A stretch of DNA of 64,000 nucleotides, from assembly GCF_025336525.1 (NCBI RefSeq), contig NZ_JAOCZP010000002.1:372001-436000 (forward strand), read 5' to 3'. This stretch comes from Chelativorans salis. GTDB taxonomy: Bacteria > Pseudomonadota > Alphaproteobacteria > Rhizobiales > Rhizobiaceae. Below are positions 1-64,000 of the stretch, one piece after another. The notes under the pieces are model-generated. The model was not told the origin of the DNA, did no database searches, and saw only the letters and a program-made list of their open reading frames with translations. Position 1 is the first letter of the stretch; each line of letters opens with the position of its first letter. The position numbers and the translations under genes were made by a program.

Positions 1-143
1 GCTACATGGCCGTGGCAGCAGGGGTGCAGGCGGTTGCGCTGTGGTAGGGGGGTGCCTCCTCGTGGAGGGGCGAGACGGCGAGCGAATGCCGACGTGCCGG
101 GGCAGCTGACCAACCTCACAAAAACCCTTGAAAATAAAGGCTT
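1..143. other. left edge, no confident gene
   Basis: Nothing here can be called with confidence. A plus-strand frame entering from the left edge reads 14 codons (hydrophobic, ending in VALW) to a TAG at 45-47. It could be the tail of a gene that starts outside the window, but the stretch is too short to judge. The remainder, up to the tRNA, is non-coding. I see no hairpin followed by a T run. Confidence 0.3.
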
Positions 144-220
144 TGGTGGGCCCGGAGGGACTCGAACCCCCAACCAAGCGGTTATGAGCCGCCGGCTCTA
201 ACCAATTGAGCTACAGGCCC
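144..220 (-). tRNA. tRNA with CAT anticodon, probably tRNA-Ile2
   Basis: The minus strand folds as a complete cloverleaf. The acceptor stem GGGCCTG pairs with CGGGCCC (one T-G wobble), the D arm reads AGCTCAATTGGTTAGAGC, the anticodon loop is CTCATAA, and the T arm contains GGTTCGAGTCC. The CCA end is encoded at 144-146. A CAT anticodon can belong to elongator Met, initiator Met or lysidine-modified Ile2. The G1-C72 pair and the GGGCC start resemble Ile2 tRNAs and argue against an initiator, which has an unpaired first base. Assignment to Ile rather than elongator Met is inference. Confidence 0.93.
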
Positions 221-347
221 GGTGTCGCTGAATTAGTGGCTTTCGCGGCTGCGCACAAGACAGGGACGCCGCAATCGATCCATAATCGGCGCTTATCCAA
301 TGCCGGCTTCAAGACTCAGGCTTCAAAAATCCAAAAGGAGATTGCCG

Positions 348-1070
348 ATGACCCGTTGCTTCATTCCGCTGGCGTTCGCGGTGGCCGTTCTGGCTGTCGC
401 ACCGGCCGCCGCCCAGGAAGCCGACGTCGGACCGAAGATCATGGTGACCGGTGAGGGCGAGGCAAATGTCAGCCCGGATATGGCGGTCATTACATTCGCC
501 GTGTTGCGCGAGGCGGAGACGGCGCGCGCGGCGATGGACGAGAACAATGCGGCCATGGCCGCGGTCATCGCAGCGCTGAAGGAAGAGGGCGTGGAGGCGC
601 GGGACCTGCAGACCGGCGGGCTGGCGATCAATCCGCAATATGTCTACCCCAATGAGCGTAACGAGGAGGAGAGACCGCGGATCACCGGCTATCAGGTGAC
701 CAATACGCTGACTGTGCGGGTGCGCGACATCGAGAAGGTGGGAGAGGTGCTCGACCGCTCCGTCTCGCTCGGCGTCAACCAGGGCGGCGACATCACCTTC
801 ACCAACGACGATCCGGCGGAGGCGCTGAAGGAGGCGCGCACGCGCGCCGTCGAGGACGCGTTCGCGAAGGCGCGCACGCTGGCGGAGGCGGCAAGCGTCT
901 CCCTGGGCGACGTGCAGGAAATCTCCGAGCAGATGAGCGCACCCCCACCCCAGCCCATGGCCAGGGCGATGCGGATGGAGGCGGCGGCCGATTCGTCGGT
1001 GCCGATCGAGGCGGGCGAGAACAGCTACAAAGTTCGGGTGAACGTTACTTTCGCGCTGGAGCAGGACTGA
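348..1070 (+). CDS. SIMPL (DUF541/YggE-like) exported protein
   Basis: 240 aa. A signal peptide of about 22 residues ends at an Ala-rich cleavage site (APAAAQ). The rest is a SIMPL domain, recognisable from its opening (KIMVTGEGEANVSPDMAVI), the central ITGYQVTNTLTVRVRD segment and a C-terminal YKVRVNVTFAL strand. Proteins of this family are periplasmic or outer-membrane associated; YggE in E. coli has been linked to oxidative stress, but the molecular role is unknown. I start at 348 because a strong AAAAGGAG lies seven bases upstream and the signal peptide begins there; an in-frame ATG at 300 would add 16 charged residues. A terminator follows closely, so it is probably monocistronic. Confidence 0.88.
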   Translation: MTRCFIPLAFAVAVLAVAPAAAQEADVGPKIMVTGEGEANVSPDMAVITFAVLREAETARAAMDENNAAMAAVIAALKEEGVEARDLQTGGLAINPQYVYPNERNEEERPRITGYQVTNTLTVRVRDIEKVGEVLDRSVSLGVNQGGDITFTNDDPAEALKEARTRAVEDAFAKARTLAEAASVSLGDVQEISEQMSAPPPQPMARAMRMEAAADSSVPIEAGENSYKVRVNVTFALEQD

Positions 1071-1097
1071 CCAGCGCCTGAATCCGGCAATGAAAGA

Positions 1098-1128
1098 CGC
1101 CGCCGGGGCAATCCCGGCGGCGTTTTCG
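1098..1128 (+). terminator. rho-independent terminator after the SIMPL gene
   Basis: A perfect 10-bp stem (1098-1107 with 1113-1122) encloses a five-base loop and is followed by TTTTCGTTT. It lies 27 bases after the stop codon of the SIMPL gene. Confidence 0.88.
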
Positions 1129-1146
1129 TTTCGGCCCTGCCTGAGG

Positions 1147-1500
1147 TTAAAGCGCACGGATGACGGGGCAGTGGGGCGCGCGGGCGAAGACGATGCTGGC
1201 GCGGCGGTGATGCCGGACACCGGAGACGCGGATCGCCCGACGACCGACATCCGCCACGCGGGCGTGACGAAGGCCCATGCGATAGGCCTTGTGGATGGCA
1301 CTGCGGGGCGTGCAGGCGGCAGCATGCCGCGGGCGGTGATGGCGGTAGTAGCGGCTATGGCCGCGGGGCGTGCCGTAGTGGGGGTTTTTATGACCGAAGC
1401 TGAAATAGAAGCCGTCGGCCTGGGCGACCGCCGGTATGGCCGCCAGCGTGCCGAGACCTAGAAAGGCCGAAAGGGCGACGATCCCGATTTGGCGAAACAT
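1147..1500 (-). CDS. small exported basic protein of unknown function
   Basis: 117 aa. It has a clear N-terminal signal peptide (hydrophobic FLGLGTLAAIPAVAQA, cleavage after about residue 28). The mature part is rich in His and Arg: first a HHRPRH-type stretch, then a segment CTPRSAIHKAYRMGLRHARV and a final FARAPHCPVI with a second cysteine. I recognise the overall pattern as a family of short secreted proteins common in Hyphomicrobiales, without known function. The two cysteines could form a disulphide in the periplasm. A good Shine-Dalgarno sequence (AGGAGGAAA) precedes the ATG. It faces the SIMPL gene convergently. Confidence 0.8.
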   Translation of the reverse strand: MFRQIGIVALSAFLGLGTLAAIPAVAQADGFYFSFGHKNPHYGTPRGHSRYYRHHRPRHAAACTPRSAIHKAYRMGLRHARVADVGRRAIRVSGVRHHRRASIVFARAPHCPVIRAL

Positions 1501-1612
1501 GGCGCTTTCCTCCTGGTTTCGATGCCTGTTCGTCGAAGCGATTGGGGCAACGCTGCCAGAGGGCGCCTGAACTGGGCGCGAACCGGACGTTCATAATACG
1601 TTCAGCCGGGCT

Positions 1613-2026
1613 TCAGCCTTTTTCGAGCTGTGCCTTCAAGGCTGCGCGGTTGAAGCAGTCGGTGAGGCGTGTGACGAGATCGTCGTCGACGTCGAAGAAG
1701 ATGCCGGCCTGGAGGCGGTAGCTCTGGTCGCGCGCCTCCGGCTGGCCTTCGGCGGTGGCGAGATAGGTGCCGCGCACGGTGAATTCGGCCGCCGCGCGCA
1801 CGCCGCCGGGGGCGGTCATGATGATGATGTCGGCAAGCTCCTCGCGGAAGTGGCGGGCGTTTTCGGCAAGCCACCAACGGAACTTTTCCTTGCCGATCTG
1901 GCGCTCACCTTCGCGGGTGTCGTGGACGACATCCTCGGAAAGGCAGGCAAGCATGGCCTCGTGGTCGCTGGCGTTGAAGGCAGTCAGATAGCGCTCGACC
2001 AGCGCCCGCGTGTCAGCCTCGTTCAT
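1613..2026 (-). CDS. SnoaL-like / NTF2-fold protein
   Basis: 137 aa, about the usual length of single-domain NTF2-like proteins. The opening ([21 protein letters not shown]) and the central FTVRGTYL...[11 protein letters not shown] strands are typical of the SnoaL/ketosteroid-isomerase-like fold, whose members bind small hydrophobic molecules or act as isomerases and hydrolases. No catalytic set is evident that would fix a substrate. Its ATG overlaps the stop of the upstream UPF0260 gene (ATGA at 2023-2026), so the two are translated together. Confidence 0.78.
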
Positions 2027-2466
2027 GGCTCTTCCTCCAAAACATAGGGAAAATAGTCTTCGGGCGCGTCGAGCTCGTCTTCAAGGGCCCTGACGCGGCC
2101 GCGCATGGAGATGCCGGCCTCGTGCACGGTCTCGGGATCGCCGGAGATGAGGGGGTGCCACCAGGCGAGATCCTTGCCTTCGGCCACCAGGCGGTAGGCG
2201 CAGGTGGCGGGGAGCCAGGTGAGCTTGCGCACGTTCTCAGGTGTCAGGCGCACGCAATCGGGCACGCGCTTCAGCCGCCCGGCATAGTCGTTGCAGCGGC
2301 AGGTCCCGGCGTCGAAGAGGCGGCAGGCGACGCTGGTCCAGTGGATGTCACCGGTGTCCTCGTCCTCGAGCTTGGCCAGGCAGCACTTGCCGCAGCCATC
2401 GCACAGCGATTCCCATTCGGCCTGGCTCATGGCCTCGAGCGGCTTGGTTTTCCAGAAGGGGTCCAT
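2023..2466 (-). CDS. UPF0260 (YcgN-type) cysteine-cluster protein
   Basis: 147 aa. The cysteine pattern [12 protein letters not shown], then [11 protein letters not shown] and later CVRL and CAYRL, together with the MPFW-like start ([14 protein letters not shown]), identifies the UPF0260/YkgJ-like group, thought to bind a metal (zinc or an iron-sulphur centre) through these cysteines; its function is unknown. I prefer the ATG at 2466: it gives the family's normal start, whereas the frame open to 2505 adds 13 unrelated residues. Translationally coupled to the NTF2-like gene downstream by an ATGA overlap. Confidence 0.85.
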
Positions 2467-2652
2467 GGCGACGATGTGGCGCGTGGCGGCGCAGAGGTCA
2501 AGCAAGGGGCGGAAAACACTGCCCTAAAAGGTGCCTTTGCCGTGTTCTCAAGAGGGGAGGAGCCATTTCCGTCGCCGGGCGAAGGGAACCAAAAGGAGGG
2601 TTCGCCGATTACATGCGCCGAAGGGATGCTCCTGTTCAAGGAGACAGAATAG

Positions 2653-4833
2653 ATGAAAAACACAAATCAATTCCTCGCCGGATCGGCGCTCTACCTCATG
2701 ATGATGGCGCCGATTGGCGCTCAGGCGGACGGTGGTCTGGCGCCGGCAAATGGCGGTGAAGCACCGCTGATGCTGGCACAGGAGGAGGCTCCGGCCGAGC
2801 CTGAAGCCGGCGAGGCGCCGGCGGGTGCAGCCGAATGCCCCCCAGGCACCGCGCCCGTAGACGGCGAATGCGCGGCGGTGGAGGAAGAGGCTCCCGCCGA
2901 AGAGGAGGCGCCGGTTGAGGAAGCGCCGGTTGAGGAAGCGCCCGTCGAGGAGGCTCCGGTAGAGGAAGCTCCGGCGGAGGAGGCGCCTGCCGAAGAGGCT
3001 CCTGCCGAAGAGGCTCCGGTAGAGGAAGCACCTGTCCAAGAAGCGCCTGTCGAAGAGGCTCCGGTCGAGGAAGCGCCTGCTGAGGAGGCTCCCGCCGAAG
3101 AAGCTCCGGTTGAAGAGGAGCCGCCAGCGGAGATGCAACCGGCCGAGCCCGAGGCTGCGCCATCTGCAGAACCTGAGGCGGAGATGCCGGCCGAGGAGGC
3201 GCCCGAGGCGGAAGAGCCTGCGGCTGAAGAACCCGTAGAGGAAGAGCCGGCCGCCGAAGAGCCTGCTGCCGAGGAACCTGCCGACGGCGGCGAGGCCCCT
3301 GAGGAGGCGCCAGTGGAGGCAGCACCCGAGGATGAGGCGCCTGCCATGGAGGAAGCGCCGGCCGATGCTGGTGAAGCGGAAGAGCCCGAGGCCACCGAAG
3401 AAGCGCCTGCCGAGGAGGCGCCCGAGGCCGGTGAATGCCCGCCCAACGCCGAAATGACGGAAGCCGGCGGGTGCGTCGTCATAGACGAGGACGTTCCGCT
3501 GGAAGAGCAGCCTGCCGAGGAAGCACCTGCCGAGGAAGCGCCGGCGGAAGAGGCCGCACCGGCTGAGCCGGAAGAGGCACCCGTCGACGAGGAAGCGGAG
3601 GCGGGTGAGGAAGAGGTGTCGCCCGAGGACGCCGCCCCGGTGCTCGACAGCCAGAAGGAGACGACCGGCGAGGGTGAGGAACAGCCCGTCGAGGGCGAGG
3701 AGCCTGCCGAACAGGCCGAAGAACCAGTCGACGACGCCGAGGAACCTGCCGAACAGGCCGAGGAACCGGCCGACGAGGCGCCCGAGCAGCAGGCGGAAGA
3801 GGCGCCGGTGCCGGAGTCTGACGAACAGGCCCAGGAGGAACTTGTCGATCCGCAGCAGGTGCAGGAGGCAATCCGCGCGCTTGTCGAGGAGGAAGGGCAG
3901 CCGATCGAACTTGGCGATACGCCCGAGGACATCCGGGTGCAGCGTGCCGAACTCTATCAGCGGCGCGAAGAGGTGCGCGTGGTCGAGGAATACAACGACA
4001 ACCGCACAATCGTGGAGATCAACAACAACATCTACGTGCAAAGCCCGGACTACGACCGCATCGCGCTCCAGGATGACCAGGTTTACTACGAGGAACTGCG
4101 CGGCGAGCGCGTGCGCGAGGTGATCGAGCGGGCCGACGGCACGCGCGTCATCACCGTGCGCAACCGCTATGGCGACGTGATCCGCCGCGTGCGGGTGCTG
4201 CCGGATGGAAGAGAGTACGTGCTCGTTTACGTGCCGGAAGAGCGCTACGACGAGGTGCTCTCCTTCGAGGACCCGACGTACGGCCTGCCGCCCTTGCGGC
4301 TCACCATCCCCGCCAGCGAGTACGTCCTGGAGGCCGACCAGGTCGAGGATCCGGACCGCTACTACACATTCCTGCAGCAGCCGCCGGTGGAGCCGGTGCG
4401 CCGCCTCTATTCGCTCGAGGAGGTGAAATATTCGGCCCGCGTGCGCGACACGGTGCGGCGGATCGACCTCGACACCATCGAGTTCGAGTTCGGCTCGGCG
4501 CGTATCGAGGAGAGCGAGATCGCCGATCTCGAGGCGGTGGCCGAGGCGATGCTGAGGATGCTGGAGGAGAATCCGGCGGAGACCTTCCTGATCGAGGGTC
4601 ACACGGACGCGGTCGGCTCGGAAACGGCCAATCTGGCGCTTTCGGACCGCCGCGCGGAGGCCGTCGCTGTCGGGCTGACGAACGTCTTCGGGGTGCCGCC
4701 GGAAAACCTCGTCACCCAGGGCTATGGCGAGCAGTACCTGAAGGTTGCGACGCAAGAGCCTGAACGGGAAAACCGCCGCGTCGCCATTCGCCGCATCACG
4801 CCGTTGGTGACCCCGGTGGCGAGACAACAGTAA
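2653..4833 (+). CDS. OmpA-family protein with long Pro/Glu/Ala-rich tract
   Basis: 726 aa. Signal peptide of about 25 residues (ends GAQA), then residues ~44-395 are almost entirely Ala, Glu and Pro in short repeats of the type EEAPVEEAP. Two CPP motifs interrupt the tract (ECPPGTAPVDGEC near residue 57 and ECPPNAEMTEAGGC near 260). Residues ~400-600 form a folded middle part rich in charged beta-type segments; residues ~605-715 are an OmpA peptidoglycan-binding domain (FEFGSARI, LIEGHTDAVGS, LSDRRAEAV, NRRVAIRRI). It is probably anchored to the envelope and holds murein through its C-terminus, with the acidic tract as an extended spacer in the periplasm. Members in Hyphomicrobiales share this plan; the individual function is unknown. 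It ends at a strong terminator. Confidence 0.9.
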   Translation: MKNTNQFLAGSALYLMMMAPIGAQADGGLAPANGGEAPLMLAQEEAPAEPEAGEAPAGAAECPPGTAPVDGECAAVEEEAPAEEEAPVEEAPVEEAPVEEAPVEEAPAEEAPAEEAPAEEAPVEEAPVQEAPVEEAPVEEAPAEEAPAEEAPVEEEPPAEMQPAEPEAAPSAEPEAEMPAEEAPEAEEPAAEEPVEEEPAAEEPAAEEPADGGEAPEEAPVEAAPEDEAPAMEEAPADAGEAEEPEATEEAPAEEAPEAGECPPNAEMTEAGGCVVIDEDVPLEEQPAEEAPAEEAPAEEAAPAEPEEAPVDEEAEAGEEEVSPEDAAPVLDSQKETTGEGEEQPVEGEEPAEQAEEPVDDAEEPAEQAEEPADEAPEQQAEEAPVPESDEQAQEELVDPQQVQEAIRALVEEEGQPIELGDTPEDIRVQRAELYQRREEVRVVEEYNDNRTIVEINNNIYVQSPDYDRIALQDDQVYYEELRGERVREVIERADGTRVITVRNRYGDVIRRVRVLPDGREYVLVYVPEERYDEVLSFEDPTYGLPPLRLTIPASEYVLEADQVEDPDRYYTFLQQPPVEPVRRLYSLEEVKYSARVRDTVRRIDLDTIEFEFGSARIEESEIADLEAVAEAMLRMLEENPAETFLIEGHTDAVGSETANLALSDRRAEAVAVGLTNVFGVPPENLVTQGYGEQYLKVATQEPERENRRVAIRRITPLVTPVARQQ
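2782..3838 (+). repeat. coding low-complexity EEAP-type repeat tract
   Basis: About one kilobase of imperfect tandem codon repeats within the OmpA-family gene, built from GAGGAGGCGCC-like units with synonymous changes. Because of the base periodicity the antisense and shifted frames stay open for hundreds of codons. The repeat number is likely to vary between strains through slippage or recombination (inference). Confidence 0.85.
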
Positions 4834-4880
4834 GGGGTTTCCCGGCCCCGTTCCCCGAGCCTTGGGGACGTACGGGAAGG

Positions 4881-4919
4881 AGCCCGGCCGGCCATCCCTC
4901 CGCCGGCCGGGCTTGTTTT
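4881..4919 (+). terminator. rho-independent terminator of the OmpA-family gene
   Basis: A perfect 12-bp GC-rich stem (4881-4892 with 4902-4913) with a nine-base loop is followed by TGTTTTG. It sits 48 bases after the stop codon. Confidence 0.88.
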
Positions 4920-4991
4920 GGTGGGGGGCGGGCAGCCCTTCCGATTTCCGACGGTTGGCTTTCGACTAACACTACAGTTGCGTTTGCGTCG

Positions 4992-5019
4992 CGCCCCCTC
5001 TGGCAGGCCAGAGGGGGCG
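4992..5019. repeat. palindromic fragment related to the 150-160 bp repeat
   Basis: A perfect 12-bp inverted repeat with a four-base loop. Seventeen bases of it (GGCAGGCCAGAGGGGGC) are identical to a part of the repeat copy at 36869-37018, so I read it as a remnant of that element. It lies between convergent genes and could also act as a weak bidirectional terminator, though no T run follows on either side. Confidence 0.55.
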
Positions 5020-5090
5020 AAGGGCGGAGATATTTCCTGTGACGATAATGCCAGGGTGTTGAAACCGCGCGTGACGGGCCCCAACAGCCC

Positions 5091-5522
5091 CTACGGCAGC
5101 GGGATCTTCGGGTCGATCTGCCGCGGCGGTCGCCTGACCTCCGGCAGGGTTACTTGCGGCGGCGTGCCGCGCAAGGGGCGGCAGGTGGGATAGATGCCGG
5201 TGCTGCCTGGCGGGCAGGCGCCGCGCACTGTGGGCCGGCAGCTCGGGAAGACGCCGAAGGTGCCGGGTGGGCAGCGTGAGCTGACGACCGGGCGGCAATT
5301 GGGATAGATGCCGAGGGTGGCGGGCGGGCATTCTGCGGGCGGTGCCGGACTGCAGTGTCTGCCGATGGTAGTGGTGCCGGGCGGGCAGCGCTCGGTGGCA
5401 GACCGTTGGGCGTGGGAGGGGGAGGAAAGCGCCGCGGCGGCCAGGAGCGCCAGAGCCGCAGCGTAGAAAGCAAGGTGCTTTCGCCGCCGCGCAGGCGCCG
5501 TGCTCGCGGTATTGCCGTGCAT
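5091..5522 (-). CDS. exported Cys-rich repeat protein (CPPGT repeats)
   Basis: 143 aa. The N-terminus has a basic stretch (ARRRKH), a hydrophobic core and an SHAQ cleavage site, so it is exported. The mature part holds four imperfect repeats of the form CPPGTxGIYPxCRP (about residues 45-125), giving evenly spaced cysteine pairs, followed by a Pro-rich basic tail. The pairs probably form disulphides in the periplasm. No known family function can be assigned. The frame is open upstream to a TTG at 5597, 17 bases after tonB, but the ATG at 5522 has an AGGAG upstream and starts a normal signal peptide. It lies last in the B12 uptake gene series and may be co-transcribed with it. Confidence 0.72.
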   Translation of the reverse strand: MHGNTASTAPARRRKHLAFYAAALALLAAAALSSPSHAQRSATERCPPGTTTIGRHCSPAPPAECPPATLGIYPNCRPVVSSRCPPGTFGVFPSCRPTVRGACPPGSTGIYPTCRPLRGTPPQVTLPEVRRPPRQIDPKIPLP

Positions 5523-5614
5523 GGCAGTGCGGCTCCTGGCCACAGCGTTTCTCCCGATGACCGGATTGAAGGTGTGGGCGCCGGCTTCTCCGGTCAAGGG
5601 TTTCCGGGCTTTCC

Positions 5615-6801
5615 CTACTGTTTGAAGCGGAGGGTGACGGAGAAGGTGATGGTGCGGTCGCCGACGCCCTCGGGCGGGCGCGGATAGGGGGCGGCGCGGC
5701 GGGCGACCGCCAGCGCCTCCTGGTCGAGGATCGCGTGGCCGGAGCTGCGGGCAAGCTGCGCGCCTGAAAACCGGCCCCGCCGGTCTATGGTGATCGACAG
5801 GGCGGCGGCTCCCGCCGCGCCCTGCCGGGCGGCCCCGGAGGGATAGCGCTTGTGGCGCTCGACGTGGCTCAGGAGCCGGCGTGCGTAGGCGGCCTTCTCG
5901 CCGGCCGTTGCGCCGCCCTTGCGGCCGGCGTTGGCAGCGGGCGCTTGCGTGCTGGCCTGGACGGGTGCCTTTTTCGCGGTGGGTTTTGCCGGGGCCGCGG
6001 CCTGGCTGCGGGGCGGTTTTCCCGGCGCCTTGCGGGCGGGCTTGGTGGGTGCTTCCGCCTTCACCTGCGGCTCGGGCCTCGGTGTGGGGACGGGGATATT
6101 CTCGCGCGATAGGGCGAGGGCGGTTGCGGTCTCCGGCGCGGGCTCTGCGACGAGCTGCGATGGGGTTTCAGCCGGCTCCGGTAAGGCCACTTCGGGAGCT
6201 TGGTTCTCTTGTGCTTCGGTGGGCCGGATATCTTCCGTCGCCTGCTGCGGCTCTATGGTATCGGCCGGCTCGCCTTCCCCGGTTGAAGCGGTTTCGGCTG
6301 TCGTAGGGGCTGTCTCCTCGGCGGGTAGGGGAGAGTGCGCGATGTCGGCCTCCACCGCCTCTACCGGTTGCGACGTAGGGTTTGCAGCCGGTTTCTGTGC
6401 GGCCTCCGGCTCCGGCGTCTCCACCGCCTCGCCTTCCACTGGCCTGGCCGGCGGCGCGGGGGGTGCTTCCAGGATGATCTCGACACTGATGGCGTCGTCG
6501 GCCGCTTCCAGGCCCTCCCGGGCCATGCCCTCGCCGAGATAGGCGAGCACGGCGGCGTGCACCGCCGCCGACAAGCTGAGCGCCACGATAAGGCCGAGGG
6601 AAAGGGCGCGGGCCCTCTTCGCCGAAAGGTAAAGCGGCGGTGCGGCGGCCGGGAGAGCGGGGGCGGCCTCCTGTGGCGGCGATCCGTGGGGTTCGAGGGG
6701 CGGAGAGGGGGCGGCATCGGTCCGCGGTGCGGAGGGCGGGGGGGCTTCCACCGGCTCGGCGTCGGCGATCTCGCGTGTGCGGGCGGTATCGGGCCAAGCG
6801 A

Positions 6802-6805
<4 letters not shown>
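5615..6805 (-). CDS. TonB-family energy transducer
   Basis: 396 aa. It has a cytoplasmic N-terminus of about 70 residues, one membrane segment (LSLGLIVALSLSAAVHAAVL, about residues 72-91), a long Pro/Glu/Ala/Lys-rich periplasmic spacer and a C-terminal TonB domain of about 90 residues (YPSGAARQG, ALSITIDRRGRFSGAQL, TITFSVTLRFKQ). TonB couples the proton motive force, via ExbB/ExbD, to outer-membrane receptors. Placed in the same operon as the B12 receptor, it is likely the dedicated partner of that receptor; exbBD are not in this window. The start codon overlaps the stop of the ATPase gene (ATGA at 6802-6805). Confidence 0.85.
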
Positions 6806-7583
<778 letters not shown>

Positions 7584-7584
<1 letters not shown>

Positions 7585-8573
7585 CAGAACACCTCCCGGC
7601 GCGCGCGCACGACCAGCCACAGGAAGAAGGGGGCGCCGATGAGGGCGGTGAGCACGCCGACATTGAGTTCACCAGCCGGCAGGACGAGGCGCACGGCGAC
7701 ATCCGCCGCGAGCAGCAGGGCAGCGCCGCCGAGGCCCGCCGGCAGGAGGAGGCGGCTCGGCATGCGGGTGGTCAGCGGGCGGATGAGATGCGGCACGACG
7801 AGGCCGACGAAGCCGATGGTGCCGGCGACCGCCGTTGCCGCGCCGACCCCCAGCGCCACGCCGGCGACGATGAGGAAGCGCGTGCGCGCCATGTGGATGC
7901 CGAGGCTGGCGGCCGCCTCCTCGCCGAGCGACAGGGCGTCTATGGCGCGGGCCGACAGCGCGATGAGCAGCCAACCCGCAGCCATCAGCGGGAGCGCGAG
8001 CCAGACATGCGCGATCGACCGGTCCTTGAGGGAGCCGAGCAGCCAGAAGATGATCTCGTAGCTGGCGAAGGGGTTGGGCGAGAGGTTGAGCACCAGGGCT
8101 GTGAGGGCGCCGGCGAGGCTGGAAAGTGCCACGCCGGCGAGGATGAGGGTGAGTGTGGAGCCGTTGCGGGCGGCGAGCGCCATCAGGAGGAGGACGGCGG
8201 CAAGGGCGCCGGTGAGGGCGCCGGCCGGAAGCGCGTAGAGCGCGCTGCCGGCAAGGCCGGAATAAAAGACGGCGACGGCGCCGAAGGCGGCCATGGCCGA
8301 GACGCCGATGATGCCGGGTTCGGCCAGGGGGTTCCGCAGGAAGCCCTGCAGTACGGCGCCGGCCATACCGAGCGTGAAGCCGATGCTCAAGCCCAGCAGG
8401 GCGCGGGGCAGGCGGATTTCGCGCATGATGATCGCCGCCGCCTCGCCACCGCCGGCGAAGAGGCCGCGCACGCTTTCCGAAACGCCGAGTTCGGCGGGGC
8501 CGACGGCGAGCGAGGCGAGGAAGAGGGCGAGCGCCAGGAGGGCGAGCGCCAGGTTGAGGGCGAGGGGCTTCAT
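7584..8573 (-). CDS. btuC: cobalamin-type ABC transporter permease (FecCD family)
   Basis: 329 aa, nine to ten hydrophobic helices, normal for the family. Typical FecCD landmarks are visible: RLPRALLGLSIGFTLGMAGAVLQGFLRNPLAEPGIIGV in the first third (in part), the GGEAAAIIMREIR stretch before it, and GTIGFVGLVVPHLIR near the C-terminus. It forms the inner-membrane channel, expected to work as a dimer with two ATPase subunits. Overlaps both neighbours by ATGA, the usual sign of tight translational coupling. Confidence 0.87.
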
Positions 8574-9610
8574 GGCGATGCCTCGCAGGATGCGATCTCC
8601 TGGCGCAGCGCGTTAAGCGCCTTTACCGCCTCCAGCACCGCCGGGCCGCCGCAGGACCAGCTGCCGCGCGGCACGAAGGCGCCGATGCGGGTGGCTGGCA
8701 GCGCACGAAGCGCCGGATGGCGCGGCACGAAGGCGCCGAGGGAGGGGGCGTCGCCCTTACTGCCGGGCACGATGACGATGTCGGGCTTTTTCTCCACCAC
8801 CAGTTCCAGCGGGAAGGGGGCCATGCCCTCGACGCCCTCCTCAGTGGCCAGATTCTTGAAGCCGGCGGCGGTGAGCACAGAGTCCGCCAGCGTGCCCTTG
8901 CCCAGCGCCACGCCGTTCTGCTCGTAGGCGAGGGCCGTCGGGCGCGGCCCGCACTGGCTGGCCTCCACCTCGGCAAGGCCTGCCTCGAACTCGGCGGCCA
9001 TCGCCTCGGCCTCTTCTTCGCGGCCCAGCAGCTTGCCCATGCGGCGGATGTCGCGGGGAATGGTGTCGAGGGTCTGCACGAAGCTGAATTCCTCGACGCG
9101 GAAGCCTAGCCGCTTCAGGAGCTGCGTGGTGTTGTGAAGCGTGTAGGTGCCGGTGACGACGAGGTCGGGCCGCGCCAGGAACACATCCTCCGCCATGCCG
9201 CGGTTGACGGGATAACGCTCGGCCTCGCGGTGGAGCGGCGAAAGGTCCGGCTCACGCGCCAGGAAGGAGACGGAAACGAGCTGGCCGGGGGCGGCGAGCG
9301 CCATGGCGAGCTGGTCCGTACACACGTTGAGCGACATGACGCGGGCGGGGGGCTGGGCGCCGGCAGGGGCTGTCAGCGTTGCAAGCGTGAGGAGGGCGGC
9401 CGGGAGGACCGAGGCGCGGTCTCCCCCCTTGAGGGGGAGATGGCTGCGCAGCAGCCAGAGGGAGGCGCCCGATCGAAGTGTGCGGCGCAGGCGGGGAAGG
9501 TAAGCGTTGAGTACGGCCGAGAGGACCCCACCCGTCCGGCCGCCTTTGGCGGCCGTCCACCCTCCCCTCAAGGGGGAGGGGAAGCGCGAGGGGGCGGCCT
9601 TTTCACTCAT
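8570..9610 (-). CDS. btuF: cobalamin-type ABC transporter substrate-binding protein with repeat-derived N-terminus
   Basis: 346 aa. From about residue 90 it is a normal BtuF/FecB-like periplasmic binding protein (MSLNVCTDQLAMAL, DLVVTGTYTLHNTTQLLKRL, FPLELVVEKKPDIVIVP). The N-terminus is odd: residues ~11-63 are the in-frame translation of a palindromic repeat (positions 9421-9581), and the hydrophobic signal segment (VLPAALLTLATLTAPAGAQ) comes only at residues ~68-86. The start ATG overlaps the stop of the receptor gene (ATGA at 9607-9610), which supports this start; no ATG, GTG or TTG lies between the repeat and the signal core. Whether the delayed signal peptide still exports the protein is not known from sequence. 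Confidence 0.82.
   Translation of the reverse strand: MSEKAAPSRFPSPLRGGWTAAKGGRTGGVLSAVLNAYLPRLRRTLRSGASLWLLRSHLPLKGGDRASVLPAALLTLATLTAPAGAQPPARVMSLNVCTDQLAMALAAPGQLVSVSFLAREPDLSPLHREAERYPVNRGMAEDVFLARPDLVVTGTYTLHNTTQLLKRLGFRVEEFSFVQTLDTIPRDIRRMGKLLGREEEAEAMAAEFEAGLAEVEASQCGPRPTALAYEQNGVALGKGTLADSVLTAAGFKNLATEEGVEGMAPFPLELVVEKKPDIVIVPGSKGDAPSLGAFVPRHPALRALPATRIGAFVPRGSWSCGGPAVLEAVKALNALRQEIASCEASP
9421..9581. repeat. palindromic repeat element, copy A, inside btuF
   Basis: 161 bp bounded by CTCCCCCCTTGAGGGGGAG on one side and CCTCCCCTCAAGGGGGAGG on the other, with inner inverted repeats (GGCTGCGCAGCAGCC; CCGCCTTTGGCGG). It shares most of its length with copy B at 36869-37018, including CGAGTACGGCC-like and GACCCCACCCGTCC blocks. 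The copy lies entirely within the N-terminal coding part of the btuF-like gene and keeps the frame open. Confidence 0.85.
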
Positions 9611-11484
9611 GGCCCAAACTTAGCCTTGAAGCCGGCGAAGACGGAGAAGTCCGGTGTGCCGAAGCCGCGGGCGGTCTGGTACTCCTGATCGAGGATGTTT
9701 TCGGCACGCACGTAAAGCTCCGTGTCTTCCGTGGGTTTATAGGCGATCTTGGCGTTGAGGAGGACGTAGTCATCGAGAGATGCGCCATCGGTATCCACCG
9801 TGTCGACGGCGATCTTGCCGGCGGCGGAGACGGTCCATTTCTCGGCCGGTTTGTAGGCGGCGGTGAGGCCGACGGCGTGGCGCGGGATGCGCGGCAGGCG
9901 CGTGCCATTCTGGTCCTCGGCGTGGGTATAGGTGTAGGAGCCGCCGAGTGAAAGCTGACTATTGATCCGGTAGGCGAGCGAGGTTTCGACGCCGCGGGAT
10001 TTCGAGGTGCCTTCGATGCGCTGATATTGGCAGGGCCAAGCGCCAACCGGATAGCAGTCGATCATGTCATCGACCGTCAAATGGAAATAGGTTACGTCGG
10101 CGATTAAGTTGCCGCCCAAAAGTGTCTGCTCCACACCCAGGTCAAAGCTAAAACTAGTCTCCGGTTCCAAGTTTGGATTGCTGACCGTATCTCCAAACAT
10201 TTCGTAGAGGCTCGGTGCCCGAAAGCCCGTTCCGACCGATGAGTGGATTCTCGTCCTGCTGTCTGCAAAGAGGTAGGAACCAGTGGCGCGATAAGTGGTA
10301 TAACCTCCAAACTCTGAATGCTGATCATGACGGATGCCGGCTGTGACCGTGAAGTTTTCGATTGGTGCGGCTGTTAGCTGTCCCCAAATGCCGGTTATGG
10401 AAAAGTCTTCTGTTACGTCCGGAGAAAATTCCGGGGAACCAGGAAAAAATGCTTCCTGACTCTCGTAGTCAGCTCCGGCTTGGACCGTAAGCTGTTCATT
10501 GACGTCGAAGGCGCCTTGGTAGTCAGCCTTATAGCGTTTTCCCTCGAATACTGTGTCGCCGAATTCCGTGCTGATGGTCCGCTCCAGATCGAAAGCTTGT
10601 ACTGAAAAGGTATTGCGAAAGCGCCCGTCCATGAGATCGAGATTGAAACCAGCGCGGCCAGCTAGCTGGCGAGATAGATTCTTGTTGAAGAGATCATCGA
10701 CTGGAGGTGTAACAAAGCCATTATCGAACTCCGCCTCCGCGTCGATGAAAAGCGCCGACCCAAACACCGAGAACATATCCGAAAATTCGTGCTCTCCGGC
10801 GACATCCAGCGTGACGTTCTCATAGCCGTCGCGTTCTGCGCCGGCGTCCGCCGCCGAGATACCGTCGGTGTGGAAGCCGGTGGCGTTGAAGGAGAGGCGG
10901 GAGCCGCCGGCGGCGGCGCGCAGGCCGTAGGAGGCGCGGGCGGTGCCGTGGGAGCCGCCTTCGCCGGCGAGGAGGTGGGTTACGCCCGGATCGATGTCGC
11001 CCAGGGTCGACATGCTTATGACGCCGGCAATCGCGTCGGAGCCGTAGAGCGTGCTTTGCGAGCCGCGCAGGACCTCGATCGAGTCGATGCCGCTTGAAAG
11101 GAGATACTGATAGGAGGTTTGGACCTGCGTGTTGGTGGGGTCGGAGATGTCGATGCCGTTATAGAGCGTCTTGACGTAGCGGCGCGGGGCGCCGCGGATG
11201 GCGAGGCTGGTTTCCGAACCGGGGCCGGGCGAGGTGATGGAGACGCCCGGCACCTGGTTGAGGTAGTCGGTCACCAGCGGCTGCGCCTGCTCCTCGATCT
11301 CTTCACGGTCGATGCGTGTGACAGACGATCCGGTCGTCGACAGTTCCATCGGCGTCCGGTTCGGTGTGATGACGATCTCGCCCAGTTCGAGATCCTGGGC
11401 GGCGGCCGGTTGGCCGGCGGCGAATGCCAGCGAGATGGCTGAAACGGTGATGAGGAAGAAGGATTTGTTCAAAGATGCGATCAT
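9607..11484 (-). CDS. btuB: TonB-dependent vitamin B12 receptor (BtuB-like)
   Basis: 625 aa. Signal peptide of about 29 residues (ends AAAQ), a TonB box region (LGEIVITPNRTP), a plug domain (about 45-155: QVPGVSITSPGPGSET, SIEVLRGSQSTLYGSDAIAG) and a 22-strand-type barrel ending in a C-terminal aromatic-rich strand (DFSVFAGFKAKFGP). Length and the short, BtuB-like barrel fit a corrinoid receptor. The specificity call rests on the cobalamin riboswitch directly upstream. I start at the ATG at 11484, which has GGAGGGG upstream; the frame is open further but runs through the riboswitch. First gene of a coupled operon running to tonB. Confidence 0.9.
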   Translation of the reverse strand: MIASLNKSFFLITVSAISLAFAAGQPAAAQDLELGEIVITPNRTPMELSTTGSSVTRIDREEIEEQAQPLVTDYLNQVPGVSITSPGPGSETSLAIRGAPRRYVKTLYNGIDISDPTNTQVQTSYQYLLSSGIDSIEVLRGSQSTLYGSDAIAGVISMSTLGDIDPGVTHLLAGEGGSHGTARASYGLRAAAGGSRLSFNATGFHTDGISAADAGAERDGYENVTLDVAGEHEFSDMFSVFGSALFIDAEAEFDNGFVTPPVDDLFNKNLSRQLAGRAGFNLDLMDGRFRNTFSVQAFDLERTISTEFGDTVFEGKRYKADYQGAFDVNEQLTVQAGADYESQEAFFPGSPEFSPDVTEDFSITGIWGQLTAAPIENFTVTAGIRHDQHSEFGGYTTYRATGSYLFADSRTRIHSSVGTGFRAPSLYEMFGDTVSNPNLEPETSFSFDLGVEQTLLGGNLIADVTYFHLTVDDMIDCYPVGAWPCQYQRIEGTSKSRGVETSLAYRINSQLSLGGSYTYTHAEDQNGTRLPRIPRHAVGLTAAYKPAEKWTVSAAGKIAVDTVDTDGASLDDYVLLNAKIAYKPTEDTELYVRAENILDQEYQTARGFGTPDFSVFAGFKAKFGP

Positions 11485-11624
11485 GATGCCCCTCCGCAGT
11501 ATCCCGATTGATGCTGGAGGGAACGGACGCCTTTGTCGGCCGCAGTTTCCGCCAGCGATGACACGTCGTCCGCCACCACTGCGAAAACCACAGCCCCGGA
11601 AGCTGCCCGCATCCGGACGGTGAC

Positions 11625-11812
11625 GACCCGAGGCAGGTTTCCTGGCTCGCGCTTCTCCGGCTTTCCCGCCTTCCCAGGCCGCTTCAAGCCCAGTGGCATG
11701 TGTGGAAGCCTCGGCGCTCACAGTTGCGGGAGCAGCTACGGTTGGGGCGGAATTGGCCCTCCCGTATTCCCTTTTAACCCCGGCGGCAGGCCGCCCGGGC
11801 ACCTCTGGCACG
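11625..11812 (-). promoter_or_regulatory. cobalamin riboswitch upstream of btuB
   Basis: On the minus strand the region contains the hallmarks of a B12 riboswitch in order: GGTGCCC near the 5' end, AAAAGGGAA at about 11767-11775, an intermediate GCAACTGTGAG stretch, the B12 box GCCACTG (11691-11697), and the 3' block GAGCCAGGAAACCTGCCTC (11633-11651). It should bind adenosylcobalamin and lower expression of the uptake operon when B12 is sufficient. About 140 bases separate it from the btuB start; they hold the expression platform, whose mechanism I could not resolve. The other 230 bases up to the divergent importer show no gene. Confidence 0.93.
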
Positions 11813-12044
11813 AGGGCAGGATTATCAATCGCCCCCGATGCCGTCAATCAGTCGGGCGGGCGCTGCGCAGCAGTGTCGGGGGCGGCGATTTTCCGGCTTG
11901 GCGGGAACAGACATGTTCGTGCCGCAGAATCGTTGGAGGCTATCGCTTTTGCGTCATTTCTGTCGTATTTCCGGCGTTCCGGAGCGTGTTCAGGAAGCAC
12001 ACTGCGGGAGCAATTTGTGGGGGACGGTTTCACAGCAAGTTATT

Positions 12045-12073
12045 TTGACAAGCCGGTGCGGATGCGGAATGCT
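12045..12073 (+). promoter_or_regulatory. candidate sigma-70 promoter of the peptide-type ABC operon
   Basis: TTGACA (12045-12050) is followed after 17 bases by AATGCT (12068-12073), 64 bases upstream of the binding-protein start. The -35 is perfect, the -10 weak. Confidence 0.45.
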
Positions 12074-12137
12074 AGCGCACGGTCAGACCCGTGGGTGATT
12101 GGGAAGAACACGCAAACGAACAAATGGGAGTGCGTCG

Positions 12138-13790
12138 ATGAAATTCTTCAAGAGCAATGGCGGCCGTGTCCCGGAGCGAATAGCGGCGCTGGCGGAGAAG
12201 GCGAGAACGGACGGGATGGACCGGCGCGAGTTCCTCGCGCTGGCGAGCATCTTTGGCGCCACAACGGCGGGTGCCTATGCCATGGCGGGGCTGGCGGCGC
12301 CGGTCCGGGCGCTGGCGCAGGAGCCGAAGAAGGGCGGCGTCCTGAACGTTGCGATGTGGATCAAGGAAAACAAGGATCCGATGACGGCCGACTGGTCGGA
12401 GATCGCCAACGCCATGCGCCAGACACTGGAGCCGCTGGTCAAGTATACGCGCGACTTCACCTTCGAGGGCCGGCTGCTGGAAGGCTGGGAGGTGAATGAG
12501 GACGCGACGGAATACATCCTCAACGTGCGCCAGGGCGTGACCTGGAACAATGGCGACGACTTCACCGCCGACGACGTGATCTACAACATCACCCGCTGGT
12601 GCGACCAGAGCGTCGAGGGCAATTCGATGGCCGCGCGCATGTCCTCGCTCATTGATCCGGAGACCAAGAAGGCGCGCGAGGGTGCCATCCAGAAGGTGGA
12701 CGACCACGCGGTGAAGCTCGTGCTGCCGGAGCCGGACATCTCCATCATCGCCGGCTTCGCCGACTATCCGGGCCTTATCGTGCATCCGAGCTTCGAGGAT
12801 ACCGGCCGCGACTTCGTGGCGAACCCGATCGGCACCGGGCCGTTCGAGCTGGTCTCCTATGAGGTCGGCAACCGGGTCGTCTTGAAGCGGCGCGAGAACG
12901 GGACGTGGTGGGGCGGCGAACCCTATCTCGACGGCATCGAGTTCATCGACTACGGCACCGATCCCTCCGCCATGGTCTCCGCCTTCGAGGCGGGAGAGAT
13001 ACACACCAACTACGAGACCAGTGCCGACTTCGTCGACATCCTCGACTCTCTCGATCTCGTGAAGTCGGAGGTGGTGACGGCGGCAACCATCGTCGCCCGC
13101 ACCAATGTCAACAACGCGCCTTATGAAGACCAGAAGGTGCGCAAGGCGCTGCAGCTTGCGGTCGACCCCGCCACGGTGCTGGCGCTCGGCTACGGCAATG
13201 CCGGTGAACCGGCGGAAAACCACCATGTCTGCCCGATCCATCCCGAATATGCCGAGCTTGCGCCCTTCGCGCGTGACGTCGAGCAGGCCAAGGCGCTGAT
13301 GGAAGAGGCCGGCCAGACAAACTACGAGCACGTGCTCATCACGGTCGACGAGGACTGGCACAAGAACACGGGCGATGCGATTGCCGCGCAGATCCGCGAG
13401 GCCGGCTTCAAGGTGAAGCGCGAGGTATTGCCGGGTTCCACCTTCTGGAACGACTGGACGAAATATCCCTGGTCGATGACCAACTGGAACATGCGTCCGC
13501 TCGGCATCCAGGTGGTGGCACTGGCCTACCGCACCGGTGAGGCATGGAACGAGTCGGCCTATTCAAACCAAGAGCTTGACGCCATGATCGACAAGGCGTT
13601 GACCATGCCGGACCCGGACGAGCGCCGCACGGTGATGAAGGATATCGAGCAGCATATCCAGGATGCGGGCATCATCATCCAGCCCTACTGGCGCAAGCTC
13701 TACAACCATTCCGTTCCGGCGGTGAAGAACCACGGTATGCACCAGACCTTCGAGATCGACCTGCACGAAGTGTGGCTCGACGAGGCCTGA
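12138..13790 (+). CDS. dipeptide/oligopeptide-type ABC transporter substrate-binding protein
   Basis: 550 aa, SBP_bac_5 family (cluster C). The N-terminus carries a twin-arginine signal ([16 protein letters not shown], about residues 28-43), so export is probably by Tat. Family features: [15 protein letters not shown] near the start of the mature part, [36 protein letters not shown] and [11 protein letters not shown]. Proteins of this type bind peptides, opines, nickel chelates or sugars oligomers, so the substrate is open. Start chosen at 12138 (GGGAG seven bases upstream); the frame is open to 12099. First gene of a four-gene importer operon. Confidence 0.88.
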
Positions 13791-13810
13791 GGCTTGTGAC
13801 GAAAAGCGCG

Positions 13811-13830
13811 AGGGGCCGGCGACGGCCCCT
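13811..13830 (+). terminator. hairpin between binding protein and permease genes
   Basis: A perfect 8-bp stem AGGGGCCG/CGGCCCCT with a four-base loop stands 20 bases after the binding-protein stop; only CTTGT follows. It is more likely a partial terminator or 3' stabiliser that keeps the binding protein more abundant than the membrane parts than a full stop. Confidence 0.45.
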
Positions 13831-13883
13831 CTTGTAATGACCAAGAATAAAACAACAACCCCCGAATGGGGGAAGGGGAAACA

Positions 13884-14921
13884 GTGCTGAGCTTCATCAT
13901 TCGCCGCCTCGGCGTCATGGCGCTGACGATGCTGTGCCTCTCGCTGGTGGTGTTCTTCCTCATCAATCTGGAGCCCAACTTGAAGAAGCTGGCCATCAGC
14001 CAGCTCGACATGCGCTCCTCGGCGGAAGACCTTGAAAGCTGGCTGCAGAGGAACGGCTACCGGCAGAACTTCTTCGTGCGCTACGGCCAGTGGCTCGGCG
14101 TGATGCCGAAACAACCCAGCATCGACCCGGAAACGGGGGTGGCGAGTCCGCGCTTCGCCTATTGCCGCGAGCCGGCGGAGGCACGCTATTCCGGCGTTCT
14201 GCAGGGCGATTTCGGCTGCTCGACCAAGTTCAAGGTGCCGGTGGCGCAGAAGCTCGTACCGGCGCTCGGGGCGACCGGGATATTGATGTTCTGGGTGATG
14301 GCGGTGATGGTGCCGGTGTCGCTTCTGATCGGCGTGCTTGCCGGCATGCGCGAGGGCAGCCGTACGGACCGAAGTCTCTCGGTCGCCTCGATCACCACCA
14401 CGGCGACGCCGGAATATATCTCGGGTGTCATCTTCACCGTCGTTTTTGCCTCATGGCTCGGCTGGCTCAACGGTTCGGCCGCCTCGGCCACCAACCAGGG
14501 CGTGACCTTCTACAATTTCACGCTGCCGGTGATGACCATGGCCATCTACGGCATCGGCTACATCGCCCGCATGACGCGGGCCTCGATGGTCGAGGTGATG
14601 ACGCAGCAATATATCCGCACCGCCCGGCTCAAGGGGCTGAGCTTCAACGCGGTGGTGCTGAAACATGCGCTGCGCAACGCGCTGATCGCGCCGTTCACCG
14701 TCATCATGCTGCAGTTTCCATGGCTTTTGACCGGTGTGGTCATCGTCGAGGTGATGTTCCGCTATCAGGGTTTTGGGTTCACGCTGGTGGAGGCGGCGGC
14801 CAACAACGACATCGACCTGCTTCTCGCATGCTCGCTGGTGTCGGTGCTCGTGGTGCTTTCGACGCAGCTCATTTCCGACATTGGCTATGCGCTGCTCAAT
14901 CCGCGCATCCGCGTGCAGTAG
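13884..14921 (+). CDS. peptide-type ABC transporter permease (DppB-like)
   Basis: 345 aa from a GTG at 13884, which has GGGGAA just upstream and yields the usual DppB start (VLSFIIRRLGVMALTM). An in-frame ATG at 13866 would add six residues. Six membrane segments are visible, with the ABC permease loop near residues 240-260 (QYIRTARLKGLSFNAVV). A long periplasmic segment between helices 1 and 2 (about residues 40-120) is larger than in E. coli DppB. Forms the inner-membrane channel with the next gene's product. Confidence 0.88.
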   Translation: MLSFIIRRLGVMALTMLCLSLVVFFLINLEPNLKKLAISQLDMRSSAEDLESWLQRNGYRQNFFVRYGQWLGVMPKQPSIDPETGVASPRFAYCREPAEARYSGVLQGDFGCSTKFKVPVAQKLVPALGATGILMFWVMAVMVPVSLLIGVLAGMREGSRTDRSLSVASITTTATPEYISGVIFTVVFASWLGWLNGSAASATNQGVTFYNFTLPVMTMAIYGIGYIARMTRASMVEVMTQQYIRTARLKGLSFNAVVLKHALRNALIAPFTVIMLQFPWLLTGVVIVEVMFRYQGFGFTLVEAAANNDIDLLLACSLVSVLVVLSTQLISDIGYALLNPRIRVQ

Positions 14922-14933
14922 GAGGGCCGGGGA

Positions 14934-16091
14934 ATGGAATTCGAGACCATCGGTGTTCTCGGCATCGTCACCGGCGTGATCGCCCGCTTCTGGCCGGTGT
15001 GGCTGGCGCTGGGGATCATCCTTTTCCTCAGCCTGCGCTTCAAGAAGGTGCTCGGGCTCTACGGACACCTGTTCGACACGGGTGTGGGGATTGCTGGGCT
15101 GATGATCTGCCTGTTCTGGCTGTTCACGGCGATCTTCGCCGACGTGATCGCCCCCTTCGACCCGCTCCAGCAGATTCCCATCATGAAGGACGCGATGCCC
15201 GGCACGATCGACCCCGGTACGGGCCAGGTGTTCCTGCTCGGTGGCGACAGGCTCGCGCGCGACGTGTTCAGCCGCATGGTCTTCGGCAGCCAGATCGTGC
15301 TCGTCATCGCGCCGGCGGCCACGCTCTTTGCGCTGATGGTGGGGACGACACTGGGCCTGCCGGCCGGGTATTACGGTGGGCGGATCGACAACTTCCTGTC
15401 CTTCCTCGCCAATCTGGTGCTGGCCTTCCCGGTGATCCTGCTCTTCTACCTGCTGGTCACGCCCGGCATCCGCGAGACGGCCATTCCGCAATGGCTTGCG
15501 GGGGTCTTCTTCATCTTTCCCGTCATCTTCTTCGGGACGCTGTTCTATACGCGGTTCAAAGGCCGGCCGGGACTGCTTGCCGTGCAGCTTGCGATCACGG
15601 TGCTCATCGGCGGCTGGGTCTATGTCGGGCTCGTCTTCAACGCCGATCCGCTCGGCATCATCTCCATCAGCCCCAATGAGCTCAATATTTTCGTGGCGGT
15701 GGTCTTCGCCTCCTCGCCCGGCGTCTTCCGCATCGTGCGCGGGCTCGTCATGGACATCAAGACGCGCGACTATGTGGCGGCGGCGCAAACACGCGGCGAG
15801 AACCCGTGGTACATCATGCTGTGGGAGGTGCTGCCGAACGCACGCGGGCCGCTCATCGTCGATGCGTGCCTGAGGATCGGCTATACCACCATCCTCTTGG
15901 GCACGCTCGGCTATTTCGGGCTGGGGCTGGCGCCGGAAAGCCCGGATTGGGGCACCGGTATCAAGGAATCGAGCCGGCTCCTGCGCGCTTATATCCACCC
16001 CGCCCTGCCACCGGTTTTCGCGCTGATGTCGTTCGTCCTGGGGCTGAACCTGCTCGCCGACGCGCTGCGCGAGCAATCGCTGAAGGATTAG
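14934..16091 (+). CDS. peptide-type ABC transporter permease (DppC-like)
   Basis: 385 aa, longer than usual DppC (about 300) because of extra hydrophobic helices at the N-terminus (residues ~1-60) and around residues 165-220. The permease coupling loop is near residues 275-305 (RDYVAAAQTRGENPWYIM) and the typical LGLGLAPESPDWGTGIKE block follows. Twelve bases separate it from the previous gene. Partner of the DppB-like subunit in the same importer. Confidence 0.87.
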   Translation: MEFETIGVLGIVTGVIARFWPVWLALGIILFLSLRFKKVLGLYGHLFDTGVGIAGLMICLFWLFTAIFADVIAPFDPLQQIPIMKDAMPGTIDPGTGQVFLLGGDRLARDVFSRMVFGSQIVLVIAPAATLFALMVGTTLGLPAGYYGGRIDNFLSFLANLVLAFPVILLFYLLVTPGIRETAIPQWLAGVFFIFPVIFFGTLFYTRFKGRPGLLAVQLAITVLIGGWVYVGLVFNADPLGIISISPNELNIFVAVVFASSPGVFRIVRGLVMDIKTRDYVAAAQTRGENPWYIMLWEVLPNARGPLIVDACLRIGYTTILLGTLGYFGLGLAPESPDWGTGIKESSRLLRAYIHPALPPVFALMSFVLGLNLLADALREQSLKD

Positions 16092-16182
16092 AAGCAGAGC
16101 CATGACGAGCCCCTTCGCGCCCATTGCGGTTTCCGATCCGTAACAAGGCCGTTCCCTGAGGATACAGACTGAAAGCTACGCC

Positions 16183-18870
16183 ATGAACGAAGCCATCAGC
16201 ATCAACCGCACGCAGACGGCGGGCCAGCCGATCCTCGAGATCGAGAACCTCTCCATCTCCTTCTTCACCCGCGCCGGCGAGATTCCGGCGGTGATGGACT
16301 TTTCGTGCGAGGTGATGCCGGGGGAGGCGATGGGGATCGTGGGCGAGTCGGGCTGTGGCAAGTCCACCGTGGCGCTCGGCATCATGCGCGACCTTTCCAA
16401 TGTCGGCAAAATCGTCGGCGGCCGCATCAAGTTCAAGGGCCGGGACATGGCGGAGATGAGCGAGGAGGAACTGCGCCATATCCGCGGCAACGAGATCGCC
16501 ATGATCTACCAGGAGCCGATGGCGAGCCTGAACCCGGCCATGAAGATCGGCCGGCAGCTCATGGAGGTGCCGCTGATCCACGAAAAGGTGTCGAAGGAGG
16601 AGGCGTGGAACCGGGCGCTGGAGATGGTGCGTGCGGTGCGCCTGCCGGACCCCGAGCGCATCATGCGCGCCTACCCTCACCAGCTTTCCGGCGGCCAGCA
16701 GCAGCGCATCGTCATCGCCATGGCGCTTCTGTCGAAGCCCTCGCTGCTGCTCCTCGACGAGCCCACCACCGCGCTCGACGTGACGGTGGAGGCGGGCATC
16801 GTCGAACTGGTGAAGGGGCTCGGCAAGGAGTTCGGCACGTCGATGATCTTCGTGTCGCACAATCTGGGGCTGATCCTGGAGACCTGCGACCGCATCACGG
16901 TGATGTATTCAGGCGAGGCGGTGGAGACGGGCCGCGTCAGGGATGTCTTCGACCGGATGCGCCACCCTTATACGCAGGGGCTGTTCCGCTCGATCCCCTT
17001 GCCAGGCGCGGACAAGAACGCGCGGCCGCTGATCGCTATTCCAGGCCAGTTGCCGCTGCCCCATGAGCGGCCGAGGGGGTGCAATTTCGGGCCGCGCTGC
17101 CTGCACTTCGTGGAAGGCGTGTGCGACGCCGCGGAAATCCCCATGATTGCCGTCAAGGGGCATGAAAGCCACCATTCTCGCTGCGTGCGCTTCGACGAGA
17201 TCGACTGGACGAAGCTGCCGGAAGGGGCGAAGACGGAACGCGAGCCGGTGAAGCCCGGCGCGCCCATGCTGAAGATCGACGATCTGAAGAAATATTACCA
17301 CGTGGCCGCCAACGCCATCTTCGGCGGCTCGGAGACGCGCACGGTGAAGGCCAACGAGGCGATCAGCTTTGAGGCGCGCGAATCCGAGACGGTGGCGATC
17401 GTCGGTGAATCGGGCTGCGGAAAGTCGACGCTCGCCAAGGTGCTCCTCGGCCTGGAGACGGCGACGGAGGGGACCGTCACGCTTGGCAATACGGAAATCC
17501 AGGCAACGCCGGTGGAGGAGCGCAATACGGAGACCGTGGCCGGCATTCAGATGGTGTTCCAGAACCCCTTCGACACGCTGAACCCGAGCCACTCGGTGGG
17601 TGCGCAGATCATGCGCACGCTGGAAAAGTTCAAGGTGGGCAAGACGGTTGCGGAACGCAAGAACCGCATGCTCGAACTTCTGGATCTGGTAAAGCTTCCG
17701 CGCGCTTTCGCCAACCGCATGCCGCGCCAGCTCTCCGGCGGGCAGAAGCAGCGCATCGGCGTGGCGCGCGCCTTTGCCGGCAATGCCAAGGTGGTGGTGG
17801 CGGACGAGCCGGTCTCCGCACTCGACGTCTCGGTGCAGGCGGCCGTCACCGAGCTCTTGATGGACATCCAGCGCAAGAACAAGACGACGATGCTGTTCAT
17901 CAGCCACGACCTTTCGGTGGTGCGCTATCTCGCCGACAGGGTGGTGGTAATGTATCTCGGCCATATCGTCGAGCAGGGGACGACGGACCAGATCTTCGCG
18001 CCGCCTTATCACCCCTATACGGAGGCGCTGCTGTCTGCGATCCCCATTGCCGATACCTCGGTGGTGAAGAAGCACATCGTGCTCGAGGGCGACATCCCGT
18101 CGGCCATGAACCCGCCAACCGGCTGCCCCTTCCAGACGCGCTGCCGCTACAAGCACCTAGTGCCGGACAACAAGTGCGAGCGGGAACTGCCGCCGTTCGC
18201 CGATCTCGGTGACGGCCATCGCAGCCTGTGCTGGCTGGGTGACGAGGTGCTCAGGACGATGGAGCCGGTGATCCGCTTCGATGAGAAGCGCGGGGAGGGG
18301 GCGGCAAAGCCTGCAGGGCAGACGAAGGCCGGTGCGCGGTCCGCCCGCGCCAAGGGCGGGGCCAAGCGCACGGCGAAACCGGCCAAGGGCATCGAGAAGG
18401 CCTCCGCGGTTCCCGGAGAATCCTCTCCCAAGAAGGTGCAGACGGAGGTCGGCGGCGGACGCCAGGCGGCCTCAGCACGCGTGAAGCCCGGCACGAGTGG
18501 AGGCGACGTCAGGTCCGGCGGTAAGGGCGCCGCCGCACGTCGGCGTGCCGAGGAGCGCCCCGTAAAAGCTGCCTCCTCGCCGGCGGCGGCGCGCAAGGCG
18601 ATCGGTGCTGCGCCGGCGACAGCGGCGGACAAGAACCGCCCGCCGAAGATGCGCAAACCCCGTAAGCCGGACGATCTGAAGCTGATATCGGGCGTCGGGC
18701 CGAAGCTCGAAGCGCTGCTCAACGACCTCGGCATCTACACCTACGCGCAGATCGCTGCATGGAAGAAGGCGGAGCGTGATTGGGTGGACGAGCGGCTGAA
18801 GTTCAAGGGCCGCATCGAGCGTGAGGACTGGGTGAAGCAGGCGAAGGCGCTCATGAAGAAGAAGGGGTGA
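16183..18870 (+). CDS. fused DppD-DppF-type ABC ATPase with NuoE-like C-terminal module
   Basis: 895 aa. Two complete ATPase units are joined: Walker A GESGCGKST near residues 52 and 407, signatures LSGGQQQR (~169) and LSGGQKQR (~519), and Walker B LLLDEP and VVADEP. Each unit ends in an oligopeptide-transporter Cys motif (CNFGPRCLHF; CPFQTRCRY). After residue ~705 comes a disordered Ala/Lys/Arg-rich linker of about 115 residues and then a module of about 65 residues (DDLKLISGVGPKLEALLNDL, FKGRIEREDWVKQAK). This helix-hairpin-helix-like module is known to me from the C-terminal extensions of rhizobial NuoE. Its role on a transporter ATPase is unknown. The SD is weak and the start is chosen by family similarity. 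Confidence 0.88.
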   Translation: MNEAISINRTQTAGQPILEIENLSISFFTRAGEIPAVMDFSCEVMPGEAMGIVGESGCGKSTVALGIMRDLSNVGKIVGGRIKFKGRDMAEMSEEELRHIRGNEIAMIYQEPMASLNPAMKIGRQLMEVPLIHEKVSKEEAWNRALEMVRAVRLPDPERIMRAYPHQLSGGQQQRIVIAMALLSKPSLLLLDEPTTALDVTVEAGIVELVKGLGKEFGTSMIFVSHNLGLILETCDRITVMYSGEAVETGRVRDVFDRMRHPYTQGLFRSIPLPGADKNARPLIAIPGQLPLPHERPRGCNFGPRCLHFVEGVCDAAEIPMIAVKGHESHHSRCVRFDEIDWTKLPEGAKTEREPVKPGAPMLKIDDLKKYYHVAANAIFGGSETRTVKANEAISFEARESETVAIVGESGCGKSTLAKVLLGLETATEGTVTLGNTEIQATPVEERNTETVAGIQMVFQNPFDTLNPSHSVGAQIMRTLEKFKVGKTVAERKNRMLELLDLVKLPRAFANRMPRQLSGGQKQRIGVARAFAGNAKVVVADEPVSALDVSVQAAVTELLMDIQRKNKTTMLFISHDLSVVRYLADRVVVMYLGHIVEQGTTDQIFAPPYHPYTEALLSAIPIADTSVVKKHIVLEGDIPSAMNPPTGCPFQTRCRYKHLVPDNKCERELPPFADLGDGHRSLCWLGDEVLRTMEPVIRFDEKRGEGAAKPAGQTKAGARSARAKGGAKRTAKPAKGIEKASAVPGESSPKKVQTEVGGGRQAASARVKPGTSGGDVRSGGKGAAARRRAEERPVKAASSPAAARKAIGAAPATAADKNRPPKMRKPRKPDDLKLISGVGPKLEALLNDLGIYTYAQIAAWKKAERDWVDERLKFKGRIEREDWVKQAKALMKKKG

Positions 18871-18883
18871 AGGCGGCTGCGTT

Positions 18884-18910
18884 CTATCTCTTCCCTTGCG
18901 GGAGAGATAG
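18884..18910. repeat. intergenic hairpin resembling the 28.8-kb element arms
   Basis: CTATCTCT...AGAGATAG with an inner CCC/GGG pair forms a hairpin just after the ATPase gene. Its CCCTTGCGGGAGAGATA core matches the style of the arms of the element at 28794-28978, so it may be a fragment of the same repeat class. Confidence 0.4.
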
Positions 18911-18968
18911 GCGCTCGCGATATCCTCCTCGGCAAATCCCCAGCGTTGGCGATTGATAGCAACGCTCA

Positions 18969-18997
18969 GCCAGCGGTCAAGAATCAAGACCGCTGGC
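18969..18997. terminator. terminator-like hairpin between convergent genes
   Basis: A perfect 10-bp stem GCCAGCGGTC/GACCGCTGGC with a nine-base loop lies between the converging importer operon and the VOC gene. T runs are poor on both sides, so termination here is only plausible. Confidence 0.4.
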
Positions 18998-19045
18998 ATC
19001 GGTTCTTCCTGAACTGATTCTGATCCTTCGCCTAACTTATTGATG

Positions 19046-19840
19046 TCATACCATTTTCGACCCGGATGCGTCGCCCGGCGCGACCAGGGCGAAGGCGGCG
19101 CCTTGCGGGTCGAGGCACTGCACGATCCAGCTTCCGCCCGGCACCTGCATCGGCCCCATGAGCACTTGGCCGCCGTTCTCCTTCACACGCTCGGTGGCGG
19201 CGTCGATCGCGGGAACGTTGAAATAGAACTGCCAGAAGGGGACGGGGATCTGCTCCGGCTTGTCCATCATGCCGCCGATCGGCTCGTCGCCGGCCGCGAA
19301 GAGCTGGTAGATGCCCATCTCACCCATGTCCATTGCGTCGGCCTTGGTCCAGCCGAACTGGCTCGAATAGAAGTCGAAAGCCTTTTGCCAGCCCGTGGTG
19401 TAGAGTTCGTGCCAGCCGACATGGCCGGGTGTGCCGGCGGGCACGGGCGGCTGGTCCGGTCCATCCGGTTGCAGCAACATGAAGGTCACTCCCTGCGGAT
19501 CGGCTACCACGGAGAAGCGGCCGACGCCTGGGATGTCGGTCGGTGGTCGATGGATGGCGCCGCCGGCCTTCTCCACGCCGGCGGTCGCCGCATCGGCATC
19601 GCTGGCGTAGATGTAACCGAGCCACGCTGGCTGGCCGCCCGATTGGCGCACTTCATCGGGGATGTCCATGATGCCGCCGACCCCGCGCTCGCCGGCGTTC
19701 ATGACTGTGTAGGACGGCGTGCCCGACCCGCCCCAGGTTTCGGGGCGCCAGCCGACGACGGCGGTGTAGAATGCCTCGGCCGCTTTCATGTCAGTGGTCA
19801 TCAACTCGTACCAGAAGAAGGATGTCGGGGAGGCGGACAT
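19046..19840 (-). CDS. two-domain VOC (glyoxalase/bleomycin-resistance) family protein
   Basis: 264 aa made of two similar vicinal-oxygen-chelate modules of about 125 residues (TSFFWYELMTTDMKAAEAFY at the start, HVGWHELYTTGWQKAFDFY at about 140). Each ends in a PxGxxFALV-type strand (DPQGVTFMLLQP; DPQGAAFALVAP). Such proteins resemble CFP30B-like enzymes and antibiotic-binding proteins; the reaction cannot be read from sequence. Likely cytosolic and monocistronic. Confidence 0.85.
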   Translation of the reverse strand: MSASPTSFFWYELMTTDMKAAEAFYTAVVGWRPETWGGSGTPSYTVMNAGERGVGGIMDIPDEVRQSGGQPAWLGYIYASDADAATAGVEKAGGAIHRPPTDIPGVGRFSVVADPQGVTFMLLQPDGPDQPPVPAGTPGHVGWHELYTTGWQKAFDFYSSQFGWTKADAMDMGEMGIYQLFAAGDEPIGGMMDKPEQIPVPFWQFYFNVPAIDAATERVKENGGQVLMGPMQVPGGSWIVQCLDPQGAAFALVAPGDASGSKMV

Positions 19841-20064
19841 GGCTTTATCTCCTTGTGCTCCGTCGTCTGTCGCGTGAAGTCCGATGACCTCCGGAGCCGA
19901 AGAAAGGGCCGGATCGGCTGGCGGTACAGCCGTGCGCAGACTGCAGGGTCAACAATGCCACCATAGGACGATTGGGCAGAGCAAAACCAGACACGCAATC
20001 TAACGCAATAAAACATGAGATTTTTGTTCATCTTTTATATGGAAACGGCCATTCGATGCGAAAT

Positions 20065-20080
20065 TTGACCGATTGATAAA
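20065..20080. promoter_or_regulatory. candidate RutR-like operator upstream of preT
   Basis: TTGACCGATTGATAAA matches the E. coli RutR consensus TTGACCAnnTGGTCAA at 11 of 14 defined bases; the left half is perfect. It ends 52 bases before the preT start. A separate inverted pair, CTAACGCA at 20000-20007 and TGCGTTAG at 20091-20098, brackets the same region. The right half of the RutR match is weak, so the site needs the stronger copy at 42439 for support. Confidence 0.45.
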
Positions 20081-20132
20081 AAAACGAAACTGCGTTAGCC
20101 TTTCCCCAATAAGAAGACCAAGGGGAACGGTA

Positions 20133-21485
20133 ATGGCTGATCGCCAGCATGAGGACGGAATTATTGCCGGCCGCCTCTCGCCGGATGCATATGCGCAGAA
20201 CTTCGCAGACCTGCATCCGCCGCTCGACGAGCACGAGGCGCGGGTGGAGGCGGACCGGTGCTATTTCTGCTACGACGCGCCGTGCATGCACGCCTGCCCG
20301 ACCTCCATCGACATCCCGCTGTTCATCCGCCAGATCGCCACGGGCAATCCGCTCGGCTCGGCAAAAACCATCTTCGATCAGAACATCCTCGGCGGCATGT
20401 GCGCACGCGTGTGCCCAACGGAGACGCTCTGCGAGGAGGCATGCGTGCGCGAGCATGCGGAGGGCAAGCCGGTGCAGATCGGCAGGCTGCAGCGCTATGC
20501 CACCGACGCGGCGATGGGCGAGGGGAAACAGTTTTACTCGCGGGCGGCGCCCACCGGCAGACGGATCGCCGTCGTTGGCGCCGGGCCGGCGGGGCTCGCC
20601 TGCGCGCATCGGCTCGCCATGCATGGGCACGACGTGACGGTCTACGAGGCGCGGCCGAAGGCGGGCGGGCTCAACGAGTACGGGATCGCCGCCTACAAGA
20701 CGCCGGAGAATTTCGCGCAAGCCGAGGTTGATTACGTGACGGCCATCGGCGGCATTGCCGTCGAACACGATAAGGCGCTCGGTCGCGACCTCTCACTTTC
20801 CGGTCTTGCGGCGGAGTTCGATGCCGTTTTCCTGGCCATGGGCCTTGGCGGCGTCAACGCACTTCAAGCCGAGGGCGAGGAGGCCGAGGGCGTGGAGAAC
20901 GCCGTCGACTATATCGCCACCCTTCGCCAGGCGCAGGACATGGCGCAACTTTCGATCGGCCGGCGCGTCGTCGTCATCGGCGGCGGCATGACGGCCATCG
21001 ACGCGGCCGTGCAGGCGCGGCTCTTGGGGGCGGAGGAGGTGACGATCTGCTACCGCCGCGGGCGCGAGCACATGAACGCCTCCGAATGGGAGCAGGATCT
21101 TGCAGCCTCCAAGGGGGTGATCATCCGCCACTGGCTGCAGCCGAAGCGGGTGATCGCCGAGGGCGGCAAAGTGAGAGCGATCGAAGTGGAATATACCGCG
21201 CTTTCCGACGGCCGCCTGACCGGCACCGGCGAGACGCTGACGCTCAAGGCGGATCAGGTCTTCAAGGCGATTGGCCAGACCTTCGAGCCGGCAGCGCTGA
21301 ACGGCAGCGGCGAGGGGCTGGCGCTCGATCGCGGGCGCATCAAGGTGGATGCCGAGGGCCGCACCTCCCTGCCCAAGGTGTGGGCGGGCGGCGACTGCAT
21401 TGCCGGCGGCGACGATCTTACAGTCTCGGCGGTGGCGCAGGGGCGCGACGCGGCGGAGAGCATTCACCGGGCGCTGGAGGAGTGA
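20133..21485 (+). CDS. preT: NAD-dependent dihydropyrimidine dehydrogenase, FAD/NAD subunit
   Basis: 450 aa. N-terminal Cys clusters (CYFCYDAPCMHACP, CARVCPTETLCEEAC; about residues 45-110) are of the glutamate-synthase small-subunit type that hold 4Fe-4S centres. An FAD site follows (GAGPAGLACA, ~148) and an NAD site (VIGGGMTAID, ~280). With PreA it reduces uracil and thymine to the dihydro forms using NADH, the first step of the reductive pyrimidine pathway. I start at 20133, where AAGGGGA precedes the ATG. A VOC gene lies six bases downstream, before preA. Confidence 0.9.
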   Translation: MADRQHEDGIIAGRLSPDAYAQNFADLHPPLDEHEARVEADRCYFCYDAPCMHACPTSIDIPLFIRQIATGNPLGSAKTIFDQNILGGMCARVCPTETLCEEACVREHAEGKPVQIGRLQRYATDAAMGEGKQFYSRAAPTGRRIAVVGAGPAGLACAHRLAMHGHDVTVYEARPKAGGLNEYGIAAYKTPENFAQAEVDYVTAIGGIAVEHDKALGRDLSLSGLAAEFDAVFLAMGLGGVNALQAEGEEAEGVENAVDYIATLRQAQDMAQLSIGRRVVVIGGGMTAIDAAVQARLLGAEEVTICYRRGREHMNASEWEQDLAASKGVIIRHWLQPKRVIAEGGKVRAIEVEYTALSDGRLTGTGETLTLKADQVFKAIGQTFEPAALNGSGEGLALDRGRIKVDAEGRTSLPKVWAGGDCIAGGDDLTVSAVAQGRDAAESIHRALEE

Positions 21486-21491
21486 ACGGCC

Positions 21492-21857
21492 ATGTTCGTC
21501 AAATTCGCCGAACTGCCCGTCTTCGACCAGGATCGCGCCATCGCCTTCTACACCGGGAACCTGGGCTGGACGGTCGCGCGCGATGCGCCCTACGGGGACA
21601 ACGGGTGGCGCTGGGTGGAGCTTGAACTCCCTGAGCAGAGTACACGCCTCCTGCTTACCCGGCGCAAGGACGACGCACCCTCGAACAAGCCGGCCCTGGT
21701 GCTCGTCGAAGAGGACGTGCGCGCTCTGATCGGGCGGCTTCAAGAGGCGCAAGTGGAGATCATTTCCGAGCCGCAGGAAGCGCCCTGGGAGCCGGGCAAC
21801 GTCTTCGCGGAGTTTCGCGACAGCGAGGGCAACCGCATCGTTGTCAGTTCGTCTTGA
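21492..21857 (+). CDS. single-domain VOC family protein between preT and preA
   Basis: 121 aa, one VOC module (AIAFYTGNLGWTVARDAP, VNELEL-like strand, FAEFRDSEGNRIVV at the end). It is six bases after preT and 17 before preA, so it is co-transcribed with the dehydrogenase. The reaction is unknown; by position it may act on a pyrimidine, a dihydropyrimidine or a reactive by-product, but this is inference. Confidence 0.82.
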   Translation: MFVKFAELPVFDQDRAIAFYTGNLGWTVARDAPYGDNGWRWVELELPEQSTRLLLTRRKDDAPSNKPALVLVEEDVRALIGRLQEAQVEIISEPQEAPWEPGNVFAEFRDSEGNRIVVSSS

Positions 21858-21874
21858 GCGCTGAGGGAGAACCC

Positions 21875-23185
21875 ATGGCTGACATCCGCTCGAATTTCGT
21901 CGGCATCAAATCGCCGAACCCGTTCTGGCTGGCCTCCGCGCCGCCCACCGACAAAGCCTACAATGTCGAGCGCGCCTTCAAAGAGGGCTGGGGTGGTGTG
22001 GTGTGGAAGACGCTGGGCGAGGAGGGACCGCCGATCGTCAACGTCAACGGGCCGCGCTACGGTGCCATCTGGGGTGCCGACCGCAGGCTGCTCGGGCTCA
22101 ACAATATCGAGCTTATCACCGACCGGGATCTCTATCTGAACCTCAGAGAAATCAAGCAGGTGAAGAAGAACTGGCCGGACCGGGCGCTGGTGGTCTCTCT
22201 GATGGTGCCGTGCGAGGAGGACGCCTGGAAGGCTATCCTGCCGCTGGTCGAGGAGACGGAGGCTGACGGCATCGAACTGAATTTCGGCTGCCCGCACGGC
22301 ATGAGCGAGCGTGGCATGGGTTCGGCGGTGGGCCAGGTGCCCGAATATGTCGAGATGGTGGTGCGCTGGTGCAAGCAGTATACGCGCATGCCGGTCATCA
22401 CCAAGCTGACGCCGAACATCACCGACGTGCGCAAGCCCGCGCGGGCGGCGCACGCCGGTGGAACCGATGCGGTGTCACTGATCAATACGATCAATTCCAT
22501 CACCGCAGTCGACCTGGACAATTTCGCGCCGGAGCCGACCATCGACGGCAAGGGCTCGCACGGCGGCTATTGCGGGCCGGCGGTCAAGCCCATCGCGCTC
22601 AACATGGTGGCCGAGATCGCCCGCGATCCGGAGACGCGGGGCCTGCCGATCTCCGGCATCGGCGGCGTGACGACATGGCGCGACGCGGCGGAATTCCTGG
22701 CACTGGGGGCGGGCAACGTGCAGGTGTGTACGGCGGCCATGACCTATGGCTTCAAGATCGTTCAGGAGATGATCGAGGGCTTGAAGAACTGGATGGACGC
22801 CAAGGGGCACGCCTCGCTCGACGACATCATCGGGCGGGCGACGCCGAATGTGACGGACTGGCAGTACCTCAACCTCAACTACGTCACCAAGGCGAAGATC
22901 GACCAGGATCTGTGCATCAAATGCGGGCGCTGCCATATTGCCTGCGAGGATACTTCGCACCAGGCGATCACGGCAGTGGTGGACGGCGCGCGGCGCTTCG
23001 AGGTGATCGAAGAAGAGTGCGTGGGCTGCAATCTGTGCGTCAATGTCTGCCCGGTGGAAGGCTGCATCGACATGGTGCCGCTTTCGGCGGGAGCGGTGGA
23101 CCGGCGCACGGGCAAGGTGGTGGAGGCCGAATACGCCAACTGGACCATGCACCCGAACAACCCGATGAAGGTGGCGGCCGAGTAG
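21875..23185 (+). CDS. preA: NAD-dependent dihydropyrimidine dehydrogenase, catalytic subunit
   Basis: 436 aa. Residues 1-320 form a dihydroorotate-dehydrogenase-like FMN barrel (NPFWLASAPPTDKAYNVERA, NFGCPHGMSERGMGSAVGQ, AKLTPNITD-like TKLTPNITDV, PISGIGGVTTWRDAAEF). Two 4Fe-4S clusters follow (CIKCGRCHIAC ~347, CVGCNLCVNVCP ~382). It carries the pyrimidine-binding site and receives electrons from PreT. Start at the ATG with GAGGGAGA upstream; an in-frame TTG 21 bases earlier is not favoured. Expected to feed dihydropyrimidinase, encoded at 37901-39352. Confidence 0.93.
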   Translation: MADIRSNFVGIKSPNPFWLASAPPTDKAYNVERAFKEGWGGVVWKTLGEEGPPIVNVNGPRYGAIWGADRRLLGLNNIELITDRDLYLNLREIKQVKKNWPDRALVVSLMVPCEEDAWKAILPLVEETEADGIELNFGCPHGMSERGMGSAVGQVPEYVEMVVRWCKQYTRMPVITKLTPNITDVRKPARAAHAGGTDAVSLINTINSITAVDLDNFAPEPTIDGKGSHGGYCGPAVKPIALNMVAEIARDPETRGLPISGIGGVTTWRDAAEFLALGAGNVQVCTAAMTYGFKIVQEMIEGLKNWMDAKGHASLDDIIGRATPNVTDWQYLNLNYVTKAKIDQDLCIKCGRCHIACEDTSHQAITAVVDGARRFEVIEEECVGCNLCVNVCPVEGCIDMVPLSAGAVDRRTGKVVEAEYANWTMHPNNPMKVAAE

Positions 23186-23199
23186 GTAGGGCTGACTGC

Positions 23200-23832
23200 C
23201 TACTGCCCCGCACCATAGGCGGCAAGAAAGATACGCACGCTTTCTTCGGCATGGCGGCGCAGCGCCGCTGCCGGGGGAATTGCTTCGTCGCCTAGAAACA
23301 TGGCCCTGTTGACGGGTTCGCCCATCACCAGCCAATTGAAGAAGGACGCGGCGGCCTGCGGGTCGTCCGCCTTGATCCAGCCGTTCCTGTTGTAATGTGC
23401 AAAAGCCTCGGCAAGCCGGTCGATCGAGCGTTGCGGCCCGCGCGCATAGAGTGCCTTGCCAAGCTCGGGGAAACGCTCCGCTTCCGCGATCACCAGACGG
23501 CGCAACTGTAGGAGGCGCGGCGTCATGACGATGGCCAGTTGCTGCTCGGCGAAATCCATAAGGAATGCCTCGATGGGCCGGTCGTCCACGGGGTCGGAAA
23601 CGCGTTGCCGCAGTGCATCTGCGGCGCTTCCGGTCATGCCTTCGATGATTTCGAGAAACAGGGTCTCCTTGGTGCCGAAATGCGCGTAAACGGTCTGCTT
23701 TGAAACATTGGCGCGCTTTGCGATCTCGTCCATGTTCGTGCCGAGGAAGCCGTGCTTGAGAAAGAGCTCGGTTGCCGCGCTCAATATCGTGTTGCGCGTC
23801 TTCCTTAGGCGTTTTTCTGCGCCCTCTGCCAT
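23200..23832 (-). CDS. TetR-family transcriptional regulator
   Basis: 210 aa. The N-terminal HTH is standard (RNTILSAATELFLKHGFLGT, IAKRANVSKQTVYAHFGTKE); the C-terminal ligand domain resembles AefR-type regulators. I start at the ATG at 23832 (AAAGG upstream); the frame is open to a GTG at 23871. The gene is divergent from the GFA-like gene, and a perfect palindrome lies between them, so it probably represses that promoter and its own. It converges on preA with a 14-base gap. Confidence 0.85.
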   Translation of the reverse strand: MAEGAEKRLRKTRNTILSAATELFLKHGFLGTNMDEIAKRANVSKQTVYAHFGTKETLFLEIIEGMTGSAADALRQRVSDPVDDRPIEAFLMDFAEQQLAIVMTPRLLQLRRLVIAEAERFPELGKALYARGPQRSIDRLAEAFAHYNRNGWIKADDPQAAASFFNWLVMGEPVNRAMFLGDEAIPPAAALRRHAEESVRIFLAAYGAGQ

Positions 23833-23893
23833 CTCCGGTCCGGACCTTTCGTCATCGTGAGCCGTATTCACCCTGCAAGCTAACCTGATTGCC

Positions 23894-23927
23894 TTGACGT
23901 ATCAAACTGGACGGTCCAGTCTAGTAA
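23894..23927. promoter_or_regulatory. divergent promoter with TetR-type palindrome
   Basis: A TTGACG (-35-like) at 23894-23899 is followed by ACTGGACGGTCCAGT (23906-23920), a perfect 7+1+7 palindrome, and then CTAGTAA. An operator in the promoter spacer is the usual arrangement for TetR repressors; the TetR gene starts 74 bases to the left. Confidence 0.6.
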
Positions 23928-23944
23928 CGTGAAGGAGGTAAGCC

Positions 23945-24484
23945 ATGGCTGGTGAGCAGGTTCAGGGGCTTGTTGCCCGGTGCAGGTGCGGGCAGGTGGC
24001 GATCGAGACGGTGGGTAAGCCTATTGTCACCGCAGCCTGCTACTGCGCGAGCTGCCAAGAGGCAGGCCGGCAATTCGCTGATCTGCCGGGTGCTTCACCT
24101 GTCCTGAACGACGATGGCGGAACGGGCTATGTTCTGTTCCGCAAGGATAGGGTTCATCCCTTGAAGGGGGCGGGGCTTCTTCGGGAATATCGGCTGAACC
24201 CCCGAACGAAGACGCGCCGGTTTGGAGCGACATGCTGCAGCACGCCGATGTTCGTCGAATTTACGGCCGGTCATTGGCTGACCTTCTATAAGGCGCGCTT
24301 CCCGCCGGAGAGCCGGCCGCCCCTGGAAATGCGCGTTATGACCAAGGACCGCAGCGCGGGTGTTGAACTCGATGATAGCGTGCCGAACTACGCTAAGCAT
24401 TCCGGCAGGTTCATGCTGAAGTTGCTGGGCGCTTGGGTGGCGATGGGGTTTCGAACGCCGAAAATCGACTTCGCGGGAAAGTGA
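23945..24484 (+). CDS. GFA/DUF6151-like zinc-binding protein
   Basis: 179 aa. Cysteine motifs CRCGQV, CYCASC and CCSTPMF follow the plan of the GFA (glutathione-dependent formaldehyde-activating-like) superfamily, which binds zinc. The second half (FPPESRPPLEMRVMTKDRS) is typical of the longer DUF6151 branch. Activity unknown. It has a strong GGAGGTAAG-type SD and lies directly behind a promoter with a TetR palindrome. The next gene follows within 11 bases. Confidence 0.72.
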   Translation: MAGEQVQGLVARCRCGQVAIETVGKPIVTAACYCASCQEAGRQFADLPGASPVLNDDGGTGYVLFRKDRVHPLKGAGLLREYRLNPRTKTRRFGATCCSTPMFVEFTAGHWLTFYKARFPPESRPPLEMRVMTKDRSAGVELDDSVPNYAKHSGRFMLKLLGAWVAMGFRTPKIDFAGK

Positions 24485-24495
24485 TGGAGAGAACC

Positions 24496-24789
24496 ATGAA
24501 GGCGGAGAAAATCGAGGTCGAGAATTTCACCTCGCCCGGCAGAGTGACGCGCGTCGACAAGGCCAAATACGAGGCCATGAAGAAGGCGTTGCTCAAGGTC
24601 TTGCCTAAAGCGGCCCCTGGGCTGACGGTGGCCGAGGCAAAGGAAAAGCTTCTGCAGTTCCTGGATCAGGAGCTGTTCCCCGGCGGTGAGAAGGCCGGTT
24701 GGTGGCTGAAGGCCGTTCAGCTCGACCTCGAGGCGAAGGGCATCGTGAAGCGGGGAAATTCCAAGCCGCTGCGCCTGCATCAAAGCTGA
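24496..24789 (+). CDS. DUF6958-like small protein
   Basis: 97 aa, cytosolic, with the pattern TSPGRVTRVDKAKYEAMKKA, then LFPGGEKAGWWLKAVQLDLE, which I associate with the DUF6958 family found next to DUF6151 genes. Function unknown. Two starts are possible: the ATG at 24484 overlapping the previous stop, or the ATG at 24496 with GGAGAGAA upstream; I prefer the latter. Co-transcribed with the zinc-binding protein and therefore probably under the same TetR regulator. Confidence 0.7.
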   Translation: MKAEKIEVENFTSPGRVTRVDKAKYEAMKKALLKVLPKAAPGLTVAEAKEKLLQFLDQELFPGGEKAGWWLKAVQLDLEAKGIVKRGNSKPLRLHQS

Positions 24790-24841
24790 GGGGCCGGCGG
24801 GCGGCCTCAGGGTTAAGGCCGCCCTGTATGCTTGCCCGTTG

Positions 24842-25510
24842 TCAGGCCGCTACGGGCAGCTTGACGATGAGGCCGTCCTTCTTCTCCAGGAAACGGCGCA
24901 GGCGGTCGTTGTAGTCGGGCGCGACCGCCTCGCGGACCGAGGGACGTTCCGCCAGCACCTTGCGCCACTCCTGCACCTTCGGCAGGCCGTCGAAGACGCC
25001 GAGGTCGGTGATGGTGTCGAGGAGGTCGAAATAGCGGAAGGCGGGGGCGAAGACGGCGTCGACGATGGTGAAGGCTTCGCCGGCAAAGTAGGGGCCGTCG
25101 CCGAGCTCGGCCTCGATGCGCGCGAGTTTTTCCTTCAGCGCCTTGACGGCGGTGTCGAAGGCGGCCTGGTCGCCGGTCGTCTCGATGGTCCAGATATCGC
25201 CGAGCGCGGCGGAGCCGAACTCCATCCAGGCGCGATGGCGGGCGCGGGCGACCGCGTCTTGCGGGTGCAGGCGTGGGGTGTAGGTCTCATCCAGATATTC
25301 GACGATGGCCGCGCTCTCGAACAGTACCTCCTCGCCCACCTTCAAGACCGGCACCTTGCCGCGCGGCGAGATCTTCAGGAACCAGTCGGGCTTGTTTGCC
25401 AGATCGATGTCGATACGGTCGAAGGCGACGCCCTTTTCCTTGAGCACGATCGCCGCGCGCTGCACATAGGGGCACAGGTCGAAGGAGACGAGGGTGGGAT
25501 TCTGTGGCAT
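24842..25510 (-). CDS. glutathione S-transferase
   Basis: 222 aa, complete two-domain GST: a thioredoxin-like N-terminus with SFDLCPYVQRAAIVLKEKG, the cis-Pro region GKVPVLKVGE and the SNAIL-like ESAAIVEYLDETY, then an all-alpha C-terminal half. The CPY motif gives a cysteine where omega/beta-type GSTs have their catalytic residue. Start at the ATG at 25510 with CAGGAG upstream; the frame beyond it is only a shadow of the MarR gene. Divergent from a MarR regulator with operator-like palindromes between them. Confidence 0.88.
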   Translation of the reverse strand: MPQNPTLVSFDLCPYVQRAAIVLKEKGVAFDRIDIDLANKPDWFLKISPRGKVPVLKVGEEVLFESAAIVEYLDETYTPRLHPQDAVARARHRAWMEFGSAALGDIWTIETTGDQAAFDTAVKALKEKLARIEAELGDGPYFAGEAFTIVDAVFAPAFRYFDLLDTITDLGVFDGLPKVQEWRKVLAERPSVREAVAPDYNDRLRRFLEKKDGLIVKLPVAA

Positions 25511-25548
25511 TGGTTGCTCCTGAGAGGTGTGGTCTGCGTGGAAAGTCC

Positions 25549-25607
25549 ATGCAGTTGCATTTATATTGGCGACATGGATCCGGATGTCAATCTCGATGCA
25601 ATTGCAT
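25549..25607. promoter_or_regulatory. paired palindromes between gst and marR-type gene
   Basis: ATGCAATTGCAT (25596-25607) is a perfect palindrome; ATGCAGTTGCAT (25549-25560) is the same sequence with one change. The centres are 47 bases apart, one near each divergent start. This is the expected layout for a MarR dimer that represses both its own gene and the gst gene. Confidence 0.65.
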
Positions 25608-25628
25608 GAAATCAACTGTTGGTGAGCC

Positions 25629-26063
25629 ATGATCGGGAAACCTGACGAAGCCACGGTCGCCGCATGGGTCGCGCTGGCGCGGGCGGCACGGTTGACCACG
25701 ACGAGGATTGAGGAGCGGCTGAAGGCGGCGGAGCTGCCGCCGCTTGCCTGGTACGATGCGCTGTGGGAGCTGGAGAAGGCGGGAGACTGCGGCCTGCGCC
25801 CCTTCGAATTGGAAAAGGCGCTTCTGTTCGAGCAGTACAATCTCTCACGGCTTGCCGACCGGCTGGCGACGGCGGGGCTCATCGAGCGCGGCGCCTGCCC
25901 GGAGGACAAACGCGGCCTGAAGCTCAGGATCAGCGCGCAGGGAAGGGCGCTGAGGCGCGACATGTGGGAGGTCTATGCGGTCGCCATCCGGGAGACGGTG
26001 GGCGACAGGTTGAGCGAAGAGGAAGCGCAGACGCTGGCGCGGCTCCTCCGAAAACTGGAATAG
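25629..26063 (+). CDS. MarR-family transcriptional regulator
   Basis: 144 aa with a central winged helix (FEQYNLSRLADRLATAGLIE, CPEDKRGLKLRISAQGRAL). The family binds palindromic DNA as a dimer and is released by phenolic or other small ligands. It is divergent from the glutathione S-transferase gene, and two near-identical palindromes lie between them, so control of that gene and itself is likely. Confidence 0.87.
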   Translation: MIGKPDEATVAAWVALARAARLTTTRIEERLKAAELPPLAWYDALWELEKAGDCGLRPFELEKALLFEQYNLSRLADRLATAGLIERGACPEDKRGLKLRISAQGRALRRDMWEVYAVAIRETVGDRLSEEEAQTLARLLRKLE

Positions 26064-26117
26064 CGGCGGGCGGGGACTGCTCCGGGAACGGTGGCGATTT
26101 CCTATTGTGGACGAGAT

Positions 26118-26140
26118 TTATCCATGATATTTCTTATCCA
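26118..26140 (+). promoter_or_regulatory. repeated TTATCCA motif before the Rrf2-type gene
   Basis: TTATCCA occurs at 26118-26124 and 26134-26140, and GTGGA at about 26108 forms an inverted partner of the second TCCAC. The cluster ends 17 bases before the Rrf2-type start and may be its own operator. Only the sequence pattern supports this. Confidence 0.35.
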
Positions 26141-26156
26141 CGAATAGGAGGCGGCC

Positions 26157-26678
26157 ATGAAGCTGAGCGACGGTGTTGAAGCGGCCATCCATTGCGCGGC
26201 CGTGCTGGCGGGGCTGGAAGAGGGGCGGGTTCTTCCGGCCAGTGCACTGGCAGAGCTTCACGGGCTTTCCCCGAGCTACCTCTTGAAGCACCTGCAGGCG
26301 CTGGCAGCGGCGAAGATGTTTGAATCGGTGCCGGGTCCGCATGGTGGGTACCGGCTGGCGCGCGCGCCCGAGCGCATCAGCCTGCTCGATATCGTGCTCG
26401 CTGTGGAGGGGCGGGAGCCAGCCTTCCGCTGTGCCGAGATCCGCCAGCGCGGGCCGGGGGCGCTGGAGCCGTCGGCCTATGTCAAGCCGTGCGGCATCAA
26501 GGTCGCCATGCTGAAGGCAGAACAGGCCTGGCGGGCCGTTCTCGCCGGGACAATGCTCTCCGAGATCGTCGCCGGCTATCAGGCCGAGGGCGATCCGCGG
26601 GCGGTCGCTTTCAACTGCGCTTTCGTGGCCCGCCATCAGCGGCCCCAAAGCGAATCCTCCCCCAAAGAGCCGAAGTAG
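26157..26678 (+). CDS. Rrf2-family transcriptional regulator
   Basis: 173 aa. The winged-helix N-terminus is typical (LSDGVEAAIHCAAVLAGL, LSPSYLLKHLQALAAAKMFE, GPHGGYRLARAPERISLLDI). Only scattered cysteines are present (C95, C117-like and C148-like), not the tight CxnC set of IscR or NsrR, so it is more likely a redox or ligand sensor of the YwnA/CymR type than an Fe-S regulator. It lies 12 bases before an AhpD-like gene and probably regulates it. SD AGGAGG is strong. Confidence 0.85.
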   Translation: MKLSDGVEAAIHCAAVLAGLEEGRVLPASALAELHGLSPSYLLKHLQALAAAKMFESVPGPHGGYRLARAPERISLLDIVLAVEGREPAFRCAEIRQRGPGALEPSAYVKPCGIKVAMLKAEQAWRAVLAGTMLSEIVAGYQAEGDPRAVAFNCAFVARHQRPQSESSPKEPK

Positions 26679-26690
26679 GAAGGAAGTAGC

Positions 26691-27155
26691 ATGCAACCGC
26701 GTCTCAATTTTTATCAGGCTTCACCGGAGATCGTGCAGGCCGTTCGGGCACTCCATATGGCAGTCGAGGAGTCCGGTCTTGACAGGAAGATGCTGCATCT
26801 CGTGAAGCTCAGGGCCTCGCAAATCAACGGCTGCTCGTATTGCGTCGACATGCACAGCCGCGAAGCGCGAGAGGACGGCGAGAGTGAGCAGCGCCTGCAT
26901 CTCGTCGCGGCCTGGCGCGAATCGCCGCTTTTCTCCGAGCGGGAGCGCGCCGCCTTCGCCTGGACGGAAAAGTTGACGCGGCTTGCCGGTACCCCTGTTG
27001 AGGATGAGGATTTCAAGGATGTGCGCGAGCACTTCGGCGAGGACGAACTGGTGAAGCTTTCCGTCGCGATCGGTTTGATAAACGTGTGGAACCGCCTCTG
27101 CGTGCCCTTCCGGAGCATCCATCCGGTGGCCGGGGAAGGGCAGGCGGCGGCCTGA
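26691..27155 (+). CDS. carboxymuconolactone decarboxylase/AhpD-family protein
   Basis: 154 aa. The central CSYCVDMHSREAR motif has the CxxC and His of AhpD-type alkylhydroperoxidases, flanked by HLVKLRASQING and the LSVAIGLINVWNRL helix. The enzyme probably reduces peroxides or another oxidised substrate in the cytosol with the two cysteines. The Rrf2-type regulator just upstream fits an oxidative-stress role. Confidence 0.85.
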   Translation: MQPRLNFYQASPEIVQAVRALHMAVEESGLDRKMLHLVKLRASQINGCSYCVDMHSREAREDGESEQRLHLVAAWRESPLFSERERAAFAWTEKLTRLAGTPVEDEDFKDVREHFGEDELVKLSVAIGLINVWNRLCVPFRSIHPVAGEGQAAA

Positions 27156-27277
27156 GGCGGCTACAGCATCGGCCCGAAAATCGGAATGGATTTCGGAAAG
27201 TACCAGACCATCGGCGCTTTCCAAATCCTGTCATCTCACTCCCGTCAGCAAGTACCTGACCAGCCAAGGAGAATTCC

Positions 27278-27655
27278 ATGCCTGCGGAAACCCTGATCCT
27301 GGCATTTGCCCTCAGCCATCTGCTTCTTGGTGGAGCTTTTGTCTACGCGGGCGTCCGCAATCTGCGGAACATTCCCGTACTCACGCAGCTAATCGCCGCG
27401 CGCGGCGTGCCCCAGGCGCGGTTCATACTGCTTTCGGGAATAGGCTTGCAGATTGCCTGCGGCACACTTGTCGCTGCTGGCCTGTGGGCTTCCACGGCGG
27501 CCGCAGCGCTTGTCGTTTTCCTCGTCACCGCCACGCTCCTGTTCCACAATTTCTGGGACTATGAAGGGCTGGACCGCGCCAACCGAATCAATGGCGTCGT
27601 CAGCAACACTGCGCTGGTCGGGGCGTTCCTGCTGGTAATTGCGGCGGCCCAATAG
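27278..27655 (+). CDS. DoxX-family membrane protein
   Basis: 125 aa with four hydrophobic helices (LILAFALSHLLLGGAFVYAG first; LVGAFLLVIAA last). The LHNFWDYEG-type signature (FHNFWDY) between helices three and four is typical of the DoxX-like group. The family is linked to thiol and quinone redox but the reaction is unclear. AAGGAG precedes the start. It lies about 120 bases after the AhpD-like gene and may be a separate unit. Confidence 0.83.
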   Translation: MPAETLILAFALSHLLLGGAFVYAGVRNLRNIPVLTQLIAARGVPQARFILLSGIGLQIACGTLVAAGLWASTAAAALVVFLVTATLLFHNFWDYEGLDRANRINGVVSNTALVGAFLLVIAAAQ

Positions 27656-27671
27656 AATACCCGCGCGACGG

Positions 27672-28739
27672 CTATCCCGGCTTGCCTCCCGTGAAGGAGA
27701 TGCCGCCCGCAAGCCCGATGCCGAGCTTGAGCGCTGCCCCCGTTGCCACCGTCATCTGCGGCAGGAGCATCCATTCCAGTGTCCAGGCAGCGCCCGAGCG
27801 CTCGTTCTCATGCACCAGCGCGTGGTGCATGCCGGTGAGAAGCGTGGCGTTGAAGCGGGCGAGCGTGACAAGGGCCTCGGCTTTCACCGGGTTCTGCTTG
27901 TGCGGCATGGCGGAGGAGCCGCCGCTCGTCGCAAGCTTCACCTCGCCCACCTCGCTCTGCGCCATCAGCGCTACATCCTGGCCCATCTTGCCGATGCTTC
28001 CCGTCGTAAGCGACAGGAAGGAGGCGAGGTCGGCGAACCCGTCGCGCTCGGAATGGCGGGCGTGGGCGACGAGGTTGAGGCCGAGCGTCTTTGCCAGTTG
28101 CGCCGCCACGGCGGGGCCCCTGTCGCCGAGCTTGTCGAGCGTGCCGGCCGCGCCGCCGAAGGCGAGGATGGCGGCGGATTTGGCGACGCTACCCAGGCGC
28201 GCGCGGTGGCGCATCAAGGGTTCGCGCCAGGAGCGGATCTTGCGTGCCGCGGTGACGGGAATGGCCGCCTGCATACGTGTGTGCGCCATCACGGGCGTGG
28301 CGCCGTCGCGCTTTTCGAGTGCATCGAGGGCTTCCACCAGCCGGTCGAGGCGTGATGCCAGAAGCTTCAGCGCTGCCGAGAGCCGGATGGCCAGGCCCGT
28401 ATCGATGGCGTCCTGACTGGTGGCGCCGAAATGGAGGTGAGGCGCGTGCTCCGGTGGGAGCTTTTCACGCAGCTGGGCGAGCAGGGCCGGCACCACCACA
28501 CCGTCCCTGGCGACACCGTCCCTCAGGGCGGAAACGTCCGGGCTGAAGCCGTCGAGTGCCTCGGTGATGGCTCGCGCGGCTTCCTTGGGGATGACGTGTT
28601 CTTGAGCCTGCGCCTCGGCAAGCGCCGCCTCGAAGCGCAGCAAAGCGTCGATCTCCGCCCTTGCGGAGAAGAGCTCGGCTAGCTTCTCGTCGCCGAGGAG
28701 GCCGGAGAGGATCGGGTGGTCGAAGACGGAGATGGTCAT
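27672..28739 (-). CDS. pcaB: 3-carboxy-cis,cis-muconate cycloisomerase
   Basis: 355 aa, fumarase/aspartase superfamily. The signature SGGSSAMPHKQNPVKAE is intact, as are HFGATSQDAIDT and the conserved HTRMQAAIPVT. PcaB converts 3-carboxymuconate to 4-carboxymuconolactone in the protocatechuate branch of the beta-ketoadipate pathway. It is shorter than typical PcaB (about 450), as in other rhizobial forms that lack the C-terminal domain. It is downstream of pcaG, but a 185-bp repeat element lies in between. Start at the ATG 28739; the frame is open further. Confidence 0.88.
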   Translation of the reverse strand: MTISVFDHPILSGLLGDEKLAELFSARAEIDALLRFEAALAEAQAQEHVIPKEAARAITEALDGFSPDVSALRDGVARDGVVVPALLAQLREKLPPEHAPHLHFGATSQDAIDTGLAIRLSAALKLLASRLDRLVEALDALEKRDGATPVMAHTRMQAAIPVTAARKIRSWREPLMRHRARLGSVAKSAAILAFGGAAGTLDKLGDRGPAVAAQLAKTLGLNLVAHARHSERDGFADLASFLSLTTGSIGKMGQDVALMAQSEVGEVKLATSGGSSAMPHKQNPVKAEALVTLARFNATLLTGMHHALVHENERSGAAWTLEWMLLPQMTVATGAALKLGIGLAGGISFTGGKPG

Positions 28740-28793
28740 CGGGTTGGCCCTGCTATTCGGAGATGCTCGTGCTGTTCCCCTCACTTGCGGTTT

Positions 28794-28978
28794 CTAAAGG
28801 CTTGGCTTCGCTAAACCCATCGCTTTCTCTCCCGCAAGGGGAGAGATAAACGCCGGCTTCATCCGTCCCGCAAATCGCCGGCGCAGGAGATTGGCGGATG
28901 CGGCATTGCAGGCCCCTATCTCCCCCTTGGCGGGGGAGAAAGCAAATTCTTGGGCTTGGGCAAAGCCCAAGTCCTTAG
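28794..28978. repeat. MITE-like palindromic element in the pca operon
   Basis: 185 bp with imperfect terminal inverted repeats of about 60 bases. The left end starts CTAAAGGCTTGG and contains GCTTTCTCTCCCGCAAGGGG; read from the other side the right end starts CTAAGGACTTGG and contains GCTTTCTCCCCCGCCAAGGGG. Each arm holds its own hairpin. It carries no gene and lies between pcaG and pcaB, where it may affect read-through or RNA processing. I could not define a target-site duplication with certainty. Confidence 0.65.
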
Positions 28979-29001
28979 AGAGGGGGCCCGCGCCGCCGCT
29001 C

Positions 29002-29616
29002 TCAAACATCGAAAAACACCGTCTCCTTCTCGCCCTGCAGGTGAATGTCGAACGTATAGGTATCGCCCTCACGCTGGGCGATCAGGGTGGGGCCCCGGTG
29101 CTGGTGTTCCAGGCGGGAAAGCACCGGGTCTTCCGCGTTCGCCTTTTCTTCGTCGCCGAAATACATGCGCGTCTGCAGGCCGAGATTGATGCCGCGGGCG
29201 ACGATCCACAGCGAGATGTGGGGCGCCTGCGGGCGGTCGTCGAGGAAGGGGACGCGGCCGGGCTTGATGGTCTCGAAGGTGAAGACGCCGGTTTCTGCAT
29301 CGGAGGCCTGCCGCCCCCAGCCGGTGAAATTCGGGTCCGCCTTCCCGCGCGGCTCCGAGGGCGAATTGTGGAGCCCGTCGGCATCGGCCTGCCAGATCTC
29401 GATCAGCGCGTCCCTGATGACGGCGCCGGTGCCGTCGAAGATGCGCATCTTCACGGTGATGCGCTCGCCCCTGGTCTTGTCGTTGACCATGCGGGTGCCG
29501 AGGTCTTCCTCATAGATGCCGTGGATCTCGCAGATGTTCGGCGTCAGCCCGATATGGACGTAGGGGCCGGCCGTCTGGGACGGGGTTTCCTTTAGCCTGT
29601 CTAGCTGCTGCGCCAT
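29002..29616 (-). CDS. pcaG: protocatechuate 3,4-dioxygenase alpha subunit
   Basis: 204 aa. Intradiol dioxygenase fold: opens LKETPSQTAGPYVHIGLTP, then IEIWQADADG, FTGWGRQASD and PHISLWIVARGINLGLQTRMYF. With PcaH it forms the Fe(III) enzyme that opens protocatechuate between the hydroxyl groups. The alpha subunit usually lacks the iron ligands, as here. Start at the ATG at 29616, two bases after the pcaH stop; the longer frame runs into pcaH. Confidence 0.92.
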   Translation of the reverse strand: MAQQLDRLKETPSQTAGPYVHIGLTPNICEIHGIYEEDLGTRMVNDKTRGERITVKMRIFDGTGAVIRDALIEIWQADADGLHNSPSEPRGKADPNFTGWGRQASDAETGVFTFETIKPGRVPFLDDRPQAPHISLWIVARGINLGLQTRMYFGDEEKANAEDPVLSRLEHQHRGPTLIAQREGDTYTFDIHLQGEKETVFFDV

Positions 29617-29618
29617 GG

Positions 29619-30359
29619 TCAATTGCCCTCCAGCTTGTTCTCGAACATGGTCGAGCGGCGTCCGCGCAGGACGATGTCGAACTTGTAGGCCCGCGCGTCC
29701 ATGGGCACCGTGGCCTCCATGTCGAGGGCGGCGACGAGCGTCTCGATGGCGCGCTTGTCTGGGATGGTGCGGACGATCGGACACTGCCAGATCATCGGGT
29801 CGCCCTCGAAATACATCTGCGTGATCAACCGCTGCACGAAGCCGTGGCCGAAGATCGAGAAGTGGATGTGGGCGGGGCGCCAGTCATTGATGCCATTGGG
29901 CCAGGGATAGGCACCGGGCTGGATGGTGAGGAAGGAATAATTGCCGTCCTCGTCGGTGATCGTGCGGCCGCAGCCGCCGAAATTGGGGTCGAGCGGGGCG
30001 AGGTAGCCGTCCTTCTTGTGGCGGTAGCGGCCGCCTGCATTGGCCTGCCAGAACTCGACCAAGACGTTGGGCACCGGGCGGGCGCGCTCGTCGAGCACCT
30101 GGCCGTAGACGATGATGCGCGGGCCGATGGCGCTTTCACCGGGCTTGGCGTAGTTGAGCGTCAGGTCGTTGTCGAGCGGGCCCAGTATTTCGCGGCCGAA
30201 GACGGGGCCTGTGATCTCCGACAGCGTGTTTCCGAAGGAGATGGGGGCCCTTTGCGGGGAACGCACCACCGTGCTCTTGTAACCCGGCGCGAAGGCCGGC
30301 GGGTGCCAGGACCGGACGCGCTGGAAAAAGCCGCCCGTCTCGGGTTTCACGTTCCTCAT
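29619..30359 (-). CDS. pcaH: protocatechuate 3,4-dioxygenase beta subunit
   Basis: 246 aa. The iron-site region is recognisable: GGRYRHKKDGYLAPLDPNF (first Tyr), then NYSFLTIQPGAYPWPN (second Tyr), and RPAHIHFSIFGHGF with the two His ligands. This is the catalytic subunit, paired with PcaG. Start overlaps the pcaC stop (ATGA at 30356-30359). Confidence 0.93.
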   Translation of the reverse strand: MRNVKPETGGFFQRVRSWHPPAFAPGYKSTVVRSPQRAPISFGNTLSEITGPVFGREILGPLDNDLTLNYAKPGESAIGPRIIVYGQVLDERARPVPNVLVEFWQANAGGRYRHKKDGYLAPLDPNFGGCGRTITDEDGNYSFLTIQPGAYPWPNGINDWRPAHIHFSIFGHGFVQRLITQMYFEGDPMIWQCPIVRTIPDKRAIETLVAALDMEATVPMDARAYKFDIVLRGRRSTMFENKLEGN

Positions 30360-30751
30360 GTCTCTCCTCCGCCTTCCATCTCGGAAAGTGTCTGTTTGAT
30401 GATCTTGATCGCGTGGTTGGCCGCCGGCACGCCGGCGTAGATCGCCACGTGCAGCATGGCCTCGCGCAGGTCGTCGGCGGTCGCCCCCGTGTTGGCGGTG
30501 GCGCGCACGTGCATGGCGAGCTCCTCGTGATGGCCGAGGGCGGCGAGCAGCGCGATGGTGACCATTGACCGCTCGCGCTTCGTCCAGTCCGGGCGCGACC
30601 AGACGTGGCCCCAGGCCGCTTCGGTGATCAGCTCCTGGAACGGGGCGTCGAAATCCGTTTTGTTTGCCTCCGCGCGGTCCACCCAATCATCGCCCAGCAC
30701 GGCGCGGCGCGTCGCCATGCCTTCCTCGTAGCGTTTGGATTTGCCGCTCAT
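30356..30751 (-). CDS. pcaC: 4-carboxymuconolactone decarboxylase
   Basis: 131 aa, stand-alone PcaC (not fused to PcaD). It opens MSGKSKRYEEGMATRRAVLG, and ALGHHEELAMHVRATANTGA carries the conserved His residues. It decarboxylates 4-carboxymuconolactone to beta-ketoadipate enol-lactone. The ATG at 30751 is preceded by AGGAACGA-like bases; the longer frame enters pobA. Twenty bases lie between pobA and this gene. Confidence 0.92.
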   Translation of the reverse strand: MSGKSKRYEEGMATRRAVLGDDWVDRAEANKTDFDAPFQELITEAAWGHVWSRPDWTKRERSMVTIALLAALGHHEELAMHVRATANTGATADDLREAMLHVAIYAGVPAANHAIKIIKQTLSEMEGGGET

Positions 30752-30770
30752 TCGTTCCTCCGTGGCGGGT

Positions 30771-32968
<2,198 letters not shown>

Positions 32969-32969
32969 G

Positions 32970-33275
32970 TCAACTCTCGCCCTGGATATCCTGCTTCAGG
33001 CGCTCTCCCTCATAGAGGCTGTCGAGCGGCACGTCCCGCGCGATGACGCCGACCGCGCGGGCGAAGCTGGAGAAGATCCTTCGAGCTTCCTCGGTTGACG
33101 TGGGGTCGGCGCTTGCCGCGAGGCAGGCGGCAAGGGTGCGTTCGAAGAGGCCTCCCTCCTGTACCGGCCATGACATCAGGAAATCGAGCGCCTCTTCGGC
33201 GCTGTAGATCTCGACCACGGGTTCGTGCGGATGAGGCACAAGCCGGATCGGCAGTTTGAACTGGGCGGCATCCAT
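32970..33275 (-). CDS. DUF982 domain protein
   Basis: 101 aa. The pattern VEIYSAEEALDFLMSWPVQ followed by a helical TLAACLAASADPTSTEEARR is characteristic of DUF982, a small family almost restricted to Hyphomicrobiales and of unknown function. A good AAGGAG lies upstream. The gene ends one base from the stop of the AraC regulator, in convergent direction. Confidence 0.8.
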   Translation of the reverse strand: MDAAQFKLPIRLVPHPHEPVVEIYSAEEALDFLMSWPVQEGGLFERTLAACLAASADPTSTEEARRIFSSFARAVGVIARDVPLDSLYEGERLKQDIQGES

Positions 33276-33390
33276 CTCAGGGGCTCCTTCCCTTCCCGCA
33301 ACCAGTTCCCGAAGAATACTCGATGCCCGGCGAATAAGAAAGCTTCACCGGCCCTGTTCTGCGCTGCCGGCAAAGCCCCTGTGGGCATGC

Positions 33391-33756
33391 TCAATGCGAG
33401 CGGGAGGGCGATCCCGCGCCGGATGGGCCGCGCCGCCGATATCGGCGCCTCTTGGCAGCGCTAACTGCGAACGCAGCCAGATCGACGGAGCCGATCGTGT
33501 ATTGGCGCGAAACCTCTGGTGGGACGAGAACCTTGGCTGTGCGTGCTGCCGCAACGAAGCTTCGGCGCGCGAGATGCGGCGCCTTCCTGCCCTTGGCCGC
33601 CTCGCGGCAAGCCGCCACCGCCTTGCGATAGTTCTCGCTTTCCTTGTCCGGCCATCTGCCGGTAAGGATCTCAAGCGCCTGGACCGGTCCCAGCACGATC
33701 CGAAAGCGGCCCAGCACGCCGGGCTCGACGACGACGGGTGTCTTGAAAAGGTGCAT
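33391..33756 (-). CDS. DUF982-type protein with basic tail
   Basis: 121 aa. Residues 1-75 fit DUF982 (VVVEPGVLGRFRIVLGPVQA, LEILTGRWPDKESENYRKAV). After residue ~95 a basic, low-complexity tail follows (KRRRYRRRGPSG). Start at the ATG at 33756 behind GGGGGGAG; an earlier in-frame ATG at 33768 lacks this spacing. Function unknown. The second DUF982 gene within 500 bases. Confidence 0.65.
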   Translation of the reverse strand: MHLFKTPVVVEPGVLGRFRIVLGPVQALEILTGRWPDKESENYRKAVAACREAAKGRKAPHLARRSFVAAARTAKVLVPPEVSRQYTIGSVDLAAFAVSAAKRRRYRRRGPSGAGSPSRSH

Positions 33757-33890
33757 GGCTCCCCCCATTCCCGACGCCGCTAAACGCGCGAAGCCCGAAA
33801 AGGTTGCAGCTTTTATTCAATTGCCGGGAAAATTTTATGAGCAATTATGAACGCGATATGGGCAGCGCGCTCAAGCGCCATCTCAAAGAT

Positions 33891-33914
33891 CAAGGGGCGG
33901 TCGCCCGCCCCTTG
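33891..33914 (-). terminator. terminator-like hairpin after the NMT1-type binding protein
   Basis: A perfect 10-bp stem CAAGGGGCGG/CCGCCCCTTG with a four-base loop lies 24 bases beyond the stop of the binding-protein gene. On the minus strand ATCTTTGAG follows. Confidence 0.6.
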
Positions 33915-33937
33915 AGAATGCACGGGTGATGCCGTCC

Positions 33938-34924
33938 TTACAGCGCTTTGTCGGTGATCTCGTGCGTGTAGGCTCCCTCGGGAGCCTCGGTGATCACGGG
34001 GTCGGAGCCGCCAGCCAGAAGCGAGTCCACCGTGCGCTGGTAGTCCTCCACGTCAAGCGTGCCGTCGGAGCCGGCCGTCAGCTTGGCGATCTCGCCCATC
34101 ATGCGCTTCTGGTGCTTTTCGGTCTGGGCGCCGGTGGCGTCGTTGTCCAGCACGATCATGGCGGCCTCGTCGGGGTTCTCCTCGGCCCACTTCCAGCCCT
34201 TCATGGAAGCGCGCACGAAGCGGACCATTTTGTCGACGAATTCAGGGTCCTCGAGCCGGTCCTCAAGCACGTAGAGGCCATCCTCGAGGGTCGCCACGCC
34301 CTGGTCCTCGTATTTGAAGGTGATGAGGTCTTCCTCTGGGATGCCGGCGTCGATCACCTGCCAGTACTCATTGTAGGTCATGGTGGAGATGCAGTCGGCC
34401 TGCTTCTGGAGCAGCGGATCGACGTTGAAGCCCTGCTTCAGGACCTCCACACCATCTTCGCCGCCATCGGTCGGGATGCCCAGATGGCTCATCCACGACA
34501 GGAAGGGATACTCGTTGCCGAAGAACCAGACGCCGAGCGTGCGGCCCCGGAAATCCTCCGGCGTCTCGATGCCACTCTCCTTGAGGCAGGTGAGCATCAT
34601 GCCGGATGACTTGAAAGGCTGGGCGATGTTGACCAGCGGCACGCCGCGCTCGCGCGCGGCAAGTGCTGCCGGCATCCATTCGACGATGACGTCGGCGCCG
34701 CCGCCGGCCAGCACCTGCGGGGGCGCAATGTCCGGCCCGCCGGGCTTGATCTCGACGTTCAGATCCTCTTCCTCATAGAAGCCCTGGTCCTTGGCCACGT
34801 AGTAGCCGGCGAACTGGGCCTGGGTCACCCATTTGAGCTGCAGGGTGACATCGTCGGCGGCAAGTGCGTTGTGCGCGGCGAGCGACATGGCGCCGGCGAG
34901 CATGGTTGTCATCAGTCTTTTCAT
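33938..34924 (-). CDS. NMT1/THI5-type ABC transporter substrate-binding protein
   Basis: 328 aa. Signal peptide of about 22 residues (ends HNALA), then the NMT1/THI5-like fold (VTLQLKWVTQAQFAGYYVAK, DIAPPQVLAGGGADVIVEW). These proteins bind pyrimidines, thiamine precursors or related compounds; one with this opening is typical for importers in pyrimidine-degradation clusters. Located downstream of dihydropyrimidinase and with cognate permease and ATPase genes, it probably brings a pyrimidine or a ring-opened derivative into the cell. The exact ligand is inference. Confidence 0.87.
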   Translation of the reverse strand: MKRLMTTMLAGAMSLAAHNALAADDVTLQLKWVTQAQFAGYYVAKDQGFYEEEDLNVEIKPGGPDIAPPQVLAGGGADVIVEWMPAALAARERGVPLVNIAQPFKSSGMMLTCLKESGIETPEDFRGRTLGVWFFGNEYPFLSWMSHLGIPTDGGEDGVEVLKQGFNVDPLLQKQADCISTMTYNEYWQVIDAGIPEEDLITFKYEDQGVATLEDGLYVLEDRLEDPEFVDKMVRFVRASMKGWKWAEENPDEAAMIVLDNDATGAQTEKHQKRMMGEIAKLTAGSDGTLDVEDYQRTVDSLLAGGSDPVITEAPEGAYTHEITDKAL

Positions 34925-35033
34925 TTTTTCGCTTCCCTCTGAGGTTGAGCCGTGCTCCCCACGGCCGGTTGGTCTTCCTTATTCTACGCAATTCCGGACG
35001 GAAAACCGGTTCCCCATCTTTCCTGGAATTGCT

Positions 35034-35894
35034 CTATCCACCGCGGATGGACGGATGCCAGAACGTGACGGCCCGCTCGATCTGGGCGACAAGGCCGTAG
35101 AAGAGCGAACCGGCCAGGGCGGCGACGGCGATCTCCGCCCACACCATGTCGATGTTCATCCGTCCCACCTCGGTGGAGATCCTGAAGCCCATGCCGACGA
35201 TGGGCGTGCCGAAGAACTCGGCTACGATGGCGCCGATCAGCGCCAGGGTGGAGTTGATCTTCAAGGCATTGAAGATAAAGGGCGCAGCCGCCGGCAGGCG
35301 CAGCTTGAAGAGCGTCTGCCAGTAGGAGGCCGCATAGGTGCGCATCAGGTCGCGATCGATGGCCGAGGAGGCCGAGAGGCCGGCAACCGTGTTCACCAGC
35401 ATGGGAAAGAAGGTCATGACGACGACGACGGCGGCCTTCGACGGCCAGTCAAAGCCGAACCACATGACCATGATGGGGGCGATGCCGATGATGGGGAGTG
35501 CGGAGACGAAATTGCCGAGCGGCAGGAGCCCGCGCTTCAGGAAGGGCGAGCGGTCGATGGCGATCGCCGCCAGGAAGCCCGACCCGCAGCCGAGCGCATA
35601 GCCGATAAGCACCGCCTTCAGGAAGGTCTGGCGGAAGTCGGCCCACAGGGTGGGGACGGAGCCGACGATGCGATCCCAGATCATGGAGGGAGGGGGGAGG
35701 AGCACCGTCGGCACGTTGAGCCCGCGCACGAGGCCCTCCCAGACGACCAGCAGCGTTATCCCGAAGATGGCCGGGACGAGAAGGGAGAGGGCGCGGCGGG
35801 CAAGTGGTGCGCGCGGATTGTGCCGCACCAGCCACTCGTTGAGCGCCCAGGCGCCCGCCCAGAAGACAAGGGCACCGGCGACCGCCGCATTCAT
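35034..35894 (-). CDS. ABC transporter permease (SsuC/TauC type)
   Basis: 286 aa, six hydrophobic helices with the permease loop (MRTYAASYWQTLFKLRLPAA, about residues 190-209). Together with the overlapping permease gene upstream it forms a heterodimeric inner-membrane channel. The ATG overlaps that gene's stop (ATGA at 35891-35894). Confidence 0.87.
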   Translation of the reverse strand: MNAAVAGALVFWAGAWALNEWLVRHNPRAPLARRALSLLVPAIFGITLLVVWEGLVRGLNVPTVLLPPPSMIWDRIVGSVPTLWADFRQTFLKAVLIGYALGCGSGFLAAIAIDRSPFLKRGLLPLGNFVSALPIIGIAPIMVMWFGFDWPSKAAVVVVMTFFPMLVNTVAGLSASSAIDRDLMRTYAASYWQTLFKLRLPAAAPFIFNALKINSTLALIGAIVAEFFGTPIVGMGFRISTEVGRMNIDMVWAEIAVAALAGSLFYGLVAQIERAVTFWHPSIRGG

Positions 35895-36829
35895 GGCCGT
35901 GCTCCCATGCGCGCCATGACGAGGCGCTGGCCGAGACCGACCAGGGCGACGAGGCTTGCCGCGAGGGCCGCCGCCATGAAGAGGGCGGCCCAGATCTGGA
36001 TCGTCTGGCCGTAGTAGGAGCCGGCGAGCAGGCGTGCGCCGAGGCCGGCGACGGCACCCGTCGGCAATTCGCCGACGATGGCTCCCACGAGGCTGATGGC
36101 GACGGCCACCTTCATGGAGGTGAAGAGAAAGGGAAGCGCCGACGGCCAGCGCAGCTTGAAGAAGGTCTGCGTGCGGCTCGAATTGTAGGTGCGCATCAGG
36201 TCGAGCTGGATCGCTTCGGGGCTCCTGAAACCTTTCACCATGCCGACGACCACGGGGAAGAAGGAGAGATAAGTGGAGATCAGCGCCTTCGGCAGGAGGC
36301 CCGAGAGGCCGATGGCGTTGAGCACGACGATGATCATCGGCGCGACGGCGAGGATGGGGATCGTCTGGCTGGCGATCACCCAGGGCATCACCGACTTGTC
36401 CATGGCGCGGTTGTGGACGATGCCGACAGCGAGCAGGACGCCGAGCGTGGTGCCGATGGCGAAGCCGAGCAGGGTGGAGGAGAGGGTGATCCAGGCGTGG
36501 TTGAGAAGGCTGCGGTTGGAGGTGGGGCGCACCTCCACGGTGGTCTTCCACATCTCGGCCAGCACCTGGTGCGGCGCCGGCAGCACCGGCCTCTCCTGAG
36601 CCATGGTGTCGCGCACGAGATCGGCCGCCGTCCATTCGGTGTCTGCGCGCTGGTACAGGCCAATCTGCCAGGGGGCGTTGAGGTAGACGGTGAAGCCGTA
36701 CCAGATGAGGACGATGGCGGCGACGACGATGGCGATGGGCAGCGCCTTGCCGTCTGCCAGGCGCCGAAAGACGGTGCCCGTGGCGGCGGATGCGGAGCCG
36801 GGAGCGGCGATGGGAGTGGAGGCGGTCAT
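35891..36829 (-). CDS. ABC transporter permease (SsuC/TauC type)
   Basis: 312 aa. It has an N-terminal hydrophobic helix (IAIVVAAIVLIWYGFTVYL), a periplasmic segment of about 60 residues and five more helices; the permease loop is at about residues 210-230 (LMRTYNSSRTQTFFKLRW). The ATG at 36829 has GGAGG eight bases upstream. A repeat element (36869-37018) separates it from the ATPase gene. Confidence 0.87.
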   Translation of the reverse strand: MTASTPIAAPGSASAATGTVFRRLADGKALPIAIVVAAIVLIWYGFTVYLNAPWQIGLYQRADTEWTAADLVRDTMAQERPVLPAPHQVLAEMWKTTVEVRPTSNRSLLNHAWITLSSTLLGFAIGTTLGVLLAVGIVHNRAMDKSVMPWVIASQTIPILAVAPMIIVVLNAIGLSGLLPKALISTYLSFFPVVVGMVKGFRSPEAIQLDLMRTYNSSRTQTFFKLRWPSALPFLFTSMKVAVAISLVGAIVGELPTGAVAGLGARLLAGSYYGQTIQIWAALFMAAALAASLVALVGLGQRLVMARMGARP

Positions 36830-36868
36830 GAATACGTCCTCCGGGGCTGCGTCATGGCAGTAGCGGTT

Positions 36869-37018
36869 CTCCCCCCTTGAGGGGGAGATGGCCGGCAGGC
36901 CAGAGGGGGCTGCCCGGTCGAAGAGCGGGACGCTGATGAGCGCCGAGTACGGCCGGGGTGACCCCACCCGTCCAGCCGCCTGACGGCGGCTGTCCACCCT
37001 ACCCTCGAGGGGGAGGGG
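36869..37018. repeat. palindromic repeat element, copy B
   Basis: 150 bp with outer arms CTCCCCCCTTGAGGGGGAG and CCCTCGAGGGGGAGGGG and inner palindromes (GGCCGGCAGGCC; CAGCCGCCTGACGGCGGCTG). It shares ordered blocks with copy A inside btuF. It lies between the ATPase and permease genes of one importer, where it could shape the transcript. Confidence 0.85.
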
Positions 37019-37042
37019 AGGCGCCGGCGCTCTATGCCGCGC

Positions 37043-37861
37043 TCACTCATCGCTCATCCCCGCCCTCAGGCCCTCGCGTACGCGGTGGGCGATCTCAAGA
37101 AACTCCGGCGTCTCGCGAATGTCGAGCGGGCGCTCTTTCGGCAGTGTCGATTCGATGACGTCCGTCACCCGGCCGGGGCGCGGCGACATGACGACGATGC
37201 GGGTGGAGAGATAGACCGCCTCCGGGATCGAGTGCGTGACGAAGCAGATGGTCTTGTTCGTGCGCGCCCAGAGCTCCAGCAACTGCTCGTTCAGATGGTC
37301 GCGCACGATTTCGTCCAATGCGCCGAAGGGTTCGTCCATCAAGAGAAGATCGGCGTCGAAGGCGAGTGCGCGGGCAATCGAGGCGCGCTGCTGCATGCCG
37401 CCGGAAAGCTGCCATGGGTATTTGCGCTCAAAGCCGGTGAGGTTGACGAGATCCAGCGTGCGGGCGACGCGTTCTCGCCGCTCTCGGGCCGAATAGCCCA
37501 TGATCTCCAGCGGCAGGGCGACGTTCTTCTCAATGGTGCGCCAGGGGAAAAGGCCGGCGGCCTGGAAGACGTAGCCATAGGCGCGGGCCCGGCGGGCGGC
37601 CTCGGCAGTGAGCCCGTTGACGCGGATGTCGCCCGCCGTCGGCTGCTCCAGGTCGGCGATGACGCGCAAGAAGGTGGTCTTGCCGCAGCCCGACGGGCCG
37701 ATGAAGGAGACGAACTCGCCGCGTCCGACAGAAAGATCGACATCAGAGAGCGCCCGGACGGGGCCGTCGGCGGTCTCGAAGGTGAGGCTCAAGGCCTTCG
37801 CCTCGACGACAGGGGAGGTGGTGGCCGCGGCTGGCTGGAGCTTGCTTGCGGGGGCGTTCAT
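37043..37861 (-). CDS. ABC transporter ATP-binding protein (SsuB/TauB type)
   Basis: 272 aa. Walker A GPSGCGKTT at about residues 55-63, YVFQAAGLFPWRT (Q loop), signature LSGGMQQR, Walker B LLLMDEPFGALD and switch FVTHSIPEAV are intact. It energises the two permeases encoded just downstream. The gene is 39 bases after dihydropyrimidinase, which ties the importer to the pyrimidine genes. Confidence 0.9.
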   Translation of the reverse strand: MNAPASKLQPAAATTSPVVEAKALSLTFETADGPVRALSDVDLSVGRGEFVSFIGPSGCGKTTFLRVIADLEQPTAGDIRVNGLTAEAARRARAYGYVFQAAGLFPWRTIEKNVALPLEIMGYSARERRERVARTLDLVNLTGFERKYPWQLSGGMQQRASIARALAFDADLLLMDEPFGALDEIVRDHLNEQLLELWARTNKTICFVTHSIPEAVYLSTRIVVMSPRPGRVTDVIESTLPKERPLDIRETPEFLEIAHRVREGLRAGMSDE

Positions 37862-37900
37862 GGCGTTACTCGCACGTCCGGACGGCAGGGCGCGGCATTC

Positions 37901-39352
37901 TCATACACCGCTCGCCGGGATGCCGGCTCGCTCCACCTTGCGTGGCGCGGTGACCTCCTTCCACTTCGACAGTGCGCGGTTGACAGGCGCGTTGGGCTCG
38001 CGCGCCACGAATTCGCCGTGGCCGGGTTTCGGCTTGACCACGCCATCCTCGACGACGATCTCGCCGCGTGACAGCACGGTGCGCGGCAGGCCCTTGACCT
38101 TAATGCCCTCGAAGACGTTGTAATCGATTGCCGACTGCTGGTTCTCGGCGGAGATGGTCTTTTCCGCGTTCGGGTCCCACACCACGATATCGGCATCCGC
38201 CCCGTCCACGATGGCGCCCTTCTTGGGATACATGTTGAGGATCTTGGCGATGTTGGTCGAGGTGACGGCAACGAACTCGTTCATGGTCAGCCGGCCGGTG
38301 TTGACCCCGAAGGTCCACAGGACAGGCATGCGGTCCTCGAGACCGCCGGTGCCGTTCGGGATCTTGGTGAAGTCGCCGACGCCGAAGCGCTTCTGCTCGG
38401 TGGTGAAAGCGCAATGGTCTGTTGCCACCACCTGCAGGGAGCCCGCCTGCAGGCCTGCCCAGAGCGAATCCTGATGCAGCTTGTTGCGGAAGGGGGGCGA
38501 CATGACGCGGCGGGCGGCGTGGTCCCAATCGGGGTTTGCATACTCGCTCTCGTCGAGCACCAGATGCTGGATGAGAGGCTCGCCATAGACGCGCATGCCC
38601 TTCTGGCGGGCGCGGCGGATGGCCTCGTGCGCCTGCTCGCAGGAGGTATGGACGATGTAGAGCGGTGCACCCGCCATGTCGGCGATCATGATGGCGCGGT
38701 TGGCAGCCTCGCCCTCTACCTCCGGCGGGCGAGAATAGGCGTGTGCCTCGGGTCCGTTGTTGCCCTCGGCCATGAGCTTGGCCTGGAGCTGGGCCACCAC
38801 GTCGCCATTCTCGGCGTGGACGAGGGGGAGCGCGCCGAGCGCGGCGCAGCGCTGGAAGGACGAATACATCTCGTCGTCGTCCACCATCAGCGCGCCCTTA
38901 TAGGCCATGAAGTGCTTGAAGGAGGTGATGCCGCGGTCGACCACCTCGGCCATCTCGTTGAAAACCTGCTCGCTCCACCAGGTGATCGCCATGTGGAAGG
39001 AGTAGTCGCACGTTGCCTTGGTCGACTTGTTGTCCCACATCTGGATGGCTTCCAGGAGCGACTGGCCGGGCGAGGGGAGGCAGAAATCGACCACCATCGC
39101 GGTGCCGCCGGAGACGGCCGCGCGCGTGCCGCTTTCGAAATCGTCGGAGGAGTAGGTGCCCATGAAGGGCATCTCCAGATGCGTATGCGGATCGATGCCG
39201 CCCGGCATGACGTAGCAGCCCGTGGCGTCAATCTCGTGGTCGGCGTGAAGGTCGGGGCCGATGCCGACGATCTTGTCGTGCTTGATCAGCACATCCGCCT
39301 TCCATGTGCGGTCGGCGGTGACGATGGTGCCGTTCTTGATGACCTTGGACAT
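37901..39352 (-). CDS. hydA: dihydropyrimidinase
   Basis: 483 aa, normal length. Binuclear metal residues are in place: HTH in GGIDPHTHLEMP, the carbamylated Lys in KHFMAYKGALMV, His in LVHAENGD and in YIVHTSCEQA, and Asp in VATDHCAFTT. It hydrolyses dihydrouracil and dihydrothymine to N-carbamoyl-beta-alanine and its methyl analogue, the second step after PreT-PreA. Cytosolic tetramer in known members. The enzyme also accepts hydantoins in many bacteria. Located between the amidase and the importer. Confidence 0.92.
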   Translation of the reverse strand: MSKVIKNGTIVTADRTWKADVLIKHDKIVGIGPDLHADHEIDATGCYVMPGGIDPHTHLEMPFMGTYSSDDFESGTRAAVSGGTAMVVDFCLPSPGQSLLEAIQMWDNKSTKATCDYSFHMAITWWSEQVFNEMAEVVDRGITSFKHFMAYKGALMVDDDEMYSSFQRCAALGALPLVHAENGDVVAQLQAKLMAEGNNGPEAHAYSRPPEVEGEAANRAIMIADMAGAPLYIVHTSCEQAHEAIRRARQKGMRVYGEPLIQHLVLDESEYANPDWDHAARRVMSPPFRNKLHQDSLWAGLQAGSLQVVATDHCAFTTEQKRFGVGDFTKIPNGTGGLEDRMPVLWTFGVNTGRLTMNEFVAVTSTNIAKILNMYPKKGAIVDGADADIVVWDPNAEKTISAENQQSAIDYNVFEGIKVKGLPRTVLSRGEIVVEDGVVKPKPGHGEFVAREPNAPVNRALSKWKEVTAPRKVERAGIPASGV

Positions 39353-39474
39353 TGGGGTTCCCCTTTTTATCGTTTGTCCGTGATTACATTGCGTCGATGG
39401 CGCGGGCTAGCCCCTTAAGCCTCCCCATAAGTGTCCTCCAGAGGAGGGGAAGGGTGGTACCGGCAACCACTTCC

Positions 39475-40731
39475 TCACTCAACAATCTCCGCCGTCTCCA
39501 CCACCGCGTGGAACAGCACGTCGGCGCCCGCCTGCGCCCACTCCTTCGAAATCTCCTCGGCCTCGTTATGCGACAGCCCGTCCACGCAGGGGCACATCAC
39601 CATCGCCGTCGGTGCCACCCGGTTGATCCAGCAGGCATCATGGCCGGCGCCGGAGACGATGTTGCGGTGGGTGTAGCCGAGGCGCTCGGCGGCGTTGCGG
39701 ACCGCCTTTACGCAGTCCTCATCGAAGGTAACGGGGTCGAAATGGCCCACCTGCTCCACCTCGTGGGAGATGTCCATCGCCTCGCAGATCGCGGCGATGC
39801 CCTCGCGGATGCGGGCATCCATCGTGTCCAGCGTCTCCTTGTTCGGCGAGCGGATATCGATGGTGAAGACCGTGCGGCCGGGAATGATGTTGCGTGAGTT
39901 CGGGTAGACCTCGACATGGCCGATGGCGCCTACGGCGTTCGGCTGATAGTCCATCGCCACCTCGTGCACCAGCTCCGTCACCCGTGCCATGCCGAGGCCG
40001 GCGTTGCGGCGCTTGGGCATGGGGGTGGAACCGGTGTGGCTCTCCTTGCCGGTGATCGTGACCTGCAGCCACTTCAGCCCCTGGCCGTGGGTGACGACGC
40101 CGATGTCGATTCCCTCATCCTCCAGGATCGGGCCCTGCTCGATGTGCAGCTCGAAAAACGCCTTCATCTTGCGCTGGCCGACCGGCTCCTCACCCTTCCA
40201 GCCGATGCGCTCCAGCTCGTCGCCGAAGCGTTTTCCCGCGGCATCCTTGCGGTCATAGGCCCAATCGAGCTCGTGAACGCCGGCGAAGACGCCGGAGGCG
40301 AGCATCGCCGGGGCGTAGCGCGTGCCTTCCTCGTTGGTCCAGTTGGTGACGATGATGGGGTGCTTCGTCTTGATGCCGAGATCGTTCAGGGAGCGCACGA
40401 TCTCCAGGCCGCCGAGCACGCCCAGGACACCGTCATAGCGGCCGCCGGTCGGCTGCGTGTCGAGGTGGGAGCCGACATAGACGGGGAGTGCATCGGGATC
40501 GGTGCCCTCGCGGCGGGCGAACATGGTGCCCATCTCGTCGACGGCCACGCTCATGCCCGCTTCCTCGCACCACCGCTTGAAGAGGTGGCGGCCTTCGCCA
40601 TCCTCGTCGGTGAGCGTCTGGCGGTTGTTGCCGCCGGCAACGCCCGGGCCGATCTCCGCCATTTCGTGGATCGCATCCCACAAGCGGTCGGCGTTGATCC
40701 TCAGGTTCTCGCCCGGTGCGGCCATGTTCAT
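39475..40731 (-). CDS. N-carbamoyl-beta-alanine amidohydrolase (M20 family)
   Basis: 418 aa, Zn-dependent M20-type hydrolase (AmaB/HyuC/PydC group). Metal residues sit in GSHLDTQPTGGRYDG and TNWTNEEGTRY, and FELHIEQGPILE is conserved, as is SGAGHDACW near the C-terminus. In this setting the third step of pyrimidine reduction is likely: N-carbamoyl-beta-alanine to beta-alanine, CO2 and ammonia. Allantoate and L-carbamoylase forms are related; context decides here. Confidence 0.88.
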   Translation of the reverse strand: MNMAAPGENLRINADRLWDAIHEMAEIGPGVAGGNNRQTLTDEDGEGRHLFKRWCEEAGMSVAVDEMGTMFARREGTDPDALPVYVGSHLDTQPTGGRYDGVLGVLGGLEIVRSLNDLGIKTKHPIIVTNWTNEEGTRYAPAMLASGVFAGVHELDWAYDRKDAAGKRFGDELERIGWKGEEPVGQRKMKAFFELHIEQGPILEDEGIDIGVVTHGQGLKWLQVTITGKESHTGSTPMPKRRNAGLGMARVTELVHEVAMDYQPNAVGAIGHVEVYPNSRNIIPGRTVFTIDIRSPNKETLDTMDARIREGIAAICEAMDISHEVEQVGHFDPVTFDEDCVKAVRNAAERLGYTHRNIVSGAGHDACWINRVAPTAMVMCPCVDGLSHNEAEEISKEWAQAGADVLFHAVVETAEIVE

Positions 40732-40740
40732 AGTCCCCTT

Positions 40741-41034
40741 TTATTTCAGTTCGACTTCCACGAAAGCCATGGGCTGGTCGCCGGCATTGACCACATTGTG
40801 CTCGACGCCCTCGTTACGCCGGTAGCAGACCCCGGCGGCCATGTCGGCGCGTCTGGAACTGCCGCCCTGCTCCTCCAGCAAGAAGGAGCAGGGGGTGAGG
40901 GTGGTGATGACATAGTCCATGCCATGACGGTGCCAGCCGGTCTGCGCGCCGGGCACGAAATCCCAGCGCGTGACCCGCACCCGATCGTCGTCGATCAGCA
41001 CTTCGTGGGTTGCCTGCGGGCGGGATCCATTCAT
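40741..41034 (-). CDS. small cupin-domain protein
   Basis: 97 aa, single cupin: TGWHRHGMDYVITTL (metal-binding HxH plus later residues) and EGVEHNVVNAG. Placed between the transaminase (one base away) and the amidase (nine bases), so it belongs to the pyrimidine operon. It may stabilise or isomerise an intermediate such as a semialdehyde or ureido acid, but this is inference. Confidence 0.82.
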   Translation of the reverse strand: MNGSRPQATHEVLIDDDRVRVTRWDFVPGAQTGWHRHGMDYVITTLTPCSFLLEEQGGSSRRADMAAGVCYRRNEGVEHNVVNAGDQPMAFVEVELK

Positions 41035-41035
41035 G

Positions 41036-42364
41036 TCAATCCACCATTCTCAGCACCTCGCGCAGACAGTCGACGATCTCGTCGATCTGGCCCTTCTCGA
41101 TGATGAGCGGCGGCGAGAGCGCGATGATGTCGCCGGTGGTGCGGATCAGGACGCCCTTCTCGAAGGCCTTCAGGAAAGCGGAGAAGGCGCGCTTGGTCGG
41201 CTGGCCGGCGATCGGCTCCAGCTCGATGGCGCCGACGAGGCCGATGTTGCGGATATCGATGACGTACGGCGCTTCTTTCAGCGAATGGAGGGCGTCTTCC
41301 CAGTAGGGGCCGAGCTCGGCGCCGCGCGTGAGCAGGCCTTCCTCCTTATAGGTCTCCAGCGTGGCGATGCCGGCGGCCGAGGCGATCGGGTTTCCGGAAT
41401 AGGTGTAGCCGTGGAAGAACTCGATCAGGTGCTCCGGTCCGTTCATGAAGGCGTCGTGGATTTCCTTCTTCACGAACACCGCGCCCATGGGGATGACGCC
41501 ATTGGTTACACCCTTGGCCGTCGTCATGATGTCGGGCACGACGTCGAAATAGTCGGCCGCAAAGGGGGTACCGAGGCGACCGAAGCCGGTGATGACCTCG
41601 TCGAAGATCAAGAGGATGCCGTGCTTGTCGCAGATGTCGCGCAGGCGCTTGAGGTACCCCTTGGGCGGGATGAGCACGCCGGTGGAGCCGGCAACCGGCT
41701 CGACGATGACTGCGGCTATCGTTGAGGCGTCGTGCAACGTGACGATGCGCTCCAACTCGTCCGCCAGGTCGCCACCATGCTCCGGCTCGCCGCGGATAAA
41801 GGCGTTCTTGCCCGGCAGGTGGGTGTGCGCCAGGTGGTCGACGCCGGTCAGAAGCGTGCCGAACATCTTGCGGTTGGCGACGATGCCGCCCACTGAAATG
41901 CCGCCGAAATTCACCCCGTGATAGCCGCGCTCGCGGCCGATCAGGCGGAAGCGCGCGCCGTCGCCCTTCGCCCGGTGATAGGCGAGTGCGATCTTCAGCG
42001 CCGTATCGACCGACTCCGAGCCGGAATTGGTGAAGAAGACGTGGTCCATACCCTCCGGCGCCATATCGACCAGCCGGTTGGCAAACTCGAAGACGATCGG
42101 GTGGCCCATCTGGAAGGCCGGCGCATAGTCAAGCTCAGCCGCCTGGTTCTGGATCGCCTCGGTGATCTTCGGCCGGCAGTGGCCGGCATTCACGCACCAC
42201 AGCCCCGCCGTGCCGTCGAGGACCCTGCGGCCGTCATCGGCCGTGTAATGCATATCCTTCGCCGCCACCAGCATGCGCGGCGCCTGCTTGAACTGCCGGT
42301 TCGCCGTGAACGGCATCCAGAATGCACTGAGATCGTTCGGCTTTACATTGAGCCGGTTGGACAT
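41036..42364 (-). CDS. omega-amino acid (beta-alanine) : pyruvate aminotransferase
   Basis: 442 aa, class III PLP enzyme. The opening HFWMPFTANRQFK-like segment (AFWMPFTANRQFK), VFFTNSGSESVDTALKIA, RERGYHGVNFGG and the PLP-lysine TTAKGVTNGVIPMG match bacterial beta-alanine:pyruvate transaminases. It would turn beta-alanine (and 3-aminoisobutyrate) into malonate semialdehyde (methylmalonate semialdehyde). First gene of the minus-strand operon; GGAGG lies eight bases before the ATG and a RutR-like operator 75 bases upstream. Confidence 0.9.
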   Translation of the reverse strand: MSNRLNVKPNDLSAFWMPFTANRQFKQAPRMLVAAKDMHYTADDGRRVLDGTAGLWCVNAGHCRPKITEAIQNQAAELDYAPAFQMGHPIVFEFANRLVDMAPEGMDHVFFTNSGSESVDTALKIALAYHRAKGDGARFRLIGRERGYHGVNFGGISVGGIVANRKMFGTLLTGVDHLAHTHLPGKNAFIRGEPEHGGDLADELERIVTLHDASTIAAVIVEPVAGSTGVLIPPKGYLKRLRDICDKHGILLIFDEVITGFGRLGTPFAADYFDVVPDIMTTAKGVTNGVIPMGAVFVKKEIHDAFMNGPEHLIEFFHGYTYSGNPIASAAGIATLETYKEEGLLTRGAELGPYWEDALHSLKEAPYVIDIRNIGLVGAIELEPIAGQPTKRAFSAFLKAFEKGVLIRTTGDIIALSPPLIIEKGQIDEIVDCLREVLRMVD

Positions 42365-42438
42365 GACCAAGCCTCCGTTATGGTTCCCCTTGTCCCGGTC
42401 AAGCTTGGTATTCTTAGCGAAGGTGTGATACGCAATTT

Positions 42439-42454
42439 TTGACCGTTTGGACAA
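42439..42454. promoter_or_regulatory. RutR-like operator between transaminase and rutR genes
   Basis: TTGACCGTTTGGACAA matches the E. coli RutR consensus TTGACCAnnTGGTCAA at 12 of 14 defined bases and is itself nearly palindromic (also TTT/AAA flanks). It lies in the shared upstream region of the transaminase and the RutR-like gene. Confidence 0.72.
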
Positions 42455-42586
42455 ACGTTAACACCGCCATTCGGGCGGTCAAGACCATTCTAGGGTTTTC
42501 AGCCCATGGCTTGGCGCACCAGCCCCGGGCGATGCGCTGGGCCAGGGGCGGGGCGAGGAGAGCGCGGATGCGGCGGGGTCGAGACG

Positions 42587-43201
42587 ATGGATAAGCCAAC
42601 GAATCCGAGGCGCACGCGCATCCAGCGCGAGAAGCGCGAGCTTATCCTGGAGGCGGCACTGGAGGTCTTCGCGCAGCACGGCTTCCGCGGCGCGACCATC
42701 GACCAGATCGCCGAGGCCGCCGGCATGTCGAAGCCCAACCTGCTTTACTACTTCAAGAGCAAGGAAGCGATCTTCGTCACCCTCATCGACCGGCTGATGG
42801 AGGCTTGGCTCGCCCCCTTGCGCGAGATGGACGCCGAGGGCGACCCGGTCACCGAAGTCCGCTCCTATATCCGCCGCAAAATCGAGATGGCCCGCGACTT
42901 CCCGCGCGAAAGCCGCCTCTTCGCCAACGAGATCCTGCAAGGCGCCCCGCGCACCCTGCCGCTCTTGGAGGGCGAGTTGAAGGAACTCGTCGACGAGAAG
43001 GCGAAGATCATCCGCGACTGGATGCGCCAGGGGAAGCTGAGACAAGCCGACCCCCACCACTTCATCTTCGCCATCTGGGCGACGACGCAGCATTATGCCG
43101 ATTTCGACGTGCAGGTGCGCGCGGTGCTGGGGCCGGACAAGGGCGGGGAGGGAAGGTTCGAGGACGCAGCGCGGTTTCTGGAGGGGTTGTTTTTGGGGTG
43201 A
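42587..43201 (+). CDS. rutR: RutR-like TetR-family regulator of pyrimidine use
   Basis: 204 aa. The HTH (LILEAALEVFAQHGFRGATI, IAEAAGMSKPNLLYYFKSKE) and the ligand domain match E. coli RutR well: WLAPLREMD, ESRLFANEILQGAP, and the block PHHFIFAIWATTQHYADFDV. RutR senses uracil/thymine and releases its operator. The gene is divergent from the pyrimidine operon with a good RutR-type site between. Start at 42587; the frame is open to 42506 but without a family-like N-terminus. Confidence 0.88.
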   Translation: MDKPTNPRRTRIQREKRELILEAALEVFAQHGFRGATIDQIAEAAGMSKPNLLYYFKSKEAIFVTLIDRLMEAWLAPLREMDAEGDPVTEVRSYIRRKIEMARDFPRESRLFANEILQGAPRTLPLLEGELKELVDEKAKIIRDWMRQGKLRQADPHHFIFAIWATTQHYADFDVQVRAVLGPDKGGEGRFEDAARFLEGLFLG

Positions 43202-43325
43202 GATGTCCTGCACCGGCCTCACGACTCCAGACGCCCAACCCATTCCCAAGGCCTCACACCTAAGCTCCGGTGAGGAACAAATTCGGTCCCGCAGCGCTTG
43301 GAAGTGCACCTGCAGAGAGGTTGAC

Positions 43326-43892
43326 ATGGACAAGCGCGAGCTGAGGAAGGGTAGCCTTCTCGTGATCGCGGGCGTGGCAGGCGTCCTCGTCGTGCTCGCC
43401 GTGATCGGGTTGGTCGTCGTCTATACCGGCGGCTACAACGTCGCGGCGACGGAGCAGCATACGTCCTTCACCCGGTGGGCGTTCGACACCACGCTGCGCA
43501 ATTCCGTCCGCAACCGCGCCTCCGGCACGACTGCCCCCGAAGGCGCAACACCCGAGATGATCGCCGCCGGCGGCACGGAATACAAGGCGACATGCCAGCA
43601 CTGCCATGCCGGCCCGGGCGTCGAGCGGGCCGAATGGGCGAGCGGCATGCGGCCGAGGCCGCCTCACCTGGCGGAGGTGGCCGACGAGTGGAAGCTGGAG
43701 GAGGTGCATTGGATCGCCAAGCACGGGATAAGGCTGACAGGCATGCCGGCCTTCGGGCCGTCCCACGACGACCGGACGCTCTGGAACATCGCTCTCTTCG
43801 TCAAGCGTCTGCCGGCGATGACGCCCGAGGAATATGCCGCCACCGGTGAGCCTGCCAGCGAGGGCAGTTCGCACGGAGAAAACGCGCACTGA
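43326..43892 (+). CDS. membrane-anchored cytochrome c
   Basis: 188 aa. One N-terminal membrane helix (LLVIAGVAGVLVVLAVIGLV, about 11-30) anchors a periplasmic class I-like cytochrome. Heme attaches at CQHCH (C90, C93, H94); the axial Met is in GMPAF (M140). It probably passes electrons to an oxidase or a dehydrogenase. It is the first gene of a small cluster with DUF305 and lipoprotein genes. A weak AGAGG precedes the ATG. Confidence 0.88.
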   Translation: MDKRELRKGSLLVIAGVAGVLVVLAVIGLVVVYTGGYNVAATEQHTSFTRWAFDTTLRNSVRNRASGTTAPEGATPEMIAAGGTEYKATCQHCHAGPGVERAEWASGMRPRPPHLAEVADEWKLEEVHWIAKHGIRLTGMPAFGPSHDDRTLWNIALFVKRLPAMTPEEYAATGEPASEGSSHGENAH

Positions 43893-43909
43893 CGACGGAG
43901 GACGAGCCG

Positions 43910-44365
43910 ATGCAGATGTCATACTGGCGCTTCGCCGGAATGATCGTGACAGCCACCGTGGTCATGTATGGGCTGATGTATCTGAATACCTATGCCTACG
44001 AGCACGTGTTCTGGAGTGAGACGCGCGCCTGGATGGCGCTTGTCATGGGTTCGACGATGGCCGTGATCATGCTCGGTTTCATGCTGGGCATGTATAAGCG
44101 GATGTCTATCAACCTGGCCATTTTCGGCGGATCGGTGGCCCTGTTCGCGCTTTCCCTGTGGCTCGTGCGCAGCCAGGCCACGGTGGATGACATCGAATAC
44201 ATGAAGGCGATGATCCCGCACCATTCGATCGCCATCATGACCAGCGCGCGATCCCAGGTTTCCGACCCGCGCGTGCGAAAGCTCGCCGACGAGATCATCG
44301 AGGCGCAGGAGCGGGAGATCGCCGAGATGAAATACCTTATACGCGATCTCGAGGCACGGGACTGA
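43910..44365 (+). CDS. DUF305-domain membrane protein
   Basis: 151 aa. Three hydrophobic helices (about 9-27, 38-60, 67-86) precede a short soluble DUF305 part (DDIEYMKAMIPHHSIAIMTS, DEIIEAQEREIAEMKYLI). The family is linked to copper and other metal stress through conserved His and Met residues, though without proof. GGAGG is seven bases upstream. The stop overlaps the next start (TGATG). Confidence 0.85.
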   Translation: MQMSYWRFAGMIVTATVVMYGLMYLNTYAYEHVFWSETRAWMALVMGSTMAVIMLGFMLGMYKRMSINLAIFGGSVALFALSLWLVRSQATVDDIEYMKAMIPHHSIAIMTSARSQVSDPRVRKLADEIIEAQEREIAEMKYLIRDLEARD

Positions 44366-44889
44366 TGCGATCGCCTTCGCCACGGCTCAACTGGGCGTAC
44401 ACCGCGGTTCTCCTCGCGCCCGCCTTGCTTGTCGGATGCAGCGAGAGCGAAGCGCCGGACGACGAGCTCAACCCCGTGCGAGCCCATGAGCCCCCCCGGA
44501 TAGCGCCGGCGGGGGAAGCGCTTTCTGGCGCGCATATCCCGACCCTCGACCCGGCGACGATGAGCGATGCGGAGATCTGGAAGGCCATTGGGCGGGGGGC
44601 GCATTGCATCTTCCGCTACACCAGCTCCGGCAAGCCGGTGCTTGCCGTGAAGGCGTTGCCGGGCGGCGGCGCCGAGGGCGTGGTGAAACTCAATGGCTCC
44701 CTCGTGCTGCTGCGCTCGGCTTCATCAAGCAGCGAGCTTGTGCTCGCCGCAGACGAGGTTCGCATGTCGCTTGCTACGGAGGGGGGAGGCGCGACCGCCG
44801 ACCAGAGCCAGGAAGAGGCGACGTCGGTTTTTGAGGTGGGCGACAGGCTGAAGGTGGGCTATCGCGGTTATTATCGGTGCGTCGACTGA
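44365..44889 (+). CDS. uncharacterised lipoprotein
   Basis: 174 aa. Signal with lipobox LLVGC (Cys 25) points to a lipoprotein. The mature part includes LDPATMSDAEIWKAIGRGAH, CIFRYTSSGKPVLAVKALPG and VVKLNGSLVLLRSA, and ends in YRGYYRCVD. I do not recognise a function. Its start overlaps the DUF305 stop, so the two are translated together, and it may sit with the cytochrome in the envelope. Confidence 0.78.
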   Translation: MRSPSPRLNWAYTAVLLAPALLVGCSESEAPDDELNPVRAHEPPRIAPAGEALSGAHIPTLDPATMSDAEIWKAIGRGAHCIFRYTSSGKPVLAVKALPGGGAEGVVKLNGSLVLLRSASSSSELVLAADEVRMSLATEGGGATADQSQEEATSVFEVGDRLKVGYRGYYRCVD

Positions 44890-44941
44890 GGTCGATTTTT
44901 CCGAGCTTGCCGCCGTCTGTTCAGTCGCTACAGTGGTGCAC

Positions 44942-45103
44942 ATGAAAGATCGGTCCTCATCCATGGCCTGGGGCATTGCGATCGGCGTGGGCGTAGGTGC
45001 AGCCCTTGGCGCTGCCATGGACAATGTCGCGATGTGGATCGCCATCGGCATCGCCGTAGGCGCCGGCATAGGCGCGGCTAACCGTGCCAAGAGGGGCGGT
45101 TAG
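44942..45103 (+). CDS. 53-aa glycine-zipper membrane protein
   Basis: 53 aa. Almost the whole chain is hydrophobic with Gly and Ala at regular steps: MAWGIAIGVGVGAALGAAMD, then MWIAIGIAVGAGIGAAN, and a basic end (RAKRGG). It fits a two-helix hairpin with glycine-zipper packing. Similar short Gly-rich proteins occur in many bacteria without known function. The SD is not clear, so the start could also be the Met at codon 8. Confidence 0.65.
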   Translation: MKDRSSSMAWGIAIGVGVGAALGAAMDNVAMWIAIGIAVGAGIGAANRAKRGG

Positions 45104-45175
45104 GCGGGCGAGCAAGTTTTCCGGTGCGATCAGCTGCGGAAAGGGACAAGTGCCTCGGTGTTGACCGGAGCCGAA

Positions 45176-46825
45176 CTACCGCCCCTCCCTGATCTCCGTC
45201 AGCGTCCGCGTCGGCGTGATCGCCTCCGGGTCGAGCTTCACCTCGATGATCGCCGGCTTGCCGCTTTCCCGCGCCCGCTCGAAGGCGCCGGCGAACTCCT
45301 CCGTCTTCTCCACCGTCTCGCCATGCCCGCCATAGGCGCGGGCCAGCGCGGCGAAGTCGGGGTTTTGCAGGTCCGTGGCGGAGACGCGGCCGGGGTAGTG
45401 GCGTTCCTGGTGCATGCGGATGGTCCCAAAGGTGCCGTTGTTGACGACGACGACGATGATGCGCAGGCCGTATTGCACGGCGGTGGCGAATTCCTGGCCG
45501 TTCATGAGGAAGCAGCCGTCGCCGGCGAAGGCGATCACCTCACGGTCGGGGAACAGGTCCTTGGCGGCCACCGCCGCAGGCGTGCCGTAGCCCATGGAGC
45601 CGGAGGTGGGAGCGCCCTGGGTGGCGAAGCGGCGGAAGCGGTGGAAGCGGTGGAGCCAGGTGGCGTAGTTGCCGGCGCCGTTGGTCAGGATGGCATCGTC
45701 GGGCAGGTTTTCTTCAAGCCACGCCATGATGGGGCCCATCTTCACCGGGCCGGGGCCGGTTTCGGGCGGGGTGGACCAGGCAAGGTAGGCGCCGTGCAGG
45801 CGTTCGGTCTCCTCCGCCCAGTCCGGCAGGGCTTCCGGTTTCATCTCGGCAAAGGCGGCGACGAAGGCTGAAGGCGTGGCGTTGATGGCGAGCGCGGGGC
45901 GGTAGACGCGGCCGAGCTCGTTCGCATCCGCATGCACGTGGACGAGCGTCTGGTCGGGGTAGGGGCTTTTCAGCAGCGTGTAGTCGGAGGATGGCATCTC
46001 GCCCAGCCGGCTGCCGAGGAGGAGGACGAGGTCAGCATTCTTGATGGCATCGGCGAGCTGCGGGTTGGGCCCGATGCCGACATCGCCCGCGTAGCAGGGG
46101 TGCAGATGGTCGAAGAGCATCTGCCGGCGAAAGGAGCACCCGACGGGCAGCGCCCAGCGCTCGGCCGATTTCTGGAAGGAGGAGATTGCCGCCTCGTCCC
46201 AGCGCGTGCCGCCGAGGATGACGAAGGGGCGCTTCGCATTGATGAGAAGCTCGGCGAGCTTTTCCATCTCATGATGGCCGGGGCGGGTCTCGACCGGGGT
46301 GCAGGGCAGAGCTGCGGAGGCCTCCACCTCGCTCGTCAGCATGTCCTCCGGCAGCGACACCACCACCGGACCGGGGCGGCCGGAGGTGGCGACCGCAAAG
46401 GCGCGGGTGAGAAGCTCGGGGATGCGGGCGGCATCGTCGATCTCGACCACCCATTTGGCGATCCCGCCGTAGAAGGCCTTGTAGTCCACTTCCTGAAAGG
46501 CCTCGCGCTCCTTGATGCCGCGCGCCACCTGGCCGATGAAGAGGATCATCGGCACCGAATCCTGCATGGCGATGTGAACGCCGGCAGACGCGTTGGTGGC
46601 GCCGGGGCCGCGGGTGACGAAGCAGATGCCGGGTCGGCCGGTAAGCCGGCCGTGGCAATCGGCCATCATGGCCGCGCCGCCCTCCTGGCGGCAGACGATG
46701 GTGCGGATAGTCGATTCGTAAAGCGCGTCGAGGACCGCGAGGTAGCTTTCGCCCGGCACGCAATAAAGCCGGTCAACACCGTTTGCCTCAAGCGCCTCGA
46801 CGATAAGCTCACCGCCCGTCTTCAT
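45176..46825 (-). CDS. thiamine pyrophosphate-dependent enzyme (acetolactate synthase-like)
   Basis: 549 aa with the three domains of the family: N-terminal pyrimidine-binding (VDRLYCVPGESYLAVLDAL, catalytic Glu in CRQEGGAAMMA), central, and C-terminal PP domain (GDGCFLMN...VVNNGTFG). Members include acetolactate synthases, sulphoacetaldehyde and other decarboxylases; I cannot fix the substrate. It overlaps the CoA-transferase gene upstream (ATGA at 46822-46825), so the two act in one pathway. Confidence 0.83.
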   Translation of the reverse strand: MKTGGELIVEALEANGVDRLYCVPGESYLAVLDALYESTIRTIVCRQEGGAAMMADCHGRLTGRPGICFVTRGPGATNASAGVHIAMQDSVPMILFIGQVARGIKEREAFQEVDYKAFYGGIAKWVVEIDDAARIPELLTRAFAVATSGRPGPVVVSLPEDMLTSEVEASAALPCTPVETRPGHHEMEKLAELLINAKRPFVILGGTRWDEAAISSFQKSAERWALPVGCSFRRQMLFDHLHPCYAGDVGIGPNPQLADAIKNADLVLLLGSRLGEMPSSDYTLLKSPYPDQTLVHVHADANELGRVYRPALAINATPSAFVAAFAEMKPEALPDWAEETERLHGAYLAWSTPPETGPGPVKMGPIMAWLEENLPDDAILTNGAGNYATWLHRFHRFRRFATQGAPTSGSMGYGTPAAVAAKDLFPDREVIAFAGDGCFLMNGQEFATAVQYGLRIIVVVVNNGTFGTIRMHQERHYPGRVSATDLQNPDFAALARAYGGHGETVEKTEEFAGAFERARESGKPAIIEVKLDPEAITPTRTLTEIREGR

Positions 46826-47997
46826 GATTTTCTCTCTTCCAGTTCGCGCAGGATCTCTTGCGTGTGCTCGCCCAGCCGGGGGGAAGGCCGCGTATAGGAC
46901 AGCGGCGTTGCCGACAGGCGCATTGGCGCGCGCACCGAGGGCAAAGTATTGCCGTGGCCGTCGTCAAGCTCGATGCGCATGCCGCGGGCGACGGTCTGCG
47001 GGTCGGCGAACATCTCCTCGATCGTATTGATCGGGCTTGCGGGCACGCCGGCCGCATCGAGTTTCTCCAACAGCGCGTCGCGGGGGAAGGTCTTCAGCTT
47101 CGGCGTTATCTCGCCGCGCAGGCGTTCACGGTTGGCGACGCGCGCGGCGTTGGTCGAAAAATCCGCATCGCCAGCCAGATGTTCCGCGCCGATGACCCTG
47201 CAGAAGCGAGCGAATTGGGCGTCGTTGCCGACGGCCAGGACAAAATGGCCGTCCGCCACCTCGAAGACTTCATAGGGGCAGATGTTCGGGTGGGCGTTGC
47301 CCATGCGGGTCGGTGCATTGCCGGAGACAAGGTAGTTCAGGTTCTGGTTGGCGAGCACGGAGATCTGTGCGTCGAAGAGCGCCATGTCGATGAACTGGCC
47401 TTCGCCCGTGCTCTCGGCGTGGCGCAGCGCTGCCTGGATGGCGATGACGGCATAGAGGCCGGTGAAGATGTCGGAGACGGCTACTCCCACTTTCTGCGGT
47501 TCCCCGCCGGCCGGGCCGGTGATCGACATCAGCCCGGACATGCCCTGGATGATGAAGTCGTAGCCGGCGCGTGGCGCATAGGGCCCGTCCTGGCCGAAGC
47601 CGGTGATGGAGCAGTAGACGAGGCGCGGGTTGAGCGCCTTCAGGCTCTCGTAGTCGAGGCCGTATTTCTTCAGCCCGCCGAGCTTGAAATTCTCGATGAG
47701 CACATCGGCCGAGGCGATGAGCTCCAGAAGCGCGGTGCGGTCGCCCTCTTGTGCGAAATCGAGCGCGATGGAGCGCTTTCCCCGGTTGGTGGCGTGGTAG
47801 TAGGCGGCCGAAAGGTTTGTCCCGTCCTCGGCCGTCACGAAAGGCGGCCCCCAGCGGCGCGTGTCGTCTCCGCCGTCGGGGTTTTCCACCTTGATAACGT
47901 CGGCGCCGAGATCGGCGAGCAGTTGCCCGGCCCAGGGGCCGGCAAGGATACGCGCCAGTTCGACGACGCGGATGCCTTTGAGCGGGGGGGCGGCCAT
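46822..47997 (-). CDS. class III (CaiB/BaiF) CoA-transferase
   Basis: 391 aa. Typical family blocks: GPWAGQLLADLGADVIKVE, LDFAQEGDRTALLELIASAD, RLVYCSITGFGQDGPYA and VGVAVSDIFTGLYA. Moves CoA from a thioester to a free acid. The acid is unknown. ATG at 47997; the frame runs on to 48048 without a better SD. Coupled to the TPP enzyme downstream. Confidence 0.87.
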   Translation of the reverse strand: MAAPPLKGIRVVELARILAGPWAGQLLADLGADVIKVENPDGGDDTRRWGPPFVTAEDGTNLSAAYYHATNRGKRSIALDFAQEGDRTALLELIASADVLIENFKLGGLKKYGLDYESLKALNPRLVYCSITGFGQDGPYAPRAGYDFIIQGMSGLMSITGPAGGEPQKVGVAVSDIFTGLYAVIAIQAALRHAESTGEGQFIDMALFDAQISVLANQNLNYLVSGNAPTRMGNAHPNICPYEVFEVADGHFVLAVGNDAQFARFCRVIGAEHLAGDADFSTNAARVANRERLRGEITPKLKTFPRDALLEKLDAAGVPASPINTIEEMFADPQTVARGMRIELDDGHGNTLPSVRAPMRLSATPLSYTRPSPRLGEHTQEILRELEERKS

Positions 47998-48178
47998 GAA
48001 AGGTGGATGCTCCTGTGACGACGATCGGTGCCTAGCAGAACTTGCCACGCCCTGTCACTGCCTGTCGCAAAGTGCCTCTTTTCCGGTAGCATTTTGCAAT
48101 CTTGATGGCGGACCGGGGAAACATGACGCCTCCAAGTGCGTTCGATAGGGGAAGGCAACGTTTACCCTGGAGGAAGCC

Positions 48179-48610
48179 ATGCAGGTGCAGGAGTTCATGA
48201 GCACGTCCGTCGACATCATCGATCCGAATGCCACCATTCGCGAGGCGGCGCGCAAGATGCGGGCGGATAATGTCGGGGCGCTGCCGGTCGGCGAGAACGA
48301 CCGGCTGATCGGCATGGTGACGGACCGCGACATCACCGTTCGCGCCGTGGCCGAGGAGCGGCCGGCCGGTAACACGACCGTGCGCGAGGTGATGTCGGAC
48401 AAGGTCGCCTATTGCTACGAGGATGACGGCACCGAGCGCGCGGCCGACATTATGGCCAAGCATCAGGTGCGGCGGTTGCCGGTGATCAACCGGGACAAGC
48501 GGCTTGTTGGCATGGTGGCGCTGGCCGATCTAGCTCGTGGTGACGTCGAGGCCGCCGAGCACGCGCTCGAAGACGTGTCGGAGCCGAGCGATGATCCGCG
48601 GCGTATGTAG
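48179..48610 (+). CDS. CBS-domain pair protein
   Basis: 143 aa, two CBS motifs (MSTSVDIIDPNATIREAARK, GMVTDRDITVRAV; VSDKVAYC-like second unit ending GMVALADLAR). Such stand-alone pairs bind adenine nucleotides and sense energy charge; the partner is unknown. Good GGAGGAAG upstream. Single gene, divergent from the CoA-transferase. Confidence 0.88.
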   Translation: MQVQEFMSTSVDIIDPNATIREAARKMRADNVGALPVGENDRLIGMVTDRDITVRAVAEERPAGNTTVREVMSDKVAYCYEDDGTERAADIMAKHQVRRLPVINRDKRLVGMVALADLARGDVEAAEHALEDVSEPSDDPRRM

Positions 48611-48656
48611 GGTCGCCTCCACGGTGGATTGATGCGGGGCGCGTTCGGGCGCCGTC

Positions 48657-49589
48657 TCAGGCGCCCGCGAGCGCGCCCGTGGCCCATTGTGCGAAATCAC
48701 CCATGATGACCTCTCGATTCAACTCGTTCAGGGATTCGTGCCGGATTTCCGGGTAAATTATTGTTTCCAGATTCGAAAAGCCCTCCCGGCGAAGACGCGC
48801 CTCGAGCCGACGCACGGTTTCACCGCCCTTGGTCGAAGGGTCGGCGCCGCCGCCGACGAGTTGGACGGGTAAACCCTTTGGCACTGCGGAGAAGTCGCCG
48901 CCGGCGATCATGAGATTGAAGTCGAAGACGGCGCGCCACATGGCAACGGTGGGGAGCCAGCCGCAGAGGGGGTCGGCAATGCATTTTTCCACCTCTTCGG
49001 CGTCCCGCGACAGCCAGTCGAAGGGCGTGCGGGCATCGGGGATTGCCGTTATCCACGCCTGGAAAGTGAGGCGCGGAATCAGCTGCGAAGGAACGTCGGA
49101 ACCGAGGCGGAAGCGCTCCCAGGCGAGCACCGCCTTGGCCGCACGCGCCTCTAGCCGGTTTGCCAGCGGCGCGTTCCACAGTGCTGCGGCACGGACGCGG
49201 GAGGCGTGGCGCATCAGGAAGGCGAGGGCGATCATGGCCCCCATGGAGTGGCCGAAGAGGATGACCGGCAGACCCGGATGATCGGTGGCGATTCGCTCGT
49301 GCACGGCCAGCACGTCGGCAATCACATTCTCCGCAGCCGGTTCTTGGCCGAAGGTGCCGAGCGGCGCGTCCGGCGCCTTGGTATGGCCGTGGCCGCGGTG
49401 GTCATGCGCGTAGATGTGAAAGCCGTGCGCTGCCAGGAAATCAGCGAAGCGCGCATAGCGGGCGGCATGCTCGGCCAGACCGTGATTGATCTGCACGACA
49501 CCCTTAGCCGGCGGGTTGCAGTGCCTGATATAAAGGTTGAGCACGGCGCCGGACGGTGCGGCAAGCTCGCGTTGATCATCGAACGGCAT
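48657..49589 (-). CDS. alpha/beta hydrolase (monoacylglycerol lipase-like)
   Basis: 310 aa. The nucleophile elbow GHSMGAM (Ser about residue 114), the oxyanion region QINHGLAEHAARYARFADFL and the late His in PEIRHESLNE are as in lysophospholipase/monoacylglycerol lipases. Cytosolic. Substrate not certain. Confidence 0.85.
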   Translation of the reverse strand: MPFDDQRELAAPSGAVLNLYIRHCNPPAKGVVQINHGLAEHAARYARFADFLAAHGFHIYAHDHRGHGHTKAPDAPLGTFGQEPAAENVIADVLAVHERIATDHPGLPVILFGHSMGAMIALAFLMRHASRVRAAALWNAPLANRLEARAAKAVLAWERFRLGSDVPSQLIPRLTFQAWITAIPDARTPFDWLSRDAEEVEKCIADPLCGWLPTVAMWRAVFDFNLMIAGGDFSAVPKGLPVQLVGGGADPSTKGGETVRRLEARLRREGFSNLETIIYPEIRHESLNELNREVIMGDFAQWATGALAGA

Positions 49590-49692
49590 AGCCCCTCCCG
49601 CCGCAAGGCCGGCTCAAATCTTCGTTGAAAATAGGCGCGTATCCGTTTTTCGTTCAAGCCGGAGGAGTTCAGAGCGCCGGCCCGGCGCGCCG

Positions 49693-50379
49693 TTAGAATG
49701 TTTCGACCCAGGGCCTGACCTCGATCTCCCACGACCACGCGCTGCGATCCTGTTCCAGAAGCTGCATGTATGTCTCGGCGATCGCGTCGGGGTCGAGCAT
49801 CGAGTCCGGCCGGTCGGGCGGCTCCGTCCGGCCGGGATTGCGGATCGCCCCGTCGACCACGACGTGACCTATGTGCACACCTTTCGGATGCAGTTCGCGG
49901 GCGAGCGACTGTGCGAGACCGCGCAGCGCGAACTTTCCCATGGCAAAGGAGGCCGATTGGGGGAAACCCTTCACGCCGGCCGAGGCGCCCGTGAAGAAGA
50001 TCGCGCCGTGCCCGCGCGGCAGCATGCGCCTTGCCGCCTGCTGCGCGACAAGAAATGCACCGAAGGCGGTGACTTGAAGTCCCGTTTGCACCGCGTCGGG
50101 GTCGATCTCGATGAACGGACCGCGGGCGCGCGCGGACGGGTTGTAGATGGCGATCTCCAGCGCTTCGCCCATTTCGTCCACCTGCTCAAAGAGGGCAGCG
50201 ACGTCGTCTTTTTGGGAGGCGTCGCAGGCAACCGTGACGGCTTTGGTCTCGGCAGCCAGCCCGCCCAGCTTCGCGATGTTGCGCGCCGCAAACACGAGGC
50301 GATAGCCGCGCGCTGCGAGTTTTCTGGCGAGCGAGGCCGAGAGGCCGTCTCCCACGCCGACGATCAGAGCGACTGACAT
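49693..50379 (-). CDS. short-chain dehydrogenase/reductase
   Basis: 228 aa. The nucleotide site is [16 protein letters not shown] (GxGxGxG variant), and NPSARARG replaces the common NNAG. The active-site Tyr of YxxxK is replaced: the stretch [20 protein letters not shown] has Phe-Ala-Met-Gly-Lys, so this branch (as in other glucose 1-dehydrogenase-like proteins of this type) may work differently or not as a classical SDR. ATG at 50379 with AAGGAGGA eight bases upstream. Confidence 0.82.
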
Positions 50380-50541
50380 GGACAATTCCTCCTTTGCAAA
50401 GCTTTAGCGAGACGGGGCGCGGCTGGTCTGAAGCGAGCACCGGCGTTTCGCGCAGACAATCAGGGCATTGCGGGGCGAAGCCCTTTGGCCTACATACGCC
50501 ACGGCTTTCCCCGATCCTGCAAACGGAGTGCGACGCGCCCC

Positions 50542-52191
50542 ATGGCACGCCAATTCATCTACCACATGGCCGGCCTCAACAAGGCCTTTGGAGCCAAGAA
50601 GGTTCTCGAAAACATCCACCTTTCCTTCTACCCCGATGCCAAGATCGGCATTCTGGGGCCGAACGGCGCCGGCAAGTCGACCGTGCTGAGGATCATGGCC
50701 GGCCTCGACAAGGAGTTTACCGGTGAGGCGTGGCTGGCCGAGGGGGCGACCTCGGGCTACCTGCCGCAGGAGCCGCAGCTCGACCCGGCGCTCGACGTGA
50801 TGGGCAACGTCATGGAAGGCGTGGCGGCCAAAAAGGCCATCCTCGACCGCTACAACGAACTGATGATGAACTACTCCGATGAGACGGCGGACGAGGCGGC
50901 GGAGCTCCAAGATAAGATCGACAGCCAGAACCTGTGGGACCTGGATTCCCAGGTCGAGATGGCGATGGAAGCGCTGCGCTGCCCGCCGGGCGATGCGGAG
51001 GTGACGAAGCTTTCGGGCGGCGAGAAGCGGCGCGTGGCGCTGTGCCAGCTTCTCTTGCGCCAGCCGGACCTGCTTCTCCTCGACGAGCCGACCAACCACC
51101 TGGACGCCGAGACGACGGCGTGGCTCGAAAAGCATCTTCGGGAATATCCGGGTGCCGTCCTCATCATCACCCACGATCGTTACTTCCTCGACAATGTGAC
51201 GGGCTGGATCCTCGAGCTCGACCGCGGGCGTGGCATTCCCTACGAGGGCAACTACACCGCCTATCTGGAAGCCAAGGCCAAGCGCATGCAGCAGGAGGGC
51301 CGCGAGGAGGCCACCCGCCTCAAGGCGCTGTCGCGCGAGCGCGAGTGGATAGCCGCCAGCCCCAAGGCGCGGCAGGCCAAGTCGAAGGCGCGCATCAGGG
51401 CCTATGACGAACTGGTGCAGGCGGCCTCCGAGCGGCGGCCGGGCGATGCGCAGATCATCATCCCGGCCGGTGAGCGGCTGGGCAATCAGGTGATCGAGGC
51501 CGAGGGGCTTTCCAAGGCGTATGGCGATCGTCTTCTGATCGACGATCTCTCATTCAAGCTGCCGCCCGGCGGCATCGTCGGGGTGATCGGCCCCAACGGC
51601 GCCGGCAAGACGACGCTGTTCCGCATGCTGACGGGCCAGGAGGGGCCCGACGGCGGCGAAATCCGCATCGGCGATACGGTCAAGCTCGGCTATGTCGACC
51701 AGAGCCGCGACACGCTCAATCCTGAAAAGACCGTCTGGGAGGAAATCTCCGGCGGCAACGACATCATCAAGCTGGGCCGGCACGAGGTGAACAGCAGAGC
51801 CTACTGCTCCTCGTTCAACTTCAAGGGCGGCGACCAGCAGCAGAAGGTGGGCACGCTTTCCGGCGGCCAGAGGAACCGCGTGCACATGGCGAAGCTGCTC
51901 AAAGAGGGCGGCAACGTCATCCTGCTCGACGAACCCACCAATGATCTCGACACCGAGACGCTGGCGGCTCTCGAGGATGCGCTCGAAAACTTCGCCGGCT
52001 GCGCCGTCATCATCTCGCACGACCGCATGTTCCTCGACCGTCTGGCAACCCACATCCTGGCCTTCGAGGGAGACAGCCACGTGGAATGGTTCGAGGGCAA
52101 TTTTGAGGACTACGAAGCCGACAAGGTGCGCCGGCTGGGGCCGGAGAGCGTCAATCCAAGAAGGGTGACGTATAAGCCGCTGACGCGGTGA
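50542..52191 (+). CDS. ettA: energy-dependent translational throttle protein EttA (ABC-F)
   Basis: 549 aa, no membrane segments. Two ATPase units: Walker [10 protein letters not shown] (~39) and GPNGAGKTT (~350), signatures LSGGEKRR (~157) and LSGGQRNR (~438), with the charged linker between ([20 protein letters not shown]). EttA binds the ribosomal E site and couples translation to ATP level. Start at 50542, giving MARQFIYHM as in the family; the frame is open to 50485. Followed by a terminator. Confidence 0.92.
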
Positions 52192-52198
52192 GGACGAC

Positions 52199-52225
52199 GG
52201 GGGCGGACAGGCATCCGCCCCCTTT
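52199..52225 (+). terminator. rho-independent terminator after ettA
   Basis: A perfect 9-bp stem GGGGGCGGA/TCCGCCCCC with a six-base loop, followed by TTTC, seven bases after the ettA stop. Confidence 0.75.
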
Positions 52226-52369
52226 CAACGGTATACGGTCAGAAATACGCCGCATTCGCATTCCCTTAGTTATTTGATCATAGTATCGGTTGTCCTGGGA
52301 GGGAGCGGGGACTGCCGCCTTGTCGGCGCGCGCGCGTGAAGGCACAACGCAAGAAGGCAGGCCGAACCT

Positions 52370-53554
52370 ATGCTACGGCGGACGAGCGAGCGCGAGGCGA
52401 CGGAATTCGCGGTGATGGCGGCACGCAAGGCATTCAGCCGCGTGGCGATCGGCGGCATCGGCGTTGAAATCCCTCCAGCCTCCATCTCCAACGAAGAGCT
52501 TGTCCACACCTACAACATCTGGGTGGAGATGGAGAACGCCAAGCGGGCGAGGCGCGGCGAGGCGCCGCTGCCGCCCTCGGATGCCGACTTCATCGTCCAG
52601 GCCTCGGGCATCCGCCGCCGCCACGTTTACGAGCGCGAGGGCATTCTTGATCCAAATCGCATGGCGCCGCACATTGCCGCACGCGGCGACGACGAATTGT
52701 CGGTGATGGCGGAGTTCGGCCTGGCGGCGGCGAAAAAGGCGCTCGCCCACGCCCAGGTGGCGCCGCGCGACGTCGATCTCGTCATCTGTTCGGCCGCGCA
52801 CCATCAGCGGCCCTATCCGGCGGTCGCCATCGAGATCCAGCAGGCGCTGGGGACGCAAGGCGCGGCCTTCGACATGGGGCTCGGCTGCTCTTCGGCGCTG
52901 GCCGGGCTGCATGTGGCGACGAACCTGGTGCGCACCGGCGCGCACAGACGGGTGCTGGTCGTCACGCCGGAGCTGATCACCGGGCTTTTGAACTTCCGGG
53001 ACCGGCAGACCCACTTCATCTTCGGCGACGCCTCCGTGGCCGTACTTGTCGAGGGCATGGAGGAGGGCGAGGACCGGCCGGGACGCTTCGAGATTGTCGA
53101 TACGCGCAGCTGGACCCAGTTCTCCAACAACATCCGCACCAATTTCGGCTTCCTTGCCCGTCTCTCGCAGGGCAACCCTTCCGTGCTCGACATGGAAGGC
53201 AACATGATCAAGCAGGTGGGCAACAAGGTCTTCAAGGAAGTGACGGTGGCCGGCCACCAGTTCATCGTCGACTTCCTGGCTGAGCACGGCCACACCCCGC
53301 GCACGATCCGTCGCTTCTGGCTGCACCAGGCCAACGCCCGCATGAACGCCATGATCCTGAAACTCGCCTTCGGAAAGGAGGTGGGGCAGGACGTGGCTCC
53401 AACCGTGCTCGAACGTCTCGGCAATACGGCCGCCGCCGGCGCCATCGTGGCGCTCAAGGAGAACCACGAGGACATGCACCCCGGAGACTTCGGCCTGCTC
53501 TGCGCCTTCGGGGCGGGCTATTCCATCGGCGGGGCGCTTCTTAGGATGATGTGA
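52370..53554 (+). CDS. beta-ketoacyl-ACP synthase III-like protein
   Basis: 394 aa. The thiolase-fold triad is present: Cys 173 in GLGCSSALAG, His ~320 in HQANAR, Asn ~352 in GNTAAAG. It is longer than FabH (about 320) and belongs to a rhizobial side branch; it may use a longer starter. Two starts are possible (52370, or Met 16). Likely cytosolic, in fatty acid or a special lipid pathway. Confidence 0.87.
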   Translation: MLRRTSEREATEFAVMAARKAFSRVAIGGIGVEIPPASISNEELVHTYNIWVEMENAKRARRGEAPLPPSDADFIVQASGIRRRHVYEREGILDPNRMAPHIAARGDDELSVMAEFGLAAAKKALAHAQVAPRDVDLVICSAAHHQRPYPAVAIEIQQALGTQGAAFDMGLGCSSALAGLHVATNLVRTGAHRRVLVVTPELITGLLNFRDRQTHFIFGDASVAVLVEGMEEGEDRPGRFEIVDTRSWTQFSNNIRTNFGFLARLSQGNPSVLDMEGNMIKQVGNKVFKEVTVAGHQFIVDFLAEHGHTPRTIRRFWLHQANARMNAMILKLAFGKEVGQDVAPTVLERLGNTAAAGAIVALKENHEDMHPGDFGLLCAFGAGYSIGGALLRMM

Positions 53555-53560
53555 ACCGCC

Positions 53561-53774
53561 TTAGGCAACAGCGCGCAAGTCGAAATCCGCGTGGATGACC
53601 TCGTAGGGCACTTCCACCTCGCTCGTTGTCATAACAGACGATGCGTTTTCCGTTGGCTGTACTTATAGCGGTGTTGGCTTCCGAGACCTGGAATAGGAAC
53701 TTCCCATATAACCATCTCAACGATCGAGCCATCGGATAGGTATCCTTCGACTCATGCACCAACCTCGCCCTCAT
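53561..53774 (-). pseudogene. decayed TumE/DUF6516-type toxin gene
   Basis: Pieces of one TumE-like protein lie in three frames: MRARLVHESKDTYP (frame 1, to about 53733), then DGSIVEMVIWEVPIPG and SQHRYKYS (shifted by one base at 53733-53735), then NGKRIVCYDNERG (back in the first frame, about 53654-53617), then VEVPYE and ADFDLRAVA to a TAA at 53561. The order matches family members I remember (M+ARL, G-IVEM-IW-VP, H-YKYS, GKR-V-YDN, E-PY-F). A single missing C in a Pro codon explains the first shift. No antitoxin is seen. Not functional. Confidence 0.7.
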
Positions 53775-53790
53775 GTTGGCCTATGTGCCA

Positions 53791-54138
53791 TCATTTGGCT
53801 TCGTTGTCATTCATGCCAACGGCTTCACTCTCACCCTCCTCCGCATCGAGCAGCCGTGTCGCCCGCCAGCCCGTCAGCATGTCGTTGATCTGGTCGACCA
53901 CGAAGAAGCGCGCCGCGTCGCGGTCGTAGCCCTCGGCCAGAAGGTCGTCGTAGTCGCTGTGCTCGTGGCGCACATGGGTGACCGTTGCCAGCCATACGGC
54001 GATCGAAGGCGGCAGGGTGCGCAGCTTTCGGTCGTTGGCGAGCGCGCGGATTTTCTCCGTGTCGGAATAGGGCGCCAGGGGCAGGAGCGCCGTGAGCGCC
54101 TTGTTTACCGCGCGCTGGCGGGCGGTCGAGACCTTCAT
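53791..54138 (-). CDS. DUF2293-domain protein
   Basis: 115 aa. The KVSTARQRAVNKALTALLPL start and the block LPPSIAVWLATVTHVRHEHS, then YDDLLAEGYDRDAARFFVVD, are characteristic of DUF2293, a small family of unknown function. AGGAAG lies before the ATG at 54138. It lies just upstream of the toxin remnant on the same strand. Confidence 0.78.
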   Translation of the reverse strand: MKVSTARQRAVNKALTALLPLAPYSDTEKIRALANDRKLRTLPPSIAVWLATVTHVRHEHSDYDDLLAEGYDRDAARFFVVDQINDMLTGWRATRLLDAEEGESEAVGMNDNEAK

Positions 54139-54298
54139 TGCGCTGCTTCCTTGCTGCCGAACGGTTTGCGCTCTCTGCTTTAGGTGCGGCTTGGCCAGCG
54201 GGAAAGGCCGGCGCCCCCTTTGCGCTGTTTTTCCTGTTGCCAAGCCCGCGCGCAACGATGTCCCCGGAACCACATGGGCTTGCCAAGCCATCATATTT

Positions 54299-54318
54299 CA
54301 TATAAACATATCTTTATG
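54299..54318. promoter_or_regulatory. AT-rich palindrome upstream of the SahR-like gene
   Basis: CATATAAACATATCTTTATG matches its own reverse complement at 14 of 20 positions and sits 18 bases before the start at 54337. AT-rich palindromes with CATATAA/TTTATG-like arms fit an ArsR-type operator for the methionine cycle. It covers the alternative ATG at 54316, which supports the later start. Confidence 0.5.
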
Positions 54319-54336
54319 TCTTTGTTGGAGAGGCGC

Positions 54337-55356
54337 ATGCTGACACGCCCGACGATACGGCTGGACGTGATGGTGGATATCCTGAAGGCGGCGGCCGAGC
54401 CAAGCCGGCTGCGCATTCTTGTCCTCCTGTCGCACGCGGATTTGACCGTTTCCGACCTGACCGAAATCCTCAACCAGTCGCAGCCGCGCGTCTCGCGCCA
54501 CCTGAAGCTTCTGCTCGATGCCGATCTCATCGCCCGCTACCAGGAGGGCTCGTGGGCCTTCTTTCGCCTGTCGGAGGCGGATGCGGCGCGCGAGTTCGTC
54601 GATGGCGTGGTGGCCCGCATCGACCGCACGGACCCGGTGACGGATCGCGATCTGGAGCGGCTCGAAGCGATCAAGCGGCGCCGGCAGGAGCGGGCGGCGG
54701 AGTATTTTGCCAAGAACGCCGCAAGCTGGGACCAGATCCGCTCCCTGCACGTGCCGGATGCTGCCGTCGAGACGGGGCTGAAGGCGCTTGTGGGAGAGCG
54801 GTCGTTCCAGTCCATGGTAGACCTCGGAACCGGCACTGGGCGGCTTTTAGAGCTCTTCGCGCCGCTTTACCGGCGCGGCGTCGGCGTCGACCTGTCGCGC
54901 GAGATGCTGGCCGTGGCGCGCGCCAATCTGGAGCGGGCCGGCGTGACACAAGCGCAAGTGCGGCTTGGAGATATCTATGCGCCGCCCGTGGAGCGCGACG
55001 CGCACGACCTCGTCACCATCCATCAGGTGCTGCATTACCTGGAGGACCCGGCACTGGCGATCCGCGAGGCCGCCCGGCTCCTGCGCCCCGGCGGGCGGCT
55101 GGTGATCCTCGATTTCGCGCCGCACGGGCACGAGTTCCTACGTGAGGAGCATGCGCATCTGCGCCTCGGCTTCGCCGACCGGCAGATTGCCGAATGGCTC
55201 GGCGAGGCTGAGCTCGACCTCGAGGAGACGTGCGCCTTCGCACCTGAAGGCGAGGCGGCCGAGGGGTTGACGGTGAAGCTGTGGCTGGCGCGCGACCGGC
55301 GCATCCTGATGGCCGACAGCGAGACAGAAATGCAGGCGCGCGAGGAGATTGCCTGA
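54337..55356 (+). CDS. ArsR-type regulator fused to a SAM methyltransferase-like domain (SahR-like)
   Basis: 339 aa. Residues ~10-90 are an ArsR winged helix (AAAEPSRLRILVLLSHADLT, LNQSQPRVSRHLKLLLDADL). From ~160 the SAM-fold begins (VDLGTGTGRLLELFAPLYRR) and continues to LRPGGRLVILDFAP. ArsR regulators of S-adenosylhomocysteine recycling (SahR) of this double type are known from Proteobacteria; here the overlap with metF supports that role. The SAM fold may sense SAH or SAM rather than methylate. Start at 54337 with GGAGAGG upstream. Confidence 0.83.
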   Translation: MLTRPTIRLDVMVDILKAAAEPSRLRILVLLSHADLTVSDLTEILNQSQPRVSRHLKLLLDADLIARYQEGSWAFFRLSEADAAREFVDGVVARIDRTDPVTDRDLERLEAIKRRRQERAAEYFAKNAASWDQIRSLHVPDAAVETGLKALVGERSFQSMVDLGTGTGRLLELFAPLYRRGVGVDLSREMLAVARANLERAGVTQAQVRLGDIYAPPVERDAHDLVTIHQVLHYLEDPALAIREAARLLRPGGRLVILDFAPHGHEFLREEHAHLRLGFADRQIAEWLGEAELDLEETCAFAPEGEAAEGLTVKLWLARDRRILMADSETEMQAREEIA

Positions 55357-56276
55357 TGACCAGATACCGTTTTTCCCGCCGCACGGATAAGGGCGAGAAA
55401 GTCCGCGTCTCCTTCGAATTCTTTCCGCCCAAGACGGACGAGATGGAACGCAAGTTGTGGGAGACGGTAAAGCGGCTCGAGCCGCTCGATCCCGATTTCG
55501 TTTCCGTCACCTACGGCGCCGGCGGCTCGACGCGCGAGCGCACGGCGCGCACGGTTCGGCGTATCCTGGAGGAGACGGTGCTGACGCCGGCTGCGCACCT
55601 GACCTGCGTGGATGCCGATCGCGATGCGGTCGATACCGTCATCCGCGAGTTCGCGGGTATGGGCGTGAAGCGCTTCGTGGCGCTGCGCGGCGATCCGGCG
55701 GAAGGCGTGGGTGCGGCCTACCGGCCGCATCCTAACGGCTATACCAACGGGGCGGAGCTGGTGGGCGCGCTCTCGCGCCACGGTGATTTCGACATCTCCG
55801 TCTCCGCCTATCCGGAAAAGCACCCCGAAAGCCCGGATTTCGCCACCGACATCGAGATGCTGAAGCGCAAGGTGGACAACGGCGCCACGCGCGCCATCAC
55901 CCAGTTCTTCTTCGACAACGACGTCTATGAGCGCTATGTCGAGCGGGCGCGGCGCGCCGGCATCTATATCCCCATCGTGCCAGGCATCCTGCCGGTGCAC
56001 AATTTCACGCAGATGACGCGCTTTGCCGGCCAGTGCGGAGCGCATGTGCCGGCGTGGCTGGCCGAGCGCTTCCAGGGGCTTCACGACGACCCGCCCACCC
56101 ACCAGCTTGTCGCCGCGGCGGTGGCGGCCGAACAGGTGCTCGACCTGGTCGAGCGGGGCGTGGAGGATTTTCACTTCTACACGATGAACCGCGCCGATCT
56201 CGCCTTCGCCATCTGCCATATGATCGGCATACGGCCGGCGGCGGAGAGGATCGGCGCGCAGCCGGCGGCGGCGTAG
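55356..56276 (+). CDS. metF: methylenetetrahydrofolate reductase
   Basis: 306 aa, TIM barrel with FEFFPPKTDEMERKLWETV, the FAD region SVTYGAGGSTRERT and AHLTCVDADRDAV, and QFFFDNDVYERYV near the middle. It makes 5-methyl-THF for methionine synthesis. The ATG overlaps the stop of the SahR-like gene (TGATG), so expression is coupled. Confidence 0.93.
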   Translation: MTRYRFSRRTDKGEKVRVSFEFFPPKTDEMERKLWETVKRLEPLDPDFVSVTYGAGGSTRERTARTVRRILEETVLTPAAHLTCVDADRDAVDTVIREFAGMGVKRFVALRGDPAEGVGAAYRPHPNGYTNGAELVGALSRHGDFDISVSAYPEKHPESPDFATDIEMLKRKVDNGATRAITQFFFDNDVYERYVERARRAGIYIPIVPGILPVHNFTQMTRFAGQCGAHVPAWLAERFQGLHDDPPTHQLVAAAVAAEQVLDLVERGVEDFHFYTMNRADLAFAICHMIGIRPAAERIGAQPAAA

Positions 56277-56304
56277 CTCGAAGGGCCGGCACCTTTACCG
56301 AACA

Positions 56305-56336
56305 GAAAAGGCCGGGTTCTGCCCGGCCTTTTCCTT
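56305..56336 (+). terminator. rho-independent terminator after metF
   Basis: A perfect 12-bp stem GAAAAGGCCGGG/CCCGGCCTTTTC with a five-base loop; the A/T ends of the stem let it work in both directions. Confidence 0.9.
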
Positions 56337-56374
56337 AACTTTCCAGCTTTTCCCGTCTTTTCTTATTGTACTGC

Positions 56375-56461
56375 TTACGGAAGGACCCCCATGATGACTG
56401 CGCCGATAAATGCAAAGGCTGCACATATCACGAGCGCGTTTAGTGGCCGTGTCAGTCCCAT
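56375..56461 (-). CDS. 28-aa membrane peptide
   Basis: 28 aa: a short MGLTRPLNA start, then one hydrophobic helix (LVICAAFAFIGAVIMGVL) and the stop. GAGGAGGC eight bases before the ATG is a near-ideal SD. The chain is a single-span membrane peptide of a kind found in Hyphomicrobiales; no function known. It lies between the metF terminator and the EamA gene, on the minus strand. Confidence 0.6.
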   Translation of the reverse strand: MGLTRPLNALVICAAFAFIGAVIMGVLP

Positions 56462-56658
56462 AAGCGATAGCCTCCTCTGCAGACTGAAGCCCGATTCTAT
56501 TGGTTCTCACGCGGCATTGCCAAGCGCTTTCTATGCTGCGGCGCAGCAGCTTTGTGAAAAACGCTTCCTACGATCTTGTATTGCCGCTTGAATTCGCTGC
56601 CTAAACGGCCTCCGTCACGTTGTGTTAAGTTGTGTTAACAAGTTCACAGACTCACGCC

Positions 56659-57576
56659 TCAGCGCACCCTGAGAAGACGGCCGTCGATGGTGATCAGCCC
56701 GAGCCCGATCAAAAGCATGCCGGCGATTTCGAAGAGTTCCAGCCTTTCACCGAGAAACAGCGCGCCGAGCAGGATCGCGCTGACGGGTACGATCAGCGTG
56801 ACCAGCGAAGCGTTGGTGGCGCCGGCGGACGCGATGATGCGGAAATAGAGGATATAGGCGAAGGAGGTGGCGAGCACGGCGAGCGCGAGGACTGCCGCCC
56901 AGACGTGCGCACTCGCCGAGAACAGGCCTTCCGGCCCGTGTACAAGCATCACCAGCGGGATCATGACGACGGTCGAGGCGGTGAGCTGCCCCGTCGCCAC
57001 CACGGGCGGCGGGATAGCGCGGAAGCGACGGGCGAAGATGAAGGCGAAGCCGTAGGAGACGGCAGCCCCCACCAGCGCGAACTTGGCCCAGATCGGCCCG
57101 CCGAGGCCGGCTACGAGGCCGGGGCCGATCATCACCGCCGTGCCGGCGATGCCGAAGCCGATGCCGGCAAGCTTGTTCAAGGAGAGTTTCTCGTCCTGCG
57201 TCAGCATATTGGCGAGGATCGCCGTCCAGAACGGGGTGGTGGCGTTGAGCACGGAGGCGAGCCCCGCGCCGAGCTCCGTCTGTCCGAGGAAGATGAGGGA
57301 GAAGGGGATGATGTTGTTGAGCGTCGCCATAACGAAGAAGCTGCCGGTCATGGAAAAGGCAAGGCGGAAGCTCGGGCCGCGCAGGGCGAGCCAAAGTTGC
57401 AGCACCAGGGCGGCGATCGACACGCGGAACATGACGAGCGCCAGCGGCGTGATCTCGGCCACCGCGATGCGGGCAAAGAAGAAGGACCCACCCCAGATGG
57501 CACCGAGCAGGATCAGCAGCGCCCAGTCCTGTAGCGACATGTGACGTGCGGTCGCGGCACGGGTCTCGGCTGCCAT
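56659..57576 (-). CDS. EamA/DMT-family transporter
   Basis: 305 aa, ten hydrophobic helices in two EamA halves (GAIWGGSFFFARIAVAEITP in the first, then ASLVTLIVPVSAILLGALFL at the end). Probably exports or moves a small metabolite or amino acid. Start at the ATG 57576 with GGGAG six bases upstream. Confidence 0.85.
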   Translation of the reverse strand: MAAETRAATARHMSLQDWALLILLGAIWGGSFFFARIAVAEITPLALVMFRVSIAALVLQLWLALRGPSFRLAFSMTGSFFVMATLNNIIPFSLIFLGQTELGAGLASVLNATTPFWTAILANMLTQDEKLSLNKLAGIGFGIAGTAVMIGPGLVAGLGGPIWAKFALVGAAVSYGFAFIFARRFRAIPPPVVATGQLTASTVVMIPLVMLVHGPEGLFSASAHVWAAVLALAVLATSFAYILYFRIIASAGATNASLVTLIVPVSAILLGALFLGERLELFEIAGMLLIGLGLITIDGRLLRVR

Positions 57577-57700
57577 GGAATTCTCCCGGTGAAAGGACAA
57601 CCCTTAACACCCGCGCCGTGCGTCACCACCCGTTTTTGGCGCTGGCACAATGGCGATTGCCGCGGTGGCACGAGGCTTGAGGGAGGGGCAACGCCATTCC

Positions 57701-58900
57701 CTACAAACTGGAAAAAAGCGTTGCCGTTGGCCACCCGTCCGCCGGCAGGCCGAGGCGCAGCTGCTCCTGGCGCACGGCTTCGCGGGTGTTGAAGCCGAGA
57801 ATGCCGTCGATTCCGCCGACGTTGTAGCCCCGGTCGGCGAGCTTCTGCTGGAGCTGCTTCATGACCTCCGGCGCCAGGCCCGGCTCCGGGGTGCGCGGGT
57901 CGAAGGGAGGCGCGCCGTCGAAGCGCGCGGCCAAGTGCGCGGCGGTCAGCGTGTAGACGAGCGACTGGTTCCATTCGAGATAGATGTCGAAATTGTCGTA
58001 GGCGAGGAAGGCGGGGCCTTTGTGACCCATGGGCAGGATGAGGCGGGCGGGGAGGGCATCGGGCGGCAGCGGACTGCCATCGCGACGGGTGACGCCGAGA
58101 GCGGCCCACTCGCTGCGCGGCAGCTTGTTCGTCAGCCCGGCCTCTCCCCAGGACATGTCGGCCGGCACGCGCACCTCGTCGAGCCACGGCTCGCCGGGCC
58201 TCCAGCCAAGCGCGCCGATTGCGTGCGCGGCCGTGAGGATGGCGTCCGGCGCGCTGCCCTTAAGGTCGACGCGGCCGTCGCCGTCGCCATCCACGCCCTT
58301 TTCCAGATAATCGCTCGGCAGCATCTGCAATTGCCCGATCTCGCCGGCCCAGGCACCGGTGATGTCGGCGGACACCGCACCCTGGTCGATGAGCTTCAGA
58401 AGCGCGATCAGCTCGGGGCGGAAGATCTCCGGCCGCCGGCAGTCGTGGGCCAGCGAGGCGAGCGCGTTCAAGGTGGAGAAATCGCCTTGCACGGCACCGA
58501 AATCCGTCTCCAGCGCCCAGAAGGAGGCGATGACCGGGCCCGGAACGCCGAATTCCCGTTCGGCCCGGGCAAAGGTGTCGGCGTATTTTTCCAGGTTCCG
58601 CCGGCCGTGGGTGAGGCGGTAGTCGTTTATCATGCGGCTGGCGAACTCGCGGAAGGTCTGCGTGAAGACGCCCTGCGCCCGGTCGGCATTGACCACCCGC
58701 TGGTCGAAGGAGGCGCGGTTGAGCGCTGAAAGCCCGGTGGCGCCGACACCCTGGCTTGCAGCCTCGGCCTCGATGCCGGCGCGCCAGGCGGCGAAATCAC
58801 CGCCGCACTGCTGCGCGAAGGCCGCCGCCGGCATGGAAAGGGCGGCCAGGGCCGTGAACAAGGGGCCGCGTAGATGAGCCAAGAGGCCTCGCAAATGCAT
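57701..58900 (-). CDS. lytic murein transglycosylase (MltB-type)
   Basis: 399 aa. A signal peptide (about 30 residues, ending AFAQ) leads into the MltB domain; the catalytic Glu is in FWALETDFGAVQGDF, and GEIGQLQMLPSDYLEKG is conserved. A PG_binding_1 domain ends the protein (VMKQLQQKLADRGYNVGGID). It cleaves murein with 1,6-anhydro product in the periplasm. Start at 58900 with GGAGGG upstream. Confidence 0.9.
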   Translation of the reverse strand: MHLRGLLAHLRGPLFTALAALSMPAAAFAQQCGGDFAAWRAGIEAEAASQGVGATGLSALNRASFDQRVVNADRAQGVFTQTFREFASRMINDYRLTHGRRNLEKYADTFARAEREFGVPGPVIASFWALETDFGAVQGDFSTLNALASLAHDCRRPEIFRPELIALLKLIDQGAVSADITGAWAGEIGQLQMLPSDYLEKGVDGDGDGRVDLKGSAPDAILTAAHAIGALGWRPGEPWLDEVRVPADMSWGEAGLTNKLPRSEWAALGVTRRDGSPLPPDALPARLILPMGHKGPAFLAYDNFDIYLEWNQSLVYTLTAAHLAARFDGAPPFDPRTPEPGLAPEVMKQLQQKLADRGYNVGGIDGILGFNTREAVRQEQLRLGLPADGWPTATLFSSL

Positions 58901-58932
58901 GCCTTTTTCCCTCCATATGACCACGGGCACCG

Positions 58933-59739
58933 TCAGCTGGTATAGGCCTTCAGCCATTCACGCCAGGCTTTGGCGCTGCCGTGGAAGACGTTGATATCGG
59001 CGTTTCCCTCGATACCGGGCAAGACGCCCGTTCCCGTATATTGCCAGAACACCCAAGGATGATTGCTATATTTGTCATCCGGATGGCCGGCCACCGAGCG
59101 CAGCCAGAAAGGATAACCCTTGAAGCGTCCCAGGCCATTGTCGTCAAAGAAGTCGACGGATGTGTAGATTATAGGGCGCTTGCCGTAATGCCGCTCGACC
59201 GCGTCGAGGAAAACCTGCATTTCCTTGCGCACCACCTCCGGGCGCGGGCGTAGCTTGCAGGAGGGGGAGAGGTGGTTCCACTCCATGTCGAGCACCGGCG
59301 GCAGGGCTGAAGCATCACGCGGCACGTGGCGGATGAACCAGCGCGCCTGCTCGATCGCCGGGCGGCAGAAATAGAAGAAGTGATAGGCGCCGCGGGCAAT
59401 GCCGGCGGCTTTTGCGCCCTGCCAGTTGCTGTTGAAGGTCTCATCGAAGCGGTCGCCGCCCTCCGTCGCCTTGATGAAGGCGAAGGCAATGCCGTTGCGC
59501 GCCAGGCGCGGCCAGTCGACCGCGCCCTGGTATTTGGAAACGTCGGTGCCGTGAACGGGATAGCTCCAGGGCGGGCGGTCTTCCCATTCATGGGGTTTGT
59601 TGTCGGCAAAGCGCAGACCGCCACCGGTGAGTTCGGGCGCCTGGGCTGCGGGCGTCGGCACGAGGTCCGCGAGGTCGTAGCCCCCCCGCGAACAGGCCGT
59701 CACCGACATGAGCAGCAGCAAAACCGTCAACAGGCGCAT
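58933..59739 (-). CDS. GH25-family lysozyme lipoprotein
   Basis: 268 aa. Lipobox VTAC (Cys 16). GH25 features: HGTDVSKYQGAVDW, FAFIKATEGGDRFDETFNSN, LPPVLDMEWN (acid residues) and the final WQYTGTGVLPGIEG. It cuts the glycan between MurNAc and GlcNAc. Thirty-two bases separate it from the MltB gene: two murein hydrolases together. Confidence 0.9.
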   Translation of the reverse strand: MRLLTVLLLLMSVTACSRGGYDLADLVPTPAAQAPELTGGGLRFADNKPHEWEDRPPWSYPVHGTDVSKYQGAVDWPRLARNGIAFAFIKATEGGDRFDETFNSNWQGAKAAGIARGAYHFFYFCRPAIEQARWFIRHVPRDASALPPVLDMEWNHLSPSCKLRPRPEVVRKEMQVFLDAVERHYGKRPIIYTSVDFFDDNGLGRFKGYPFWLRSVAGHPDDKYSNHPWVFWQYTGTGVLPGIEGNADINVFHGSAKAWREWLKAYTS

Positions 59740-59799
59740 TTTTGGCAGAGCCTCCCCGGCGGCGAATCGCTATCGTGCATATGTTTTCGGGGATAAGCC

Positions 59800-61203
59800 A
59801 TGCGGATCGTTCTTTCCATCGTCAAATGGCTCGCGGGCCTTCTGCTCGTTGCGCTTCTGGCCCTGGTCGTTTGGCTGTGGCTGGCGCCGCCGGAGCTTAT
59901 TCGCGTCGGCGCGAGCTATACCGCCAAGATCGTCTGCTCCAATGTCTTTCTGGCCGGACGCGAGGCTGACGACGTGCTGAGAGAGGACGTGCAGGCGCCG
60001 GGACATCCGCTTTTGAGGCTGATGTGGGTGCGTATGGACGCGGAAGAGGGGATCGTGCGGACGGGACTGTTCGGCGTCTTCGGCAACGGGCTCGCCGTCT
60101 TTCGCGATGGCACGGGTTGCGCTGTAGTGCCGGATGGCGATCTGGCGGCGGTGCGTGAGGTGGCCATCGAGGCGCCGGCTGCGACCTCGCATGACGAGAC
60201 GGCGCTGTGGCCGGAGGGGGAGGGGGCTGACACCTCCCGCCACCCCGATATCGCCGCCTTGCTCGAAGATCCGGCAATCGTCGGGCCAGGCCTGCGCGCC
60301 GCGGTGGTTGTCCACGACGGGCGCATCGTCGGCGAGCGCTACGGCGCTGGTGACGCCGTTCCTGGCCGGCCGCTTCTCGGCTGGTCCATGACCAAGACCG
60401 TCAATGCGGCCATCGCCGGCACGGTGGTGGGATCGGGAAGGCTGTCTGTCGAGGAGGAGGGGCTTCTGCAGGAATGGGCCGGCGACCAGCGCGGCGAGAT
60501 CACCCTCGCCCACCTCCTGGGCCTCGAAAGCGGCCTTGCCTTCAACGAGGACTACAACGGCGTGAGCGACGTCACGCGCATGCTTTACATGGAGCCGGAT
60601 ATGGCGGGTTTCGCCGCCAATATGCCTCTGCTTTACCGGCCCGGCGAGCATTTCTCCTATTCCAGCGGGACGAGCGTTATTCTGTCGCGTGTCTGGCAGA
60701 ACGCATTCGCTGACGAGGAGGAAGCGCTGGCATGGCCGCGGCGGGCGCTGTTCGATCCCGCGGGCATGGAGACGGCGGTTTTCGAGACCGACGCGCGCGG
60801 CACCTTCGTCGGCTCATCCTACCTCTATGCCTCCGCACGTGACTGGGCGCGCTTCGGCCAGCTTCTCCTGCAGGAGGGCATCTGGGAGGGGCGGCAGGTC
60901 CTGCCGGAAGGCTGGGTGGAATGGATGCGCACGCCGACACAGACCTCCGACGGCGAATACGGTCGTGGGCTGTGGATGCAGGGCCCGCGCGTGATGACGC
61001 CACGGGACAGGCATCAGGACGACGGCTTCGACCTGCCGGACGACGCCTACTGGATGCTGGGCCATGACGGGCAGACCATCACCATTATCCCGTCGCGCCG
61101 ACTGGTGGTGGTGCGCATGGGGCTGACGCCGACCGTGCTTGCCTACAAGCCGCAGATCCTGGTTGAGGCGGTGGTGAAGGCGCTCGACCGGGGAGAGGAG
61201 TAG
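59800..61203 (+). CDS. serine hydrolase of the beta-lactamase fold
   Basis: 467 aa. One N-terminal membrane helix (LLLVALLALVVWLWLA) and a periplasmic part with the SxxK motif (SMTK, S196/K199), a YSS at GEHFSYSSGTS, and a late HDGQTITI. This is the class C/esterase EstB group. Substrate unknown; a murein, peptide or ester hydrolase is possible. It is divergent from the GH25 gene. Confidence 0.87.
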   Translation: MRIVLSIVKWLAGLLLVALLALVVWLWLAPPELIRVGASYTAKIVCSNVFLAGREADDVLREDVQAPGHPLLRLMWVRMDAEEGIVRTGLFGVFGNGLAVFRDGTGCAVVPDGDLAAVREVAIEAPAATSHDETALWPEGEGADTSRHPDIAALLEDPAIVGPGLRAAVVVHDGRIVGERYGAGDAVPGRPLLGWSMTKTVNAAIAGTVVGSGRLSVEEEGLLQEWAGDQRGEITLAHLLGLESGLAFNEDYNGVSDVTRMLYMEPDMAGFAANMPLLYRPGEHFSYSSGTSVILSRVWQNAFADEEEALAWPRRALFDPAGMETAVFETDARGTFVGSSYLYASARDWARFGQLLLQEGIWEGRQVLPEGWVEWMRTPTQTSDGEYGRGLWMQGPRVMTPRDRHQDDGFDLPDDAYWMLGHDGQTITIIPSRRLVVVRMGLTPTVLAYKPQILVEAVVKALDRGEE

Positions 61204-61219
61204 ATTCTGCCCGCACATC

Positions 61220-61876
61220 TCAACGCGGCAGTGTCACCACCGCGTATACCGCATAACCGTGAAAACGTGAATCGAAGGAAAGGCTTGCTCCGCGCTTCTC
61301 GCACTCTGATTCAAGCACCTCGCGCAATGAATCACGCGGCCTGACGTGAAAGGCGGCGAGCCAGCGCCTGAGGCCTGCGCGGAACCAGCCGGGAAGCCGC
61401 TCCTGGCGGCCGAAATCGACGATATGGAGCGACCCGCCGGGTGCCACGCAGTCGAGTGCTGCGGCGACAGTACGCTGCCAGGGCGGGATCATGGAGAGCG
61501 CATAGGAGAGGAAGACGCGGTCGAAGTGCCGGCGGCCGAAGAGCCTTTCGGCATCGAAGACGGAGGCGTCGGCCTCGGCCAGATGCACCTTGCCGGCCCC
61601 ACGGCGCATGCGCTTTTCGGCGGTCCCGAGCATGACGCGGGAGATGTCTAGGCCGAAGAGGCGGGCTTGCGGATACCGCTCGGCGGCGAGCGCCAGGTTG
61701 CGCCCGGTGCCGCAGCCGAGTTCCAGCACGCTGCCACCGGGCGGCACGGCGAGGCCGGCAATAAGGCCGTCGCGGCCCAGAAGATAGAATTTGCGGGTGA
61801 GGTCGTAGATGTGGCGCTGTCGACGGTAGACGCCGTCCATCAGCCGCGCATGGCCGGGGCCGTCGGTGACGGCCAT
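61220..61876 (-). CDS. btaB: betaine lipid N-methyltransferase
   Basis: 218 aa. SAM site VLELGCGTGRNLALAAERYP; DRVFLSYALSMIPPWQRTV and LHIVDFGRQERLPGWFR follow. In the bta pair it adds three methyl groups to the diacylglyceryl-homoserine head. Start overlaps the btaA stop (ATGA at 61873-61876 region), so expression is coupled. Confidence 0.88.
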   Translation of the reverse strand: MAVTDGPGHARLMDGVYRRQRHIYDLTRKFYLLGRDGLIAGLAVPPGGSVLELGCGTGRNLALAAERYPQARLFGLDISRVMLGTAEKRMRRGAGKVHLAEADASVFDAERLFGRRHFDRVFLSYALSMIPPWQRTVAAALDCVAPGGSLHIVDFGRQERLPGWFRAGLRRWLAAFHVRPRDSLREVLESECEKRGASLSFDSRFHGYAVYAVVTLPR

Positions 61877-63120
61877 CAGGCGTCCTTCCTCACATAGAGG
61901 TGGAAGCCGCCATAGATGGCCGAGCGATCGCGCGCCGAGTAGTTGCGCGAGCGGGCGAATTCGTAGTGCCACTGGTCGAGCAATTCCTGCCGGACCCGGC
62001 CGGGCAGGAGGGTCGGCTGTGCGGCGGTGCGGAAGATGACGCGGGCGCCGGGGGCGGCAGTGCGGGTGATCTCGCTCCACAACGCGTTCAGCTGCCGGTC
62101 GCTCATCCAGTCCTGGGCGTCGAGCAGCACAAAGCGGTCGATGCTTGCCGCCGGCTTGATGGCGAGCAGTTCGGTGAAATTGGCATGGTGGACGGCAACG
62201 CGGCCGGCATTGGCGCGGATGGTCCGGAAATTTTCGCGCTGGAGGTAGGTAGGAAGCGTGGCTTCCCCCTCCTTCGGATAGCGGCGGGCGAAGGCGGCCC
62301 AGGCGAAGTAGTTGTCGCTCAGCGGAAAATGGCAGGCAAGCTTTTCCAGCCGTGCGGAAAGCACCTCGGCCATGGAGCCGCCGGAGCCCAGCAGCGCGTC
62401 ATACTGCGCCGGCGGGATGCCGAGGCCGAAGAGCGAGGCCTTGCGCGAAGTGGCCCAGCGCACGAGTGGCTTGTCGAACAGGGGCTTGAGCCGTTCTTCG
62501 AAGAAGCGGCGCTGCTCGCGGATGTTTTTGGCGTGCATGATCTCGGATGGGTCGACGCCATGCAGGCGGGCGACGCGGTGGCCCGTGGCGATGAAAAAGC
62601 CGAGCAGGCCGGTGCGGTAGAAATCGCGGTCGAAGGCGCCGATGCGCCGCCGGCCCAAGAGGTCGCGCGTCTCCCAGTAGCGGCGGCTCGTCGCGTCGAG
62701 CCTCAGTGCGATGAAGCGGTCGTAGGCTTCCTCGTTGGCCGTCTCTCCCGGCTGGCCGAAGAACCGCAGGAGGTCACCGTGGGCGGGGAGCGCGGTGAAG
62801 GCGGCGAGCTTCAGCCGGTTGAGGGCCACATGGGCGGCGTTGAGGTCGACCACGTCGATGCGGGCGGGCGCGCGGGTGAGGTAGGCCAGCATGTTGCAGC
62901 CGCCCGAGGCGATGGTGACGACGCGGTGGCCTTCATCGAGCGCCATCGCCTCCATGTCGACTTCCGGGTCCTCCCAGATCTGCGGATAGACGAGACCGGA
63001 GAAGAGGAGCGCGAACAGGCGCTCCGAAAGCCCCGCCTTCGTCAGGGCGGCGTTCTGATAGACGGCGCTGCCGATACGGCGGCGGGAGGAGAGGCCAATA
63101 TCGGCGGAAAGGTCAGTCAT
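61876..63120 (-). CDS. btaA: S-adenosylmethionine : diacylglycerol 3-amino-3-carboxypropyltransferase
   Basis: 414 aa, DUF3419 family. Blocks VYPQIWEDPEVDMEAMAL, ASGGCNMLAYL, DLNAAHVALNRLKLAAF and DRFVLLDAQDWMSD are as in BtaA. It makes the homoserine ether on diacylglycerol, the first step to DGTS betaine lipid, used to replace phospholipid under phosphate lack. Start at 63120; upstream lies a Pho-box array. Confidence 0.92.
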   Translation of the reverse strand: MTDLSADIGLSSRRRIGSAVYQNAALTKAGLSERLFALLFSGLVYPQIWEDPEVDMEAMALDEGHRVVTIASGGCNMLAYLTRAPARIDVVDLNAAHVALNRLKLAAFTALPAHGDLLRFFGQPGETANEEAYDRFIALRLDATSRRYWETRDLLGRRRIGAFDRDFYRTGLLGFFIATGHRVARLHGVDPSEIMHAKNIREQRRFFEERLKPLFDKPLVRWATSRKASLFGLGIPPAQYDALLGSGGSMAEVLSARLEKLACHFPLSDNYFAWAAFARRYPKEGEATLPTYLQRENFRTIRANAGRVAVHHANFTELLAIKPAASIDRFVLLDAQDWMSDRQLNALWSEITRTAAPGARVIFRTAAQPTLLPGRVRQELLDQWHYEFARSRNYSARDRSAIYGGFHLYVRKDA

Positions 63121-63160
63121 GGGAGAATCCCCTTGGACGCTACCCAAAGGGCTAGCGGAG

Positions 63161-63203
63161 ATGCGTGACAGGGGGGTGAAGGCGGTATGACGGTATGTGA
63201 CGG
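63161..63203 (-). promoter_or_regulatory. Pho-box array upstream of btaA
   Basis: On the minus strand four half-sites follow each other: CCGTCACATA, CCGTCATACCG, CCTTCACCCCC and CTGTCACGCAT. The GTCA-type cores start 10, 11 and 11 bases apart, the step of the PHO box (CTGTCAT direct repeats, 11 bp). It ends 40 bases before the btaA start. Confidence 0.68.
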
Positions 63204-63318
63204 GGCTGTGGAGGAGGGGCGGCTGCCCGCCTAACCAGCGGCGGAGATCCGCCCGCAGCTTGGAACATGTCGCTGGAGCTTGGGTTAGAGCCGCAGGCCC
63301 GAAGACTAGGAGATGGCA

Positions 63319-64000
63319 ATGGATCCGAAAACCGCGCTGCCGCTCAATACCAGTCGCAACATGCCGATACTCGGCCTCGGCACCTGGCAACTGAAGGACG
63401 ATACGGCGGGCACGATCGCCGCCGCCCTAGAGCTCGGCTATCGCCTGATAGACACGGCCGTGGATTACGGAACGCAGCCAGGCATCGGCGAAGGCATCCG
63501 TCGCAGTGGCGTCGAACGTTCCGATTTCTATCTCGTCACCAAGGTGGAAGAGACGGACGACGCCTATGAGGCGACCCGCGCATATCTGGGCGAACTCGGC
63601 CTCGACTACGCAGATCTCATGCTCATACACCGCCCGCCGTCATCCGGCCCCGGCGAGGACCTGTGGCGCGGGCTGATCAAGGCGAAAGAGGACGGCCTTA
63701 CGAGGGACATCGGCGTCAGCAATTATTCCACCGACCGTATCGACCGCCTGATCGATGCCACTGGCGAGGTGCCGGCGGTCAACCAGATCGAGTGGAGCCC
63801 GTTCGGCTACAGCGACGACATGCTGCGCTACGGGCGGGAGAAGAACATGGTCATCCAGGCCTATAGCCCGCTGACGCGCGGCAAGCGGCTCGACGATACC
63901 ACACTCGGCGAGATCGCCGGCAAGCACGGCAAGTCGCCGGCCCAGGTGCTGATCCGCTGGAACCTGCAACGCGGCACGGCAGCCGTACCGAAGGCCAATC
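63319..64000 (+). CDS. aldo/keto reductase (partial, runs off the window)
   Basis: The first 227 residues are visible. The family blocks are ILGLGTWQLKDD, LIDTAVDYGTQPGIGEGI (Asp and Tyr), LVTKVEE (Lys), LIHRPP (His), GVSNYSTDRI and QAYSPLTRGKRL. NAD(P)H-dependent reduction of a carbonyl; substrate unknown. I start at the ATG at 63319, which has AGGAG six bases upstream; the ATG at 63313 is too close to it. Confidence 0.88.
   Translation, partial: MDPKTALPLNTSRNMPILGLGTWQLKDDTAGTIAAALELGYRLIDTAVDYGTQPGIGEGIRRSGVERSDFYLVTKVEETDDAYEATRAYLGELGLDYADLMLIHRPPSSGPGEDLWRGLIKAKEDGLTRDIGVSNYSTDRIDRLIDATGEVPAVNQIEWSPFGYSDDMLRYGREKNMVIQAYSPLTRGKRLDDTTLGEIAGKHGKSPAQVLIRWNLQRGTAAVPKAN

Follow-up and report, generated by a model that had tools for sequence, protein, structure and literature searches.

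Hairpin repeats, in frame and probably translated, near the start of btuF-like genes of Chelativorans salis and other Hyphomicrobiales

Introduction

Palindromic repeats that code for protein are best known from Rickettsia and Wolbachia. In the Hyphomicrobiales, the RIME is a mosaic intergenic repeat of about 100 bp. The Bru-RS elements of Brucella, 103-105 bp long, are also intergenic (PMC2267715, cited here, like the papers below, from extracts of the text). Genic palindromes are already known from Rickettsia, Wolbachia, enterobacteria and the REP families (PMC3733652, PMC2229807, PMC10969869, PMC2759123). The Rickettsia palindromic elements (RPE) and the Wolbachia coding palindromes are hairpins of ~105-146 bp that occur both in intergenic DNA and, in frame, within protein genes unrelated to each other (PMC2229807, PMC10969869); the RPE studies Ogata 2000, 2002 and 2005 are referenced in PMC2229807 / PMC10969869. 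Intragenic REPs (GTAG- and CGTC-tagged) occur occasionally in ORFs, and in the recB genes of X. campestris and X. oryzae they occupy roughly the same position (PMC3733652). The enterobacterial RU/ERIC elements are MITE-like and can fuse in frame with ORFs, forming part of the signal peptide in YPO1552 (Delihas 2007; PMC2229807, PMC2759123). Extracts of PMC2267715, PMC2873474 and PMC12306157 contain no report of an in-frame btuF repeat, and our limited literature search found no report of such btuF inserts or of the hairpin-element family described below in coding DNA.

Here we analyse a window of 64,000 nt from Chelativorans salis, whose positions are used throughout, in which an earlier note had placed a palindromic repeat inside a btuF-like coding region. 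We argue that the insert is very probably selfish or structural repeat DNA, retained solely where it can be translated.

Results

The btuF-like gene and its operon

The gene order is btuB-F-C-D-like, with a cobalamin riboswitch at its head:

11615..11821, minus strand: cobalamin riboswitch upstream of btuB (RF00174, 100.2 bits, gathering score 31.5)
9607..11847, minus strand: btuB-like receptor gene (TonB-B12, 257.8 bits, below the curated cut-off of 599.7; ORF from TTG as listed, true start not settled)
8570..9610, minus strand: btuF-like gene, 346 aa, with the repeat in the signal-peptide n-region (Peripla_BP_2, E 1.2e-16)
7584..8573, minus strand: btuC-like FecCD permease, overlapping the btuF stop (PF01032, E 3.6e-82)
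6802..7620, minus strand: btuD-like ABC ATPase (PF00005, E 1e-25)

The ATGA overlap that had been noted for btuF is confirmed: the ORF begins at ATG 9610, which the btuB stop overlaps, and its own stop overlaps the btuC start. The protein matches Pfam Peripla_BP_2 at 61.3 bits (cut-off 27.5) and NCBIfam BtuF at a weak 30.9 bits (cut-off 234), so that the name BtuF-like rests mainly on context; the riboswitch, TonB-B12-like receptor, FecCD permease and ATPase make BtuF a likely, though not proven, identity. Its mature part is nearest to those of C. xinjiangense (94%) and C. alearense (93%). In an AlphaFold2 model built on 9 sequences, residues 1-34 and 37-82 have pLDDT < 50 and the mature part is ordered.

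A dispersed family of mosaic hairpin elements

The repeat has two copies in the window:

9416..9587, minus strand: repeat copy A, within the btuF-like gene at about residues 9-65, similar to copy B and to other genomic copies
9420..9442, plus strand: L stem of copy A (motif scan; gene-strand fold)
9560..9581, plus strand: R stem of copy A (motif scan; gene-strand fold)
36863..37024, strand not given: repeat copy B, between two minus-strand ORFs resembling genes for an ABC ATPase, which ends at 37043, and for a permease, both named by eye without a family search

As had been noticed, copy A lies within a gene and shares ordered blocks of sequence with copy B: in a pairwise alignment, slightly wider than the 9421-9581 first given, 136 of 174 positions (78%) are identical, with an E of 3e-36, or about 1e-33 when the search space is the window. 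When the window was scanned for the stem motifs, only copy A and, for the L stem, copy B were matched. The permease beside copy B has its likely ATG at 36829, beyond the element, with GGAGG 8 nt upstream, and since both come after copy B, the latter is best read as non-coding spacer. The permease-like ORF itself (35891-36997, minus strand) has its frame open through most of copy B, and automatic annotation could thus wrongly lengthen the protein into the repeat.

The word palindromic, used in the earlier note, needs qualification. Copy A is moderately structured and folds as several separate hairpins (z -2.7), whereas the related element in the btuF of C. xinjiangense forms one near-perfect long hairpin (z -16.8). 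This hairpin, at L063:1360-1570, sits in coding sequence 30 nt downstream of the start codon of btuF and has a predicted energy of -190 kcal/mol.

A DNA search of the C. salis genome with copy A gave 56 matches at E <= 10, many of them short or weak, and a stem pattern of 18 letters, with at most two mismatches allowed, matched 16 + 16 times there, against 0 + 1 for the reversed control. Merging the best 30 of the 56 DNA-search matches with 30 of the 32 pattern matches gives at least 40 element loci, a lower bound (40 of 64 first-look candidates scored in the DNA search), in which mosaic stems occur as LL, LR, RR and several single stems. Elements of at least 135 nt occupy 29 of these loci, and full elements measure 142-216 nt with two or more stems. 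Copy A is thus a member of a dispersed family of mosaic hairpin elements, found mostly outside recognisable genes.

Queried with an LL element of C. salis, six of ten Hyphomicrobiales genomes match at E <= 1e-5; counted over both strands, Mesorhizobium sp. L-8-3 has 77 matches and Nitratireductor pacificus 57. The searched genomes of Brucella, Ochrobactrum, Shinella daejeonensis and Aquamicrobium defluvii gave 0 matches at this threshold. Among plasmid records, copy A matches 6 (1 from Sinorhizobium) and the LL query 4 (0 from Sinorhizobium), and some Shinella plasmids are among those matched. The LL element in the btuF of C. xinjiangense has 76 matches in its own genome (both strands counted), and eight further copies there are 88-94% identical to it, which suggests recent spread in this species; the nine aligned copies have inverted ends in common, as judged by eye, and no clear target-site duplication was seen among them.

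The Rfam whalefall-1 RNA was rejected as an identity for the elements: it scored 20.7 bits against a gathering threshold of 37, all 17 of its weak genome matches stay below the cut-off, and equally weak ones occur in 7 of 14 control genomes. Elsewhere in the window, Rfam Cis52_sRNA matches 14495-14676 on the minus strand at 92.1 bits (gathering 56).

Inserts in the btuF n-regions of relatives

A btuF gene is present in 14 of the 16 genomes of the genus examined (labelled G000 for the genome of the window, G001 for the one taken, by sequence, as C. alearense and G003 for the one likewise taken as C. xinjiangense, among others). When 30 BtuF genes were scored by eye, 11 had repeat-like DNA, all in the same n-region, and 19 were insert-free. 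The 11 comprise 5 of 14 within the genus (G000, G001, G003, G012, G015) and, outside it, the insert-like n-regions of L113-L118 among 16 loci (L111-L126); L127-L184 (58 loci) and L075-L090 were read as N-terminal translations, outside this scoring. The earlier note had described a single gene, and while the btuF-like gene of C. salis does carry the repeat, several btuF genes do so.

It had also proposed a comparison with orthologues, and some relatives indeed lack the insert: from the btuB stop to the mature motif, G004 has 110 nt and G000 266 nt. Over the same interval, seven of the 13 genus genomes measured have 98-125 nt, and the other insert-bearing genomes have 206 (G001), 389 (G003), 182 (G012) and 251 nt (G015). 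G014 has 199 nt with no repeat-like sequence and a later ATG, and in G009, where the mature motif was not detected in this measurement, the n-region reads as insert-free. The orthologues thus do not all share one N-terminus devoid of similarity to the repeats.

Many inserts recur in their own genomes, the counts taking in the btuF copy itself and, for palindromes, often both strands: 56 matches in G000 (E <= 10), 76 in G003, 69 in L115, 16 in L116 and 5 in G015. The insert of L113 is a 58-bp repeat with 12 own-genome matches, and the same genome yields no match to the LL or the L118 query. Half elements or a pair of halves place the insert DNA of L114 at two other sites of its genome and that of L118 at one. 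In the L117 genome, the L118 query gives six matches at four places, one of them where its own btuF insert is expected, and blastn of the L117 insert against the elements of the C. salis genome gives 35 matches. G001 and G012 have short inserts, with 12 and 1 short weak blastn matches to those elements, and the G015 insert gives 15 weak matches in G012. The inserts of G001, G012 and L117 look like remnants, and the inserts together stem from at least two repeat families with no detectable similarity to each other.

Mapped onto a tree of the 30 mature BtuF sequences, presence or absence of the insert requires six changes, at least four of them forced by well-supported branches, and the differing element types within the G000/G001/G003 clade suggest further, uncounted events. 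The n-regions of G003 and G001 differ by 183 nt (61 codons). G001 was dropped as a clean empty site against G003, since in the aligned copies the outer arms may themselves be part of the element; gain and loss are therefore indistinguishable in this pair, and the G001 allele may have arisen from the G003 element by deletion. A stem-motif scan of 89 btuF loci matched 5 (15 matches, against 2 in the shuffled control); being stringent, it misses remnants and was not used for the insert counts. As far as these comparisons go, repeats have been taken up several times at one btuF site in Hyphomicrobiales, with and without inserts among close relatives, a recurrence that describes the btuF loci alone and carries no claim of enrichment or a hotspot.

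Such recurrence at one junction, by at least two repeat families, is what would be expected if the elements were kept for a function, as coding-region mRNA hairpins that lower BtuFCD relative to BtuB or protect the btuB mRNA, and the very stable C. xinjiangense copy would suit such a role. Against this stand the 19 insert-free genes, the remnant-like inserts of G001, G012 and L117 and the modest structure of copy A, and we regard this explanation as unlikely.

Other genic sites

A search for further genic copies, also suggested in the earlier note, found one in an acyltransferase linker. Pfam was run on 30 of the 56 listed stop-to-stop ORFs of at least 200 aa that overlap elements, comprising every one of the 27 that span an element plus 3 of the 29 edge cases; six had a family and 24 had none. 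The one clear genic case among them is L004:578-2500 (G000:C9 983233-985155), a dihydrolipoamide acyltransferase paralogue (E2) in which a single frame runs through the lipoyl domain, the element, the E3-binding domain and the catalytic domain. The linker of this G000 paralogue is built of repeat DNA. The same paralogue carries a different (RR) element in the lipoyl/E3-binding linker in G001 and G003, the G003 copy being cut by the end of the locus, and about the first 20 residues of the G004 linker are Ala-rich, with the repeat absent. Between G000 and G001, the catalytic domain has a dN/dS of 0.12. For the Mur ligase, DctQ, BPD_transp and NicO ORFs, the position of the domain indicates that the gene probably starts after the element. 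The L040 ORF overlapping an element has FG-GAP repeats from residue 124.

The BtuF of C. xinjiangense has in addition a repeat-coded C-terminal extension, with the ATGA overlap with btuC kept:

~768-1130 bases downstream of where the mature BtuF motif begins, L105 (C. xinjiangense): C-terminal extension

From mature motif to stop, this protein has 376 residues, against 230-262 (one 265) in the other loci of a set of 94.

Reading frame, start codons and selection

As the earlier note had it, copy A keeps the btuF frame open, and it codes for about 57 residues (9-65), close to the ~53 then claimed, ahead of the signal-peptide core. The accompanying claim that no other start codon separates the repeat from the signal holds, as G000 has no ATG, GTG or TTG there before the core; its wording passes over one TTG (9571-9569) and three CTG that lie in frame within the repeat. 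Over a stretch that begins at the start codon (5 loci) or one or two codons later (6 loci) and stops 45 nt short of the mature motif, all 11 insert loci have an open gene frame, against 6 of 22 for the other forward frames (Fisher p 6e-5, an optimistic value given the shared ancestry of G001/G003, L114/L115 and L117/L118).

It could be argued that the repeat is an untranslated leader, with btuF starting after it or inside it (at TTG 9571 or a CTG) and the open frame incidental. N-terminal REPs are commonly non-coding, with translation starting downstream, according to extracts of PMC3733652; copy B offers a precedent in this window, open in the permease frame yet followed by the GGAGG and ATG. 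Element frames are also often open anyway (56% of the six-frame readings of the 29 full elements, with 0 to 6 open frames per element, against 48% in flanking controls), at least one further frame is open in five of the 11 insert loci, and in eight of the 11 the insert contains, or is followed by, an in-frame ATG, GTG or TTG (G003, G012, G015, L113, L114, L115, L117, L118), to which the TTG inside the G000 repeat may be added. However, G000, G001 and L116 have no ATG, GTG or TTG from the insert to the core, and in six loci, including the five longest stretches, the gene frame is the sole open one. G000, G001 and G003 retain the overlap of the btuF start with the btuB stop (for L114 and L115, the start comes after the btuB stop), and the E2 insert, sitting between domains where there is no start to choose, must be read. 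An untranslated leader is thus an improbable account, and the repeat in btuF is probably translated, from ATG 9610.

The mature part has a dN/dS of 0.18-0.22 among G000, G001 and G003, which indicates purifying selection. In the n-region common to G001 and G003 the value is 0.57 on 17 changes, and polarisation with an outgroup places 12 synonymous and 7 non-synonymous changes on the G000 branch and 0 and 3 on the G001/G003 stem; the stem counts and the n-region value together point to little protein-level constraint in the n-region.

Discussion

The identity of the repeat, the open frame, the recurrence of inserts, their absence in relatives and the constraint on the mature part are the established components of our reading, in which repeat DNA persists within a gene where it can be translated. 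The remainder would run as follows. An element would have arrived at the btuB/btuF junction, perhaps by transposition, or else by recombination or copying, and since the overlapping genes leave no spacer, the insertion would have fallen into the first codons of btuF. Copy A would have been retained because it is in phase and free of stops, so that the mature protein and its signal-peptide core stay joined to the coupled start. Its extra residues would occupy a tolerant, probably disordered stretch and should depart with the signal peptide, on the assumption that the long leader is cleaved and the insert is neutral. The same selection could cover the other btuF n-regions, the C-terminal tail of BtuF and the inter-domain linker of the acyltransferase, with elements that reach overlapping-gene junctions or linkers presumably kept only when the frame stays open.

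A bolder variant would make the btuF start a convergent landing site, where unrelated palindromes are repeatedly recruited into the gene for the way in which their hairpins tune the BtuB:BtuFCD ratio in an operon without intergenic space. A selfish repeat would then act as a translated control element, but we hold this to be distinctly improbable. Chance likeness of GC-rich sequence is refuted: although GC-rich stems can match randomly and many of the 56 matches are short and weak, neither the A/B score and the reversed-pattern control nor the eight closely similar C. xinjiangense copies would be expected from it.

On our reading of retained, translatable repeat DNA, near relatives with and without inserts make it possible to test how repeats enter genes, how frame is kept and whether a protein is secreted with a repeat-coded leader of 50-100 residues. 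Without data, the N-termini annotated for such genes should not be trimmed, nor should they be trusted.

Comparison with known systems

Terminal inverted repeats, seen by eye in the nine G003 copies, are a feature held in common with MITEs. RIME and Bru-RS, which are Hyphomicrobiales repeats of about 100 bp with a mosaic or palindromic make-up, also come to mind, both compared by description. The mosaic L/R stems recall RIME, again by description and not by its sequence; for Bru-RS, our own LL element, which is not itself a Bru-RS query, had no match at E <= 1e-5 in either of the two genomes searched, G067 (Brucella gallinifaecis) and G068 (Ochrobactrum sp. Q0168). A REP unit is 20-40 bp long, whereas the full elements here reach 142-216 nt with two or more stems. 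The RU/ERIC elements come from unrelated hosts, and the product there is a putative new exported protein, whereas here it is a conserved transport-type protein with its own core.

The RPE, compared by description and not by sequence, offer the parallel that the earlier note had drawn, and the shorter n-regions of relatives, the other inserts at the same site and the second gene strengthen it. The RPE trait of a conserved peptide does not extend to the elements studied here: neither such a peptide nor one preferred frame was found, the left ends of the L114 and L118 inserts being read in different frames, and element ends that take different frames in different btuF genes leave no single conserved peptide. 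The lineage is also another one, and one site here has been reused by several repeat types. Both systems nevertheless consist of a many-copy palindrome, somewhat longer here (142-216 nt), and both place in-frame copies inside unrelated genes, here a btuF-like gene and a dihydrolipoamide acyltransferase paralogue.
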